A stretch of 64,000 nucleotides of DNA from Isoetes taiwanensis. Lineage: Eukaryota > Streptophyta > Lycopodiopsida > Isoetales > Isoetaceae. The DNA lies in contig JAJEKV010000014.1 of NCBI GenBank assembly GCA_021234155.1, positions 4,605,563 to 4,669,562 of the forward strand. Reading direction: 5' to 3'. Each line of letters opens with the position of its first letter. Positions within the stretch are counted from its first letter, which is position 1. The notes under the pieces were generated by a model. That model searched no databases and was not told the DNA's origin. It saw nothing but the letters and a program-made list of their open reading frames with translations. The translations under genes were made by a program, and so were the position numbers. Of this stretch, positions 1 to 64,000 are shown piece by piece.

Positions 1-165
1 CACTACCGGATGCAGCGCCATGTCACCCAATTTGAGTTTCGGTGGAAGCAATGGGAACAGCAAATCGTGGAGCCAGGAGTGCCATATGGCACAGTATTTC
101 TGGTAGATGACCCTAATGGAGATGGACCCTTAGGGTTCTCAAATTTCTTCGAAGCGGCTTCCTAA
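1..165 (+). CDS. C-terminal exon of an unidentified protein (partial)
   Basis: An open frame runs from the window edge to a TAA at 163-165, giving 54 residues. They are rich in Gln, Trp and Phe at the start (QFEFRWKQWEQQ) and end in an acidic, Gly/Pro-rich stretch (VDDPNGDGPLGFSNFFEAAS). The frame is open from its first base, so it should be the last exon or the tail of a gene lying to the left. I do not recognise the family. An AATAAA at 555-560 could be its polyadenylation signal, which would give a 3' UTR of about 400 bases. That the segment is coding is inferred from its composition and lack of stops; a chance open frame of this length is possible. Confidence 0.45.
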   Translation, partial: HYRMQRHVTQFEFRWKQWEQQIVEPGVPYGTVFLVDDPNGDGPLGFSNFFEAAS

Positions 166-1925
166 TACAGTGCCGCCATATTCTGTTATCCTCTATTCTC
201 CTTAATTCTGATTGCTATAGACCCACAGAAGCATCTGGCTGTGATCCTCTCCAAGCAGCATTGAGGTCCTTATCTGTTAGAAGACTGAGCTCTTAATCTG
301 TCCTCTTCTTATTTTTGCAAGCATTGTTGCTTATATAAGCACTACATGCATATCTCTCGTTTATGTAAACCGAACTCTGGCAAAATGAACACCTTATGCT
401 TCTTTGGCCAGAAAGAATGCCGCTTGTGTGATGCTAATGGAGCTGGACATATCTCAGGAAGCAAAAAGGAACTGTAATGGTGCTCACCGTTTCTGAAACT
501 CAACAAGAGGACATCTTACAATAAGGTAAATTGGATATTTCAGTTTATATTTTCAATAAACAGGTGCTTTCTCCTTAAAGCTTGATGCTTTGATCATGGA
601 TAACTTGCTCTTTAAAATGGTAACATACTTCTAAACCAGTGGTTTGGATGTTCATGCTAATAGTTCATTGCTGTTCTTTCTTAAACATACATAACTGGTT
701 TCCTTGTTTCGTATTTTCTAAACTAACAGGGCAAAAGGTTACAAAGGCTGATCGGCTATAAACCGAGAGGCTCCATTTGTACCTTTTGGCCCTTCATTCA
801 TTACCAAGCCTATTGCTAATGATTTGATGTGGCTGCAGGTACCGGACCTCTCCTGCTTTTGACGTTGTTTTGTGTTTGTTAGTTGGAGTATTGAAAATGG
901 AAGTGGAGATAAGCTTTTACAACATGCGGTTTGCTAATTTTCTACTGTGGAAGAACCTTCTCCATAAATCATGACATTAAGTTACTCTTCAAAACTTGTA
1001 AAGGTTTAAACAGGTTGGGTATGCTCTACTCTAGTGAAGACATTTTCACATGGTCTCTGTACATTCAAGCCATAGTTTAATCTAGCTGGAAAGGCTTTTT
1101 CTATTGCCATTTCTTGGTTTGCAGCATTACTTGTAGCTGATGTTAAATATTTTCCTCTCAAACATTATGTAAAGCTCGTCCATACATTACTGGATTTATG
1201 AGAATGCCTTCCATTATATAGTCGGTCTAATAAATCATGGCAATGACATACTGATTGGTTGCTGCTAAAATAAGTTATAAAATATTTTTCTTCTTGCAAT
1301 GTTTAATCCCTTGCATGTGCAATTTATTTTTCCAGTGGGCTTTGTCCAGTTTTGTCTTGTCCTGATTTAATGACTCTAATGGTACTTGTCTACATTTGAC
1401 ATTTGAAATACAGTCAATTGGACAGTTTGACTCTTTGGCCTAGATTGTTATATCAACGGACAGAAATTTCTTGGGCTTGTAAAAAGCTAAGTTTATAAAT
1501 AATAGATAATTTGGTTCAAAGGTTATTCTTGACTTATCTACTCACTGGTTTTGGTAATTTTTAGTCCAAAGGTTTTAGAGGCTAAAGGACAATAAGTACC
1601 AGATAATTCTTACGTAAGTTTGAATCTGGGTTGATAATACAATCCTTGGGATTGACCGAGGATTGATGTCAGACCTAGGATTCTAGGTTTGGCTGGGTTT
1701 TTTTTTTTGCTTAAACAGGCAAGTATAATATAGTAACTACACAAATTTGAACGCTTTGCCGATGCGCGGCAGCCCAGAGGCAAATGTTGACCCCACAAAA
1801 TTTAACCCGTGGGGGCATTCCTGAAACGTGAATGTCAGGTGGCGTAATTTCTAACGTGGCATCTCACATGGCATAAAAGAGCTTTTGTCCTATTCTCTCA
1901 CATTGCTTCGCTTCTCTTCGCAACA
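166..1925. other. 3' UTR and intergenic DNA, no gene seen
   Basis: AT-rich sequence with no open frame resembling a protein on either strand. The first 400 bases are probably 3' UTR of the preceding gene. The 62-codon minus frame near 1610-1798 is Ser/Lys/Cys-rich and looks like chance. Confidence 0.4.
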
Positions 1926-1929
1926 GTTC

Positions 1930-2159
1930 GCCTCCGGCCATGGCTATGGCGCCATGAAGGTGATGGATCATTTTGTAGGTTATGATGTTGTAGCTTGATG
2001 TAGGCGGCTTTTGCATTAGTCGTGGAAAAAGATGCTTCTGTTGTCATCTATGTATCTTCTGGCCTTCTGGCTAAGCTCCGGCTATGGCTATGGCGCTTTG
2101 AAGGCGCTGGAGGCTTTAGGTAAGGCGCTGTAGCTGGATGTAAGCGGCTTTTGGATTAT
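1930..2159. repeat. Tandem duplication, two diverged copies of about 90 bp
   Basis: Copy one (about 1930-2019) and copy two (about 2075-2159) both contain the run GGCTATGGCGC, then a GTAGCTTGATGTAGG-like stretch, then GCGGCTTTTG followed by GATTA or CATTA. The copies have diverged by substitutions and small gaps. No coding or transposon signature accompanies them. Confidence 0.6.
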
Positions 2160-2179
2160 GTGTGCAAAACCACGCCTAT

Positions 2180-3890
2180 CTTGCTCTTCTTTATATTCTG
2201 GCTGGCTGTGGCACTGTAAGAGGCAAGATTATTGCATGAAATCGGTTATGTTTAGAATGCTAAGATTTAAAAGGCTTTCTTGGTAAGATTTCAGCATTCT
2301 TTGTTTCTTTTTAAGCTTTGTGATGCTAATGCTTTCCTTTTTTACAGATGCAGGTTGTCTTGGTGTTGTTTTGGCGCCGCAACAGTATAGTAGAAGAAGA
2401 AAAGGAATCTTAGAAGCTCAAGATGATTCTGGCGATGTTAGGGCAGACATGCAAGGTGCTGGACGCTACCATAGCCAATTTTGTGAAGCAAGTTATTGCC
2501 GAGGCTGTGGGTATTGAAAGCACAGATAACAGGAAAGTTCTTCGGTGCAGATGATGAAAAAGCATTTCCAGAAGCTATGATCTTGTCATTTCTATCTTTG
2601 AATATTATATCAAATTTGCCATAATACAATATTTTATTTGAGCTCATTGTCTCCTTGATGGTGTTTATTTGTGACTGTAACTGTAACTTTGGCTTTGAAA
2701 TTTCCACTTAACATTCTGCGAGTTCAAGAATGTCGGATAAAAACTTACAGAATGCCAAGTAAAAATGCTCAGCTTTTAGAATGTAGAGTAAAAATGTCCA
2801 GAATTGCTAGCAAAATAAAGATTGAGTTTGAAGGTCAAGATTCCCTAAAAGAATATAGTCCACGTGGCAGCATAGGATTGGACTAGAGGTCAGAAATTGC
2901 ATTCTTGCGCCCACAAGCAGACACTTTCTTGGCCCTCATCGAAAAAAATAGGATCTCCGACAGTCTTGCCATCTCTGCGCCAGTTTCTCAAATGCTGCTA
3001 GAGGTTTCCTAGGACTTACCCAATTTGAGGTAAATTTATTGTGTTGTTCTTTTTCTTTTTGCTTTCAAACAGATAGACCTAATTTTTTTGCAGGTGAGCC
3101 CCTGATGCTTGCATCCAAAAAAGTAAGCGCCCATGCTTCTGGCAGAATTAGCGATCCCGAATTCTGCACAAATTAAATAAATGGTAAATTTTTTTGCTTC
3201 TGTTTTCGTGTTGCTGAGCTCAAATCCGGCAAAAAAGCTCATAGGTTGTGGTATTGAAACCGGTTTTGGTGGTTGCATTGTGGATTAGAGCTTCATATTT
3301 TGCGTAAGAACTGCACTCAGCTCTTGGTATAGAATTTATGGGTTCTTAAAAAACCCTTCGATTTCTCCGTATATAGCAGTGCTTGGCGACTATCTTATTT
3401 GTGGGAGGATGCTGCAGAGTACCCTGGCTGCTATGGATTTATGCCCTCATTCTTTTACTCTTCTATTTCACCATCGTTGCATTAGCTGCACATTTTTTTA
3501 TTTGATTGTACTATCGATTTCCTTTGGCCATTTTGGTTCCATTGTCTTGCACCTTCAACAGTAATTTCAATTCACTGTCCTCATGAAACTTTTGAATCTC
3601 TCTAATTCTTTAGATTTTGCTTGGATCTTTTATCTCAGTTATGAATTTATGGTTTGTGGGGGATGGATCTATGACGTCATAATGATTTGCGGGGATGGAT
3701 CTATGATGCCATGGCTGTAATTAAGGCGGATTTTGCTCTCTTCTATCTGGAGGCCCCACTATCCAGACAAAGTTGATGATAAGAGAAAAAATGGATTTAA
3801 CACAGGGTTTGAGACTAGTTGAATCAACTTCTCTTTGCTAATGAATATTGATTTGTGGATAGAAAACAACAAATGGTTAAATTTGTAATG
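2180..3890. other. Intergenic DNA with short internal repeats
   Basis: No gene recognised. Around 2725-2820 there are three or four imperfect copies of a unit beginning AGAATG and containing GTAAAAATG. At 3660-3720 the phrase GGGGATGGATCTATGA occurs twice. The open frames here (2320-2517, 2438-2707, 3036-3278) show no motif and are probably chance. Confidence 0.4.
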
Positions 3891-3899
3891 TTTTTAGGG

Positions 3900-5100
3900 A
3901 ATAATGAATGCAAATAATGTTATAATTATTTCGTTTGGTATTTGGGGACAGTATGTCACGCATGGTTTTGCCTAGATTTCGCGGTGTATTGTATGCAAAA
4001 TCGTAGTTGAAGTGTATATTTTGAGTGATTTGAGCTGCTTGTTGGCTAGTGAAATGAGCATTCCAAAATCGGCTCTGGGATGGAATTTTTTTTTTTTTTG
4101 TGCTATGCATGGTATAAGAATGGAAGGATAAGAATGGACGCCTCTTTCTTCTTTCGGCAGGGGCGGCAAGGGATCCGGGTGGGGCGGCCTTCCAGTCAGA
4201 CTTTCCGGCTGAAGCTGCTTCACTTCTTGAAATTAGGGGCCGGGCTGAAGAGTATATAGGGCTGCTGATAATACAGGAGCGGCCTTGCTGCTGGTGATAA
4301 TATAGGGCTGTAATGGCTATTGGCAAGGCAAGGCACAGGCACAGTCTGGTTTGGCGGCAGTCTGGTTTGTAAAGAGGTGAGGTGGACTGTGGATCGGCTT
4401 GTTGTTGGTGATTCCGGCTCTAAATGCTAGAATGATTACACAGACCCTGACTTCCTCAACGCGTCTTTTCTCTTCTTCGACGAAAATGGTGACCCTGTTA
4501 CAGTTTATGTCAGAGATGCTTTGACAGCCGAAGCTTTGGGGTATAAATATCAGCCCATGCCCACCCATTGGACCTCTGAAAAGGCCGCAGAATCTGCAGC
4601 TTCATCTTCTACCAAATCCAAGCTCAAAGCTAGCAAAAGCTAGAATGATCCGAGTTGAAGAAGTTGCGATTTTCTTTCTGTGTGGGGCTCTGCACAATCT
4701 TATGGCCGAATCTCATGGCCTTGGCTCCGGCTGCTTCATGCTGGTTCCGACAGTTCATGCTGGTTCATGCAGAGGCGCGCCTTCACTTTTTTTTTTCTTC
4801 TAACCATGTGTAGCGTTTGGACTATTGGAAGTGGCAGGCGAATTGAGAGGAAAAAATTAATGGCTTTTGATTTGGCATATATAGAACACAGAATATTCCA
4901 TTGATCAATGGTTAGAAATAATGTTCTAATTATTTCATTTGGTATTTGGGGGCGGTATTTCTGGCATGGTTGTGCCAAGATTTTGCCCCTGTATTGTATG
5001 CGAAAACGTAGTTAAAGTGCATTTTTTAGTTGATTTGAGCTGCTTGTTGGCCCAGAAAGGTAGATGTTCCAAATTGGGCTGTGGGCATGTGTTTCTTGGC
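3900..5100. repeat. Pair of diverged direct repeats (3900-4085 and 4915-5100)
   Basis: Both copies run through AATAATGTT-TAATTATTTC, TTTGGTATTTGGGG, GTATTGTATGC and GTTGATTTGAGCTGCTTG in the same order and orientation, about 1.0 kb apart. They could be the ends of a small non-autonomous element or a segmental duplication. I see no primer-binding site or polypurine tract next to them, so I do not call them LTRs. The DNA between them includes a short CAAGGCA-rich and (A)n/(T)n tract and no gene. Confidence 0.6.
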
Positions 5101-5169
5101 ATTTCTAGGCGATAGAAGGCACATGGGCATTCTGTTGGGCAGACACGTGTGGATGGCATGCCATTATTG

Positions 5170-5355
5170 TTGATGGGCAGATGGCTGAATCCGGTTGCTA
5201 TGAGGGCTGAATCAGGTTGAATCCGGTTGCTATGAGGGCTGAATCCGGTTGAATCCGGTTGTCTGCGGCATTATTGTTGTTGTCTGCGGCATAGGCAGAT
5301 GGCTGAATCCGGTTGCTATGAGGGCTGAATCCGGTTGAATCTGGTTGCTATGAGG
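5170..5355 (+). repeat. Minisatellite, GAATCCGGTTGCTATGAGGG units
   Basis: The array is made of repeated CTGAATCCGGTTG, TGCTATGAGG and GTCTGCGGCAT blocks in several orders. At least five copies of GGTTGAAT or GAATCCGGTTG lie within 185 bp. Higher-order shuffling of three sub-units suggests unequal exchange. Confidence 0.75.
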
Positions 5356-6850
5356 ACGATACAGGGGCGGCTTGTTGAGGGCCCGGGGGGTGCACCTCTA
5401 TATATGGACAGATGGCATCTGCGATCGAGGGGTCATAGAAAAACCCCTGTATACGGCTTTTGGAGTAGAAAAACCCATACCATACGGTTTTTCGAACTAA
5501 CATACAATATAGCCCCTATCCGTAGATTTACGATTGATTGTGCCAAATTATATAATCCCTTTCCGACTTTGTACCTTTTGTCATGCCAGCAACTTTGTGG
5601 GAGATGGTTTATTCTTGTTATTGTTTACATCACGATTTTCACTATGATATGAACCAGTTGAAGTCCAACCTCCGCTGGCCTCAAGGGTTATTTCTATTGC
5701 TTGAGGTAAATGTTAACCTCTAAAAACCAGCTTAAAGTAAAAAGACGCTAGTGGTTAGACATTAAAACTCGTTACATGAGTGGCCGATCATATAACTCTG
5801 AACAAATTGTCATTTACTTTTGCTAATTTTTGTCCAATTTTATTGCCACTGCCTACGGCCAATATTCATGCCAAATTCAGTAGGTTCTATTCATATGCCT
5901 AAATTTGCAGTGCCCAATTTTACTTTGGTGGTTATCTTCTTAATAGAAGGATCTAACAATATCTTTAGTGGCAAAAAATAGCTCCTATGTGATTCAACTA
6001 GTTGGCTACTTGCAACCATGACTTATGAATGCACCTACTACCACCTCTCAACCTTGGCTATAGATCCACGATTGCATGTAATTCCCATGGATGGCCTCCA
6101 TGCAACGTCAAAAAATAATATCTAAGCCCTAGGACAACTCAAAAAACTTAGCAAAATAGGCTAATACCCAATTCAAGATTTAGCATTAGCCAACCTGTTT
6201 ATTTATCTGAATTGCCCTATTTCATTTCTCTTCCTAAATAGCTTATCAATTTCTAAATTGATTAAACACATTCACATCATTTATCTAAATCTATGTGTTC
6301 ATCACCTTCAATACACCAAGGGTAGTTCAAAAATCACAATATAGTTTTATTTCCAACAGCTGCCACCTTCTTGGGAGACTTGAGAATCAGTAAAGGCCAT
6401 TCATTTGCTTTTGCAAAGGCATGAGATTTCAAGGCAAACACATCTTGTTCTCTCATCTCCCCATCTAGTGCACTTAGAAAAAAAAGAGAACAAGGTAGAA
6501 AAAGAAGCAAAGCACATTCAATATAAGCATGCTAACTTAATGCCACTAGTAACGCATTGTTCAAGTTGAGACTTTGGCTTCTGCCATTAGTTATGATAAT
6601 TCTGTTCTGTACAGATATTGAGCCACAGGCAAGTCCTAAACTGTTATATACATCCTCCTTTATTTCACGCTCAGGCACAAGCTAATTGAGGTTGTGCTTT
6701 TCGCTTGGCCTTAGACACCACGTTTTCACCATATGGAAACCAAGCTTTGATATTGCTTAGCAAGAATCTCAATATGCTACTCACTGGATCTTGCAGACCT
6801 TCACCATTTGCGGCAGTACCTTGATGCTTGCTTCATTTGTAAACTTTGGG
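5356..6850. other. Intergenic DNA, no gene seen
   Basis: The frame at 5335-5652 starts inside the minisatellite and carries no motif. The rest is AT-rich, with frequent stops in all frames and no repeat structure visible by eye. Confidence 0.4.
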
Positions 6851-6974
6851 ATCCGAGCGCCATAAAACAGGTTAAAATGGGACATTACAAGCAACAGATC
6901 AATCCCATGTTAACACAAGGTCCACAACACTACTTGTGTATACATCTGCCCATGAAGAAGCGCAGACTGATACC

Positions 6975-7425
6975 CTAGATTTGAATGGCGTTGCATCGCC
7001 TACGCAGTGAGACATGTAGATGGACTTGTGAGGCACGTGAGGACATGATTTGTCAATATTGTCAACAGGGAACTATTGAGGATGAAACCCATATCCTTCA
7101 GAGCTGTCATATGGCTATATCTGAGCACAATATGTTCACTTAGTCCCACCTAATCAGCCACTACATGTGCATCTAGACATGGCCTGTATGGGCTCACTCG
7201 GATCATATGTTCAAGAGATCATACATCATTGTACAAGTTTGTATAGTTTGCCAACATAACTATTACTGCCACGGTTTTTCCCCCGAAAAACCTTCAGGGC
7301 AGGGGTTTTTAATTATGACAATAATACACTTGTTGTTTTCTTTATCTGGATCCCATAGGCCAATTGGTCTCTGTGAACGATAAAATACATCCAATTCAAT
7401 TCAATTTAATGTGAATTAGTACTTT
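6975..7425 (+). pseudogene. 3' end of a non-LTR retrotransposon (LINE) remnant
   Basis: From 6984 a frame reads MALHRLRSETCRW, then about 17 residues later CQYCQQGTIEDETHILQSC, ending in a stop at about 7140. The pattern HRLR-E-(G/C)-R-W followed by C-x2-C-x9-H-x4-C and an E-D-E-x-H block is the known C-terminal zinc-finger region of many non-LTR retrotransposon ORF2 proteins. A further in-frame-like stretch (MGSLGSYVQEII) follows at about 7180. The presumed 3' UTR carries a palindromic CGGTTTTTCCCCCGAAAAAC and ends near CAATTCAATTCAATTT at about 7410. No polymerase domain lies upstream, so the copy is strongly 5'-truncated. I cannot assign a clade. Confidence 0.5.
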
Positions 7426-7689
7426 CTCTAACTACTTAACTACCTTTGAAAATTTCCTATTTCTTTTGGGCCAACCATTTGTCATTTTGTGCCATTTTCT
7501 TTGCAGGTTCCCTGTTGAATGATTCCCCATTTAATTTTCACTTGTAAAATAGGGCTCATGAATAATTTTGAGCTCAAATTTATTAGAAGGTTTCTTTTGA
7601 CTCTATCTTCATAATTAACTTACCCTAACAACTAGATCTAACTTGCTAACGACCTTCTAATGGTGTGGGGAAAAAATTCTTCCACTTTT

Positions 7690-8247
7690 CGAGGTTCATA
7701 ATTGGGATTTACCAATAAATTTTCTACTGGGCTAGTTAGCTACTTAGGGTAATGGCTAGTGCTTGATCTTGGTCATCCAAGATCATTGCCCTGATATTAT
7801 CGCGATGCTCCTTGCACTATATACCACAGCTTGCTGTAGACATTGAAGGACCTTCCCCATCCAATGGCTACCCATCGTATAGGCCCTCCGTCTAACTCAT
7901 GGGGATGGCTAGACAGATGGGAAGAGGACATGGAGGCATCATTCCATCCCATCCTCTATGGGCTTCTACATGAATGGAAGCAAAACATATGAACATTAGC
8001 ACTATAAATAACATAGCAACAATACTACCTCAAAAATTAGTGAGAATCCACCCAACCATAATACATCATGAACATCAAATACATCAAAAGGAGGCTCCTA
8101 TCGGGGCTCAAACTTAAGAGAGAGTTAACTGACGGTTGGGGTCTCCAAATAGAACATGATGAGTTATGGCAATGACTTGGGCTGGCAATAGACAATGGCT
8201 AGGTTTGGCCACTCCATCCACCCCTCCTGTGCATACTTTGCAGATAG
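7690..8247 (-). mobile_element. Old truncated LTR plus leader, same family as the 44-58 kb elements
   Basis: Read on the minus strand, this matches the LTR end and 5' leader of the family described at 47530-49022 and 56146-57667. The shared blocks include CACTCCATCCACCCCTCCTG, CATACTTTGCAGATAG (CACACTTTGC there) and ACTGACGG. To the left of the LTR edge (about 7800) lies a degraded primer-binding site (plus strand CCCTGATATTAT) and leader sequence with the AAGATCAT block. The match stops at 8247, at the left edge of the DIRS-like element. The copy is much more diverged than the 44-58 kb copies, so the insertion is older. Confidence 0.7.
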
Positions 8248-8545
8248 AGGTTGAGTTTTCTTCGTTTTACTGTCTATGTATCGGGCTATTCATCATTCTG
8301 TACTCCTTGGAGGATTGCATAACTGTGGGCTGCATTTATACATTGTACGCATTAACATGGTTTGTTTTTCTTCTTGCTGTTGTCGTTCTCATTGGCATGC
8401 CGGGGCGCCTTCTTAGACTCGTCATCGTGGAGGGCTTGACTTGTTGTTTTGGGGGCGACTTTTTTCCCCGTCTCGTGGCTGGCGTGCTTTTTTTTCCATT
8501 GTTTTTGTTCTCTAATGTACTTCCTTTTTTCAGGTCACTGAGCTG

Positions 8546-9606
8546 ATGCCGTCCATAGCGAGCACTTCTAGCTCTTCTCCCTCGGCTTCGCTTTCTCCCC
8601 CACGGCTCGCTCGCGCTGCTGGTTCTCGTCGTCAACGCGAAGCTTCCCTCTCGCTTGAACCGGACTCTTCGGACGCCAGTTCCTTTTCTCCCCCTGCCTC
8701 TCCTGCTTCCGTTTCGTCTATTTTCTCGTTTTGGTCCCCCTCAGCCTTTGCTGCTCCTTTCTCTTCTCTCGCCGGTGCCGCCGCTCCTTCTTCTTCCACT
8801 CAGATGGCTCCTCTTTTCTCTTCTCTGCCGCACGCATCTTCCGCCTCGGCCTTGCCCGTTTCTTCCGCTCCAGTTTCTCCTGAGTATACCCAGTTACTGC
8901 ATGAGCTTCAATAGCAGCGGGCCACACTCCAGGCACTCCAAACATCGATGACCCAGCAGTTGTCAGTTTAGACCCAACTTGAGCATCTCCAACAGGACAT
9001 TCGAGAATGAGCCGCTCGCCCTACACCTTCTTTTGACCGCGACTCCATGCGACATTACTACGAGTTTGCGTCTGCTATGGACACTCGATTTCGATGGATT
9101 CATGGCCGTCTTGCTATGTTGGGGGTCGCCATTCCGGACGATGTGCTGCAGATGGTGGAAGAAGGTAAGCGTTTGGCGGGTCAAGAGATGAAATTTGTCC
9201 TTATTGCTGATCAACATGGATACGACGTCGCTTTGCAATTTAGCGAGTCCCCTAGTTTGAACTTTTCTTCGGACGAATCCAAACGCTGCATCAGGCTAAA
9301 AAATGCGCCCAAGAGAAGCGCCTATCTCGTGCTTGCACTTCGCCGTACCCTGCATCTGCCACTTTTTCTTCTTCTGCTTCTTCTCCTGCCAATCCCTCCG
9401 CCCTTCGCTGTACTTTTTGTGGTCGTTTTCGACACACTGCCGAAAATTGTTTTCGTCGCCAATTCTTTCATAACGTCGTTCCTCCTTTTTCTCCACCATT
9501 TCCTCAATCTGTACCTCTCAACCCCACTCCTTTGATGGCTTTTCCTCCGCAGCCACATCATCTGGCCCTTCCTCCACCTGCCTTGCCTCAGCCTTGGTCT
9601 TCTTGA
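8546..9606 (+). pseudogene. gag-like protein of the DIRS-like element, with CCHC zinc knuckle
   Basis: The frame opens at an ATG at 8546 with about 110 residues very rich in Ser, Pro and Ala, typical of a disordered Gag N-terminus. A helical stretch follows (HGRLAMLGVAIPDDVLQMVE, about 9107-9166). After a frame change near 9245-9290, a basic and Ser/Pro-rich region carries the knuckle CTFCGRFRHTAENC at 9409-9450, an exact C-x2-C-x4-H-x4-C. The frame ends in a Pro-rich tail with TGA at 9604-9606. Three in-frame stops at 8912, about 8969 and about 9008 each differ by one C-to-T change from CAG, CAG and CGA. The ATG lies 12 bases after a polypyrimidine-CAG run resembling a splice acceptor. Function (RNA binding, particle formation) is by family analogy. 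Confidence 0.75.
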
Positions 9607-9692
9607 GCCGTTTTAGTTGTTTTTCACTATGTGTTGTATTTACTTTTGATCATTAATAAAGGATATTATTTTCTGACGGGTCTCTTTTTGCA

Positions 9693-11627
9693 GATTGCCA
9701 AATTTTTACCTCTCATTTACCCTATCTCTGCTTTGATCCTGTGGCTCTCGATTCCTACTATGCTACCTTATCTGTGCGTGGGCGTCTCCTTGCGTCTTTA
9801 CCTTTTTGGCGCTCTATCTCTGCCAATCCTCTTGTCTTGTCTTGGATCCAGTATGGTTATGCTTTTCCTTGGGCCCAGGGACCTCCACCTCAACCATTTC
9901 TTCGCCCAAATCTTTCCTCTCTGTCGTCGCATATTCCTTTTGCCCGTTCTGCCATTCAAGACCTTTTGCGTTCTGGTGTTGTTATGCAGGTCCCATCTTG
10001 TCCCTTTTTCTGCTCACCCCTTGGCGTTGTGCCCAAAGGCGACCACAAGTTTTGCTTGATTCTAGACTTATGCTACCTTAACTCTTTTTTTGTCCGTTCC
10101 TTCTTTTCGTTACGAGTCGCTTTCTGATGCTTTGGCTGTCCTTCAACCCCAGGATTTTCTCTTTACGTTGGATCTGAAATCCGGTTACCATCATGTTCCC
10201 ATTTGGCCTCCTCATCATACTTTTTTGGGTTTTCAGTATGACTACCATTTTTTTGTCTTCACTATGCTACCTTTTGGCCTGGCCTCTGCTCCTTTTGTCT
10301 TTACCAAATTGATGCGCCCGTTAGTCCGCCATTGGCGAGCGGCCGATATTCGTTGCACCCCTTATATGGATGATTTCCTTTTTAACACTCAGCATGACCC
10401 TAGTTTTCTTCAACATCGCATCATTTCTGATTTGCAATCTGCTGGTTTTCTCATTGTTTGGCCTAAATGTCGTCTGCGTTTGTCACACCGTGCTATTTTC
10501 CTCGGGTTTCTCCTTGATGCTTCTGCTATGGTTATTTGCCTATCTTCCAAGAAATTAGCCAAGTTTTTTCACCTCTCCTCTTCGCTTCTTTCCTCTTCTC
10601 ATCTTACATCACGTCATCTTGCCAAATTCTTGGGTTTTCTCCAGTCCCTTCGCATTGTTTTCGGTTCCCTTGTCTCCGCTTTAACCTTCTTTTCTTATCG
10701 CCTTATTCAACCTTGTCACTGGGATGCTCCTATTTCTTTATCCTCGTTAGCCCGCATGGAAATTGTATTATGGGAATCCGTCGCCTCTTCTTTGAGTTTT
10801 CACCATATCTCCCCACCCCGACGTCCTTCTGCCGTCCTTGGTTTCGGCCTTGATTCATTTGGTTTTGGGGGATAGCTCCTTCTCCGGTCGAGAACCACTT
10901 GGATTTTGTTGGCATTTTTTCCGAGTCGGAACTTTCTCATTCTTCCACTTGGCGCGAACTCTTAGCTTTCTATCAAGTTTTGCGCTCGGCCTTGCCTTTT
11001 CTCCATGCTCGCCTGGTCACTGTTCGTGGGGATAATTTGAATGTTGCCACCATTCTCCAAAAAGGGGGTTCCTCTTCGCCTGATATTCATTTTCTCACCT
11101 TAGAGATCTTCCTACTTTGTTTTCACTTTTCCATCTCCTTGGAGCACATGCGGATTCCGGCTCCCAAAACGAGTGGGCCGATTATCTTTCTCGCCTTCCT
11201 CAATCTGATGAGTTTGCCCTTGCCCCGTGGTGTTTTTGCTATATTGATTCTTTGTGGGGCCCGCATCATGTTGATCGTTTTGCCTCTCCCCTTAACCACA
11301 AGCTCCCCGTTTATAATACTCGGTTCGCATATTCGCACCGCATTCCCCCTGATGCTTTTACTTATGATTGGCACCTTTTAACAATTTTTGTTTTCCTCCG
11401 CCCCCCTTAGTTCCCCGCGTTCTACACCATGCGGCCGCATGTCATGTTCGTATTACACTGGTGATTCTTCATTGGCCTTCTGCACCATGGTGGCCCTTGC
11501 TCTGGACGGGATTGGCGTGGGCGTCTTATGTTTTTTGATGCATTTTCGTTGGCTTTATTGCCCCATATATCGGCAACATTTGCAGGGTGTCGGCGTCATG
11601 TAGCTCTTTATATTTTTCTTTGTCAAT
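9693..11627 (+). pseudogene. Reverse transcriptase-RNase H of the DIRS-like element
   Basis: RT motifs appear in order: a GVVPKGDHKFCLILDL block (about 10023-10070), TLDLKSGYHHVPI (about 10165), LPFGLASAPFVFTKLM (about 10270), the catalytic PYMDDFLF (about 10357) and an LGFLLDASAM block (about 10500). RNase H follows with a D-S-F-G-F-G-G core (about 10848), a conserved E in the SHSSTWREL segment (about 10938), VRGDNLNVATILQKGG (about 11022) and NEWADYLSR (about 11170). Downstream, HHVDRFASPLNHKLPVYNTR (from about 11263), then NNFCFPPP and LVILHWPSAPWW match the connector after RNase H that is characteristic of DIRS/Ngaro-type elements. The frame changes at about 10075, 10873, 11155 and 11377 and there is a stop at 10873, so the protein is broken. 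The assignment rests on motif order rather than on a search. Confidence 0.85.
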
Positions 11628-12611
11628 TTGAATAACGTTAACATGGTTTTTCTGTTGTTTGTGGCAGCTACCTCTCGCTTGCTCACTCCCCAGGAGGTCC
11701 CCTTGTTCCTTTCGACTTTGCCTTTGGTCTTTTCCTCCCGCGCCCCATCTACTCTCACGTTCCGCCGCTTTGTTGTTTGGTGCCGTCTACATGCTGTTTC
11801 CTATCTCCCTGCTTCTCCCTTTGTCGTTGCGGCATTTTTCACTTCTCTTCATCATTCTCATATATCGCCCTCGTCCATTACTTCGGCCTCCGCAGCCATA
11901 TCCTTCTTCCATCAAATTTTCAACCTTCCCTCTCCCGCCATTTTACCTTTACCGTCTTTGGCTCGTCAGCCCACCTCTCGTCGGGCCCGCCCCTCTCGTA
12001 CCTTTCTTCCTCTCCTGCCTCAGCATGTACGCTCTATTGTTCTCCACTTCGCGCATCCCACGGCTCCTTTTCCCTCATTGGCCCGCGCTGCTCTCGTCAT
12101 GCTTTCTTTTGCCGTTTTTTTGTGCATCTTCGAGGCCCTTGCCCTCAATTGGCGTGATCTTTCTTTTTCATTGTCTCACGTTGATGTTCTTATTCGCCAT
12201 TCTAAACGAGACCAACTTGCCCGCGGTCATACGATTTCCTTAGCTCACTTGCCGTCGCTCGCATGCCCCGTCACTATCCTTCAGCGCCTAATTTCCACCG
12301 GTTCTTATCATCTCCTCGATCCTCCGTCCGGCGGCCCTCTTTTTCGTTCCTCTCCTTCCTCTCTACGTCCCTTATCCTATCCGACTGCCCGTGCGTGGTG
12401 GAGGGAGTGTCTTCTCGCTATCGGCTTGGATCCATCCCAATATGGTACACATCCTGCTCGTCGTGGCGGGGCCTCGGCAGCTGCGGCTCGGGGGGTTCCA
12501 CATGATGCTGCCCGCACTCACGGTCGCTAGCGCTCCTGTTCTTCTCATTCTCGATACGTGCTTCGCGACCCAACTCAACACTTGGAGGTTTCGCGGCGAC
12601 TGGGCTTATAG
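11628..12611 (+). pseudogene. Tyrosine recombinase (YR integrase) of the DIRS-like element
   Basis: A single frame of about 327 codons. The N-terminal half (to about residue 150) is a core-binding-like helical region. The catalytic half has the C-I-F-E-A-L-A-L-N-W-R-D block (about 12124-12160), HPARRGGASAAAARGVPHDA (from about 12451) with the H-x-x-R pair, HGR at about 12519, and a Tyr in SRYVLRD (about 12559). Two positions look decayed. The residue three before the conserved Glu is Cys (TGC) where the first catalytic Arg normally sits, and a TAG follows HGR where the family has Trp. Both are single transitions. Tyrosine recombinases replace DDE integrases in DIRS, inserting a circular double-stranded DNA without target duplication. 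This copy would be inactive. Confidence 0.9.
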
Positions 12612-12634
12612 TTGAGGAAGTTCTCTGGTAGTCG

Positions 12635-12963
12635 GCCGGTTTTGTGTCTCTTGCGAGTCCCTTCCCAGAATAGCATCGATGCGAGTCATCGGATCGCCAT
12701 TCTGGGAAGGGACGAGCTCCTATATAAGGCCATTTCCTCTTTCGGACCGGTTATCGGCGTCTTCTCACAGCAGCTCTTCTCCTATTCTCGTTGCTTCCCT
12801 CCCTTCCCGCCCTGCTGCGTGGGGGCATGAGTCTTTTTTCATCTATGTTTCTTGTTCATGCACTCTTTGTTGTTCTTTCCCTTTGGGTGTTGCTATTATC
12901 ATGTTTTCTTTTCATCGGCATCATCAGCCGGTTTTGTGTCTCTTGCGAGTCCCTTCCCAGAAT
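12635..12963 (+). repeat. 3' split direct repeats of the DIRS-like element with an internal inverted repeat
   Basis: A 37-bp sequence beginning GCCGGTTTTGTGTCTCTTGC and ending CCCTTCCCAGAAT occurs identically at 12635-12671 and 12927-12963. Between them, ATTCTGGGAAGGGAC at 12699-12713 is the exact reverse complement of 12657-12671, giving a 15-bp stem with a 27-base loop. The B1-A2-B2 style arrangement downstream of the recombinase is what PAT-type and Ngaro-type elements show. Perfect identity of the two 37-mers despite decayed genes suggests recent insertion or gene conversion. The left-end partner (A1) was not identified near 8250. Confidence 0.75.
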
Positions 12964-13585
12964 CTATTTCTTTGCTTCAATGTGCAACTATTAGGATTTA
13001 AATGATAAAAAAAATATTATTACATTGCAAATTAAAAGCTGGAGCAATTTTTCTATTGATGGATGTTCTGGTTGTGTTTTTTATGCTGGTTTATGCCAAA
13101 TATTGTTCTAGTGCAGATGCTACATTAAAATGGGGAAGATATGTAAAATACTGCTGTAATTAAGAGTTGTGGAAATGTAGATGATAAACAGCCTCTAAAT
13201 AAGCAGCCATATCAGCCTGTGTCATGTACTTGAAATGATGATGTGTATGAGTGCTTGTTTTGAACTATATCAAACTTGTTTCGAGAAGAGCGCACCATTT
13301 CCTCCTTTCTAGTTTCCTCACGGTTGCCTGCATGCTCCAAGCTGCTCAAAACTGTAATCACATCGTTTTCACTATTTTATTGGGATATTTGTCTATGTAT
13401 GTTGCAAGCCCAAAGGATTAGTTAAAAAATACAAGCTCTATACACCTTGCTAATAGGGCTTCATAGATGTGCCATGGCATCTAGAAAAGGGTATGTGATA
13501 TAAGAAGGCACTTTTCTTTGTTATAATTAATGTTTGCTTAATAATCATGTTCTGCTTTGAGAGAAAAAAAAATACTCTGTTGTGA
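12964..13585. other. Intergenic DNA, no gene seen
   Basis: AT-rich with many stops. No homology to the LTR fragment left of the DIRS-like element resumes here, so the empty site cannot be reconstructed from the window alone. Confidence 0.35.
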
Positions 13586-13589
13586 ACTT

Positions 13590-13850
13590 AACGACATCTT
13601 GCAGTGTGAAGTGCTCTATAACGATTTCTGTTATGTTAGTAATGTGATTTAACGACGTCATGTAGTGTGAAAGTAGTGTGAAGTGCTTTATAACGGTTTT
13701 CGTTAGGTTAGGTGTAACATAACCTAACGGTATCGTGCAGTGTGAAGTATTTTGTAACGGTTTCCATTAGGTTAGGTGTAACATAACCTAACGGTACCGT
13801 TCGGTGTGAAGTCTTTTGTTAACGGTTTCCGTTATGCTAATTTTTAATCT
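13590..13850 (+). repeat. Tandem repeat of a roughly 62-bp palindromic unit, four copies
   Basis: Successive units start at about 13591, 13652, 13728 and 13792, each beginning AACG-(A/G)-(C/T). Each contains (C/T)AGTGTGAAGTG-like text followed by TAACGGTTTCCGTTA. The middle units carry the palindrome GTTAGGTTAGGTGTAACATA-ACCTAAC. The units can form hairpins singly and cruciform-like structures together. Confidence 0.7.
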
Positions 13851-13955
13851 ATTGGAAAGTGTGAAGTGAAATCTTATAGTTAGATTATCTTAACATAAAG
13901 GAGCATCCGTTAGATTAAAAATTTAACCTAACATAACGATCAGTTGGAATGGCCC

Positions 13956-14651
13956 TTATTAGGACATTGAGTTATTTTGGTAGAGGTTTGAGCCCCCGTA
14001 TTTCATATTCTAAAACCTTAGGAAAAGCGACATAGAAGCTCGATATTCCATCAAAATCTTAGGCAAACTCGTATTTCATATTTTAAAATCATAGCCGCCC
14101 CCAACCATAAATGACTCTAAGCGAAACGAGAGGTGCCAGGAGGCTCCAACATATGATCTAGGTCGTAGAATCGACGGATCCGACGATTGTGGTAGTCCAG
14201 GGTGCACCTCGTCTAGAATATGTACCACAATAACAGGGGGTTTCAGGGGGATTTGATATGGATGTAAAAATGACCATTCCTAAAAACATAGAGTATATCC
14301 CAAAAACAATTGAGTAGGTTGTTATAAAAAACAAATATAGATTTAAAATAAAAAATAATTACGTTAGCTCATTGGTTATGTTGGTCAAAGTACTCTTATT
14401 AGGATATTGAGTTATTTTGGTAGAGATTCGAGCCCCTGTATTTCATATTCCAAAACCTTAGGAAAAGTCGTATAGAAGCTCGATATTCCATCAAAACCTT
14501 AGGCAAACTCGTATTTCATACTTCAAAATCATAGCTGGCCCCAATTAGAAATGATCATAACCGAAACGAGAGGTGCCAGGAGCTCCAACATATGATCTGG
14601 GCCGTAAGATCGATGGATCCGGCGGTAAGTGCACCTCGTTTAGAATATGTA
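13956..14651 (+). repeat. Direct repeat pair of about 260 bp (13956-14220 and 14396-14651)
   Basis: Both copies start TTATTAGGA(C/T)ATTGAG and proceed collinearly through GAGCCCC, AAGCTCGATATTCCATC, CGAAACGAGAGGTGCCAGG and GTGCACCTCGT to a TAGAATATGTAC end. Identity looks to be about 85-90% by eye. The second copy also forms the left arm of the foldback that follows. Confidence 0.75.
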
Positions 14652-14832
14652 CATATTCTAAACGGTGCAGGTGCACCTCGACTTGTTACAAATGCTATCC
14701 ATCGATCTTACTACGGCGTCGATCATATGTTGGAGCTCCTGGCACCTCTCGTTTCGGTTATCATCATTTCTAATTGGGGCCAGCTATGATTTTGAAGTAT
14801 GAAATACGAGTTTGCCTAAGGTATTGATGGAA
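14488..14832. repeat. Foldback (long inverted repeat), arms of about 130 bp
   Basis: The left arm (about 14488-14617) and right arm (about 14698-14832) are reverse complements, including CGAAACGAGAGGTGCCAGGA against TCCTGGCACCTCTCGTTTCG, and GGCAAACTCGTATTTCATAC against its complement. The centre holds a perfect 28-bp palindrome at 14637-14664 (half-site CGTTTAGAATATGT). A transcript across the region would form a long near-perfect hairpin, a plausible small-RNA precursor. The element could equally be a MITE; no terminal duplication was identified. Confidence 0.75.
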
Positions 14833-14839
14833 TTTTTAC

Positions 14840-15325
14840 AACATAATCAATATTTGTTGCATTGCATCACATCGCATGGCTTCTACAACATGCAATTCCT
14901 TAAATGCTCATGAACAAACTTAAAACATCTCTGTCCAATCTTCATGATTTTGCCACTTGTTGTTTTAATGATTTGCATAATGGTTTGTTTACCCCCACAA
15001 AATAGGATCTTTGTTCTTTGTTAGTCTTTCTCATTCAACTCAATTTATCAAATGTTTGTTGAAAATAATTGTTTTCAAGGGAAGTTTTGTATAATTTCTA
15101 GCTAAAAACAACCAAAGCCCCTTTCTAGCTAAATCTTAAGATTTTTAGAGGAATCTTTCAAATGCATTTCTTAAATTAGTGCATTTCAATTTAAACATTG
15201 TTAAGAACTTGAGGGAGACAATTGACTAGGATGGTAAGAAATCTTTGCCATGATGCTTTTGGTGAGAGGCTGAAGTGAGTGGCATTAGGATCTGATGCTA
15301 CTCAAATAATGCAACAATCTTCTTA
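14840..15325. other. Intergenic DNA, no gene seen
   Basis: AT-rich with stops in all frames. No repeat partner was noticed in this window. Confidence 0.3.
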
Positions 15326-15328
15326 CAC

Positions 15329-15715
15329 CTGAAAGGGCTTTAGCTATGCACCATTTGTGAGAAGGTATAATTCGTGCGTACAACACCTTCTTAGCTTCAT
15401 AACTTCCACGAGCACGAAGATACCTAAACTGGATTCCTGTACATATTGAAATACATGAACTACATTCTCAGAAATCAATTAGCAAAACAAACAATCCCCA
15501 TTACCTCAAACCATGTTGGTTCAAGCAGAAGGTTAGCTTGCCAGGACGCCAACGAGGCAAAACCCTGAATTAAAATTTACAAACAAGATGAGAAACTGCA
15601 TTGCTTATATTCAAAATAGTTGTGTGGAAACTACCTGTATTTGAAGTCATGAGTCCTGTCATCACAAAAAGACCATTCACATGGACATGAAGAACTGCAA
15701 ATCCAAACTAACTGC
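15329..15715 (-). other. Possible terminal exons of a minus-strand gene
   Basis: Three minus-strand segments have good splice signals on both sides: 15715-15635, 15564-15505 and 15436-15329 (acceptors ...TATAG, ...ATTCAG and ...GTACAG; donors CAG/GTAG, GAG/GTAATG and CAG/GTGTAAG). Joined, they keep one phase (two AG/G junctions). They read a Cys/Trp-rich stretch beginning QLVWICSSSCPCEWSFCDDR, and the frame stops four residues into the third segment. I do not recognise the protein. Splice-site agreement in short AT-rich DNA can arise by chance, so this is only a candidate; the segments could also be untranslated exons. Confidence 0.22.
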
Positions 15716-15969
15716 CTATATGGTACCCTCAGTAGCTAGCCTAACTGTGGTGGAGATGATGAAATAAAGGAAGGAACATCTGCTTTTGACTTAGAACTAC
15801 ATCCTTCCTGAAATGAACCTTCACTACTGTTAACATGGACCATCTCATTAGCTTATATACCTCCTAGAATAATGCATCGTGCTGCCAAAGAAATAGATGC
15901 TAGAATTGGAAAAGTTCTTTCATGTGTTTCATTTTCATCACCACTCTTTATATTCATTTTTTTTTTTTT

Positions 15970-16434
15970 AATATAACAATCACCAGACAACTACCATTAA
16001 CATTTTTAATACAAACCATTGCATTTAACACATTTTAATTAAAATCCCCCTTAAACCCCCTTTGGTTTGGGTGCATATTCACACGGGGGGTTACTCCGGG
16101 CATCGAGAGCTGTCGGATGGGCATATTTGCCCTTTATTCCTTCATCTTGACCGTACATAGCGATCCTCGTTTGTGGGGTATGCATGTACAAGTTTTTGTA
16201 TACTGTATATTGAGATTTGTAAAATACTATAAGGTTTGAGAGAATGTACTTAATGGTGTTAATTTTGTACATGTATTGTAAATGTATTTTTGGGGCTCTC
16301 GCTGCCCTACGTAACCCCCGTGTGAATATGCACCCAAACCAAAGGGGGTTTAAGGGGGATTTTAATTAAAATGTGTTAAATGCAATGGTTTGTATTAAAA
16401 ATGTTAATGGTAGTTGTCTGTTGATTGTTATATT
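15970..16434. mobile_element. Foldback/MITE-like element with terminal inverted repeats of about 125 bp
   Basis: 15970-16094 and 16311-16434 are near-exact reverse complements. They include CCCCCTTAAACCCCCTTTGG, GGTTTGGGTGCATATTCACAC and CATTGCATTTAACACATTTT with their complements. Homopolymer T and A runs flank the arms, and the short hairpin GGGCCCTTCGGGCCC lies just outside at 16448-16462. The 216-bp middle has no credible gene. A related copy lies at 18787-19260. The terminal A/T runs, outside hairpin and following CTAA could also hint at a Helitron-type end, but the evidence for that is weak. Confidence 0.7.
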
Positions 16435-16469
16435 AAAAAAAAAAATTGGGCCCTTCGGGCCCTAACTAA

Positions 16470-16950
16470 CGCAAACATAGATAAATGTTATGGGCCTAAA
16501 TATTAATTACTATAAAGCACAAAAACATCAAGACAAACAAATTGTTCCCATTGCCACTAGTCCAAGAGAATCAACTGTCAAAATAAATACCCCCTTCTGC
16601 TAGTGCATATGGTAACATGTGCTGGTATCAATGCAAGCCTGTTTTGCCATGGCAAGCATTCATAAAGCATATGGCATATGTAAAACAAATTTAATTCCAC
16701 AAAGAGGGAGCATCAATACAAAAGAAATGGCAATCATAACGGCATTGGCATCCACAAATAAGAATATTCATAGGATCAAAAACAAGATATGATTTATAAT
16801 CATCCCCGAGCTGCCAAGATTGCAAATTCTTCTTTGGAAAAACCACATTATGGCATTATCCCTGTTATAATGCTACATATTGTCTCTCAATGCATTAGAA
16901 CTACTGTTGCCAAAACCAAGCTTGTTCAACCATCCGCCGCTTCCCCATTT
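16470..16950. other. Intergenic DNA, no gene seen
   Basis: AT-rich sequence between the foldback element and the PPR remnant, without a convincing frame on either strand. Confidence 0.3.
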
Positions 16951-16954
16951 GAAA

Positions 16955-17291
16955 TCAAATAATAACAGTTGCGTCATCCAAACTGCCACATTTACCATAC
17001 ATCTGAATGAGCAGGTTCCTAATAAAAAGACTACTCCGTAAACCACTTCTATTAATGTGTTTCGCCCTCGATAAAGCCTTGGCACGGCCACAACTTCTCA
17101 ATAAATAAGAATAACCCGGAGGCATCATTGTAAAATTCTTGTTCATCTAGAAAATCCACTGCCTCTTTAAGCCTACCTTGCCTACAAAAGTTGGCAATAA
17201 ACTCCTTGATCTTCTGTCTAGCCCTTGCATCATCGGAATTAGCTACCATGGATTGTATCTGAGGTTCTAGCTCTTCTGAAACGAAATAAAA
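16955..17291 (-). pseudogene. Pentatricopeptide repeat (PPR, PLS-type) protein fragment
   Basis: Two overlapping minus-strand frames together read like the N-terminal part of a plant PLS-class PPR protein. First comes ANFCRQGRLKEAVDFLDEQ (about 17210-17140). After a frame change near 17130 comes YSYLLRSCGRAKALSRAKHI (about 17110-17050), then SGLRSSLFIRNLLIQMYGKC and GSLDDA (about 17040-16970). The Y-x-x-L-L-R-x-C-G-x-A-K-A-L and G-N/R-L-L-(I/V)-Q-M-Y-G-K-C-G-S-L-D-D-A patterns are signature text of this family, whose members bind organellar RNA and guide editing or processing. Only about one and a half repeats remain, with a frameshift and no downstream repeats, so this is a dead fragment, possibly carried by a transposon. 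Confidence 0.7.
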
Positions 17292-17299
17292 CAATACAT

Positions 17300-17900
17300 C
17301 GCAAATGCTTCATAGCAGTCTCGCAAAATTCCACAAGCTAAGGAAATTGTTGGATTCCACAATGAAAGTAACGCATTAAGGGAGGGCAAAATTAATAATG
17401 ATGCCGCGAAGACATAAGAATACACCGCCAACAAGACCGATAATTGCATAGGACTTACTTGTTCAACAGAAAAAAGGGAACCATGAAAATAACACCAAGC
17501 ATCCATTTACGCTCCGCAAAACATTGGAAATATAGAAATGTTGGAAGATGCCTTGGACAAAGATCATTTATAGCCGCTTATAAGCGTAAAAAAAAGCTCT
17601 AACCTCGGGCTTTTTATACGATGTGAGATGATCAAGATCAAGAAACTTGAAAGTGACAACGCAACAAGAACGAAAATGCCGAAGAAAAACTTGGCGCTTA
17701 AAAGCCAGAAGACCAGGCTATTCAGGGTCAAAACATCTTACCTCAAAGATCTCTGAATCCGTTGATGACAAACGATTACAAAGGATTGATGACAACCCAT
17801 CATCTCTTATGTGGAAATAACAAAAATTCAAGCCACTGATTGAGATTGCTGGAGCTGGAAGAGGTTAAGAACAGAGGTTAAGAGGTTGATTGGGCCCAGA
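17300..17900. other. Intergenic DNA, no gene seen
   Basis: The minus frame at 17267-17506 has hydrophobic character but no motif and overlaps the PPR remnant's edge. I treat it as chance. Confidence 0.3.
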
Positions 17901-18058
17901 AGCAAATATGTAGCATAATAACAGGGGGTTTTTTTTGTGTTTTTGTACGCTTTTCACTAAGGTTTTCCTATGATTTCGTGATGTATTCAAATGGATGTAC
18001 TAATGCGTACATCTAGAGTGCACCATTTCTGAGCCATTGTTTTTAGCCTTTTTTTTCC

Positions 18059-18172
18059 AATGGTCAACAACCAATGGCTCACAACAAAAGCCCTTTTTTT
18101 TGCGTGTGGTGCATAATGGTCAACAACCAATGGCTCACAACAAAAGCCCTCTTTTTGTGTGTGTGATGCATA
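18059..18172 (+). repeat. Two-copy tandem repeat of about 57 bp
   Basis: AATGGTCAACAACCAATGGC followed by TCACAACAAAAGCCC and a T-rich, GTGTG-containing end occurs at 18059-18114 and again at 18115-18172, with few differences. Confidence 0.85.
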
Positions 18173-18786
18173 ATGGACACATGAAGGGCTTGAAGGGCGC
18201 ATGCAATGCAGTTTCCCCGCCGGCAACACATTTCTTATCATAACGCTTGATCCAGAGCTCTGTTTGAGATGATTTTTATTGCGTTGGAAAGCTCTCTCCG
18301 AGATCTTTTTGATAGTGTATGATATGGATATGTTTGGTTAAGTTATCTATGCTAAAACAGCAATTTTTCGGCCGGGTTTGGTAGGCTTTCACATCCTACC
18401 AGCTGATTAATACAGGATTGCGCTATTGGATATTGTTTTATGGCTCATTCCGAATGAAGCTTGCAAAAAATTACCATGCATTTTTAGATTTTGAGGCAGT
18501 TATTAAGCAAATTCCAAGGCTTCTAGATCCTTGTGCTAACAAGCAGAAAAGTTTCCCACTTTGGTTTCTCACCACAAGAATCCATGGAGGCCAAAGGCTG
18601 CTGTTAAATTCCAGTTGAAAAATGTTTGTGTATGGGTGTTGCAAACTTTATGACTTTCAGAATAATGGGATCAATCTGCTCTATCTTTATGGTAACTTTT
18701 ATTTATGTTCTATTTGTTTTATTGTGATGAAATTCAAAAGCTACAGGTGATAAAGCCTCAAATGAATTCTAGTTTTTTTCTGGTTT

Positions 18787-19260
18787 AAATTCTAAAATTT
18801 TTGTCACACTGGGGGGTGACGTCCCTAAGGCCCCGAAGGGGCCAAAAAAAAAATTTTGCAACACAAACCATTAACATCCAACATATAAAAATTAAATCCC
18901 CCAACACATAACAACCATTGACATAACCAACCAACACATAACTACCATTGACATTAATTAACACAACCATTGGGTCTAACACATTTAAATTAAAATCCCC
19001 CTTAAACCCCCTTTGGTTTGGGTGCATATTCACACGGGGGGTGACGTAGGGCAGCGAGAGCCCTCATAATTATATTTTGCACGTACAAAATCGACACCAT
19101 ATAGTATTCCGCTTGAAATCTTATAGTATTTTGCGAATCTTATTATACAGTATAGCAAATTTTGTACTTGCATACCCCACAAACGAGGAACTTTACGTAC
19201 GGTGTAGATTAAGGAATAAGGGGTGAACATGCCTATCCAACAGCTCTTGTTGCCAGAAGC
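18787..19260. mobile_element. Second copy of the foldback/MITE-like family
   Basis: It shares CCCCCTTAAACCCCCTTTGG, TTTGGGTGCATATTCACAC, GGGCAGCGAGAGCCC and an inner TTAAGGAATAAGGGG-like block with the element at 15970-16434, in the orientation of that element's left arm. A short hairpin, GGCCCCGAAGGGGCC, at 18829-18843 plays the part of the GGGCCCTTCGGGCCC beside the first copy. The outer arm has been rearranged, with CAACACATAAC(A/T)ACCATTGACAT repeated two or three times (about 18895-18970). Confidence 0.6.
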
Positions 19261-20089
19261 CACAAAAAGAACAGGCCAGTTGAGCTAGTTTTAGGCAAAA
19301 AAATCCTGCAAATTTTTGAACGTGGAACCTTGATTGATCACTGAATCCCAGAGGAAGAATCGAACCTGAAAAAGCCGATTTTTGCAAGCAACCTCAGGAC
19401 GGATTTGTTGAGTCGAATTGAATGGTCATGCAAGTACAGATCCAAACAACACCCAAGCGGGCATAAAACCCCGAAAACAAACTACATTAGGCCCGGCATG
19501 GAAAGATCGCGGAGAATCGCCCGTGTTAATGTTTATGTAATCATGTGGAAATCTCGCCTGATACTCTTCCCTTCGAGTTCAAGGCACTGGAAGTGGCACT
19601 GAAGATAATAATAATTTTTTTCATTAGGTTTTCCATCCTCATGTGCGTTGTATGCTGATCAAAGCACAGACAAAACTGCAATGAAGAACCTCTGAGATAG
19701 GTCGTCTCTAAGGAGCCCCAGCAATCCAAACCTTGCTGCATAGTCGAATTTCGACAGCATCGTTGCTGCTTTGCCTTATGCCTGCAGAACCAGGAGAAAC
19801 CTAAATGGCTTCAGCTAACCCTAAAGTAACAGGGCTCGAGCCCTGCATGCACACCAGTTTTAAATAAATCATAAAAGAAGGGGTAAATTTTAAATAAATC
19901 ATAGAAATAAAAATAAAAAGGGGTAAACCATTGAAGATATGGATTTTAAGAAATAAAATACGCGGCGCACTCTAGAAATACTGATTAGCATGGCTCGCGC
20001 AATACGCCCATCAAATCATATAAAAACCATAGCAAAAACCGTACAGAAATACAAAAAAAACCCCCTGTTATTATGCTACATATTGCCAC

Positions 20090-21160
20090 CCGTTTTATCT
20101 CCACTAATTAATTTTGTAGCTTTTGCTGAGCTTTTGCATGTGCCTCAGCTTTTTGTTGTACTAATGATGTCACAAACCTCAAAGGATGTAGCTCTAGAGG
20201 TTGCAGAAGAATTTAACAGAGTGAAATATTTGTATGAAAAGTTCTACTTAAAAAAAGCAATGATATAGCAAGTTAAAAATGCAATTAAAGATTATAAAAC
20301 ATACCTTAATACTCTCAATGGTATTAAGCAAGCTTGGAGAGATGTGTTAATCTAGAAATGCTCTTAAGCGCAACAAACCAAACCTAGGACAAAAGTTTAT
20401 CAAAAGTTGCCCTAGTATGGGGCACCTTAACATATGGAACTTCCCAAACAGATGAATGGTCAATACCTCCATCTGCAAAACAACATTCTCCACAGTTTGG
20501 ATGTCGCATCCGAAGGTTGTGATGATGATGTGCCGACGCCATCAAGCTCACTGTCTGAAGCAATTCCTGCCTGCGAAGCAACAACATCGAGAGATTTTAG
20601 CATTTTCTCTTCACATTCTTCCACATGCAAAAAAGTATTTTACCATCTATACCCTTGCCTGACTTGTATGGAGTAGGCTAATAGTAGGTGGCTGCATCAT
20701 GAGCAATATTTTCAATTGCACAAGAAGTATTATCTCTAGTAGAGGAAGATACCTTCGAATATGCTAATTAAGCATGGACGTTTTGCAAAGAATTGAGTTG
20801 TCATACTGTAGGAAGCACAAATGGAAGGAATTATGGAACATATTCTGCAAAAGCAAACTCCCTAAGGACAGAAAAATCCAAGCTTTCAATGAGAATGCTT
20901 TATCTGGAGTTCAAGTTGGCATCTGATTCTCAATGATATCATCAAACACAAGACGTCTTCAGAACATGAATTACGTTAAAGGCACTCCAATGATTAGATA
21001 CTGCCGCTGTGGTAACTATTGGGAAATGCAATTATTCTTGCAAAAAAATCTGATACATGGAAATCTATAAAACTAAACCATGATGTTAGATATCTAATGC
21101 TCAACGAACCTAAGAAATAATCATCCAAAGAATTGTTAATAACTAGTTCATATGTGCAAG
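20090..21160. other. Intergenic DNA; possible LINE zinc-finger remnant near 20810-21000
   Basis: At about 20815-20880 the plus strand can be read as IFCKSKLPKDRKIQAF, resembling the pre-zinc-finger segment near the C-terminus of plant L1-type LINE proteins. It is broken by stops and too short to be sure. Nothing else here is recognisable. Confidence 0.25.
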
Positions 21161-21164
21161 GGAG

Positions 21165-21525
21165 AAATAAGATAAAATACTGTGGCTTGGTTACTGTGGC
21201 TCATTTGGAAGCGGCGATGCCTGAAGGTGTTCGGGAATGAGGAGGTGCAGCCTGGGGTGTTGATCCCGCAATTGAGGTACAAATTATATCTTTCCTACTT
21301 GGCGTGCCCTCGTAAGGCACAGTTCAAGGCAGCTGTATGGGAGAAGACCCTTCTCATTGTAGACAGCTTTGGCAGGTTTGTTTCTTGACTCGTAGGTAGG
21401 TATGCGTGCCATTTGGGTGCTCGCCCGAGTGTGGGCAGGGGCACCCTAGTATCGCTCTTCTTGTACTTATTATATATTAATTAACTGATCCTTCAAAAAA
21501 ATAAAATAAAAAATAAGATAAAATA
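21165..21525 (+). mobile_element. 5'-truncated LINE 3' end with perfect 15-bp target-site duplication
   Basis: AAATAAGATAAAATA occurs exactly at 21165-21179 and 21511-21525. Between them lies 331 bp that begins within coding sequence (AWLLWLIWKRRCLKVFGNEE, a typical C-terminal WLIWKxRN-like motif of plant LINE ORF2). It continues to a TGA at about 21388 and a 3' UTR containing GCTCGCCCGAGTGTGGGCAG, and ends in an A-rich (AAAATAAA) tail. Severe 5' truncation, an A-rich 3' end and a 15-bp duplication are the hallmarks of target-primed reverse transcription. The intact duplication indicates a fairly young insertion. Confidence 0.85.
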
Positions 21526-21529
21526 TTAT

Positions 21530-23262
21530 GTTGTATATTGTTGCAAAAAATAAAAGAAAATGTAGGCAGAAGGTAACTAGATGGATCTTGAAGTGATGAC
21601 GAGCTGATGCAGCAAAGGCAGGTAAAGCTCCGGTGGAAAGAGCACCATCAACGGATTTCTTGGAGGATTATCAATTTCTCTCAAAGATGGTCGAATTTCA
21701 TATATGATAAAGCTCTCTAAACAAACAAATAAGAGAATGAACTAGACCGAGGTCTCTGATCTGCTGGAGCACGACGTGTGAGAACAAAGAGAGAAGGGGA
21801 AGAACAGACATCGACGACAGGCCAGGTGAATATCTCTAATTTTTATAATTTCCTGAACTGTAAATGTTGAAATTTGAAGATCTAACAATGGTCATTGAAA
21901 CTTGCTGAGGTGGACTCCAAGGTGGATAGGCTAGAATCTAAGAAATTGCTTGGGGTAGGCAAACCCGCCAAAAAGGGGTAGTCTTGGCTCCACTTTTCCT
22001 TAGAAGAATGTGCCCCACAACTCAATAGATGTTACTAGGCTATTTAGGATATATTATAGTTCAAGGTGGTGGCTAATACTTTCTGCAAGGAAAGCTTAGA
22101 TGCAATCTAGCTCATAAACAATTGAGAATTTTATTTCTTCATGAATATAAGCCCATAAAGGCCATACGACTGTGCATATAGCAGTGCATATCATCTTAAC
22201 AGATGGGCAAAAAGAAGTGCAAAGGAAAAGGGATTTGTAAACTTCTTACAACTTAGTTCGACATAAATCATGCAAGGTATCAAGGCTCCATTGTGGTGAA
22301 CACTGCCAAAAATATTGAGATTTTTTTGATTAACCTGTTTAACAGGCGAAGATTCAAATCCTCTGCTTTCCCTATAGGAGTTTGTCTTGCTTTTCTTAAG
22401 AGAAGCTAACTCACCATAACAGTTTAATAGCATGTTGACATTGGATGTGGAAATGCTTGAACTTCTCAACCATTTTATGTCCTCTCTAGTGTGGTTGTTG
22501 AGCACTCAATCTTCTTGTAAATTTTAATTTCTGGATCAATCATCTCGACCTCCAGCCATTTTCTCCAAAGGGCCAAAAGAACAAATATTTTTGGCCAGAA
22601 TGAAAAACCCAAATTAACAAAATAGATAGATTTGTCCTTATTATATGCAAAGTCGTGCTGAATAGGTCAAAGTCTAGACGGAAGCAGGCAAGCAAATGCT
22701 CGCAGACCAAGAAATCAAGGACGGCGAAGGAGTCCCACTCCCAATAGTTCTATGACTAAGTGAGCGATGTTTTAGCAACAAGAAGAAGAAAGTAAGGAAC
22801 GCGAACAGACCAGAAAGAGGTTTGATACAGGTACATATTATAATTATTTCACGGTTTTATTCTAAGACAGTGCATTGATTAGAAATTTCATTAGATGAGC
22901 TGTAGTGAACAAGCATGTTGTTTAATTTTTTCGGCTTCAGTGAAAACCTGAATCATGCGAAAGTGTAGAATGGTGTTAGTTTTAGAAACAATTTGGGATT
23001 CAGATGGTTGGCTCGCTATGGTGGTATTGTACATATTATCGACCACATTCTTGCATCCAATTTCCATGGTTACTAGGTTAGCCAGTTTTATTTTCATAAA
23101 ATGCCTCTCTGAATGAAATCAGATTAGGTATCTTTCTGTAAGATAGTCATATATCCAGTTCATTATAGACTTTCTAAGATAATAGTACATTCATCATTTA
23201 AGACTTTATCAATTCCATGTTGAAGGTTATACCAGGGCTTCTGCTACCAAATAGTCTCAAAC
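21530..23262 (+). other. Upstream region of the membrane-protein gene; possible untranslated exons
   Basis: No coding exon is recognised. GA-rich blocks at about 21740-21830 and 22680-22832 (ending TTTGATACAG then GTACAT, a donor-like junction) look like 5' UTR exon material for the gene at 23263. The minus frame at 22191-22505 has no motif. This is inference from composition only. Confidence 0.3.
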
Positions 23263-23916
23263 ATGAATGTTGTAGGTATGTTCAATATTAATGGTCATTT
23301 GTCAAATGATGTCGAACTTGGACTTCCACCTGCTGGGGAGCGAGACCCTTTCCTTGAAATAATGAGCATACCAAGGTTGAAGATAAGGTATGAAAAATGG
23401 AAGAAGGAAGAGGAAGTATTTGCGCAACGCATTGAACGCAAAGAGCAAAGTTTGGGGAGCACAAAGAACGAAATTTACCAACTTTTAGGCCTGTACTTTG
23501 TTTTCGAAGGCGTGATTGTTTCTGCAGTTTCACAGACCACAAAGATTGATTGTAAGTTCTGCTGGATTCCCATGCTCTTATCTATCATTGCATCTGGCAC
23601 TGCAATTTTTGGGGTGTGGTACAAATTAAAAGACAAGGAAACACTTGAAAAGGCAATTAGAGGTGAGAAGAATAATATACGAGCAACATTTAATGCTCTC
23701 GGTAGGCTTGAAGATGAGGGTAAAGATTTTGATCTTAGGACTGGAGTGGCAGAGCACTCTGAGTTTGAGCAAGTTAATAGCAGAGCCAAGATGACATTGA
23801 AAGATACATTCTTGGGTCCCCCACTTCTTATGGTGCTGTTAATATTCTCTGTCCTTGTTGCCATCTCTTGCCCTTTGCTCATATGTTGGGGTGACAAGAG
23901 CCAGCCCAGCTCCTAA
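23263..23916 (+). CDS. Small plant membrane protein of unknown function
   Basis: An uninterrupted 217-codon frame. The N-terminal 60 residues are hydrophilic (VELGLPPAGERDPFLEIMSI), then a charged coiled-coil-like helix (WKKEEEVFAQRIERKEQ, about 47-65). A hydrophobic segment (YQLLGLYFVFEGVIVSAV, about 74-91) and a second (CWIPMLLSIIASGTAIFGVW, about 100-119) form a hairpin. A charged loop with another helix (about 120-185) precedes a third membrane span (PPLLMVLLIFSVLVAISCPL, about 187-206) and a short polar tail. Uncharacterised proteins with this layout are, to my recollection, common in bryophytes, lycophytes, ferns and conifers; no function is known to me. The frame carries no stop or shift, unlike the surrounding transposons. 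The start is the first ATG of the frame; an upstream intron is possible. Confidence 0.8.
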   Translation: MNVVGMFNINGHLSNDVELGLPPAGERDPFLEIMSIPRLKIRYEKWKKEEEVFAQRIERKEQSLGSTKNEIYQLLGLYFVFEGVIVSAVSQTTKIDCKFCWIPMLLSIIASGTAIFGVWYKLKDKETLEKAIRGEKNNIRATFNALGRLEDEGKDFDLRTGVAEHSEFEQVNSRAKMTLKDTFLGPPLLMVLLIFSVLVAISCPLLICWGDKSQPSS

Positions 23917-23929
23917 TGTATGTTGTGTA

Positions 23930-24085
23930 AATCTGTATACTAAAGTGTGGTTATAGAAAACAATCTGTATCCTAAAGTGTGGTTGTAGAAAGCTTTCGCC
24001 AAGTCCAGCCCCTAACATTGTGTACATCTGTATACTAAAGTGTAATTATAAAAACCCATCTGTGTCCTGAAGTGTGGTTATAGAA
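23930..24085 (+). repeat. Four tandem units in the 3' UTR of the membrane-protein gene
   Basis: The unit ATCTGTATACTAAAGTGTGG followed by TTATAGAAA recurs with small changes at about 23931, 23966, 24027 and 24060, starting 14 bases after the stop. An array of this kind in a 3' UTR could affect mRNA stability or poly(A) site choice; that is speculation. Confidence 0.75.
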
Positions 24086-24089
24086 AGAA

Positions 24090-24740
24090 TTTTAACTCTG
24101 AAGTTAACATGTTAATGTTCCTGCCATCTATGTTCTTACATCATGTTTGTTCAGAATCTTGTTCACACATTCAAATCATAAGTCATAATTATTTTATGCA
24201 TCACCATTGTTTCAATGCCTTGGAGTTCCCATTTGGTCATCTGTAGGCTCCAACGTACTACTGTTGCAGAACGCCAATGTTTTTGCTGTTTTGCAAATGC
24301 TTGGTTTGCCCAAGCCATATACTATACTATCTAGATGACCAGCATGTCATAAAAAAGACAATAACAATGACGACGAGAATGAAAATCAAATGGACTGTCA
24401 TATGTACCTAATCCATATACAGATCAAAGTTATATCTGCACATTTTATATGGCAGGTCTTGGACCAGTACAATATGAGATCCACATAAATAGAAAAGCTC
24501 ATGCAGAGATTTTGTGATATTATTGTATGCCAATTTGGCTGTGTTAGAAGGGAGAGAATATTTTACCGTTCTCCTCATCTTTGGAAACTAAATGTTTTTT
24601 CACAAACAAAGGGCCCGTCAAGTTTAGAATATGCCCACCACTTTGGAGGGGTAAAAACATTTTTTTTATTATAGTACTAGGAAATTGAGGTGGCAGTCTA
24701 TGTGCTTTTATACGAAGATGCCATGAGCAAATGTACACTC
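24090..24740. other. Intergenic DNA, no gene seen
   Basis: AT-rich. The minus frame at 24544-24738 lacks motifs. Confidence 0.3.
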
Positions 24741-24747
24741 TTTTTTA

Positions 24748-25910
24748 ATGCTACAAGGAAAAGGAAGCTCGGTATTCTATACATTAGTTTGGCTAGATGG
24801 CTCTCTTGTTTTTTATCATGTGCGCTTTAAACAATATCTTCATCTTTGCAAGCACTTATTGCTATCCTTATCTAAGGCAGATTTAAGAGCAGTTGTGGCC
24901 TTGTTGGAAAATGATAAATTCCCTAGTTTAGGTAGTTTTTCTATTGAATTATTTCAGAAGTGCTGGGATTGCTTGGAGAATGATATGTATAATGTCTTTT
25001 TGTGAGTTTCAAATGTTCAAATGCCTCAATAAGATTTTTTACACGATTTTTAACACGAATCGCATTTCTCTCATTTCAAAGAGCTAAAAGCAAGACTACT
25101 TTTGATTGACAACCTATAATAAAGCTTTCTTCTATTTATATGATCTTTGCTAAGGCATTGGCATATAGGGTTTGAGAGATGTAGTTGAATCCATCTTTCT
25201 AACACATTTGATTTCCTCTCTGGTTGATGCATTCTCAACAACATTGTTGCTGCATTTAAAGAAATGTACCAATCTTGGTTGCCTGGTCATATGGTGTGCC
25301 TTAAACTTGATTTGCTAAAGCATATGATAGTGGTGATTGGAAATTCCTAGAGAAGTGTTTTCTTGCTCTTGGATTTGAAGAGGCATTTAAAAAGAGATGT
25401 TATGGCGCTTCATACTTCAGCTAGATATATGATACTTTTGCAGGGCGATCCATCGGATATTTATTGTAGTGGATAGAGGAATCTGACACGGTTATCCCTT
25501 GACACTTTTACGTTTCACAATTGTAGCAGAAGGGCTATCCCATCTTTTCTCTGTGCCTATCTAGGATGACATTATCCAAAATTTGCCAATAGCTGGTGGT
25601 TTTCAAAAGGTACATAATCAATACACATACGACATATTTCTGTCCTTACTTGTTGAGATTGAGAATCTTTACAATGCCAAGCTATTGTTGCACATATTTT
25701 CCCTAACATCAAAGGGGTTATTGTGGGCTGGCAAAAGTGCACCACTTTGTGGGTATTTTGGACTACCTCTAGAAGGTACTTCTGCATGGCAAGACTATGA
25801 GGCTAAAGGGGAAAACACTTTGTATGATGGAATAAAACTAAATTATTTATCCATAAAAAATCCATTATGGCTAAGTCTGTACTTAGTAACCCGCATGTTA
25901 TAACATCTTC
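24748..25910 (+). pseudogene. LINE reverse transcriptase remnant
   Basis: Broken frames carry LINE RT text in the correct order. A segment from ADLRAVVALLENDKFPSLGS to SIELFQKCWDCLENDMYNVF (about 24880-24999) corresponds to the conserved block normally reading NDKSPGPDG...FFKKFW. Then come FAKAYDSGDWKFLEKC and FLALGF (about 25310-25375), an AEGLSHLF-like block (about 25530), and a C-terminal ...HIFSLTSKGLLWAGKS region (about 25690-25735). Stops and frameshifts are frequent, so the copy is old. No endonuclease or 3' tail was recognised next to it. Confidence 0.75.
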
Positions 25911-28186
25911 TCTATTTGTATAACATACCTCGTATCATTGGAACCATGCACCAACTAATAATAGTAATAATGTATCCCATTATCCGTTATTTGGTCACTT
26001 TTGCACGTGACTGCCATCCCAAGAGAAAGTATGAATATCAAGTATAAATTTTCTATCATAAAAGCTAATGCTAAGTTTTGATCAATGCTCATAACTGACC
26101 AGCTAAGGGGTGATGTCGAATTGCTAAGGGGTCAAGGCATTCTTGCCAGCCCTAACCTGCAGAATGCAGTTCCACCATAAGGTAAAACCACTTAATTCTT
26201 TCGCTTTTTTGCATGCCACTTTTCATTCTGAATAAGAATGATCATGGCAGGAATCCATACTATTTACCTGACGTGCAATAGTGTTTCTGATGATAGAGAT
26301 TCATATTTAAAATGTTTACGAAGAAAAAATGTTTACGGTGATGAAGATTCATATTCAAAATGTTTACGAAGAGAAAATGTTTACAAAGAATGTAACTGAA
26401 TCCTTTTTTTGCAGTCTCTACAGTTTTCGCGTACAACAAATGGAATCCTTTGTTTGCAGTCTCTACAGTTTCCACGTACAACAATTATGATGTTCGATAA
26501 ACACAAGGACCAAGATATATGCCATCATACTATGTTATATTTGTTAAAGCATTATCTAATTGTTGTATTGTATAGGGTTGATGGCCCAGACATAGAAGAA
26601 CAATGAGGGATTCTGTAGGGTATAGCATAAGTGGAAAGTAGCTTTCCCTTTTCCAAAGTTGCATTTTTAATCTTAACTCTTGAAATACGTGTATCCAATC
26701 TTTTAGTCTTTGTATTTTTATTACCAACGTTTGGTTGTTGGCTCAGATTGTTCGTAGCCATGTTTATTAAAAGAACATCTAATAAGCAAAACATTGTTTT
26801 CAATCCTAAGCACATGAGGATCTACCTTGATTATGCTTTTTATCTCAGATATAGAAAGATCCCGATGCTTCAAAAATTGGAACTTATATGTTTTAAAGTA
26901 TCTATACCAGTCTCACATGCCCACCACAAAACTCTTGATAGATACTAAACTGTCGCAAAAATTGTAAGTCAAGTTAAAGATTGTAGATGAACCTTAAATT
27001 GTCACGAAAACTGGAACTTATGTTTAAAAGCATCTTTAGTATTCTTACGTGATATTCCATATAACTTCCACTTTCTCTCAATGCACAAACTAAAAAGCAC
27101 ATAGGCTATCACTAGTATCGGGCTATCACTAGTTTCAGAGCTATAAGAGGTTGCATCATAGGCTCTGATGCTAGTAACTCCACATGGATTTGCATGATCT
27201 AAATTTTTTTAAAGTTGACAAAACTTTATTAATCCGTGCTAACTGGCGAACTCAACCAAAGTAATTTTTAAAATAAAATTTCAAAAATGGATTTAACTGA
27301 ATCGGGTCTTTGGCCACCTTGTTGCATGGATTTCTGCATATCCGACCATAACCGCTGGAGACATCCTGTTCGCCCTTTCTACTTGAAGTTGTTTACATTC
27401 GAAAAAATTCCTTTTCATATATTCAGAAATGGCTCTTGAATCGGACCTCGATCTATGCATCCATGGATCGCAAGCCTTGGGTTTCTGCTAGTTTGCTGGT
27501 CGAACTGAATCTGAGCAAAAATTCGGGCTTTTTAAACTCAAAAATATGCTTGCAATTCCGAAAACAGGTAGAGTCATGCATGCTTTTCTTCTTTTGCATT
27601 GCTTCATTTATAAGCACGATTATATCTTTAATCACTGTTCTTCAACAACAAGTATGAAGATGAATGTTAACGTCAATGCAGATTCTAAAACAAAATCATT
27701 GAACTTGTTTCATTTTTTGTGTGATCTTCGAGGAAGCTCCAAAGAAAATCCTGGCACATGAACTAGATGAGCTTGGAAAAGATGCATTTGGAGGTATGCT
27801 CGGCATGTCTTATCCTGCAACATGTCTTAAGTGTTGTACATTTATTTCAAAATTCAATTGTAACTGCTAAAGTAATGCCAATGAGAAGGCTGAAGTGTTC
27901 TGTATGGAAAAGGAAAAGTTTGTAGCAAGACTGACTAAACTCATTGTTGTATAGCATTGTAAGATCTACAAGCAGTCAAAGATGATTATCCGAATTCCTA
28001 ATGCGTGTAAGGCTAGCACTCTTTATTGTCCTCTTGCCAAAAAATTAGAAACAACAATATGTTTGATCTTCAAGGTCAAATCCACAACCCAAATTCATGT
28101 AAGGCCGTGATGTAAGTTTTTTTTTATGGAATAAAATGTTTCTTATGTGTTTCTAACATCTGTGTAGATTTTTATTTTGTTAGCTA
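25911..28186. other. Intergenic DNA with short tandem repeats; possible isolated exon
   Basis: At 26290-26385, GATTCATATT(T/C)AAAATGTTT with ACGAAGA-AAAATGTTTAC is repeated. At 26405-26490, TTTGCAGTCTCTACAGTTT-CGTACAACAA is repeated. A 60-bp segment at about 27734-27793 (APKKILAHELDELGKDAFG followed by a GTATGC donor-like site) could be an exon, but I found no partner. Other frames look like chance. Confidence 0.3.
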
Positions 28187-28486
28187 ATGGCCACAAAAAA
28201 GGATATGCTGGTTTGCCTTTTCTTGTCATGCATTTTTGGGGTAGAAGCTGCAAGGCCAATGGCCACAAGGGGACCTCTGGCTAGTTACTTATAGGTTGGG
28301 TTGTCGAGAAGATTGGGAAGCGGCAATATATCAAGATCTTTGACATCTTTGGGAGGTCCAGCTCCATGGGAGAATAGGCAAATATCAGATGGTGGTAATG
28401 AGAAGCTCAAGAACCGATGTCGGATCTATACCAAAAAGTTGGATCGAGCATTGAGGAAGCTGATTACCGCAACAGTGCTACAGTAA
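28187..28486 (+). pseudogene. Small secreted-protein-like reading frame with one in-frame stop
   Basis: From an ATG at 28187 the frame reads MATKKDMLVCLFLSCIFGVE-A-A, a textbook secretory signal peptide with an Ala-x-Ala-like end. A short polar stretch follows and then a TAG at 28292-28294. The same frame then continues for 64 codons (about 28295-28483) through LGSGNISRSLTSLGGPAPW to a basic C-terminus NRCRIYTKKLDRALRKLITA and a TAA. The TAG is one C-to-T change from CAG. Small size, signal peptide and basic tail recall secreted signalling peptides, but I do not recognise a family. It may be a recently disabled gene, or the two halves may belong to different exons. Confidence 0.4.
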
Positions 28487-28489
28487 TCG

Positions 28490-28930
28490 GGTAATACCCT
28501 GACTATAGTGTTGAACTATTGAAATCATATTTTAATCTAATGTTTTGAACCTTAATCATTAATTTAATTGTTCTAAACATCAATCAAATTTAAACCTAAA
28601 CCATTGAATGTTTTAATTTAATGTTAAAATTTGGATTGCAATCTAATAATATTATTCCTTATGGACTTGTTTGTGTTAATTCCCAAAGGGCTTTCTTAAA
28701 ATAAGCAAGATCAATCAAGAACTCGTGATATATGAACTATGAGAATGTGGTTATTTTTTTTTCCACCTATTGCCTTGCTAAATATTACATGTCTAAAATG
28801 CCTCCTTGTAGTCCTTTTCGTGATGTTGTTAATTGGTTTCCCACGTATGGATCAATGTGCTTTATTAGAGATTATATTGTTTCTCCCCCCCAATTGTTTC
28901 GCCCATTTTATTGGCTCTCGAAATTGACTG
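28490..28930. other. Intergenic DNA, no gene seen
   Basis: AT-rich (TTAATC and AAACCATT-like phrases) without a motif-bearing frame. Confidence 0.3.
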
Positions 28931-28934
28931 AGCA

Positions 28935-29200
28935 GCCAAGGAGGATTCAATCAAGCGAATCCTTAGGATTCCCCCAAGCGAATCCACCTTGGTATGGAGG
29001 ATTCACTCAATGAATCCTTTTGATCGCATATGTCAGTTTGTCAGTTTATAGGCATACTGCATGCCTTGATTGTGCTTTATAGGTTTGCTGTAGGGATTTT
29101 TGGGCTGATTGAATTGGAGGATTCACTCAAGCGAATCTTCAGGATTCACTAAGCGAATCTTTCTATGGCCTGGAGCATTCATCTAAGCGAACCCTCCTTT
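28935..29200 (+). repeat. Dispersed GGATTCACTCAAGCGAATCC repeats
   Basis: Six or more copies of a (G)GATTC-(A/C)-C-(T/C)-CAAGCGAATCC-like unit, alone or doubled, lie at about 28945-29010 and 29118-29195, with 100 bp of unique DNA between the clusters. The core is a near-palindrome (GGATTCnnnnnnnGAATCC). Confidence 0.65.
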
Positions 29201-29343
29201 CATGCTATAATCAATTTTGGGAGCCGCTAGCAGTGCCACTATTGTTTTGCTAAATATTATATGTCTGGTATTGTTTCTCCCCTGATGTATTTTGCTCAAT
29301 ACTACATGTCTAAAACACCTAAAACAAAAAGATTTTACTCTGT

Positions 29344-29345
<2 letters not shown>

Positions 29346-29376
<31 letters not shown>

Positions 29377-29545
29377 GGTGTTGTATAGAATAAACTAAAT
29401 ACATGCCAATCCAGGGACATTCATGATGTAATTCACGTGAGTGTAATTCACGATGTCCAGTATATCGAATAAAGTAAATACAATGCAATCCACTAACATT
29501 CACGATGCAATTCACGTGGATGTAATTCACGATATCCATTGACAT
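29346..29545. repeat. Poly(T)30 tract and an adjacent tandem repeat of about 78 bp
   Basis: Thirty consecutive T residues occupy 29346-29375. Next to them, ATACA(T/A)-GC(C/A)AATCCA with ACATTCA(T/C)GATG-AATTCACGTG and TGTAATTCACGAT occurs twice (about 29398-29465 and 29477-29545), joined by AATAAA-GTAAATAC phrases. A poly(T) on the plus strand could be the tail of a minus-oriented retroposon. Confidence 0.7.
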
Positions 29546-29649
29546 TTCCTAGTAATATAGAATAAAGTAAATACTCATTAGTCTTTTAAGTGTATTTTCA
29601 ATGTAGAATGTGAACACAAAAGTGAGGAAAAAAAAAAAGAGGGAGTAAA

Positions 29650-31091
29650 TCAATGTTCAGTAGAATTAAAGTGCTCTAGACAAATGGCATTGGGAGAAAC
29701 ACCATCCCAAACATACCATATATTCCTCCATTTCTCAACTCTAAGGCGACACTCGTCCAAAGAAATTTTTGACAACAAATTCCTCATTCCAGCAGCAACA
29801 GGCCCTACAAAATCATCAAACAGTTCTTCCCAGCCATGTTCCCAACCAGCAGAAGGGTTGCAAAGCTGCAGATTGATTTGATCAATTGGACCAATCCAAC
29901 CATATTTCTTCTCCATTTTTTCATGCATTTCTACGGCCTCGGATCCGATGGCTGCAGGGGTGCATGGCCTACAGTAAGCTCCATTCAACGGCCCTTTGCT
30001 AAACATGGATGCAACAGGAAGAGCATGGATCGACAATGGCCACCCAAAGCTTTTCTTTGAAACCACACAAAATGGTATCAACCTTCTTTCTAACGTTACG
30101 TTTCCAATCTCAAACTGGGTCCTATATGCTATCTCTGAGTTAATACGTCTACCTGTCCTATTATAGATCTCTTGTAGCATGTTGAGCCTAGAAAATGCAA
30201 TTTTGCTTGTGAATCTGTTGCCTAATCCGAATCTGTCATTCAAGCCAAAGTAGTCTGATCCATAGGGTACCGTATAGGAGTCTTTTGAGAAATTGGTTAT
30301 AGGGGCTAATGGTGAGCTCCAAAACGAATCTACCCTCATCCTGATTATCCAGTCATATCTGAAATTGTTTTGTGTCTCATACTTTGTGATCATGTTCCAA
30401 CATCCTTCCACCAGGTTGAAATATTGAAGCAACCCCTGTTATATGTTGTAGTTTTAGTAATTTGATTCAGCAAATGTTAAAATTCCATTCAATTCAATTC
30501 TCCCTCTTTTTCTTCTCCTTCTACATAATTAATCTATTGACTAGATTATGATTATGGAATCTTACTTGAATTCCATTTGCAGAGCCTTGAGGTGCCAAAA
30601 GGTCTTTATATAACCTAGTTTCCTCGATCTTCTCCTGCTTGAAGATTCTTGATGCTACAAATTTTGTTGTGTTGCTATTCAAGAGAATGAACTTGTAAGA
30701 GTCCTTGTCAAGAGGTGCATGTAAGAAAACATCTGCATTCCTGTACACTTCTAGTACATTTTTGCGGATTGATGTGCCTGTAAGCTCAAATGCTCTAGCT
30801 CCACCTGTGAAGCAAATGGCGACTCTAGGATCCTATATCAAATACAACATATATTACAACATCAAATTATACATAAGCAAGAAACCAAATCATAAGTCTT
30901 TCTGTCCTCACCTTAGAGATGGATGGGAATGATGTTGCAAATCTCGACCTATGTAATAAGATGTCCAAAGTTCTAACCCCATCTATCGTAGATGGTAATG
31001 GAGAGAGGACATAGACAACCATGAGCATCGTCATAACTATCAACCCTCCAGTTGGACATGGATGAGAATTGGCGATTAATGGTATTGTCAT
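29650..31091 (-). CDS. DUF7796-like Golgi-type membrane protein, three exons
   Basis: Minus-strand exons 31091-30912, 30832-30566 and 30435-29650 join in phase 0 at both junctions (AAG/GTGAGG...TATAG/GAT; CAA/GTAAGA...AACAG/GGG), giving 410 residues. Residues 15-33 (GGLIVMTMLMVVYVLSPLP) form a single N-terminal membrane anchor, as in type II Golgi enzymes. The lumenal part begins DPRVAICFTGGARAFELTG, followed by RNADVFLHAPLDKDSYKF, then GLLQYFNLVEGCWNMI and YDWIIRMRVDSFWSSPLAPI, with YGSDYFGLNDRFGLGNRFTS and a Cys-rich C-terminal region (GAYCRPCTP). This is the plant family I know as DUF7796, which resembles glycosyltransferases in its N-terminal GGARAFE and RMRVD blocks; the reaction is unknown. 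No stop or frameshift is present, so the gene looks functional. The ATG is the first in frame, giving a normal anchor. Confidence 0.88.
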
Positions 31092-32440
31092 TTAACTAGA
31101 AAGTATAGAGGATTGGAATGTGGTGCGTTACCTTGGATATGCTTACATCCAACTTCCTACATGCCACATAGTTATAGCCTTAGTAATTTTCCGTTCTTTT
31201 CTTTCTCAAAAACAAATGTATCACAATTTCATACCTTTGACATTTCCACATATAGCATGTGAGATGTTTCATAATTTTAAAGCATCTAGGTATTAACTTG
31301 ACTTTGGGTTTCCAAAGCATGAAAGAAAGGAGCTAATGTTGACATGCACCGATTTTGACTCCTAATGCATGAAATAAAGGGGCTAGCATTGACATCTTAA
31401 AGATTCCTTGCCTTCCTGATACTTTTTCCAAGTAACAAATACAATCAAAATGCATGAATACATTATTTGGTAGGCTTGTCAACATGCTATTTTTGCAATT
31501 GAGAGTACATAACAAGATTCATATGAAATGGCACCCATTTAGGTTGTCACATGGCCTTTTCCTCATTTTCAACTCTTTAAATGTGATTGCATACCTCTAA
31601 ATGCAAAGACTAATTTTCTAAGGCAAACAGTCAAGGAGAAAATCTTTTTGTTCAAGTATGTATATGTACGAAGAAGATAAGTTATATTTACCAATAAAGT
31701 TGTGAATAGAAATGTTTAGACAATCCAAGTCTCTCTTGACAATATTCGAGAAACGCGTCTCAAAAAACATAAAAAAAGTCACTTTTTTCGTGAAGTTGAC
31801 CATACAACATTTGAAGGAAGAAAATCTTCCCATTATATACATGAATTCATATCTGTGCTGATTGCAAAACTTGAGCAGGAACATTTTGACAAGATGTTTG
31901 TATATCAAGATTTGAAAACATGTTTATATATCATGTAAAGCAATGGGCCAATGGTCTTTGCAACATCATAGTTGGCTAGCATCGTATCAACCATAGTGCA
32001 AAGCTTTCAAACTCGAGATTTGAAAACATTTGGAAGCCATCAAATTCAACTCTTATATAAGCAATGCAAGCTATGAATATGTTTTTGAAACAATGAATAC
32101 TTATCTTTATTCTAGAATACTTGCTCAGACCAAAGGCTATCAACCTTCAAGTGCCAAGTGTTTTTTTAATTTTGCTCCCTTTCATGTCTATTAATATATT
32201 CTACTCTTTTATAGTCTTTAACGCATCTATGAAAGTATTTCATGTAATGTTCTCTAGCGCTTTGCCACAATTTCTCTAATGGCTTGCACATTCCATCTTC
32301 CTTGCACCCTTCTCTCTCTATTCTTCCTTCCTTACACCATTCTATTCATTCTCTCTCTAGAGTTTTTTGACCATTTGTCTATCTGTAGAGCTTCAGGCCT
32401 TGTCTCCAGGGTTGCCCTTAAGGCCAAATTTGTCTAAGTA
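31092..32440. other. Upstream region of the DUF7796-like gene, no other gene seen
   Basis: The first few hundred bases should hold the promoter of the minus-strand gene. No clear TATA element was singled out. GAAA(G/T)AAAGGAGCTA(A/G)-(T/C)ATTGACAT occurs twice at about 31320-31400. The remaining sequence is AT-rich. Confidence 0.35.
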
Positions 32441-32447
32441 TAATTTA

Positions 32448-32591
32448 GAAGAAGAAGAAGAAGAAGAAGAAGAAGAAGAAGAAGAAGAAGAAGAAGAAGA
32501 AGAAGAAGAAGAAGAAGAAGAAGAAGAAGAAGAAGAAGAAGAAGAAGAAGAAGAAGAAGAAGAAGAAGAAGAAGAAGAAGAAGAAGAAGAG
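32448..32591 (+). repeat. (GAA)48 microsatellite
   Basis: 144 uninterrupted bases of GAA. On the plus strand the run is purine-only, so it can form triplex DNA, as expanded GAA tracts do. It lies in non-coding DNA 1.4 kb upstream of the DUF7796-like gene; the 106-codon poly(Glu) frame over it is a by-product of the repeat. Confidence 0.98.
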
Positions 32592-34300
32592 ATTTTAACG
32601 TCACGCCACAAGGCAGCGTCCTATCGGACATGTGACACTTTACAACACACCCAGATGGGTCCTGCCCCCACCACTTTACATTGCTGAAGTGGGTCCTTCC
32701 CCCACCAACTTTACATTGCATGGCCACAGAAGGTCGGGCGAATAATAGAGTTGCAAGATTAGTTATGTTGGCGAATGTTTTTTAGACATGAATGTTTTTT
32801 ATAGAAATCTAGGAGAATCATGGCCAATATTATTTTGCCAAGATCTAAATAGTGCAATTTCTGTGGTGAAATTTTATTCACTGGCATCCATATTTAATCA
32901 AGGATACAAACACATTATAACTATAGTTGCATGATGCAATACCACAACTTAACGTTTGCAAATGAGAACGTGGCTTATCCTAGATAAAACGAATCTATTA
33001 AAAGGGAGGTCTGTACAAAAATGCTCTCCAGTGCATCCTTAGAAGTATTTGAAACACAATAGCTACAAAAAATAACTCTTAAAATTATCATACGTACCTG
33101 GATGGATATGGGGAATGAATTAGGTTATGAAGAAAGCATGGAATATTATGATTCCATAAGAAATCTTTGAGAAGGAGGGTAGAGGATAAGGCGAATCCAT
33201 AGTTATGACGCTTAATGGATGTGGCGAATTTTCAAGTGGAGTGAGATTTGTTTATAGAAAAGTTGGCTAATTTTATTTTTTTCATCTATAACGGGCCCTA
33301 CTAAACCATAGCATCAAAATTTCTCGATAGCCTTAAAAAATAGCCTTATGAGAACTTTCATCCTTAAGGGCTACCCTGCTTCGTCATTACATGCTCTCTC
33401 GAGCTTCTTGCCACTTCCTTTTTCTAGAAATTCTGTGCTATTTCTTTCTCTAGGATCCTGAGGACTTTCTCTCTCTAGGATTGTATTTAATTTGAGCCAA
33501 ATATCACATATTAGTCTGCTTCAAAGTGCTCTTCAGCTAAGCTTTTAGACTCTCTGGGTTCTTGATCCATCCCAACCTCATCAAGAATGAAACCTCCCAC
33601 CCACAGGGTTAAACCCGCCAACCCCGACATGCCAAACCACTGAGGGTGGGTATAAGGGATACATCCAATCTCACATCCCCTTTCCATCCCCCCCATCCCC
33701 CCCAACCCCCTCCCTGATGGACACAACATCCTCAATGCCCTTCCCAAGCCCCATGTATATGCCCATAGAATCCCAAACACTCTAGGTCACGTCCAATATG
33801 GCAGGTAAACTTCTGCTAAAGGAGATCATAGAATGCATTCCCCTGTGTAGAATGCTCACACTGATAAGATTAATAGACCTTCACTAAGAAAAGCAGCAAG
33901 GATGGCATGCCTCACCGAGCAAATATAATTATCAGCATATGCATTAACTGCTGGCCAATCAAATAGACATTCAGATGCATTTCTGGCATCGACTTATGCA
34001 TGCAGTAGCTTGATGATCGCTTACAACTTACACAGTCAGAATGCTGCCAAACTAGATAAAGAATTCCTGGACTTTGGGTACACTTAACCACAACATTGAG
34101 GAGACTGGACACCATGATCTAAGCTCAGAAACATTTTGAATAAGAATTTAGGGAGAACATAACACAATTCGTAGGAGATTCTGGAGATATCCACTAGTAT
34201 CCAGCAACCTTTGCAGGATGAAATGCATGCTTTGAAGAAGGCAAATCCTTCCTGAGATACTAACATAGCCTCCAAGCTTTGGAGACTAGAATAATGTTCC
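32592..34300. other. Intergenic DNA, no gene seen
   Basis: Near 32640-32725 a GTGGGTCC-(C/T)-(T/G)CCCCCACCA-CTTTACATTGC phrase is repeated. Around 33660-33720 there is a C-rich run. The minus frame at 33511-33780 is Gly/Met-rich because of that C-rich stretch and has no motif. Confidence 0.35.
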
Positions 34301-34309
34301 TTTTGTCAG

Positions 34310-34962
34310 GAACATGACATTCGAGAGCTAGAAAAGACAGTGGTTTTGCAGGGCAATGGGATACATGCTGAGACTGATGAGCAAGTACGTCATTGCATGC
34401 AGGAATTACAAAAGTACGCAATAAAGCATCAAGAGCACACAACAGAGCATCATTATTTAATCTCTCAACTACAAACATTGAAGGCAATTTGTAACGACCC
34501 ATGGGAGATAGCTCGAGTAGATCTGGGTGTCGCATTCCTGAGACACCGGCATAAATGGTTAGAACTGACTATTCATAAATGTCTGGACGATTTTGTCCAG
34601 CTGGTTAAGGGCATATCGGTTAGGAACTTTACATTTGGTATTAGAGCAGCGCTCGAGTTCGAGTCTCCATGGGGGCAAGTATGATTCGGAATATCGTTGG
34701 ACAGTAGGTCATGACTTGGTCTTGGACACCACGGGATGGTGTGGTCTATGATTTATGATGCTCTAGGATGAGCATAGTTCTTGTGGGAGAGATTGTAACG
34801 GACCCATGGGAGACCGCTCGAGTAGGGGTGTCGCATCTAGATAGTTTTGCCCAATCAGTTAAGGGCATGTCGGTTAGGAATGTTACACAATTGTAGATAC
34901 TACAGCTATTGCCCATGTTGAGAAAACTCGACTCGACAATCCTTGCATGACAACCAACCGTT
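34310..34962 (+). pseudogene. Coiled-coil exon interrupted by a TRIM element
   Basis: After an acceptor-like TTTTGTCAG at 34301-34309, the frame reads EHDIRELEKTVVLQGNGIHA, then a helical stretch with QVRHCMQELQKYAIKHQEHT and LISQLQTLKA up to the TRIM. Leaving out the inserted TRIM and one copy of its 5-bp duplication keeps the same frame open on the far side for about 23 more codons (from 34893) to a TAG at 34960-34962. That stop could come from CAG. The heptad-like spacing suggests a coiled coil. I do not recognise the protein. Continuity of the frame across the insertion is the best evidence that this was coding before the TRIM landed. Confidence 0.4.
34490..34887 (+). mobile_element. TRIM (miniature LTR retrotransposon) with 5-bp target duplication
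   Basis: Two short LTRs, 34490-34633 and 34794-34887, both start TGTAACG-ACCCATGGGAGA and end GTCGGTTAGGAA(C/T)-TTACA (ATCGG in the first). The second lacks about 48 bp after GTGTCGCAT. Directly after LTR one lies TGGTATTAGAGC (34636-34647), a one-base variant of the plant tRNA-iMet primer-binding site. A purine-rich TTGTGGGAGAGA precedes LTR two. The 398-bp element is flanked by CAATT on both sides (34485-34489 and 34888-34892), the 5-bp duplication expected of LTR-element integration. The internal 160 bp is non-coding, so the element depended on an autonomous partner. Confidence 0.9.
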
Positions 34963-34969
34963 AGCTCAC

Positions 34970-35830
34970 AAAAGCAAGCCAACCAGGTCTTAGCTTAGAC
35001 AAACAATAGCTCCCCAAGCAGCCAGACTGTTAATGCATCAACTCGTCCATCAAAGGGTATTGGATGAGTACTCAGGGAGCAACAGGACCAGAGATGCATG
35101 TGTCATAATGTGGTGGTTCAGGGGTTTCTTGAGGAGGAATGGAAAGATCCGAGGGAGAAGATTTAGAAAATGATCCTCTCCAAGATGAGCTTTCACGTTT
35201 CTGTGCACATTGTCAGGGCATCCCGTCTAGGCATTTCGCGCCATAGCTTGCCAAGAATAGTGAAGTTCACAGTAGTGGATTCACTGATCACAGATGCCAT
35301 TCCCCAGGGAGTGACATCTCTATATATGTGGACTACGACCTCAGCCTGTTACAACAGGAGTCATACTATAGGAAGGTTGCTCGGTGAGAGACATAAGAAA
35401 TACCGAAGGCGTCACTGCTCTAGTTCAGGGTAAGATAAGGATTTTCCGTATGCATACTCAAACTATGGCAAATACTGCACAAAAACGGAACATATGAGTT
35501 ATTTGCTCGTGATGTTGTGGTGTTGTTGATGCTAGTACAACCCCCTCAGGGTGCTATTACTGCTATTTATGATCTTACAACTCTTCGAGGTGCCGCCACT
35601 TCTGCTGCTACATCCAAAATGCCTTGGGGAGTGCCACTCATCATTGCTACTTCTCCCCGGTGAACTCATCATGCTATTGTTGCAACTAGTGAACAAGCGG
35701 AGACGTTGCGAAGCACCTTCAATTTTCTTACACAAAGCAAACATGCACAATAGCTGCATGTGGACAAGAGTGCAAAGACAGTATGAAAAACCCCTCTTTG
35801 TGGACAGGCTGGATCCATATGTCGATCTAT
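34970..35830. other. No clear gene; possible 5' part of the degenerate LINE that follows
   Basis: Open frames on both strands around 35532-35844 lack motifs. The plus strand may include the decayed upstream part of the LINE whose endonuclease follows. Confidence 0.25.
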
Positions 35831-35839
35831 ATGATAACA

Positions 35840-36650
35840 TTTAGCAGCACAACCAGCTAGGACATGTGATGCTTGTTGGAGATTTTAATGTAACACATGT
35901 AGGAGCAACCAATGAGGCTCAACCCTTTGGCCGATGACATGTTGCAGCTCCGAATAGCAAAAGAGTTTTGGAATGCATGTTTGTTGATGGGGTCATCATG
36001 TCATGCGATTTGGAAGAAAAGTGTTTCAGATGTACATCTTTGACGTGCTCATTTGCAATGGTCTTACACAATGACTATCCTCCTCCCTATATACTTGTCA
36101 CAGGAGAATTAGAGGGGCAGATGCAAATTCCATCGATTATATGCTTGTCGCAGAGAAAGACTTGCACCTTGTCAAGTATTTGCAAGTTGGCACAAATAAT
36201 AGGGATGAAGAGGTAGATTCAGATCATTAAACCATCTTTTTGGAGGTAGCCTGGCAGCCTGTGCAGATCCACTACCAAACTAACTTCCACATGCCTTAGC
36301 TTCGCCTAGATTACGACCAGGCAGAGTCTTATGCGGAGCTTCTATCAAAAGAGTTAGGGGGAATTTGGCAGCTTTCCACCTTAGAGCAACAAACTAACTA
36401 GCTGGTCATAATCCTTCTAGGTGCTACAGAACAATTTTTTGAAAGAAGACGCACAAGGAGGTTTTATGTTCATCAAGCTTTCCTCGAAACAAGTAGTTTG
36501 ATGCTCAATGCAAGGAGCTTAAGTATGGTGACTGATCCTACTCTTAGGTTGTAGGTGGTCAAACATAACAAAACTTTCCTCAAGAGCGAAAAGGTACAAA
36601 ATATATGGCAACAAGCATATGCATTCTAGGGGTCATATGGAGTAGACATG
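35840..36650 (+). pseudogene. LINE endonuclease remnant
   Basis: Plus-strand frames read HVMLVGDFNVT (about 35862-35895), matching the GDFN core of the apurinic-type endonuclease of L1-like LINEs. About 240 bases on come DYMLVAEKDLHLVKYLQVGT and a D-S-D-H-x-x-(I/F) block (about 36137-36235), matching the C-terminal I-D-Y-x-L-V...S-D-H-x-P motif. A degraded linker region follows to about 36650. Stops and shifts are frequent. It could belong to the same insertion class as the RT remnant at 24.7-25.9 kb, but no overlap allows a comparison. Confidence 0.65.
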
Positions 36651-36659
36651 ATAGGATGC

Positions 36660-37630
36660 ATGAAATCATCGGCCACGATGTAAAATTCATAATTTCCTTA
36701 TGTTGTGATCAATGACATGCATTCATACCTAGGAATGAGCTTGCAAGTGTTCCTCCAGAGACACCTTCACCAATGACAGTCGAAATAATTAGAACCTTCA
36801 ATCCAAACATTTCTCGCAAATTGGTATCAAATTGCCTCACGTTGGAGAAAATATGAAGTCGAAAACATTATAACAAGTCGTAGTGGTCATATGTATTGTA
36901 CCTCATCACATTTTTCGGGTTTGTAATTTGGTACATTTGTTCATTTGTTAAGAATTTGCACTAAATTGTGAAGTTTGTTGTACTTATGAACAACTGTAAA
37001 GCTTCTGTGATGCCTCCAAAACTGGTCCGGCCCTTGGCTTCTCTGGCACCATTGCTACTTCAGCACCATCCCTATGCATCATAGAGAAAAAGGAAGAGAC
37101 TAGTATCCCTTTTTTTTTGCCATGTAAATTTTGTAATCCCTAGGTGGCATTTGTTATGTCCAGTAATATCGTTGGAGGGCCTCTTCTACACCCCTCTAAT
37201 AAAATCTCAACAGCGCAGCACTCGCAGCTCCACCACTCGTGCGCTGCCTCAATTTTTTCGTGGGCGGAGAGGTCCCCCACAACATGCACCACCGCAATTT
37301 TTTACTAGCATAGAGGCCGAGACCTATAGTACATTATCCACATCAAATGAAATACTATATTATATATATCCAATAAATTTTAAGGATCGTTAAGATATTT
37401 GGCATTCAGTACTTCATTTATTGGGTGCTTAATTGGGAACCAGAATTTAGTATCTGGTGGGTTTTGGTCCACGAGGCCAAATGCTTTGTATTCTTGATGT
37501 CATTGGCTTCATTTGTTGGGTGTTTGATTTGGAACCACAATGTTTTTGGTACTTAATGTTTTTGATAAGAATGTTTTAGGGCATTCTTATCTGTTAGATT
37601 TTGCCTTTGGGTTTTGCGCTGGGGAGCGCC
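36660..37630 (+). other. Promoter region of the beta-glucosidase gene
   Basis: No gene was seen. An AT-rich TATATTATATATATCC run at about 37357-37372 lies 260 bp before the start codon and could serve as the core promoter. The frame at 37151-37393 has low complexity and no motif. Confidence 0.35.
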
Positions 37631-40600
37631 ATGGCCAAATTCCTTTGTATTCTTGCTCTCATATCCTGCGTCCAAATCCATTGGCGGACTTGCACCGCAG
37701 AGCCAGAAAATGATTTCTACTGTGGACTCGCCGGTGCGGATCTTCGCCGCAGCAGTTTTCCTTCAAACTTCATCTTTGGAGTTACGACTTCTAATTATCA
37801 GGTCTGCTTTCTCGGTTTTCCGCTAGTGGATTATTTCTTTTTGCCTTATGATTTAGCTCTTTACAAACTGTCATGCATAATAACAAAGCATTATACAGTA
37901 AAATCTGTAACTTCGTGCACATTATACCCGACATGTTGCAATGTAATCACCGTGTTTGATGTGATCAAGCAGTAAGTAATTTTTATGTTGGTATGAAGTC
38001 CATACTATGAGTATTTGATTAAGCATGAGAAATTAAGTACTATTGATGCTGATCAAGCATGAGAAATTAAGTAATATTAATGCTGGGATGAAGATCATAC
38101 TGTGACATATCTAACTTCTATGCCTAGTATATCACAGTATGAAGGCGCTATAAACGAGGGGGGTAAAGGGCCAAGTAATTTTGACAGCTTTGCACATGTT
38201 CCAGGTTTTCTGTTTTTTTTCTTCTACTTCTATGAGTTCCAGTGCATAGGTCTTTTTCCTTTATTAATTGGCTCCTGTAAGGTCCAGTCGTTTAATTTAT
38301 CTACCTTAAAGCACAGGAAATATCATTGATGGAAGCAACGCAGATGTTGCAGAAGACCATTATCACCGTTATAAGGTAAGCAACAGGTTTCACCTTTTTA
38401 AAATTTGTGAAAATATTAATTACTTCATTCTTATTTGTCTAATTCGTTCTGTGTATGCAGGAAGATATACAGCTGATGAAGGACCTGGGTGTGGATGCTT
38501 CCAGATTTTCTATTTCATGGAGCCGGATTTTCCCAGGTAATCCTTTAATGTGAAGAATGTCACCTTTTCTAACTGTAGATAAACAAATATGGACATATAT
38601 TGACATCATATTTTTTAAATACCTATTTGCCCAATGCCTTTAACATCCTTCCAGATCAAATAGATTGCGAAATTCGACTTTACATGAGGAAATAAACAAG
38701 CCGAACAATTTAACATACTAACTACGAAAGCTACAAATAAGTATTACAAAGCACAAGCAACAAAAAGGATGCAAGTCATCGTTACAATTTCTATACATAC
38801 CAAAACATAAACAAAAATGATTCATTTATATAAATATTAATGCCAGCACTGTTTAGGGCGGCTTTTCTATGAAGGCTGAACCTGAAATTTTGTGAAGGTT
38901 GTGATGTTTACCTCGAAACTAGATTTGCGTCGTTCTATAGATCTCAAGCCGCATCCTCCTTTCTTGTTATACAGTACAAGAAAATATAGAGAAAGCTCGA
39001 GCCCAGATTTGTGAAATCCCCGTAGATCTCAAACCTTATCCTTTGTTTTTCTTATGTAGTAAACAATCAAACCTACGTCAAGGCAAGTAGGAGTGCGTTC
39101 CTGCAAGATCTTTAAACCATTCTTGCTTAGAATGACAACTGGCCTCACAAAACCTGTAGTACCAGGTTAAGAATTGCCTTGACATAGTAGAATGGCATGG
39201 GGTCAGCCATTCTTGCTGCCCCCATGACATGCAGAATCAGATCGCCATGTCGTGGGGGTAGCAAAAATGGGTGACCCCATGCCATTCTACTAACAAGAAG
39301 ACAAAAAGGAAGCTACAAGAAGACAACAAGCTCTACCAGGAAGAGAAAAGAAGGCTTGGAACCTTCAATTCTTCAATTCTAGGTCTCAAGCTTGGGTATG
39401 GGTACCTCTAGGTTAGACATTCGTGGGAACGTTGGACGTTTGCATCCGGCCCGTCAAAAAACGATCCCCATGAGAAAGAAACCTTTTAGACCAACGTCAG
39501 GCAGCCTCCTTGACTATTTATTTAAGCATAACAAGTAGGATTATGCATTCGTGGGAACATCGGACGTTTTCAACCTTCTTAACAAGTAGGATATATAGAT
39601 TTTGTGTCTCAACAATCCTAAAGATCTTTGAGATACATTGCGAAAAAATCCTTAAAAAGTGAACATCATTATACAATAATAAAAAATATCTTTAACATTG
39701 TTTGAACATGTGACTTCATCCTCTTTTCCACAGTTATTTTTCTTCCTCTTGGTTTGAATGCACAAGAGGTGGCTATTAAGCCAGCTCAAGTTGATTGAGA
39801 GTATACTTGGTTTTGCTACTCTACTAAGTTCCATCTGGTCTCAGGGGCAAGATAGAGAGGCAATGCTGCTCTCCCAGACAAATTGATAACACTTGATGGT
39901 CAAATGTAAATGGGTGTTCAAAACGCTCTCCTTCATTTTCTTGTTCTTGAAAAGTTTGTCTTCGTTATTATGTGGATGAGATAGTGCTTTTTCCTAGGAG
40001 CCAAAAATAGATGCAAAGGGAGCTACATGCATTTCCAGCTTTAGCAAACTAGTGATATTTAGAACTTCAAAAAATGCCCAATTTTACATTAGATACGAAG
40101 AGGCGAAATTGATGGAATGGAGATGCAATTATAGGATGATAAGAGTGTAATTGCAAGCCAACATGCAACCATCTTGTAGGCCTCACTTGTCTTTAAAGCT
40201 TTCTTGCGTCTCTGTTTCAATTATGAATGCGAGTCTACATCTCTTTTCATCAGATTTGATTTGAACATTTTGTTAGATTCATTGACCACCCTTTTGGGTG
40301 AGTCAAATTATGAGTCCCTTCTCGTCATGGCAACTTTTGGGCTTCGCACGACATTACAAGTTTATTCTATTTTCCCTTTTTAATTCCCACTATCTTATGA
40401 TTATCATCCACAATGCTTGGGCCAGTGTTCCTAGCATATTATACCCTTTATAGTTGACATGATGCCCAGTCAGATACTCACTTCATCATTCAGCGGTTGT
40501 TTCTAGTATTTTCTTGTGCTTGAGAGTTTTTCATCATATGTGTTTCATCCTCTATCTATTGTGAATTGCATAACCTGCATATCTTATTTTGTCTTTCAAC

Positions 40601-42609
40601 TATTCTCCATATGTCCTTAATTCTGAGATTGTGATTGCCTATTCTTATTACGACTAATGTGTTTTATGCGAGACTTGCTGATATTTTCCTTTGGCTAGTC
40701 AGTTTAACTTGTGAATAATCCCATAAATTGCTCGAGCAATATGATAACTTATCTTTATTTTCTACTTATATATTTTCTTCTCTTCATTTTTTGGCAGGGG
40801 TTGAACATGTTATAAACAAAGAGGGTATAGCTCATTACAACGATGTGATTGATATCTTGTTAGAAAATGGTAATGCTAAAACTTTTCTATCAATCTTATG
40901 GTGTTGTATATGATACCACATCTCATTCTACTAGGCATTAAACCTGTGGTGACGTTGAACCATCTTGATATTCCACAAGCACTTGAAAAAGCTTATGGAG
41001 GGTGGCTAAGCACTCAAATTATGTAAGTTTAATTGCTTTACTATATTGGTTGAATTGGATACATATACTAAATGAGACAGTGGTGTGTAGTGAGGATTTC
41101 GCTATTTATGCAAATACATGCTTTAAGGCATTTGGAGATCGAGTGAAAGTGTGGATAACTATAAATGAACCGCACGAATCTGTGAATGGTGCATATAATG
41201 TTGGACTTTTACCACCTCAAAGATGCTCTAAGGATGTTGGAAACTGTACTTTGGGGGACTCTAGCATTGAACCATATATAGTTGGACATCATTATTTGCT
41301 AGCCCATGCGGCAGCTGCCAACCTTTATAGAAAGTATTATAAGGTATTGTGTAGTTATCATATAATATATGTGACTTTGAAGGAAGCATTATGTGATATT
41401 ATGTCTTATTAATTATAACATTTATGTAGACAATAGTTTATTAACATATTTTTTTTACAGTCTAAACAACATGGCTATGTAGGTATTAGTTTGGACTCTA
41501 GATGGTTTGAACCAATCACATCGAAAATTCAAGATGAAGTTGCGGCTCAAAGAGCCCTCGAGTTTGAACTTGGCTGGTAAACTTTTCTTCTTAAAGACAT
41601 GGCATACGATTTTCAAGAGAAGACTAGCATCATATTCTTGTCTGATAGGTTTCTAGATCCACTTTATTATGGACATTACCCCCATAAAATGCGTTCTGAA
41701 GTTGGCAATCGTTTGCCAAAATTTACCAAGGAAGAGTCACTTGCAATAAAAGGATCATTAGATTTTCTTGGTCTCAATTATTATAGTGCAGTGTATGCTA
41801 CAGACATGAATAATAAGGACTCTGATCCATCTAAGGATATAAGACCCGTTGCTTATTATAAGGATACAAAATTTCAACTAACAGGTATTATCTTCTGATC
41901 TATTCTCTAGAAATCGTCTTTTATACTTGAACTACACATGTTTTCTTTTTACTTAACATCATGATGACATGTGTAGCTCAAAGGAATGGAGAAAAAATAG
42001 GGCCAGAGGTTAGATACTAACTTCTTTTAGTATATGCGATATAGAATAATTATGCTTCTTTTGCAGATAGATGAGGTGTATGTAGCCCCATGGGGAATAA
42101 AGAAGCTTCTAGAACATATCAAGTTAAGATATAACAATCCAATTGTTATGATAACGGAAAATGGTGGTCTTCTTAACGAGCTAAATGCATTTGATATCTT
42201 TACATTAATTTGATACATTGCATAACAATATCTTTGCTTGCTGTAGGAGTCGGAGATGGAGATATGCAATTTACACAAGAAGTAATGTATGATGTGGAGA
42301 GAATAGATTACCTTAATGGACATCTTTCTTGTTTGCTTGTTGCAATAAGGTCAGTTAAATATAGCTCTAACTAGTACTCTATATGTCATACTTAAAATGC
42401 TAATATTACTTTCCATGTTCTTTAGGAATGGATCGAATGTAGCTGGGTATTTTACTTGGTCTCTTCTTGACAATTGGGAATGGATAAAAGGATTTTCAAT
42501 CAAATATGGCCTTTATCATGTTGATCGAAACACTCTACAGAGATATCCCAAGCAATCCGCTTATTGGTTCAAAACCTTTCTAGAAAGAGAATCACATAAG
42601 TGGCAATAA
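37631..42609 (+). CDS. Glycoside hydrolase family 1 beta-glucosidase, 13 exons
   Basis: Exons: 37631-37801, 38138-38204, 38317-38375, 38461-38536, 40798-40869, 40935-41022, 41091-41343, 41461-41576, 41649-41884, 41977-42008, 42067-42163, 42247-42349, 42426-42609. All junctions are GT-AG and in phase; the total is 1554 nt, or 517 residues. Internal exon sizes of 67, 59, 76, 88, 116 and 32 are those conserved in plant GH1 genes. Residues 1-23 form a signal peptide. Catalytic acid/base: ITINEP (exon 7). Nucleophile: IVMITENG (exon 11). Sugar and aglycone pocket: [18 protein letters not shown] (exon 13). The usual TLFHWDLPQ block reads TLNHLDIPQ, with Trp replaced by Leu and Phe by Asn, an unusual change next to the glycone site. 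The likely role is hydrolysis of beta-glucosides in the apoplast or vacuole; the substrate cannot be told from sequence. Intron 4 is 2.26 kb and carries a hairpin element. Confidence 0.95.
39187..39290. repeat. Near-perfect hairpin of about 45-bp arms inside beta-glucosidase intron 4
   Basis: The left arm from 39187 (GTAGAATGGCATGGGGTCA...) and the right arm ending 39290 (...TGACCCCATGCCATTCTAC) pair over roughly 45 bp with a few mismatches around a 12-base loop. Size and pairing resemble a small MITE or a microRNA-like precursor. Transcription of the host gene would place it in pre-mRNA. Confidence 0.75.
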
Positions 42610-44215
42610 ATACGGAGGGCCAAGGGATTGACATAAGTTGTGTAAAATAGACTGGCAGAGAACTATGAGGTTTGTGTGTATTGTTTAATTGCATGAAACT
42701 GGATTGAGATGACACGCAACAATGATCATATCCAGAATTACTTGATGTTGCAATTGTTACTGGAATCAGTCATATTCTCTCAATTTTTCTTAATAACCTT
42801 TTTCCCAAAGCTGATGGAGGTGGTGGCTTTACAACAAAAACTAGCAGTACATATACCCGTTTGATACCATCAATTATAGAAAGACTCATCCATATCTTTG
42901 AAAAGTTAATGTCTCCTCCTAGTTCTAAAACACCTATAGAGTATGGAGATGGTTTGTCTTATTTTTACTGCTCCAAATTTTTTTGGAAAGTGTCCGTTTT
43001 TCTAATTCATTTTTCATTTTGAGCATAACATCATAAGGACACTTCGAGATCGCAATGCGTTGATATTTGAGCTGTCAAATGCAAACCTAAGCTTTTATAA
43101 AGGATGAGAATAACATGTTCGACAGTTAGCAACAATCAACAATAAGGATTCGGATTTGGCTTTGATGTGATTCATCTTGCATGGGCGTTAAGTTAAATAT
43201 CATCAACGGTTAATTAAGTTAAGTTTATTCATCAATTCTCTACCATAACTTTATATTAGTTTAGGAATTCCATAAACACATATATATATAATAATATATA
43301 ATTATGAAAGTAATTAAAGTTCTATATAATCTAATTTATGTGAAAGGTTCAGTTTCAAACATTGGCAATATGGGTACATACGAACCAATAACTCAAAAAG
43401 GACCATTGAATATTCTCACCACTTCAGTTTCCAAAAGGCAACATTTATAGAAATATAAAGTTTCATTTGACAGAAAGACCTTAAAAGTTTTATCAAATTA
43501 TAGATTTAATAATTTCACAAATGTAAGCTAGATGAATGATGTAACATACTCTATATAACAATTTCCCCTCCCTCCCTCCCCCCTTTCCCTTCCCCCCCCC
43601 CTTCTCGGAGGAGGGCAGCTTAATAAGAACTAATATTTAACCTTTGGTAAATGTTTGTAGAAAAAATTTATAAACACTTTTAAGATAAAGACCTTACTTC
43701 TAATTTCAAGTAGATACAATGCAAGAGATTTGAGAGAGGACAATTTAAAAAAATATCTTTTAAGTGGATAATGTCCAAATTATAAATGCTAAATCTATAA
43801 ACAATAATTTGTAGATGAGACCAATATCTTTTTTAAAATAACTTGATCATATCACACAAAGATTTAAATAGTTTTTAAGTTAAGAAAATACAATAAATTT
43901 ACTATTTTTCTTACTACCATAAAGTTATTGTTTTCCTTACTAAATGAATGTCTACCTAATAATAATAATTTGATTTGATACGTTTTAACTTTGATATTCT
44001 TATGTTCATGCTTTCAATTTGTATGAGTCTTTTGCTTGAATTTTAATATGAAATTTGTCGTTTGATGCAGAAACTTTATTTGGAATTCAATGAAGCAACT
44101 TCAGGTCATCTCATGCTCATGCTTTGATTATACTGGTGCATGGTCTTAGTAAAGCCACTCTCTTCTACGTCTACCTTCAAGTTTATCATAAGCTTTCTTC
44201 TCTACTATCTTTCGA
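42610..44215. other. 3' flank of the beta-glucosidase gene, AT-rich intergenic DNA
   Basis: AT-rich, with a C-rich run at about 43565-43610. No motif-bearing frame was seen. Confidence 0.35.
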
Positions 44216-44219
44216 TTGG

Positions 44220-45052
44220 CCATGGAAAACTTACTGAAATTAGAGTGCAAATTGGGTCCCTACCACCAATTCTACCGCAAATCGATTTCGGAAGAGTTGG
44301 AGAAGGAAGGAGCTACTTACTGCTGCATCCAGACTTGAAGAATGGAAGCCTTCGTAATAATGGCTCTAGCCAAGAGGTTATTAGTCTCTAGATAGTTTGT
44401 GCTTCATCTAACCCTTGTATGACTAGATGGATGGATAAATCCTCTTTTATGTACTGCTAAGATGATGATGGATGTTTTATTTATGATTATGTATTCTCTT
44501 TCTGTTCCTCCTGTGTGTTGGGGAGTAAGGGTGGGTAGAGACCTGAAAGCTTCCTAGTAGTGATATGTCTCTAGCTAGAACCCTTGAAACACGGTAAATG
44601 CGGCTTGTGCACCAGAGCCCACCTGGCTGTGCATGCTATGTTGTGATTCAGCACCAGATAACGGGTATAATGGTGAAACGGAGGTGGGATCTTGCCTAGC
44701 GTGGCTACGGGATTCCTATAGCATGCTAGGCTTATTTATGGTATATCGCTTATGTTATCTTGTCTTTGTGTTGTTGTTTATAGGATGATGGATGGACCAC
44801 CCTTCGTGGTGGTATATTTTTTTGTATATGATTACTAGGTGCTAATATATAAGTACGCTTCCACTGTATAGGATTTCCCTAGAGGACATGGAATGAATGA
44901 CACCTACGTGTCCTTCACCCGGACACTTGGACATCCGAAGTGGTCCGAGTTAGAAGGAGGACCTTTCCATGGTGATGCAATCACCACGGATGGAGTATTT
45001 ATACGATGGGAGCATCGTATAGATTTTGGGAGCGTCACACTGGTATCAGAGC
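44220..45052 (+). mobile_element. Truncated LTR and primer-binding site, plus orientation
   Basis: Collinear with the minus-strand reading of the LTRs at 47530-49022 and 56146-57667. Shared blocks include CTTTCTGTTCCTCCTGTGT, GAGCCCACCTGGCTGTG, GATTCAGCACCAGATAACG, ACCACCCTTCGTGGTGGTAT and CGTGTCCTTCACC-GGACACTT. It lacks the 5' part and about 450 bp from the middle. It ends GAGCGTCACA (45039) and is followed at 45041-45052 by TGGTATCAGAGC, the plant tRNA-iMet primer-binding site. It is thus the 5' LTR of a plus-oriented element that includes the reading frames downstream. Confidence 0.85.
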
Positions 45053-45685
45053 ATGATTTTGGTAGACCAAATCATTGCACTGGCCATAGTCTAACCCGTT
45101 AGATTGGTTAGTTGTAGGGGACTTTTAATTTAAGCTAAACTATCCCAATTCCATAGCTAGTATGTGTGGTGGCCTAGTTATGGGAGAGTTAAGCTAGTTA
45201 GGGATTAAGGTGTGAGTCATTAGAATCAAGTATGTTAAGTTTTTGAAGAAAATGAGGTCTCTTGTTTCCACGGGCCATAACTTTTTCTAGGTAACTCGGA
45301 TGGAGGCGATTCTTGCATCAATGAGTCGAGACAATCTATTGACTAAGTCGGCATAAGTAGAAGGTGCCGAAATGACATCAAATGGGCACAAGAGCAAAAG
45401 GGGTGTGATTAGCAAAATTGTGCCTTAAAATTCAAATCTAAACATAACATTTTGCTATCACACCTCCATATATTTTTGCATATAAAAAGTCACGCGTATT
45501 TCTGTTGTGTAAAAAATTTTCATTAAAAAAAAATTAAAAAAAAAAAAAAACTGTTTCGTTTTGGTTCCGTCTGCCGCCTCATCCGTCCGCTATAGCCGCT
45601 GGAGAAAACCTCGCTTCCCATTTGTCCTTGGCCGCTGTCGCTGCCCCCGTACCAACGCCTCACTTCCGTACCTTCTCGTGTGCAA

Positions 45686-46778
45686 ATGAGTATGGCTCGT
45701 ACTCGAGGTTATGTTAGCTACTACAACCTCAGCATCCACCAAATCTTCGCCGAGCTTGGCGAGCAGCTCAACGATGACTCGGGGAAGATTGAGGTCCCCT
45801 TGACCGAGCTTGTTCAGCAGTTCGACATAGGGTGCCCTACCCTATCTTCCATCTGATGGAGCGCTTCCTGCTGTTGTTGAATGCCTTAGGGGAGCCTTAC
45901 ACATTGGTGGAACAACCTGATGATCAAGTTTTGAGGCTGGTCAAGTTCTACCCTCCTTCATGCATTGAAGTTGGCGAGGATCAAGCAATCAGGATAGAAG
46001 CCGAAAGAATTATGGAGCTAGCCTGAAGTGATGACACATGCGAGATGGAGAGGGGAGACCCAAAGGCCCGGGGTAGAGAGTATGTCTACCTGGGAGACGT
46101 GCAAGCTATAGGGTCAACGCTCGTCGCCTTGCCAAGATGGAAGAGCGTATGGCAGCTGTATACGCTGCGCAACAAGAAGCTAACCGGGCAGAGCAGCAAC
46201 GTCAAGCTGAGCAACACGTCAAAGAAAATGCTGAGCGAGAGACCCACCATTAGATCCAGCAAGACGAGGAGGAGAACACACAGCGGGCTCCAGACCAGAT
46301 TGAAACCCCCATTGTTAAACGGAGGTGGAAATTCATAGCACGTAAGTCATGGAGCGCCTACAAGGAGAAGCTCAAAAAGGTAGGGAATATTGGCAAGGCC
46401 ATGAACTCTGCCCATCGGCAGGACTGTGTGGACGCCGCTCAACCTCGCCCCGTGACAGAAGGCAAGACCCTTTTTAAGAAGTTGCATAGGTATAGGCACG
46501 GTACCGTGGCGTTGAGAGAGATACGGAAGTATCAGAAGACCACTAAACTTCTGTTACAGAAGCTTCCTTTCCAGTGCCTGGTCTGAGAGATAGCACAGGA
46601 GTATCGGACCGACCTTCAGTTCCAGATCTTTGCTATGCTCGCCCTCCAGGAGGCCGCCGAAGACTACCTGATTGCCCTTTTTAGGGATGCCAACCTCTGT
46701 GCTATCCATGCTAAGAGGATTACCATTATGCCAAAGGATTTGACCTTGCCAAGGAGGATTCGGGGAGACCACAAGTAG
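45686..46778 (+). pseudogene. LTR-element reading frame ending in a histone H3 fold
   Basis: It starts 645 bp after the primer-binding site. The N-terminal part (MSMARTRGYVSYYNLSIHQI, to about residue 50) is unknown. After a frame change, a segment with MERFLLLLNALGEPYTLVEQ follows. After a second shift there is a Gln/Glu/Ala-rich coiled coil (MEERMAAVYAAQQEANRAEQ, from 46137) and a basic linker ([20 protein letters not shown]). Codons 46476-46775 then align without gaps to histone H3 residues 36-135: [18 protein letters not shown] at the alpha-N helix, [30 protein letters not shown] and RRIRG; about 72 of 100 positions equal the plant H3 consensus as I recall it. Differences at H3 Arg63, Arg69, Arg72 and Arg83 are CAG, TGC, TGA and CAG, each one CpG transition from CGN. 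Stops at 46251 and 46584 are C-to-T type. The copy is dead; the fusion predates its decay. Confidence 0.8.
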
Positions 46779-47021
46779 CCCCATTTTTCCAAGCCACTTT
46801 GTAAATCATTTTCTTGTATATATTTTTGGATTTGAATATGGGAATCTCAAATTTTATGCATAATTCCTTGTTGTATTTATTTCTTAAGTAAATAAATAAA
46901 TAGACATCTGACGCTGACGTCAACATACTTTAAAATAAAGTCACAATACAAAGATTTAGTGCTTCATTTCTCTTTTGCTTCTCTTGCTCTCTCGCTCCTC
47001 CTCCACGTCCATCTTGCACAA
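46779..47021 (+). other. AT-rich spacer between element reading frames
   Basis: A T-rich, UTR-like stretch with AATAAATAAATA, then a C/T-rich leader (CTCTTGCTCTCTCGCTCCTC) directly before the next ATG. The same order (AT-rich spacer, pyrimidine-rich leader, ATG) recurs at 58880-59062. Confidence 0.4.
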
Positions 47022-47205
47022 ATGGATGCTCCTAATCTCCTCCAATGTTACCAGGATGGTGACCATTGGGATCCGCAAGTCGCATTCGACCTACACCATC
47101 TTTACTTGCTCCAAGAGGTCGACTTGATCACTAATATGCAAGCCCACCTAGGCTATGCTGCCTTCCTCGAGTTTTACACTCAGGAGATGGTTCCTCGTAG
47201 TCTAG

Positions 47206-49035
47206 GACAAGGGGTGTCCTAGACTAATCAGGATGTTCCGGACGTGATGGAACAAAAATTGCCGCAACCCGAGTTTTCTAGAGAAAGTTATGGCCTCCGG
47301 AAGAAAGGGACTGCATTCTGTCAAAAACTCAACTTTACTTCATCTTAAAATTTTAAACTTTTTTCTTCTTAACTAGCTCAATCCTCATATACTTAGGCCA
47401 AAACTCATCCTACTTATGGATTTGGTGTAACTTTCCTACGTTGGAGGTCCCCTACTATCTAAACGGTCTAACGAGTTAGACATGGCCAGTGCTATGATCT
47501 GGTCTACCAAGATCATGCTCTGATACCTTTGTGACGCTCTCCAAACCTATACGATGCTTCCATCATATAAATATGGTAAATCCCCTCTTCCATGGCGACT
47601 ACTCCACCATAGAAAGGCCCTCCGTCTGACTCGAACCACTTGTGATGGGTAAGTGTCCAGGTGAAGGACACGGAGGTGTCATTCGTCCCACGCCTTCTAT
47701 GGGAATCCTATATAGCGGAAGCGTACATACATGTTAGCACCTGGCAACAATACAAATAAATAAGTGGCCCATAATCATCAATATGAATACAACAGAATGC
47801 CACATAACAAAGGAAATGCATCATAAATAAGGGCTCTACCCCGGCTCAGACTTATGGGAATTAACTGACGGCCAAGGCCTCCGGACAACAACAGACAGAA
47901 TCATAACAATGGCGTTGGCTGGCATAGAACAATGGCTAAGGTAGTCCACTCCATCCACCCCTCCTGTGCACACTTTGCAGATAGGCTGGAACATGCTATG
48001 GCGTGATTGTAGCCTTCCGGAGACGCAATCCCATGGAATCACCCTATGGAACTACTCCGGGTTACTCCCCGGTCCGATGAGGCAGGTCGGAGAGGCGTCC
48101 TCTCCCCGAGTATGATGGATCCCTGGGTGTGCTAGAGAACACGTGCCACCTCAGTGACCCCCGCATTCGTACACGACTTACTTTCCTAAATCTAAAGGAC
48201 GGATCACCTGCCCGTTCGAGCCCAGGGCGCCCAATCATATTGGCTCGACTCCTGCAACCCAGAAAGTGTCAGACCCATACCCGGCCCTCTCCGTGACCGG
48301 CTATAAGCCTAGCACACTGTATGAGTCCCGTAGCCGCGCTAGGCGAGACCCCACCCCCGATTCACCATCATACTCGTTATCTGGTGCTGAATCACATCAT
48401 AGCATCCACAGCCAGGTGGGCTCTTGTGCACAGGCCGCATTTAATGGGATTTAAGGGGTTCTAGCTAGAGCATCACTAAATCTAGATAGCCTTTAGGTCT
48501 CTACCCCGCTTAATCCAATAGAACACAGGAGGAACAGAAAGAGAAAATAGAATCAGATACAAACATCCACCATCATCATCATAAGTAGATCATAGAAGAG
48601 AATCTAATCATCCATCTACTCAAACAAGGGTTAGAAGAATACAAGCTAAGCTAAACTAACTAGTATCATAGCTATCTCTCTGGTTCTCCATCCTTCTGGC
48701 TGGAACCAAGGTGAGCAGCAGCTCCTCCTACCAATTTCCCCCAAATCGATTTGGGGCAAATTGGGGTCCCGAGCTGGCAGGTCTACTTTGCCCAATCAAT
48801 TTGGGGCAGGTGGCAACTCTAGATTAGTTATCCCTAATTAATTTAGGTCTTTTTAATATTAGGTCAAGCCCTAAATTCGAATTAGGGTTTGGGGTTAGGT
48901 TTCCACCTTAATAATTAATGATGTGCATTAATTATTCATAATTAATGATGCGCATTAATTATTCATAGTGACATGTCATGTATTTATACCCAAAAGGGCG
49001 TATAAATATGTGGAACGTCACATTCTCCCCACCTT
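47206..49035 (-). mobile_element. LTR flanked by both leader/PBS and PPT, minus orientation
   Basis: LTR 47530-49022 (1493 bp, begins TGTGACGTTCC and ends GAGCGTCACA on the minus strand). On its upstream side (plus 49023-49035) lies the polypurine tract AAGGTGGGGAGAA. On its downstream side (47516-47527) lies GGTATCAGAGC with 5' leader running left to about 47206. A normal 3' LTR would be followed by host DNA, not by a primer-binding site, so this LTR sits between two internal regions. The leader breaks off at a palindromic junction, AGTCTAGGACA-AGGGG-TGTCCTAGACT (47199-47225). Confidence 0.8.
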
Positions 49036-52000
49036 GAAAGTGATGCTGTCCTCAGCATCAAGACTGTTCTTGCTCTGGGCCAACACATGACATGTTGGAA
49101 GCAAGTCTCCCCACCTTAAAGAGGTAATGCGAAATTATAAGTCACACAAAAGTTGTCATGTTCAAGGTGATCAAGTTTGAAATGACGTGTAATGTGCAAT
49201 TTATAACTCGGCGAAAGTTGAACTGTAATGGAAGAATGTTATGTGGAATAAAAAAAATACATATATAGAGCGTATACTATCATCGTGTAAGACCATAGTC
49301 CTGTCAAAAGTCGACAGTCAAGATATAATAGATAAGCAAGCACACTATTGGTCTGTGGTGGAACGTAGCCTATAGGGCCTAGCGGTGGAAATAGAAAACA
49401 CATATGACAACAAAGACATGGGCCGATAATGTTCCCATTATAGCTGTAAATGAAGGTGTCCTATTATGATTATATGCCCATCCCCATTCCTAGGGTGCAT
49501 CTAGCCCGATCCCTCTGCATGAAGGCTGGCCTCCATGATCCCTGCCGGATCTAAGACTTAGGAGATATCGATTAGTGATTGTAGCACATGCTGCTTTCCC
49601 TCGAAACCGGAGTTGATGGCGTCGTTGTTGGCGCAGTTAGAAATCATTGTTTATTCACACACATGTAGCTGATTATATATTATACATAGGCGTAGACATA
49701 AACAACCTCTATTTCTTCTTTTATTATGATACCTATTTATAATTCTCTCATTTTTACTACAACTGATTCTAATCATATTAACTTCTGTCTATATGTCTAG
49801 TATACTCTCCCTTCACTTTACAATTTGTTTTATTACAGTCTACCCTAATTTAATTTTATATATAAATTTTGTTTTCCTATTTTGTTATAGTTTTAACAAT
49901 TCATATATTGCTACCCTCAGTGTTTTACATGCCCACCACATTGGTACTTATCCTTTAATACAATTATGTATTGCATTATATTTTTTCATTTTTAGATATA
50001 TAGTTTGACATTAATTACCCACACACGTTAATCATTTATTATCCATAACCTTTCTAAAACCATAATGTAACTCTCGTTATTCCTTCTATAGTTGTATAAC
50101 ACATACATAATTATCTCATTATATTTTATTTGACTATGTGTTTAAATACTTTTCTCGTTTTGATTATCTTTAAGTGTTTCCTATTCTATTCTATCTTAAC
50201 CATAGGTTACATTCACGTCGATACACATTTGAATTCATTATCTATATTATTCTTATTTTCGTATATTTATCACACATACAGTCACTTTTATATTTACACG
50301 GCACCGGTACATCTCACAGATACATTCGACGCGGCACTGCTAAGTTGATACCGCCCGGGTCGCTATCCAGCAGTGCTATGGCCATGCAATCCTCTTGTAT
50401 CACAGAAGGCCAGTTGTAACAATGGTGTCCATGGCGGAAGCATCGAAAAGATGTCTGATCCTTCCTGAGGCTGTTATATAGTGATGGGTGAGCAGGTACG
50501 GAGTGGTAAGGTATCCTTATTTTGGATCGAGAGTCGAGAGAATTGGTATGACGTAGAAGGAGACTGGATATAACACTATATATCTAAGGAAGAAGTGGTA
50601 TATGATTATCTGCCATAGACCACGTTAGAGAGGTAGTATACTAAGGTGGAAACTGCATTATACGTACCCAGCTCATGAAAGGGAGATCACTTTAGAAGTG
50701 TAGGTTTCGACAATGGTGGTGAAGGTAAGAATGTTGACCTAATAGTGTTTTATTGCCATTTGAATTGTAGTATGATTCACGGAAAGGTAGAGAATAATGG
50801 CACATGAGGATGCGGATCCATAAATTACGGATTATAAAATTATGCATACATAGCATTTCGTAAGGAGATTGATGTTCTGGAGGTGTGCAATAAAGATGCA
50901 AGTGTATCCATGAGTAAGATGACCACGTAGCCACGTGGGTACACTTATCTTGCTAGCAGAAGGTGCAACCGTCTAAAAGCTACAAGGTATATTGGAGCTT
51001 TGCTAAAGCTAGACTATGAAGAAAAGTTGAACTTCAGCTAATGATACATTAGGAAGGCAAGTAATAGAAAATTTGAAGGGACGCTTTGAAGAGTCTAAAG
51101 TGTGGAGTATATACAAGGTAGGTGCCCAATGAACATCTTACCAAGGAGAATGTGCTCTGGACTTGGTATCGTGTGAGTATCCCGAGGAGTAGCTCCACGT
51201 TGGTATATGCGTAACAGGATCATTTAAGGGCATAACAAGAAAAGAAAGGGTGTATAATAGAACTTTTAGTGCACCGTACAAATGTATATGGAAATAATGA
51301 AGATAAGAGTTCCTAGAGTAGATGTTAAGTAGGTTCACTAGGAACTTAGGGTGGCACCTCTCACTGTGGTATTTGTGATTAGAACTCGAGCATGAAGTCG
51401 AACTAGGTTCTTTTTCTATGTATGAATGAGAGACTATGGAAAGTGTGGTGTTAAAACCACAACGGGTATAGTACAATATAACATGAAGTTGAATTATGGT
51501 GGATAATATCATCCACTAGATAGTTATACAGGTGCGGATTATAATTATAGGCTACGACAAAAGTATACACAGAAGGACACATGTATTAAACATGTGGGTA
51601 GTGAGGATTGTACAACACGGTAGGCAAGTATGAGCACCGCTATGTGGTTATGTGCAAGAATGGCATGTGATTCTAGACGTAGGATTGGTTCACAGATGTT
51701 ACCATATCAGATAATAACAAGGTAGCGGTCACGAATGTTGGAAAGTAGTATCAAATACTGTATTAGTAATGATATTAAGGATGTCGACTGCGACATTCAG
51801 ATTTATGTCGTACAGGAAAATAGTAGAATATTCGTGCAAAACGAAGGGGATATTACATGATAAAGTTAGAAATAAGCGTAATGGTACGCTCGTACCTGGA
51901 GGTATCTAATGAGATATGAAGTACTAGAGATAAGCATTGAAGTTATCTCGATTGTTTGGGATTGACTGACGTTGGTAAGTACAACATACTAAGGGACATG

Positions 52001-55000
52001 AAAGGTGTCCAAGTTAGGGAAATAGCTAGAGTAAGTCTAGCATATATGGCGACATTACATTCAAAAATATCCCAATGATAGTTGAAACGAAATGGAAATA
52101 ACAGATAATAGGAGTTTAGCTAGTCAAAGGTTCTAGAGGCCAATGAATTGATTCAGCGTTATAAGCTGAGAGTATCAAGTGGGTGTGGAAATAGTAGGAT
52201 GGATGAAATATCCCTTCCAATAATGGAAGAAGATTAAGATGGTGGCTTTGCCAATTATATAAGTAGGGATAACTGACAAGAGGGCAATACATACCAGTTC
52301 CAAGTCCCAATAAGGAGCAAGACGAGGTGTATAGCAGAGATGGGATGAGATTATATGAATGAGTAGTCTATATATTCTGAGAATGTCCTTCCTCTCGGGG
52401 GAACAATGCTAAATCCCGAGGTAGGGGAATGAGGATCCCTGGTTCGGAAGTACACATTTTCGATAGATTATGATTTTAAGAGCCTTAAGACGATAATGAA
52501 TTGGATAACGCTATGGCGGTTGCTAACGAAGGTTCGGTCATAGGGGTTTTCTATTATGAGAGGGAGAGGGTTCAATGCCTCCATCTCATTATGAGGGAGC
52601 CAAAGAGGACAACATTTGAACCCGATCAAAAGTTGAAGGTGACATGATAGCTTAAGAAAATAGGTTAATTGTGACAAAGCATGGTTGATATTGGGGACAC
52701 AAAGGATATTTAGCTGAAGGAGCCTTTAGAAAAGCTCCTCATCTGGAGTAGACCTTCGGAATTATGGTATAATCCCGTGGGAGGATCATAGTTTATGTAC
52801 ACGACTGGAGTACCATAAGGCACTAAAGGAATGGTTGAAGTAGCTGAGGATCCTATCAAAATATAGGCAGCATATAGAATTCCAACATAGAGTTGGCCAC
52901 TGCCCTGTTGGGAAGTCGGTGGCTTAGCCACATTATAAAGGTACATAGGCAATAGGTCTTGTTTCAAGGAGCTACCAAGCTTATGCTTTAGCTAAGTTAG
53001 AGAGGGCTCTAGTATTGTGGGATGAGAATATATGTTTATCACGTACATACTATGGACCATATGATAAACATCTTAGAGAGGTAATCTATGCAGTGATACG
53101 GGGAAAGAAGGTTGATTGTACCCCAAACTTACCAATGAAGGGTCTGGAGTATGTCTGGAATGTGCAAACAACAGTCAATCTGTTGCATGTTAAGGAAGGA
53201 GGCTGTAGTTGTCACCTGAAATAATTGTCAACGGCCAATAGAACAAGGCTTAAGATGATGGGGTTGAATAGTACGATAGTACAATTCTTGGCTGGATGAC
53301 GAATATGTATCTGGTGTAAATCAAATGTGGTTGTGGAAACATGAAAGGATAGATATCCAACATGATGCCTGCTTGGATAAGGAAGAGTCAAAGTCAATGG
53401 GTTATGCAGAGTTATAATTTTAAACGTCTAGGGCTAGAACATGAATGCAAGCCGGGGTGGCAGGATATTAACTATCCGGAGAATACCAGACGTGGGGGTT
53501 TAGGTAGAATTAGAAAATGCATGATGAGCCTCGGTAACTTACAAATTTCACGAAAGCTCACTCCCTACATCAGAACACGACTATGGCTTATGGAGGTATG
53601 CCAAGTCATTTGTAATGCCGGCATAGCAGCATGACAGCAACACAGAGGGACATAATGTCTAATAGTTCTAAGGTGGATAACGGCGGTAAACGATAACCCC
53701 CAATGATATGCGGGTTAAAAAGATACATGGAAATTTAAAGACATAAACGCAACCTTTAAGGTAGAGACTATTGTATCATACGATATATAATAGTGGGTTA
53801 ACAGCCAACAAGAGGGTTAAAAGGTATCTGAAGGAGTAAATGGGTCGGTAACCCTACAGAATGAAAATAAAGCAGTTCACTTTTGAAAATAGGGCATGGG
53901 TGTGGTGGATTTGCGGATGCCAAGTTACGTGTGAGGGCGCAATAATGGCATGACATCGGCATAGAAGAACGTAAGAATTAACAATTCAAAGATCTACGAG
54001 GATGCTAAAGCATAGGGTTCCAAGAAGATGCGGGGTAAAAGTCATAGAGAAAATTGAGCGCTTAACTGTTCCCTTGGAACCTAGTGAAGCATACAACATA
54101 TAGCGGTAATTTAGAAGATAACAAGAGGGTGATAGAAGATATGAAATGTCAGATCACTTTGTGATCATACGACCAAAGAAATTATAGATGTACAGGTATT
54201 GCGCAGCATTGGGAGTAAAAAAAATAACACGTTTCAAGGCCAGGGTGAAGGAGATCGATGATAGTCCCGAGAAGGTAGCAAAAAAGAAGACAAAATTAGT
54301 GGACTATTATTCATTACGTGGGGCTACCGGGCAGAAAGGCAGCAGGGGACTTTGAAAAACCGTTGAAGACTTAAATAGGGGCCGTAGGGATAAAAGGATT
54401 TCAATTTCTGGGATAACATGGCGAACAATAATTTTACAAGGACCCTAAGAGTAGGTGTCGCTGTAGAAGGGTGCCGGATTGGTACTAACATTTGGGACTA
54501 TTGTTCTAATTCCCTAGGATGGGTAGATTATTCATAGAACTCAGTGATCCAGTGACGCTAAAGTAATGGTTGGAAGGAGTTTGCCCCAATCAAATTTAGG
54601 TATTCTTGAAGGTGTTGATGAGCCAAAAATGGTGGCATACCTTCAAGTGTTAGGGTAGAAAAACTTGAAAAGAGGTTTAGCCATCGCAAGTTGACAGGCA
54701 TATGATGCAAGTATATACTTACTGGGATATAGGCGGTGAAGAGTGGTACAAACTGGTACCAAGGTTTATGCTCTTGATAGATTCGAGTGAGATGTTGATA
54801 TAGCTGTGGGAGTTCGAACTCAAGCAATTACGATGTGTTACCGAGTATGTGTCGTGACATAAAGAAAAGTAGTGAAGGGTGGTGGTACAATTTACAAACC
54901 CAAGGCCTAGAGGGTTGCTGCATGGCAGTGTCTGGTTGGTTGGGTCAAGAGAAGTATATTGTCTGAGAAGAAAGACAGTCAAGGCTTTGAGACTAAAAGA

Positions 55001-55472
55001 AACAGTATCAGGTATGGTTGGTTCATAATGCTACTTAGTTCCTGACATGTGAAGTCGAATGAAATAGCTTTTAAAGCAGATGAAGGTACTAGAAATTAAA
55101 CGAAGGCAGGGTTGAAAGAATTTTGCTACCAAGGCATCGACTAGAGAAAAATTCAGTACTGGAAAATTCCGTACTGCTAGGGTATTGCTGCGAGCGAACA
55201 TTTATCATAGGGGAGAGCGGATTAGGATCCACGTAGAAGATTCTATCTCGCCCGGAAGAGTCACCGTCCATCTCGCATCGAGAAAGTGCGATATTATGGT
55301 TGGGGAACCCATTGGCTGAGGCCAATAATGTCGCTTGAGGTGAGCGCACCTTGGTTGCACAAGTCTGGTGGAGTTGTTGCCACCACAACGTGGGTTCACG
55401 GAAGACGGTCTTCTAATTTAAATAGAAAATAGAGCTACTATAAATAAGACGAGAACTATTGCATTCCTACGT
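49036..55472 (-). mobile_element. Internal region of the minus-oriented element, no recognisable domains
   Basis: About 6.4 kb between the polypurine tract and the SINE. Neither strand shows protease, RT, RNase H or integrase motifs, and no frame exceeds about 125 codons. The base composition is strongly asymmetric. From about 49640 to 50340 the plus strand is T/C-rich, and from about 50420 to 55440 it is G/A-rich with scattered stops. A second AAGGTGGGGAGAC tract lies near 49105-49117. The region fits a large non-autonomous derivative (LARD-like) or a completely decayed body. I cannot tell which. Confidence 0.4.
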
Positions 55473-55711
55473 AAAGGAGCTTAGCCCATTGGTAAAAGGG
55501 TTGGCTTGGGCATAGGAGGTTAGGGGTTCAATCCCACTATATGCCTCTTTCTCTTAAAAAGAGTTGTGGTCTAGAAATAGAACATCAAACATATATAAGA
55601 AATATATAAAACATAAATATTCAATAAAAAAAGTTGGCATGTTGGTAAGGACTTGAAGTTAGAATTAAGAGGTCATGGGTTTAAAACATGGGCAAAAAAA
55701 AAAAAAAAAAA
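55473..55711 (+). mobile_element. tRNA-derived SINE, possibly dimeric
   Basis: From about 55473: a box A-like TTAGCCCATTGGTAAAAGG (55481-55499) and, 43 bp on, a box B-like GGGTTCAATCCC (55524-55535), matching an RNA polymerase III internal promoter at tRNA spacing. A second, weaker unit at about 55632-55692 has TTGGCATGTTGGTAAGG and GTCATGGGTTTAAAACATGG. The sequence ends in 18 A residues (55694-55711). No clear target duplication was found. It sits in the minus-oriented LTR element's leader/internal junction, so it inserted after that element. Confidence 0.65.
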
Positions 55712-55819
55712 GTCAACGCTCGGTGCGCACTTTGCATTTTGAGTGCTTAAAATTGAAAAATAAAGTCCTATTTTGCAAAGTGCCGGTTTAGGGTTTTGGG
55801 CTACTTTTTTTATGCTGGG

Positions 55820-57667
55820 GACTTGGACAAAGGGTGTTCTAGACTAATTAGGATGTTCTGGAGCGATGGAATAAAAATGGCTGAAATCCGAGTTTCCTAG
55901 AGAAAGTGTGGCCTCCGGAAGAAAGGGACTGCATTCTGTCGAAAACTCAACATAACTTCATCTAAAATTTAAAATTTTTTCTTCTTAACTAGCTCAATCC
56001 TCGTATACTTAGGCCAAAACTCATCCTACTTATAGATTTGGTGTAACTTTCCTACATTGGAGGTCCCCTACTATCTAAACGGTCTAACGAGTTAGACATG
56101 GCCAGTGCTATGATCTGGTCTACCAAGATCATGCTCTGATATCATTGTGATGCTCTCTGAACTTATATGATGCTCCCATCGTATAAATACGGGAAATCCC
56201 CTCTTCCATGGCGACTACTCCACCATAGAAAGGCCCTCCGTCTGACTCGGACCACTTGTGATGGGCAAATGTCCATGTGAAGGACACGGTGGTGTCATTT
56301 GTCCCACGCCTTCTATGGGAATCCTATATACCGGAAGCGTACATACATGTTAGCACCTGGCAACAATACAAATAAATAATATACCACCACGAAGGGTGGC
56401 CCATCATCATCAATACGAATACAACAGAATACCACATAACAAAGGAAATGCATCATAAATAAGGGCTCTACCCCGGCTCAGACTCATGGGAATCAACTGA
56501 CGGCCAAGGCCTCCGAACAACAACAGACAGAATCATAACAATGGCGTTGGCTGGCATAGAACAATGGCTAGGGTAGTCCACTCCATCCACCCCTCCTGTG
56601 CACACTTTGCAGATAAGGCTGGAACATGCTATGGCGTGATTGTAGCCTTCCGGAGACGCAATCCTATGGAACTACTCCGGGTTACATCTCCCAGGTCCGA
56701 TGAGGCAGGTCGGAGAGGCGTCCCCTTCCCGAGTATGACAAATCCCTGGGTGTGCTAGAGAACACGTGCCACCTCAGTGACCCCCCCATTCGTACCCGAC
56801 TTACTTCCCTAAATCTAAAGGCCGGCTCACCTGCCCATTCGAGCCCAGGGCGCCCAATCATATTGGCTCGACTCCTGCGACCCAAGAAGTGTCAGACCCA
56901 TACCCAGCCCTCTCTGTGACCAGCTATAAGCCTAGCACACTGTAGGAGTCCCGTAGCCACGCTAGGCGGGACCCCACCCCCGATTCACCATCATACTCGT
57001 TATCTGGTGCTGAATCACATGATAGCATCCACAGCCAGGTGGGCTCTTGTGCACAGGCCGCATTTAATGGGATTTAAGGGGTCCTAGCTAGGAGCATCAC
57101 TAAATCTAGATAGCCTTTAGGTCTCTACCCCCCTTAATCCAATAGAAGACAGGAGGAACAGAAAGAGAAAACAGAATCAGATACAAACATCCATCATCAT
57201 TATCATAAGTAGATCATAGAATAGAATCTAATCGTCCATCTGCTTAAACAAGGGTTAGAAGAATACAAGCTACGCTAAACTAACTGGTCTCATAGCTATC
57301 TCTCTGGTTCTCCATCCTTCTGGCTGGAACCAAGGTGAGCAGCAGCTCCTCCTCCACCAATTTCCCCCAAATCGATTTGGGGCAAATTGGGGTGGAAGCC
57401 CCAATTTGGGTGTCCCGAGCTGGCAGGTCTACCTTGCCCAATCAATTTGGGCCAGGTGGCAGCTCTAGATTAGTTATCCCTAATTAATTTAGGTCTTTTT
57501 AATATTAGGTTAAGCCCTAAATTCGAATTAGGGTTTAGGGTTAGGTTTCCACCTTAATAATTAATGATGTGCATTAATTATTCATAATTAATGATGCGCA
57601 TTAATTTTCATAGTAACATGTCATGTATTTATACCCAAAAGGGCATATAAATACGTGGAATGTCACA
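55820..57667 (-). mobile_element. 5' LTR, primer-binding site and leader of the minus-oriented element
   Basis: LTR 56146-57667 (1522 bp; minus-strand start TGTGACATTCC, end GAGCATCACA). The primer-binding site TGATATCAGAGC is at 56133-56144 and a leader extends left to about 55820, collinear with 47206-47529. Relative to the LTR at 47530-49022 it has extra segments (for example ATACCACCACGAAGGGTGG near 56380 and GGAAGCCCCAATTTGG near 57393) and many substitutions, so the two LTRs are not a recent identical pair. The right edge (57667) abuts reading-frame DNA. Confidence 0.85.
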
Positions 57668-58876
57668 TATTTAGAGAGGGCGATTGTGTGTGATATGTCG
57701 GGGAGTGACTCCCATGCTGCCAACGTCCTGAAAGGCAAACTCCGATGGGCGAAGAACCCACCTGTTGTGATACATGAAGGCCAAAAATACTTCGACGTAA
57801 AGTTTGATTTGACCATTCTTATGGACCAATACGTCGACGATAAAGCTTTGCCTGCAGAGAAAGCAAAACCGTCAGCTATACTAGATGAGGAAGATGGTGA
57901 GGAGGTCAGAGAGAATGCCTTTGTTCGTTGGAAGCAGTTAGCTGAGCAAATGCCCTTACATCGAGATCAGGACGCTCGACTTACAGGACTGGATACTCTC
58001 CCGGTTTCCACCACCAAGGTCAAGAATACCTCCTATTAGAGGATATCATGTGGACATACCACATTATTGCTGACCTCAAGTTCAAGAAGAAGACACACAA
58101 TCTATACGAGCTCTCCGTATTGCATGGACGATTTCATCAACTTCACCTCAGCTGAGCTCCCTTTTGAGGTACAACAATTGCTTCAATTTCACCAGGAGAC
58201 CATTGAGCCAGTTGATGCCCTCTTGCACTCGCGACATCTTATATTGCAAGAGGCCCCATCATAGCCACCTGGTGAAGCTTTTGTTGCCATGGGATACCTT
58301 GTCCCAAATATTAATATGGTGGATATCCCCTCATAGTCAGATGAGGAAGGGGAAGATCTTTGTGACACCTAAGATCATTTGATGGAAGAGAAGCAAGAAG
58401 CTAAGGAAGAAGAGGTGACCATGGACCTCGACAAAGAGGTGGCTATCTCTATTATTCCTGAGGTTAGTGCCTTGGGTACTCGTTTCTTCCTTTCAGATTT
58501 TAAGCAAGGATATGTCTTTTTTGTGGCACGGGATCTAGCTCTGAAGGCCGAGGCATCATGATGGGCACTTTGTGCTCTATCCACCTTAGCTGGGCATAAG
58601 AAGCTCCAGCCTCGCATGCCCACATATGTGCTCATGCGTCGGGATTTTGCTTTGACCGCTCTAGGGTAGGATATTGCAGTATGGATGAGTATGAAGCTTC
58701 TTGTGGCTGCTCCGTTGGCCACGAAATTTCCCCTAGAGATTGCCTCCGCAGTCTCACGATTAGCTCCAGTGTCACATTACTTCGACACCACCAGCCGCCA
58801 CCGCTTCCTATGCAGATGGATGAGGATGCAAGATCTAGCTCCTGAATATATTCTTGTTATAGATGTATGGCCTTAG

Positions 58877-59315
58877 TCCATTAGGAAATATGTACCAACA
58901 AATTTGGCACTTGTATGCCATCCTTTAATATAACTTTTTATTATTTTATGTCTTACCCTCCCTCTCTAACGACTGCCTTGCATGCGAATTATAAGTTAAT
59001 GGTTGTATATCTTGCTTATCTCTACTCTTTTTTTATATTTTAGACAGTGCACGTTCCTCTCCATGGACGACCCTCGTACAACCCGGTCGCTTAACTCCAG
59101 AGCAAGAGCTCATACTTATGAAGCATCAACTTACTGAGCTCTAAGCCTATGCACTTCAAAACAACCCGCCAGTGATACTGCAGGAGTACGATTCTAAGAT
59201 TCCTGTTGTAGCCAATCACCAGCCACCACCACTAGCTGCACCAGTACCTGCTCCAGCTACATCCACATGCTCAAAGCATACACGGTGCAGTTCATCATCT
59301 GATGCTAGTTCTAAT
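58877..59315 (+). pseudogene. Spacer and third element reading frame (fragment), cut by the copia element
   Basis: After an AT-rich spacer and a pyrimidine-rich leader ending TTTTATATTTTAG, an ATG at 59063 reads MDDPRTTRSL. The better frame from 59079 reads LTPEQELILMKHQLTEL, a TAA (one step from CAA), then YALQNNPPVILQEYDSKIPV and a Pro/Ala-rich run (PPPLAAPVPAPATS), stopping at the copia LTR at 59316. A charged helix followed by a Pro-rich linker would suit a Gag-like protein, but no diagnostic motif is present. The frame presumably continues beyond the copia insertion, outside the window. Confidence 0.4.
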
Positions 59316-59923
59316 TGGTTAGACTATAAATATGCTGACTAAGTATAATGTGCTGAAACATCAATGGTTCAGCACTTAGCACACAGGTGCTGAGAAGGTG
59401 CTGAAATGTACAGAAAGCAGCACTTTTTTAGCACTAAGCACCGACCCTAAATCAGTGCCATAATTAATGGATGGTGGTTAAACGGTAGACTACTATTCTT
59501 GTCTCACCAGTTGTATATATATTCATTGTACGTTATGTACTATGCAATGCTCAGAAGTAGAGATTGTATTTCCTATTGCTTTTCTCAATAAAGTTGTTGT
59601 CCTTCTATTCTATCTCTTGAGTTGATCTTGTGGGGTTTGTGCTGGTTTTGGCACTAGTTCTATCATGGTATCAGACGCTTTCTTGAGGGAAGAATAGAGC
59701 AATCTATTGAAGAACATCCAAATTAGATTGGCCATCATTTCTAGAAGTTCTTTGGCTGAAATTTAATGGTGGAAACTCTCATTTGCAGCATTGGAGAAGA
59801 TTCTTGTCTTTTGGCCTGGAGGAAGTGTTTGGAGAGAGATTCGGATTTTCCAGCAAGTTTTGGTGTGAGATTTGAGTTTTTTCCAAGACCTTTTTGGCGA
59901 CAAAATTCAAGATTCAACTTTTC

Positions 59924-62900
59924 TAATGGGTGCTTTGTTTGGTGACGAATTTATTTTCTCGACCATTTTTTTGGCTGCTGAAAACAGGATTCATTGATCC
60001 ATTCAAGTTCTCACAGAATACAAAGCTCACTAATAATAATTACCATGCTTGGAAGAAGTTCATGGTGAATTATTTGATATTTAGTGACATAGAAGTGGTG
60101 TTTGATGAAGACTTTATCAGCACCAAGTCAGTAGATGCTGGCAAGATAAATCAGAAAGCTTGTGCTCTTGTCAAAAAGTTGGCTGAAGAGACAATTGGTC
60201 ATGAAATCAACCATTTTACTGAGTTTATGGAGATGTGGTCTCATTTGGAGGTGTCTCTTGATAGAAAGAGTAAATGCTGATCCAGAACAAAATGCGACAT
60301 GCCCAATCAGGTGATTTCAAATCTGTCACAACATACCTTACTCAGATGAAACAATGGCGTTTGGAAGAAATCCAAGGAGTTCAAGTGCTGGAATTGTAGT
60401 GAAAAGGGTCACTACAGCTCAAATTGTAAGAAGGAGAAGAAAAGTTCAAAGGGAGAGACGAGTGCTGTTGTGTGTGCCACTTTTGATGCTGAATACCTGA
60501 ATCTTGCAGCAGTGGCCAACACCTTACAGAAGGACTAGATTTTGGACTCAGGAGCCAAGGTTCATCTTATCGAAGATTCAGATGTGTATTCTGAACTTGA
60601 ACCTCGATTTGAAGATGATGTAAAGATGGGTGATGGATATTCTCTTCCTATCATAGGAAAGAGCATTGTAGCTTTTCAATTGCATGGATGTGATCTAGTT
60701 AGTAAGGTGAAGAAGGTCATGTTTGCTCCTGGATTACAGTCTAATATCATGTCTGCTGCTGAATTTGATAAGGCAGGCCATCACATTGTTCTCGAAAATG
60801 GCAAAGCCTGTCTGCTGGGTAGGGATCCACTTGAAGGAATTGATTTGAAAAGTCTACAATTCATGGCACAGTGGATGCTGCAGAATGGCTTGTATGTCCT
60901 TGATGGTTCAGTTCATAAGACTGAACATGATCTTGTATGTGATGATTTGACTGCTGAGCATCTGTGGCATGCTCATTTTGGTCATGTTGGAGGCCCTGCT
61001 GTACATGCTTTGTACAAGAACAAGATGGTTACAGGTATTCCCTCTCTGAAATGTGTCACGCTTGAGTGTGCTGCATGCCATCTCGGAAAGCAACCTCAAT
61101 AGCCTTTTCCACAGCAGGCTATTCATCGAGCAACTCAACCTCTTGAGCTGCTGCATTCTGGTTTGTGCAATATGCTTGATGTTTCACTAGGTAGAAAGAG
61201 GTATTTCTTGACCTTGATTGCTGATTTTAGTAATGTATACGTTGCACTGCAAATCTGAGGTGCTTGGCAAGTTCAAGGCCTTCAAAGCAGAAGTCGAAAA
61301 GCAGACAGGGTTAGTGATAAGAAAGATGAGAAGTGAAAATGGAGGTGAATATGTTTCTAATTGAGTTTCTCATGGAAGAAGGTATTGAAAGACAGTTAAT
61401 CGTTGCTTATGCTCGTCCACAAAACGGTGTAGCTGAAAGGAGGAACAGGTCTTTGCTTGATTTGGCAAAATCTATGATGAACCACAAGCAACTGCCTGAA
61501 TCTTTTTAGGGAGAGGCAGTAGTAACAGGAGCAGGTCGCCTACTAAGGCAGTCCAGAATATGACTCCCTATGAAGCATTTTGGAGAATGAAACCAGATGT
61601 GTCTCATTTAAAGGTGTTTGGATGCTTAACTTATGCTTCCATACCTGCTGAGAAGCTGAAAACGTATGGGAAGTTGCATGACAAGGCTGTCAAAGCCATC
61701 TTCATTTGGTATCCAGAAAATCAGAAAGGTTACAAGTTGTATGATCCTTCTAACAAACAGGTTATTGGCAGGTCAGTTCGTTGAAGATGTTGTGTATGAT
61801 GGTATATCTTCCAGTGATTCTCCTGCAGTTCACAATGACAGCAACTTGGATGTTGGAGATCTGATAGCAGCTGCTAGTAGACCTTTCTTTCCCTCTCTAG
61901 TGGCTTCTCTAGTGAACTCACATTTGCCTGAAGTAGTGGCATGGATGATCCCAATCCCACTCGCCCTATGGTCCATAAGTAGGTTGGTTCCTTTCAGGGG
62001 GGGTCCAACACACATGAAGGTACTGTAGCACCTGTTACAGCACCTATTGTAGCACCTGCTATACCTCTTTTTGTTGAACCTAGGAGATCAGCATATCTCA
62101 AGGAGAAATAAATTGTTGCAGAACCGGTTGCAGCACCTGTTGTACCTGTTGTTGAACCTAGGAGATCAGTACATCTGATGGAGAAACAGGAGAAGTCTAA
62201 TGGATCATGTAATCTTGCCTTAATGGCAAAGGTCTAGAATCATGTTGATCCACACACATTTCATGAAGCAGCTAGTGATCCGCAGTGGCAGGATGCAATG
62301 GAAGAAGAATACTCTCAATTGCTGAAGCAAGGCACATGGGAATTAGTTGAACGTTCAGCTGATAAGCAAGTTATTGGCTATAAATGGGTGTTTAAAACCA
62401 AATTTCATGCTGATGGGATAATGTTAAAGCACAAAGCTAGACTTGTAGCCAAGGGTTTTGTATAGAAAAAAGGCTTAGATTATGATGAAGTCTTTGCTTC
62501 CATAGCCAGAATGTCCACTATTAGATCATTTATAGCTCTTGCTACAATGAAAGGTTAGTTAATGTTCCAAATGGACATTAAGTCTACTTTTTTGAATGGT
62601 GATTTGGAGGAAGAGGTCTATATGACTCAACCACCAAGATTTGTTGCTCAAGGGAAGGAGCAGTTGGTTTATCATTTGAAAAAAAGCATTTATGGCTTGA
62701 AGCAGGCTCCAAGATGTTGGCATGCGAAAATCAATGCTTTCTTTCTTGACCAGAGGTTCAGAAGAAGTGCAACAGACCTCAATCTTTATTACAAATCACA
62801 TGAGCGCCGAATGTGCATTGTAGTTTTGTATGTTGATGATTTTATTATCACAGGAGATGCTTATGTGTTGATTTCTACATTGGAGTTGAAGTTATCTTCG

Positions 62901-63814
62901 TCCTTCGAGATGACTGACCTTGGCCTTATGCATTACTGTTTAGGTGTAGAAGTGTGGTAGCAGTCAGATGGCATCTATCTTTCTCAGCAGAAATATATCA
63001 AAGAAATGTTACAGCAGTATCGTATGCATGATTGCAAGGCTGTTGCAAGTCCTTTTGATCCAGGCACAAGGCTTGAGCTTGATTTTGATGGTGAGGAGTG
63101 TGATCCCATATTCTATCAAAGCTTGGTAGGGGCGTTGATATATCTCACAATCACTGGACCTGATATCTCATTTGCTGTGGGAGCGCTAAGCAGATTTATG
63201 AGCAATCCCAGCGAGTCGCACTGGAAGGCTGCTAAAAGACTGCTGGCATATCTGAAGGGAACTTCACAGGAAGGTCTCTTTTATCAGAGGTCCTCTGATT
63301 TCCAGCTGAAGATCATGATGATGATCATGATGCAGATCATGCTAACTGTCATGATAGCAGGAGGTCCACAACAGAGATGGTCACGTTCATAGGGCCTAAC
63401 GTGCTGACATGGTTGTCCAAAAGACAGTCTACAGTGCCAATCAGCACCACGGAGGCAGAATTCAAAGCACTCAGTGTTGGGATGCAGGAATTGTTGTGGC
63501 TTAAACATTTGTGGGCAGATCTGCAGGTACCTTCATCCTCGGCTATTATATTATGCGACAACACAAGTACCATCCATCTTGCCAAGGATGCTAAGTACCA
63601 CCCAAAGACAAAACACCTTGACACCCACTTGTGTTTTGTCCGTGAGCAGATCCAAATGGAATCTTCTCAACTTGTTCATTGCTCCTCACAGGATCAGTTT
63701 GCTGATAGCTTTACCAAACCATTAGTTGGATCTAAGTTTGTCAATGTGAAGGAGAGCTTGGGCATGAAGAAATTGCAGCTGAAGGGAGAGAAGGGTTACC
63801 TTAGTTTCAGTTGA
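59924..63814 (+). pseudogene. copia gag-pol polyprotein, many stops and frameshifts
   Basis: Gag: KLTNNNYHAWKKFMVNYLIF (about 60025) and an MKQ-type segment, then apparently an internal deletion. CCHC knuckle CWNCSEKGHYSSNC at 60386-60427. Protease: LDSGAKVHL at about 60542, with the preceding Trp codon now TAG. Integrase zinc site: WHAHFGH...CAAC (about 60964-61075); catalytic core LIADFS (about 61215), RSENGGEY (about 61330, Glu where Asp is usual) and NGVAERRNR (about 61425). RT: FQMDIKSTFLNGDLEEEVYM (from 62565), IYGLKQAPRCWH and VVLYVDDFIITGDA (about 62820). RNase H: WLSKRQSTVPISTTEAEFKA and KDAKYHPKTKHLD (63410-63630), ending at 63814. Most in-frame stops are TAG at Trp or Gln positions. 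This copy cannot encode a working polyprotein. Confidence 0.9.
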
Positions 63815-63850
63815 TTTTCTTCTGCTTAGTCAGCAACATTTACAGGAGAG

Positions 63851-64000
63851 TGTGGGAATATAAATATGCTGACTAAGCATAATGTGCTGAAACATCAATG
63901 GTTCAGCAGACTAAGCATAATGTGCTGAAACATCAATGGTTCAGCACTTAGCACACAAGTGCTGAGAAGATGCGGAAATGTACAGAAGGCAGTAGCACTT
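63851..64000 (+). repeat. 3' LTR of the copia element, partial
   Basis: It aligns to the 5' LTR from its first bases (TATAAATATGCTGACTAAG) through GTGCTGAGAAG and TGTACAGAA to the window edge. A 38-bp direct duplication beginning GACTAAGCATAATGTGCTGA is present here but single in the 5' LTR. Confidence 0.9.

Follow-up and report, generated by a model that had tools for sequence, protein, structure and literature searches.

We have analyzed a stretch of 64,000 nucleotides of the Isoetes taiwanensis genome, referred to here as the window. It contains an old, broken member of a high-copy Ty3/gypsy chromovirus family, in which the first open reading frame (ORF1) ends in a histone H3 core. The LTR end and the primer-binding site that an earlier note on this DNA had placed upstream of the H3 frame are both present, the LTR ending at 45039 and the motif TGGTATCAGAGC, which we take to be a primer-binding site of the plant initiator-Met tRNA type, lying at 45041-45052. 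The features of this copy, and of a second element nested within it, are as follows.

44393..45039, plus strand: 3' part of the 5' LTR of the H3 element, ending ...GCGTCACA (75-81% match to the related LTRs of the nested element; LTR end seen directly)
45041..45052, plus strand: primer-binding site TGGTATCAGAGC (exact motif; the same motif follows the LTR in copy L012)
45686..46110, plus strand: element-specific N-terminal domain of ORF1, frameshifted near 45829 (tblastn against the intact ORF1 of L019, 31% over 45662-45826 and 52% over 45829-46110)
46131..46475, plus strand: ORF1 linker, charged and basic ahead of the H3 core, with a TAG stop at 46251 (tblastn of 46131-46769 against the L019 ORF1, 54%)
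46338..46349, plus strand: ARKS tetrapeptide in the ORF1 linker (from the translation; the same in L019 and L061)
46476..46775, plus strand: histone H3 core (H3 residues 36-135), with TGA at 46584 and the terminal stop at 46776-46778 (PF00125, E=2e-33; 74/100 against host H3)
47022..47216, plus strand: 5' part of ORF2 (tblastn against ORF2 of L024, 46%, to 47216, and of L025, 64%, to 47195)
47202..57668, minus strand: nested related LTR element splitting ORF2 (direct repeats 47202-49023 and 55822-57668, 91.9% identical, inverted with respect to the LTR of the H3 element)
57668..58756, plus strand: 3' part of ORF2, past the nested insertion (tblastn against ORF2 of L024, 40%, to 58756, and of L025, 39%, to 58747)
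59013..59204, plus strand: start of gag (tblastn against the L022 gag, 50% over 64 aa)

The 5' part of the 5' LTR is not recognisable in the window copy, and Rfam and tRNA scans of the window gave no matches. With proteins of better-preserved copies as queries, ORF1 can be traced from 45662 to 46775. The gapless alignment of 46476-46775 to H3 residues 36-135 described earlier was confirmed, with 74 of the 100 residues identical to host H3, and the frame 46359-46778 matches the Pfam Histone family when its single TGA is read as X. The plus-strand frame 46077-46778 in which the core had been reported does carry it but is not intact: it is interrupted by TAG at 46251 and TGA at 46584, and the N-terminal part of ORF1 changes frame near 45829. 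The replacement of the H3 tail by element sequence also holds, the region before residues 36-39 being element-specific. The core itself has lost R63, R69 and R83, has its stop at R72 and reads FAML at residues 87-90. As regards gag-pol, the window holds the start of gag only and the chromodomain is absent from it. With two in-frame stops, a frameshift and a nested insertion, this copy is thus a decayed relic.

The repeats of the nested element seem to contain an LTR plus a leader of ~320 bp. In the 3' copy, leader follows the LTR end and a partial primer-binding site (47517-47526, minus strand) where flank would be expected, which suggests a tandem or recombinant structure. Since the interior has no coding sequence of the family apart from a weak gag match at 50359-50475, the nested element looks non-autonomous.

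The N-terminal 50 residues of the window ORF1 match at least 149 other places in the genome at 49-80% identity, among the best 150 of 582 candidates. Fifteen of these places were sampled, at every tenth rank; a trace of H3 lies within 1.4 kb in nine of them, in three cases spanning just 21-33 residues, and none was found within that distance in the other six. Many of the frames displayed for this lineage contain stops or shifts. The lineage to which the window copy belongs looks old and decayed.

Better copies have the order LTR, iMet-type primer-binding site, ORF1, ORF2 and gag-PR-RT-RH-INT-chromodomain. ORF1 consists of an element-specific N-terminal domain, a charged linker and the C-terminal H3 core, the element domain ahead of H3 comprising ~350 residues; ORF2, between ORF1 and gag, has ~460 residues. 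The LTRs are ~1.6-1.7 kb long and start with TGTGACGTTCC in four of the five copies tried, the fifth pair (L017/L033) giving no LTR match. In the copy L012+L031 the LTR ends in GCGTCACA and is followed by TGGTATCAGAGC, a polypurine tract AAGGAGGGGAGAA precedes the 3' LTR, the two LTRs are 96.5% identical, and the element is flanked by a 5-bp target site duplication, GTGGC, observed in this one copy only. The LTR-LTR distance (K2P) is 0.035-0.071 in four copies, which at a substitution rate of 7e-9 per site per year corresponds to insertion a few million years ago. Pfam matches to Retrotrans_gag, RVP_2 and RVT_1 were found in L022:5446-8094 and to RT_RNaseH and Integrase_H2C2 in L022:8098-9900, where rve scored 30.1 bits, under the cut-off of 32.6. 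The gag carries a Ty3 capsid domain; a CCHC motif is visible in L021, and the Pfam zinc knuckle in gag falls below the cut-off. The chromodomain PF00385 is found at the end of pol, above the cut-off, in both copies scanned (E=3e-9 in L030, 8e-10 in L032). Thus the element has the TG...CA LTR ends, target site duplication, primer-binding site, polypurine tract, PR-RT-RNase H-INT order and C-terminal integrase chromodomain of a Ty3/gypsy chromovirus. With a chromodomain at the end of pol and H3 in ORF1, it is a chromovirus with both a histone reader and a histone. This pairing would suit a role restricted to integration targeting, with ORF1 anchoring the integration complex on nucleosomes or at sites of H3-H4 assembly, beside the integrase chromodomain; contact between ORF1 and integrase is, however, hypothetical, and we think such a restricted role quite improbable.

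Neither of the other two upstream protein regions has a credible relative in Pfam. Sequence searches of the PDB with these regions found nothing at E<=10 in one case and gave best E values of 1.9 and 0.3 in two others, the last with ORF2; no relative of the N-terminal domain was found in IMG/VR. A possible paralogy of ORF1 and ORF2 has no support (hhalign probability 0.1%).

The genome searched, the only one in this analysis, comprises 1,658,258,908 bases in 1110 contigs. A search with PF00125 gave 8705 candidates, of which the best 150 all exceed the cut-off. In the 15 highest-scoring matches the alignment begins at profile position 2, as for a full-length H3, and the eight of them examined (L001-L008) are complete host H3 genes. 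These eight have Y41, E77, L90 and either S87 or T87, which we take to be a mixture of the marks that separate H3.1 from H3.3 in angiosperms. The start lies at profile positions 4-25, most often at 20, in the other 135 matches, whose open frames reach up to 494 residues and part of which may be host variants. Annotation should take into account that many 'histone H3' matches in this genome are element genes. A query taken from the H3 end of lineage B (below) found at least 150 places with 87-100% identity, among the best 150 of 8846 candidates, and all copy numbers given here are lower bounds.

Twenty loci of 9.9 kb were picked from the PF00125 list for a good H3 score and a long frame. They fall into lineages A (n=8), B (n=11) and C (n=1). 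In 16 of the 20, one of which (L023) reads beyond its usual stop, a single open frame runs from the ORF1 N-terminal domain through H3; ORF1 is broken in the remaining four (L024-L027). Copies not chosen by their H3 were obtained with the start of the lineage-B ORF2 as query. Among the best 150 of 3820 candidates, 88 have an H3 from the lineage-B list no more than 3 kb upstream in the same orientation, at a spacing of 225-300 bp in 86 cases and of 747 and 2053 bp in the other two. Every third of the 62 places without a listed H3 was sampled, and 18 of these 20 have a recognisable H3; many of the 18 are frameshifted or truncated, with weak or scrambled traces only in L044 and L049. The remaining two (L038, L048) have no H3 within 950 bp of ORF2. 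The fusion, which the earlier note proposed to look for in other copies, thus recurs in the family, at 150 or more lineage-B places and upstream of most ORF2s.

Selection on the H3 core was estimated from copies among the 20 loci, whose choice by H3 score and frame length biases dN downward: pooled Nei-Gojobori dN/dS is 0.018 in the core and 0.152 in the rest of ORF1 for lineage A (n=7), and 0.047 and 0.144, respectively, for lineage B (n=8). Where a suitable open frame was present among the 20 loci, the ratio was 0.097 for the ORF2 of A (4 copies), 0.140 for that of B (6 copies) and 0.108 for the start of gag-pol (6 copies). A codon maximum likelihood analysis of the 20 cores yielded an omega of 0.032, with lnL -1741.2 as against -2061.5 at omega fixed to 1. 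For a small set of copies selected by ORF2 the H3 ratio is higher, at 0.068 (n=9), based on the nine of 18 with H3 that gave ungapped single-frame matches; the nine with frameshifts, gaps or poor matches were dropped and stops were masked, and bias remains. Comparison of the eight lineage-A with the 11 lineage-B copies shows saturation at synonymous sites, dS being finite in only 7 of 88 pairs, with dN 0.128, and H3 is the sole part of ORF1 still alignable as nucleotides in the A-B pairs examined. The ratios across copies, which had been proposed as a check, are therefore 0.018-0.068, far below 1, and, as judged from these sequence comparisons, show that purifying selection on the element H3 cores is very strong in lineages that diverged long ago.

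Capture of genes by transposons is common, and a host H3 retrocopy might have been captured once and then amplified without function. Fungal hAT elements also carry H3, as described in the parts available to us of two papers (PMC6710886, PMC3538342). Such a passenger is nevertheless extremely improbable in view of the low ratios, the synonymous saturation between lineages and the survival of H3 alone as alignable nucleotide sequence within ORF1. The one-off capture of an H3 retrocopy, raised earlier as the alternative to a conserved fusion, is ruled out by recurrence together with purifying selection.

All 20 cores are 96 residues long, align without gaps to host H3 and are identical to host canonical H3 at 80-86 of the 96 residues; PF00125 was matched by all six ORF1s scanned. 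The canonical length, without a CENH3-type loop 1 insertion, that had been noted for the window copy is thus a property of all 20, and a CENH3 origin is ruled out. The resemblance to CENH3 seen earlier in AAEDYL is not needed, given the identity to host canonical H3. Sixty-six of 95 H3 positions are invariant in the 20 copies and the same as in the host. The nine positions that we assume to form the H3-H3 interface are unchanged in every copy, and 12 of the 17 positions presumed to contact DNA are invariant. The five that vary are 41, 42, 53, 63 and 64, with Y41F in five copies of lineage B, R42K in 8/8 of A, K64R in 11/11 of B, and K53N and R63C as single occurrences. Most other changes at DNA-contact or interface positions are conservative.

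Four host residues are changed in all 20 copies, namely S86 (to T or A), S87 (to H or F), E105 (to G or S) and T107 (to A), and V89 is I in 19 of them; the window copy shares A107 and altered residues 86 and 87. Lineage B may have an altered fold owing to changes at 102-107. Residues 87-90, which we take to be the SAVL/AAIG assembly site, read HAIL or FAIL in 19 of the 20 element cores and FAVL in L028, as against SAVL or TAVL in the host copies examined. According to the part available to us of a review of viral histones, SAVL or AAIG in helix alpha-2 sets the assembly pathway (PMC9145170).

The modifiable H3 tail, with K4, K9, K27 and K36, is absent. The tetrapeptide ARKS, presumably the sequence context of H3 K9 and K27, was seen in three linkers only, those of L019, L061 and the window copy, where it lies about 50 residues ahead of the core; the linkers have PRKSG or PQRSG in A and PVRGG or PVKGG in B. 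ARKS may be a histone mimic, or else what is left of the tail. The stretch of linker previously called a coiled coil is Glu/Gln-rich and charged in A, and Gln/Asp-rich and of low complexity in B.

The reading that we favour, and hold to be fairly probable, is that ORF1 of this multi-copy Ty3/gypsy chromovirus family joins an element domain and linker to an H3 core that was probably captured once from a host-type H3, and that the protein putatively enters or docks on host nucleosomes. The single capture is argued from the residue changes common to all copies and not from the codon tree, which is saturated; in it the element H3s are not one clade apart from the host, the position of the host is uninformative and there is no root. 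A PDB search with one lineage-A ORF1 placed an H3.3 first (7ux9_E, 178.7 bits); this match is compatible with an H3.3 donor and is not proof of one. The H3 of ORF1 would pair with host H4 and would enter or dock on nucleosomes in place of or beside host H3, so that the host H3 tail would be swapped for the element's own domain. The element protein would thereby be brought onto chromatin, where, probably together with ORF2, it could affect the fate of the element through the site of integration, through escape from silencing based on the H3 tail, or through both.

The kept nucleosome-facing residues could instead serve a decoy. ORF1 would then bind free H4 or H3-H4 chaperones, and would starve or misdirect host H3 deposition on new element copies, without being a stable part of the nucleosome. 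Such a decoy is in keeping with the preserved histone fold and with the alteration in element copies of patch 86-89, part of the assembly-pathway site as given in the available part of the review (PMC9145170). A decoy, however, need not keep the DNA contacts and the H3-H3 interface, and yet all nine interface positions and 12 of 17 DNA-contact positions are invariant, with most of the remaining changes conservative. It is on this ground that we infer H3-H4 pairing and presence in the nucleosome, and we consider the decoy unlikely. Retroelements are known to read chromatin via chromodomains; one that encodes a core histone would, if the nucleosomal reading is true, write itself into chromatin. 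This reading makes testable the idea of a selfish element that places its own histone in host nucleosomes and evades tail-based silencing, and the element would offer a natural, long-selected, tail-replaced H3.

No histone-carrying retroelement was found in the literature searched, which was covered in part, mostly as titles and openings of abstracts with few subscription papers or bioRxiv preprints. The word 'histone' is absent from the main texts, as available, of two Isoetes genome papers (one of them PMC8566536). The comparisons that follow draw on the available portions of the papers cited. Plant and fungal chromoviruses such as SM-Tcn1 of Selaginella share with the H3 element the LTRs, gag, PR-RT-RH-INT order and chromodomain at the end of pol (PMC2864245). 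SM-Tcn1, a Tcn1-like element of 5.7 kb, is described with gag and pol only, whereas the H3 element has two extra ORFs upstream of gag, one with the H3 core; a figure legend in the same paper mentions an extra ORF of unknown function in some elements (PMC2864245). Bdelloid rotifer LTR retrotransposons have likewise acquired extra ORFs, which are modular and common to several elements, but their ORF3 is a GDSL esterase or a DEDDy exonuclease and not H3, and 'histone' does not occur in the main text available (PMC5408684).

Single viral histones, namely the H4 of bracoviruses, the H3 of the Manila clam xenomavirus and the singlet H3s of NCLDVs, resemble the H3 element in that one host-like histone is carried (PMC9145170). 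Over the fold and alpha-N helix the xenomavirus H3 shows 77% identity; its tail is longer and divergent, and it reads SAIL at the assembly site (PMC9145170), where most element cores have HAIL or FAIL. Unlike the element H3, which is fused behind the ~350-residue element domain of a reverse-transcribing element, these histones are carried by DNA viruses or polydnaviriforms; no word beginning with 'retro' or 'LTR' occurs in the main text of that review as available (PMC9145170). Fungal hAT transposons are a further case of a mobile element amplifying H3, in tens or hundreds of copies, and the event in Mycosphaerellaceae is old, about 100 My (PMC3538342, PMC6710886). The hAT elements, however, are DNA transposons and not retroelements, in which the H3 or H3-like gene is a separate ORF of the autonomous form, without a partner ORF; a chimeric protein is mentioned for Pyrenophora, and in Pseudocercospora the elements have been inactivated by RIP (PMC3538342, PMC6710886).

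ORF1 and ORF2 are linked in type. ORF1-A occurs with ORF2-A in 8/8 A loci and ORF1-B with ORF2-B in 10/11 B loci, the exception (L022) being without ORF2, and the single C locus has an ORF1 and ORF2 of its own types; among the 18 A or B loci with both ORFs, no crossing of A and B types is seen. The backbones are much less distinct. LTR identity is 82.1% between A and B and 81.9% within A (18/20 loci usable), and gag identity is 79.0% and 77.8% (17/20 loci), whereas H3 identity is 70.4% and 90.3% (20/20 loci); copies within B are more alike (LTR 86.5%, gag 83.9%). For example, L009 (A) and L012 (B) are 89.6% identical through the LTR, after which only an island of H3 aligns, at 72.9%, until the end of ORF2 and gag, from where identity is 83.7% onward. 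It would thus appear that recombination transfers ORF1 and ORF2 jointly from one backbone to another, and the distribution of types suggests that the two proteins probably work together.

Their position upstream of gag and their co-segregation, together with the basic linker, would also be consistent with a role in the virus-like particle, the H3 core packing or condensing the nucleic acid of the element or assembling ORF1 in the particle as an accessory to Gag. Against this, a separate gag with a Ty3 capsid domain exists, with its CCHC motif in L021, and H3 does not wrap nucleic acid without H4; a particle role seems to us distinctly doubtful.

An extension of the nucleosomal reading, which we put forward as a tentative possibility, is that the element makes nucleosomes of its own. 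Tail-swapped H3 on new copies or on target chromatin would block the H3K9 and H3K27 silencing marks of the host, and the integrase chromodomain would read nucleosomes marked by ORF1 or by the host. The N-terminal domain and ORF2 would form linked, swappable cassettes that diversify in the manner of an arms race, and the H3 core, having to fit both host H4 and DNA, would stay fixed. We have not seen this form of diversification, in which a shared backbone carries exchangeable ORF1-ORF2 cassettes, described for plant LTR elements. In L022, the B locus without ORF2, gag-pol directly follows ORF1 (L022:5180-5446); the open frames of this copy are long.
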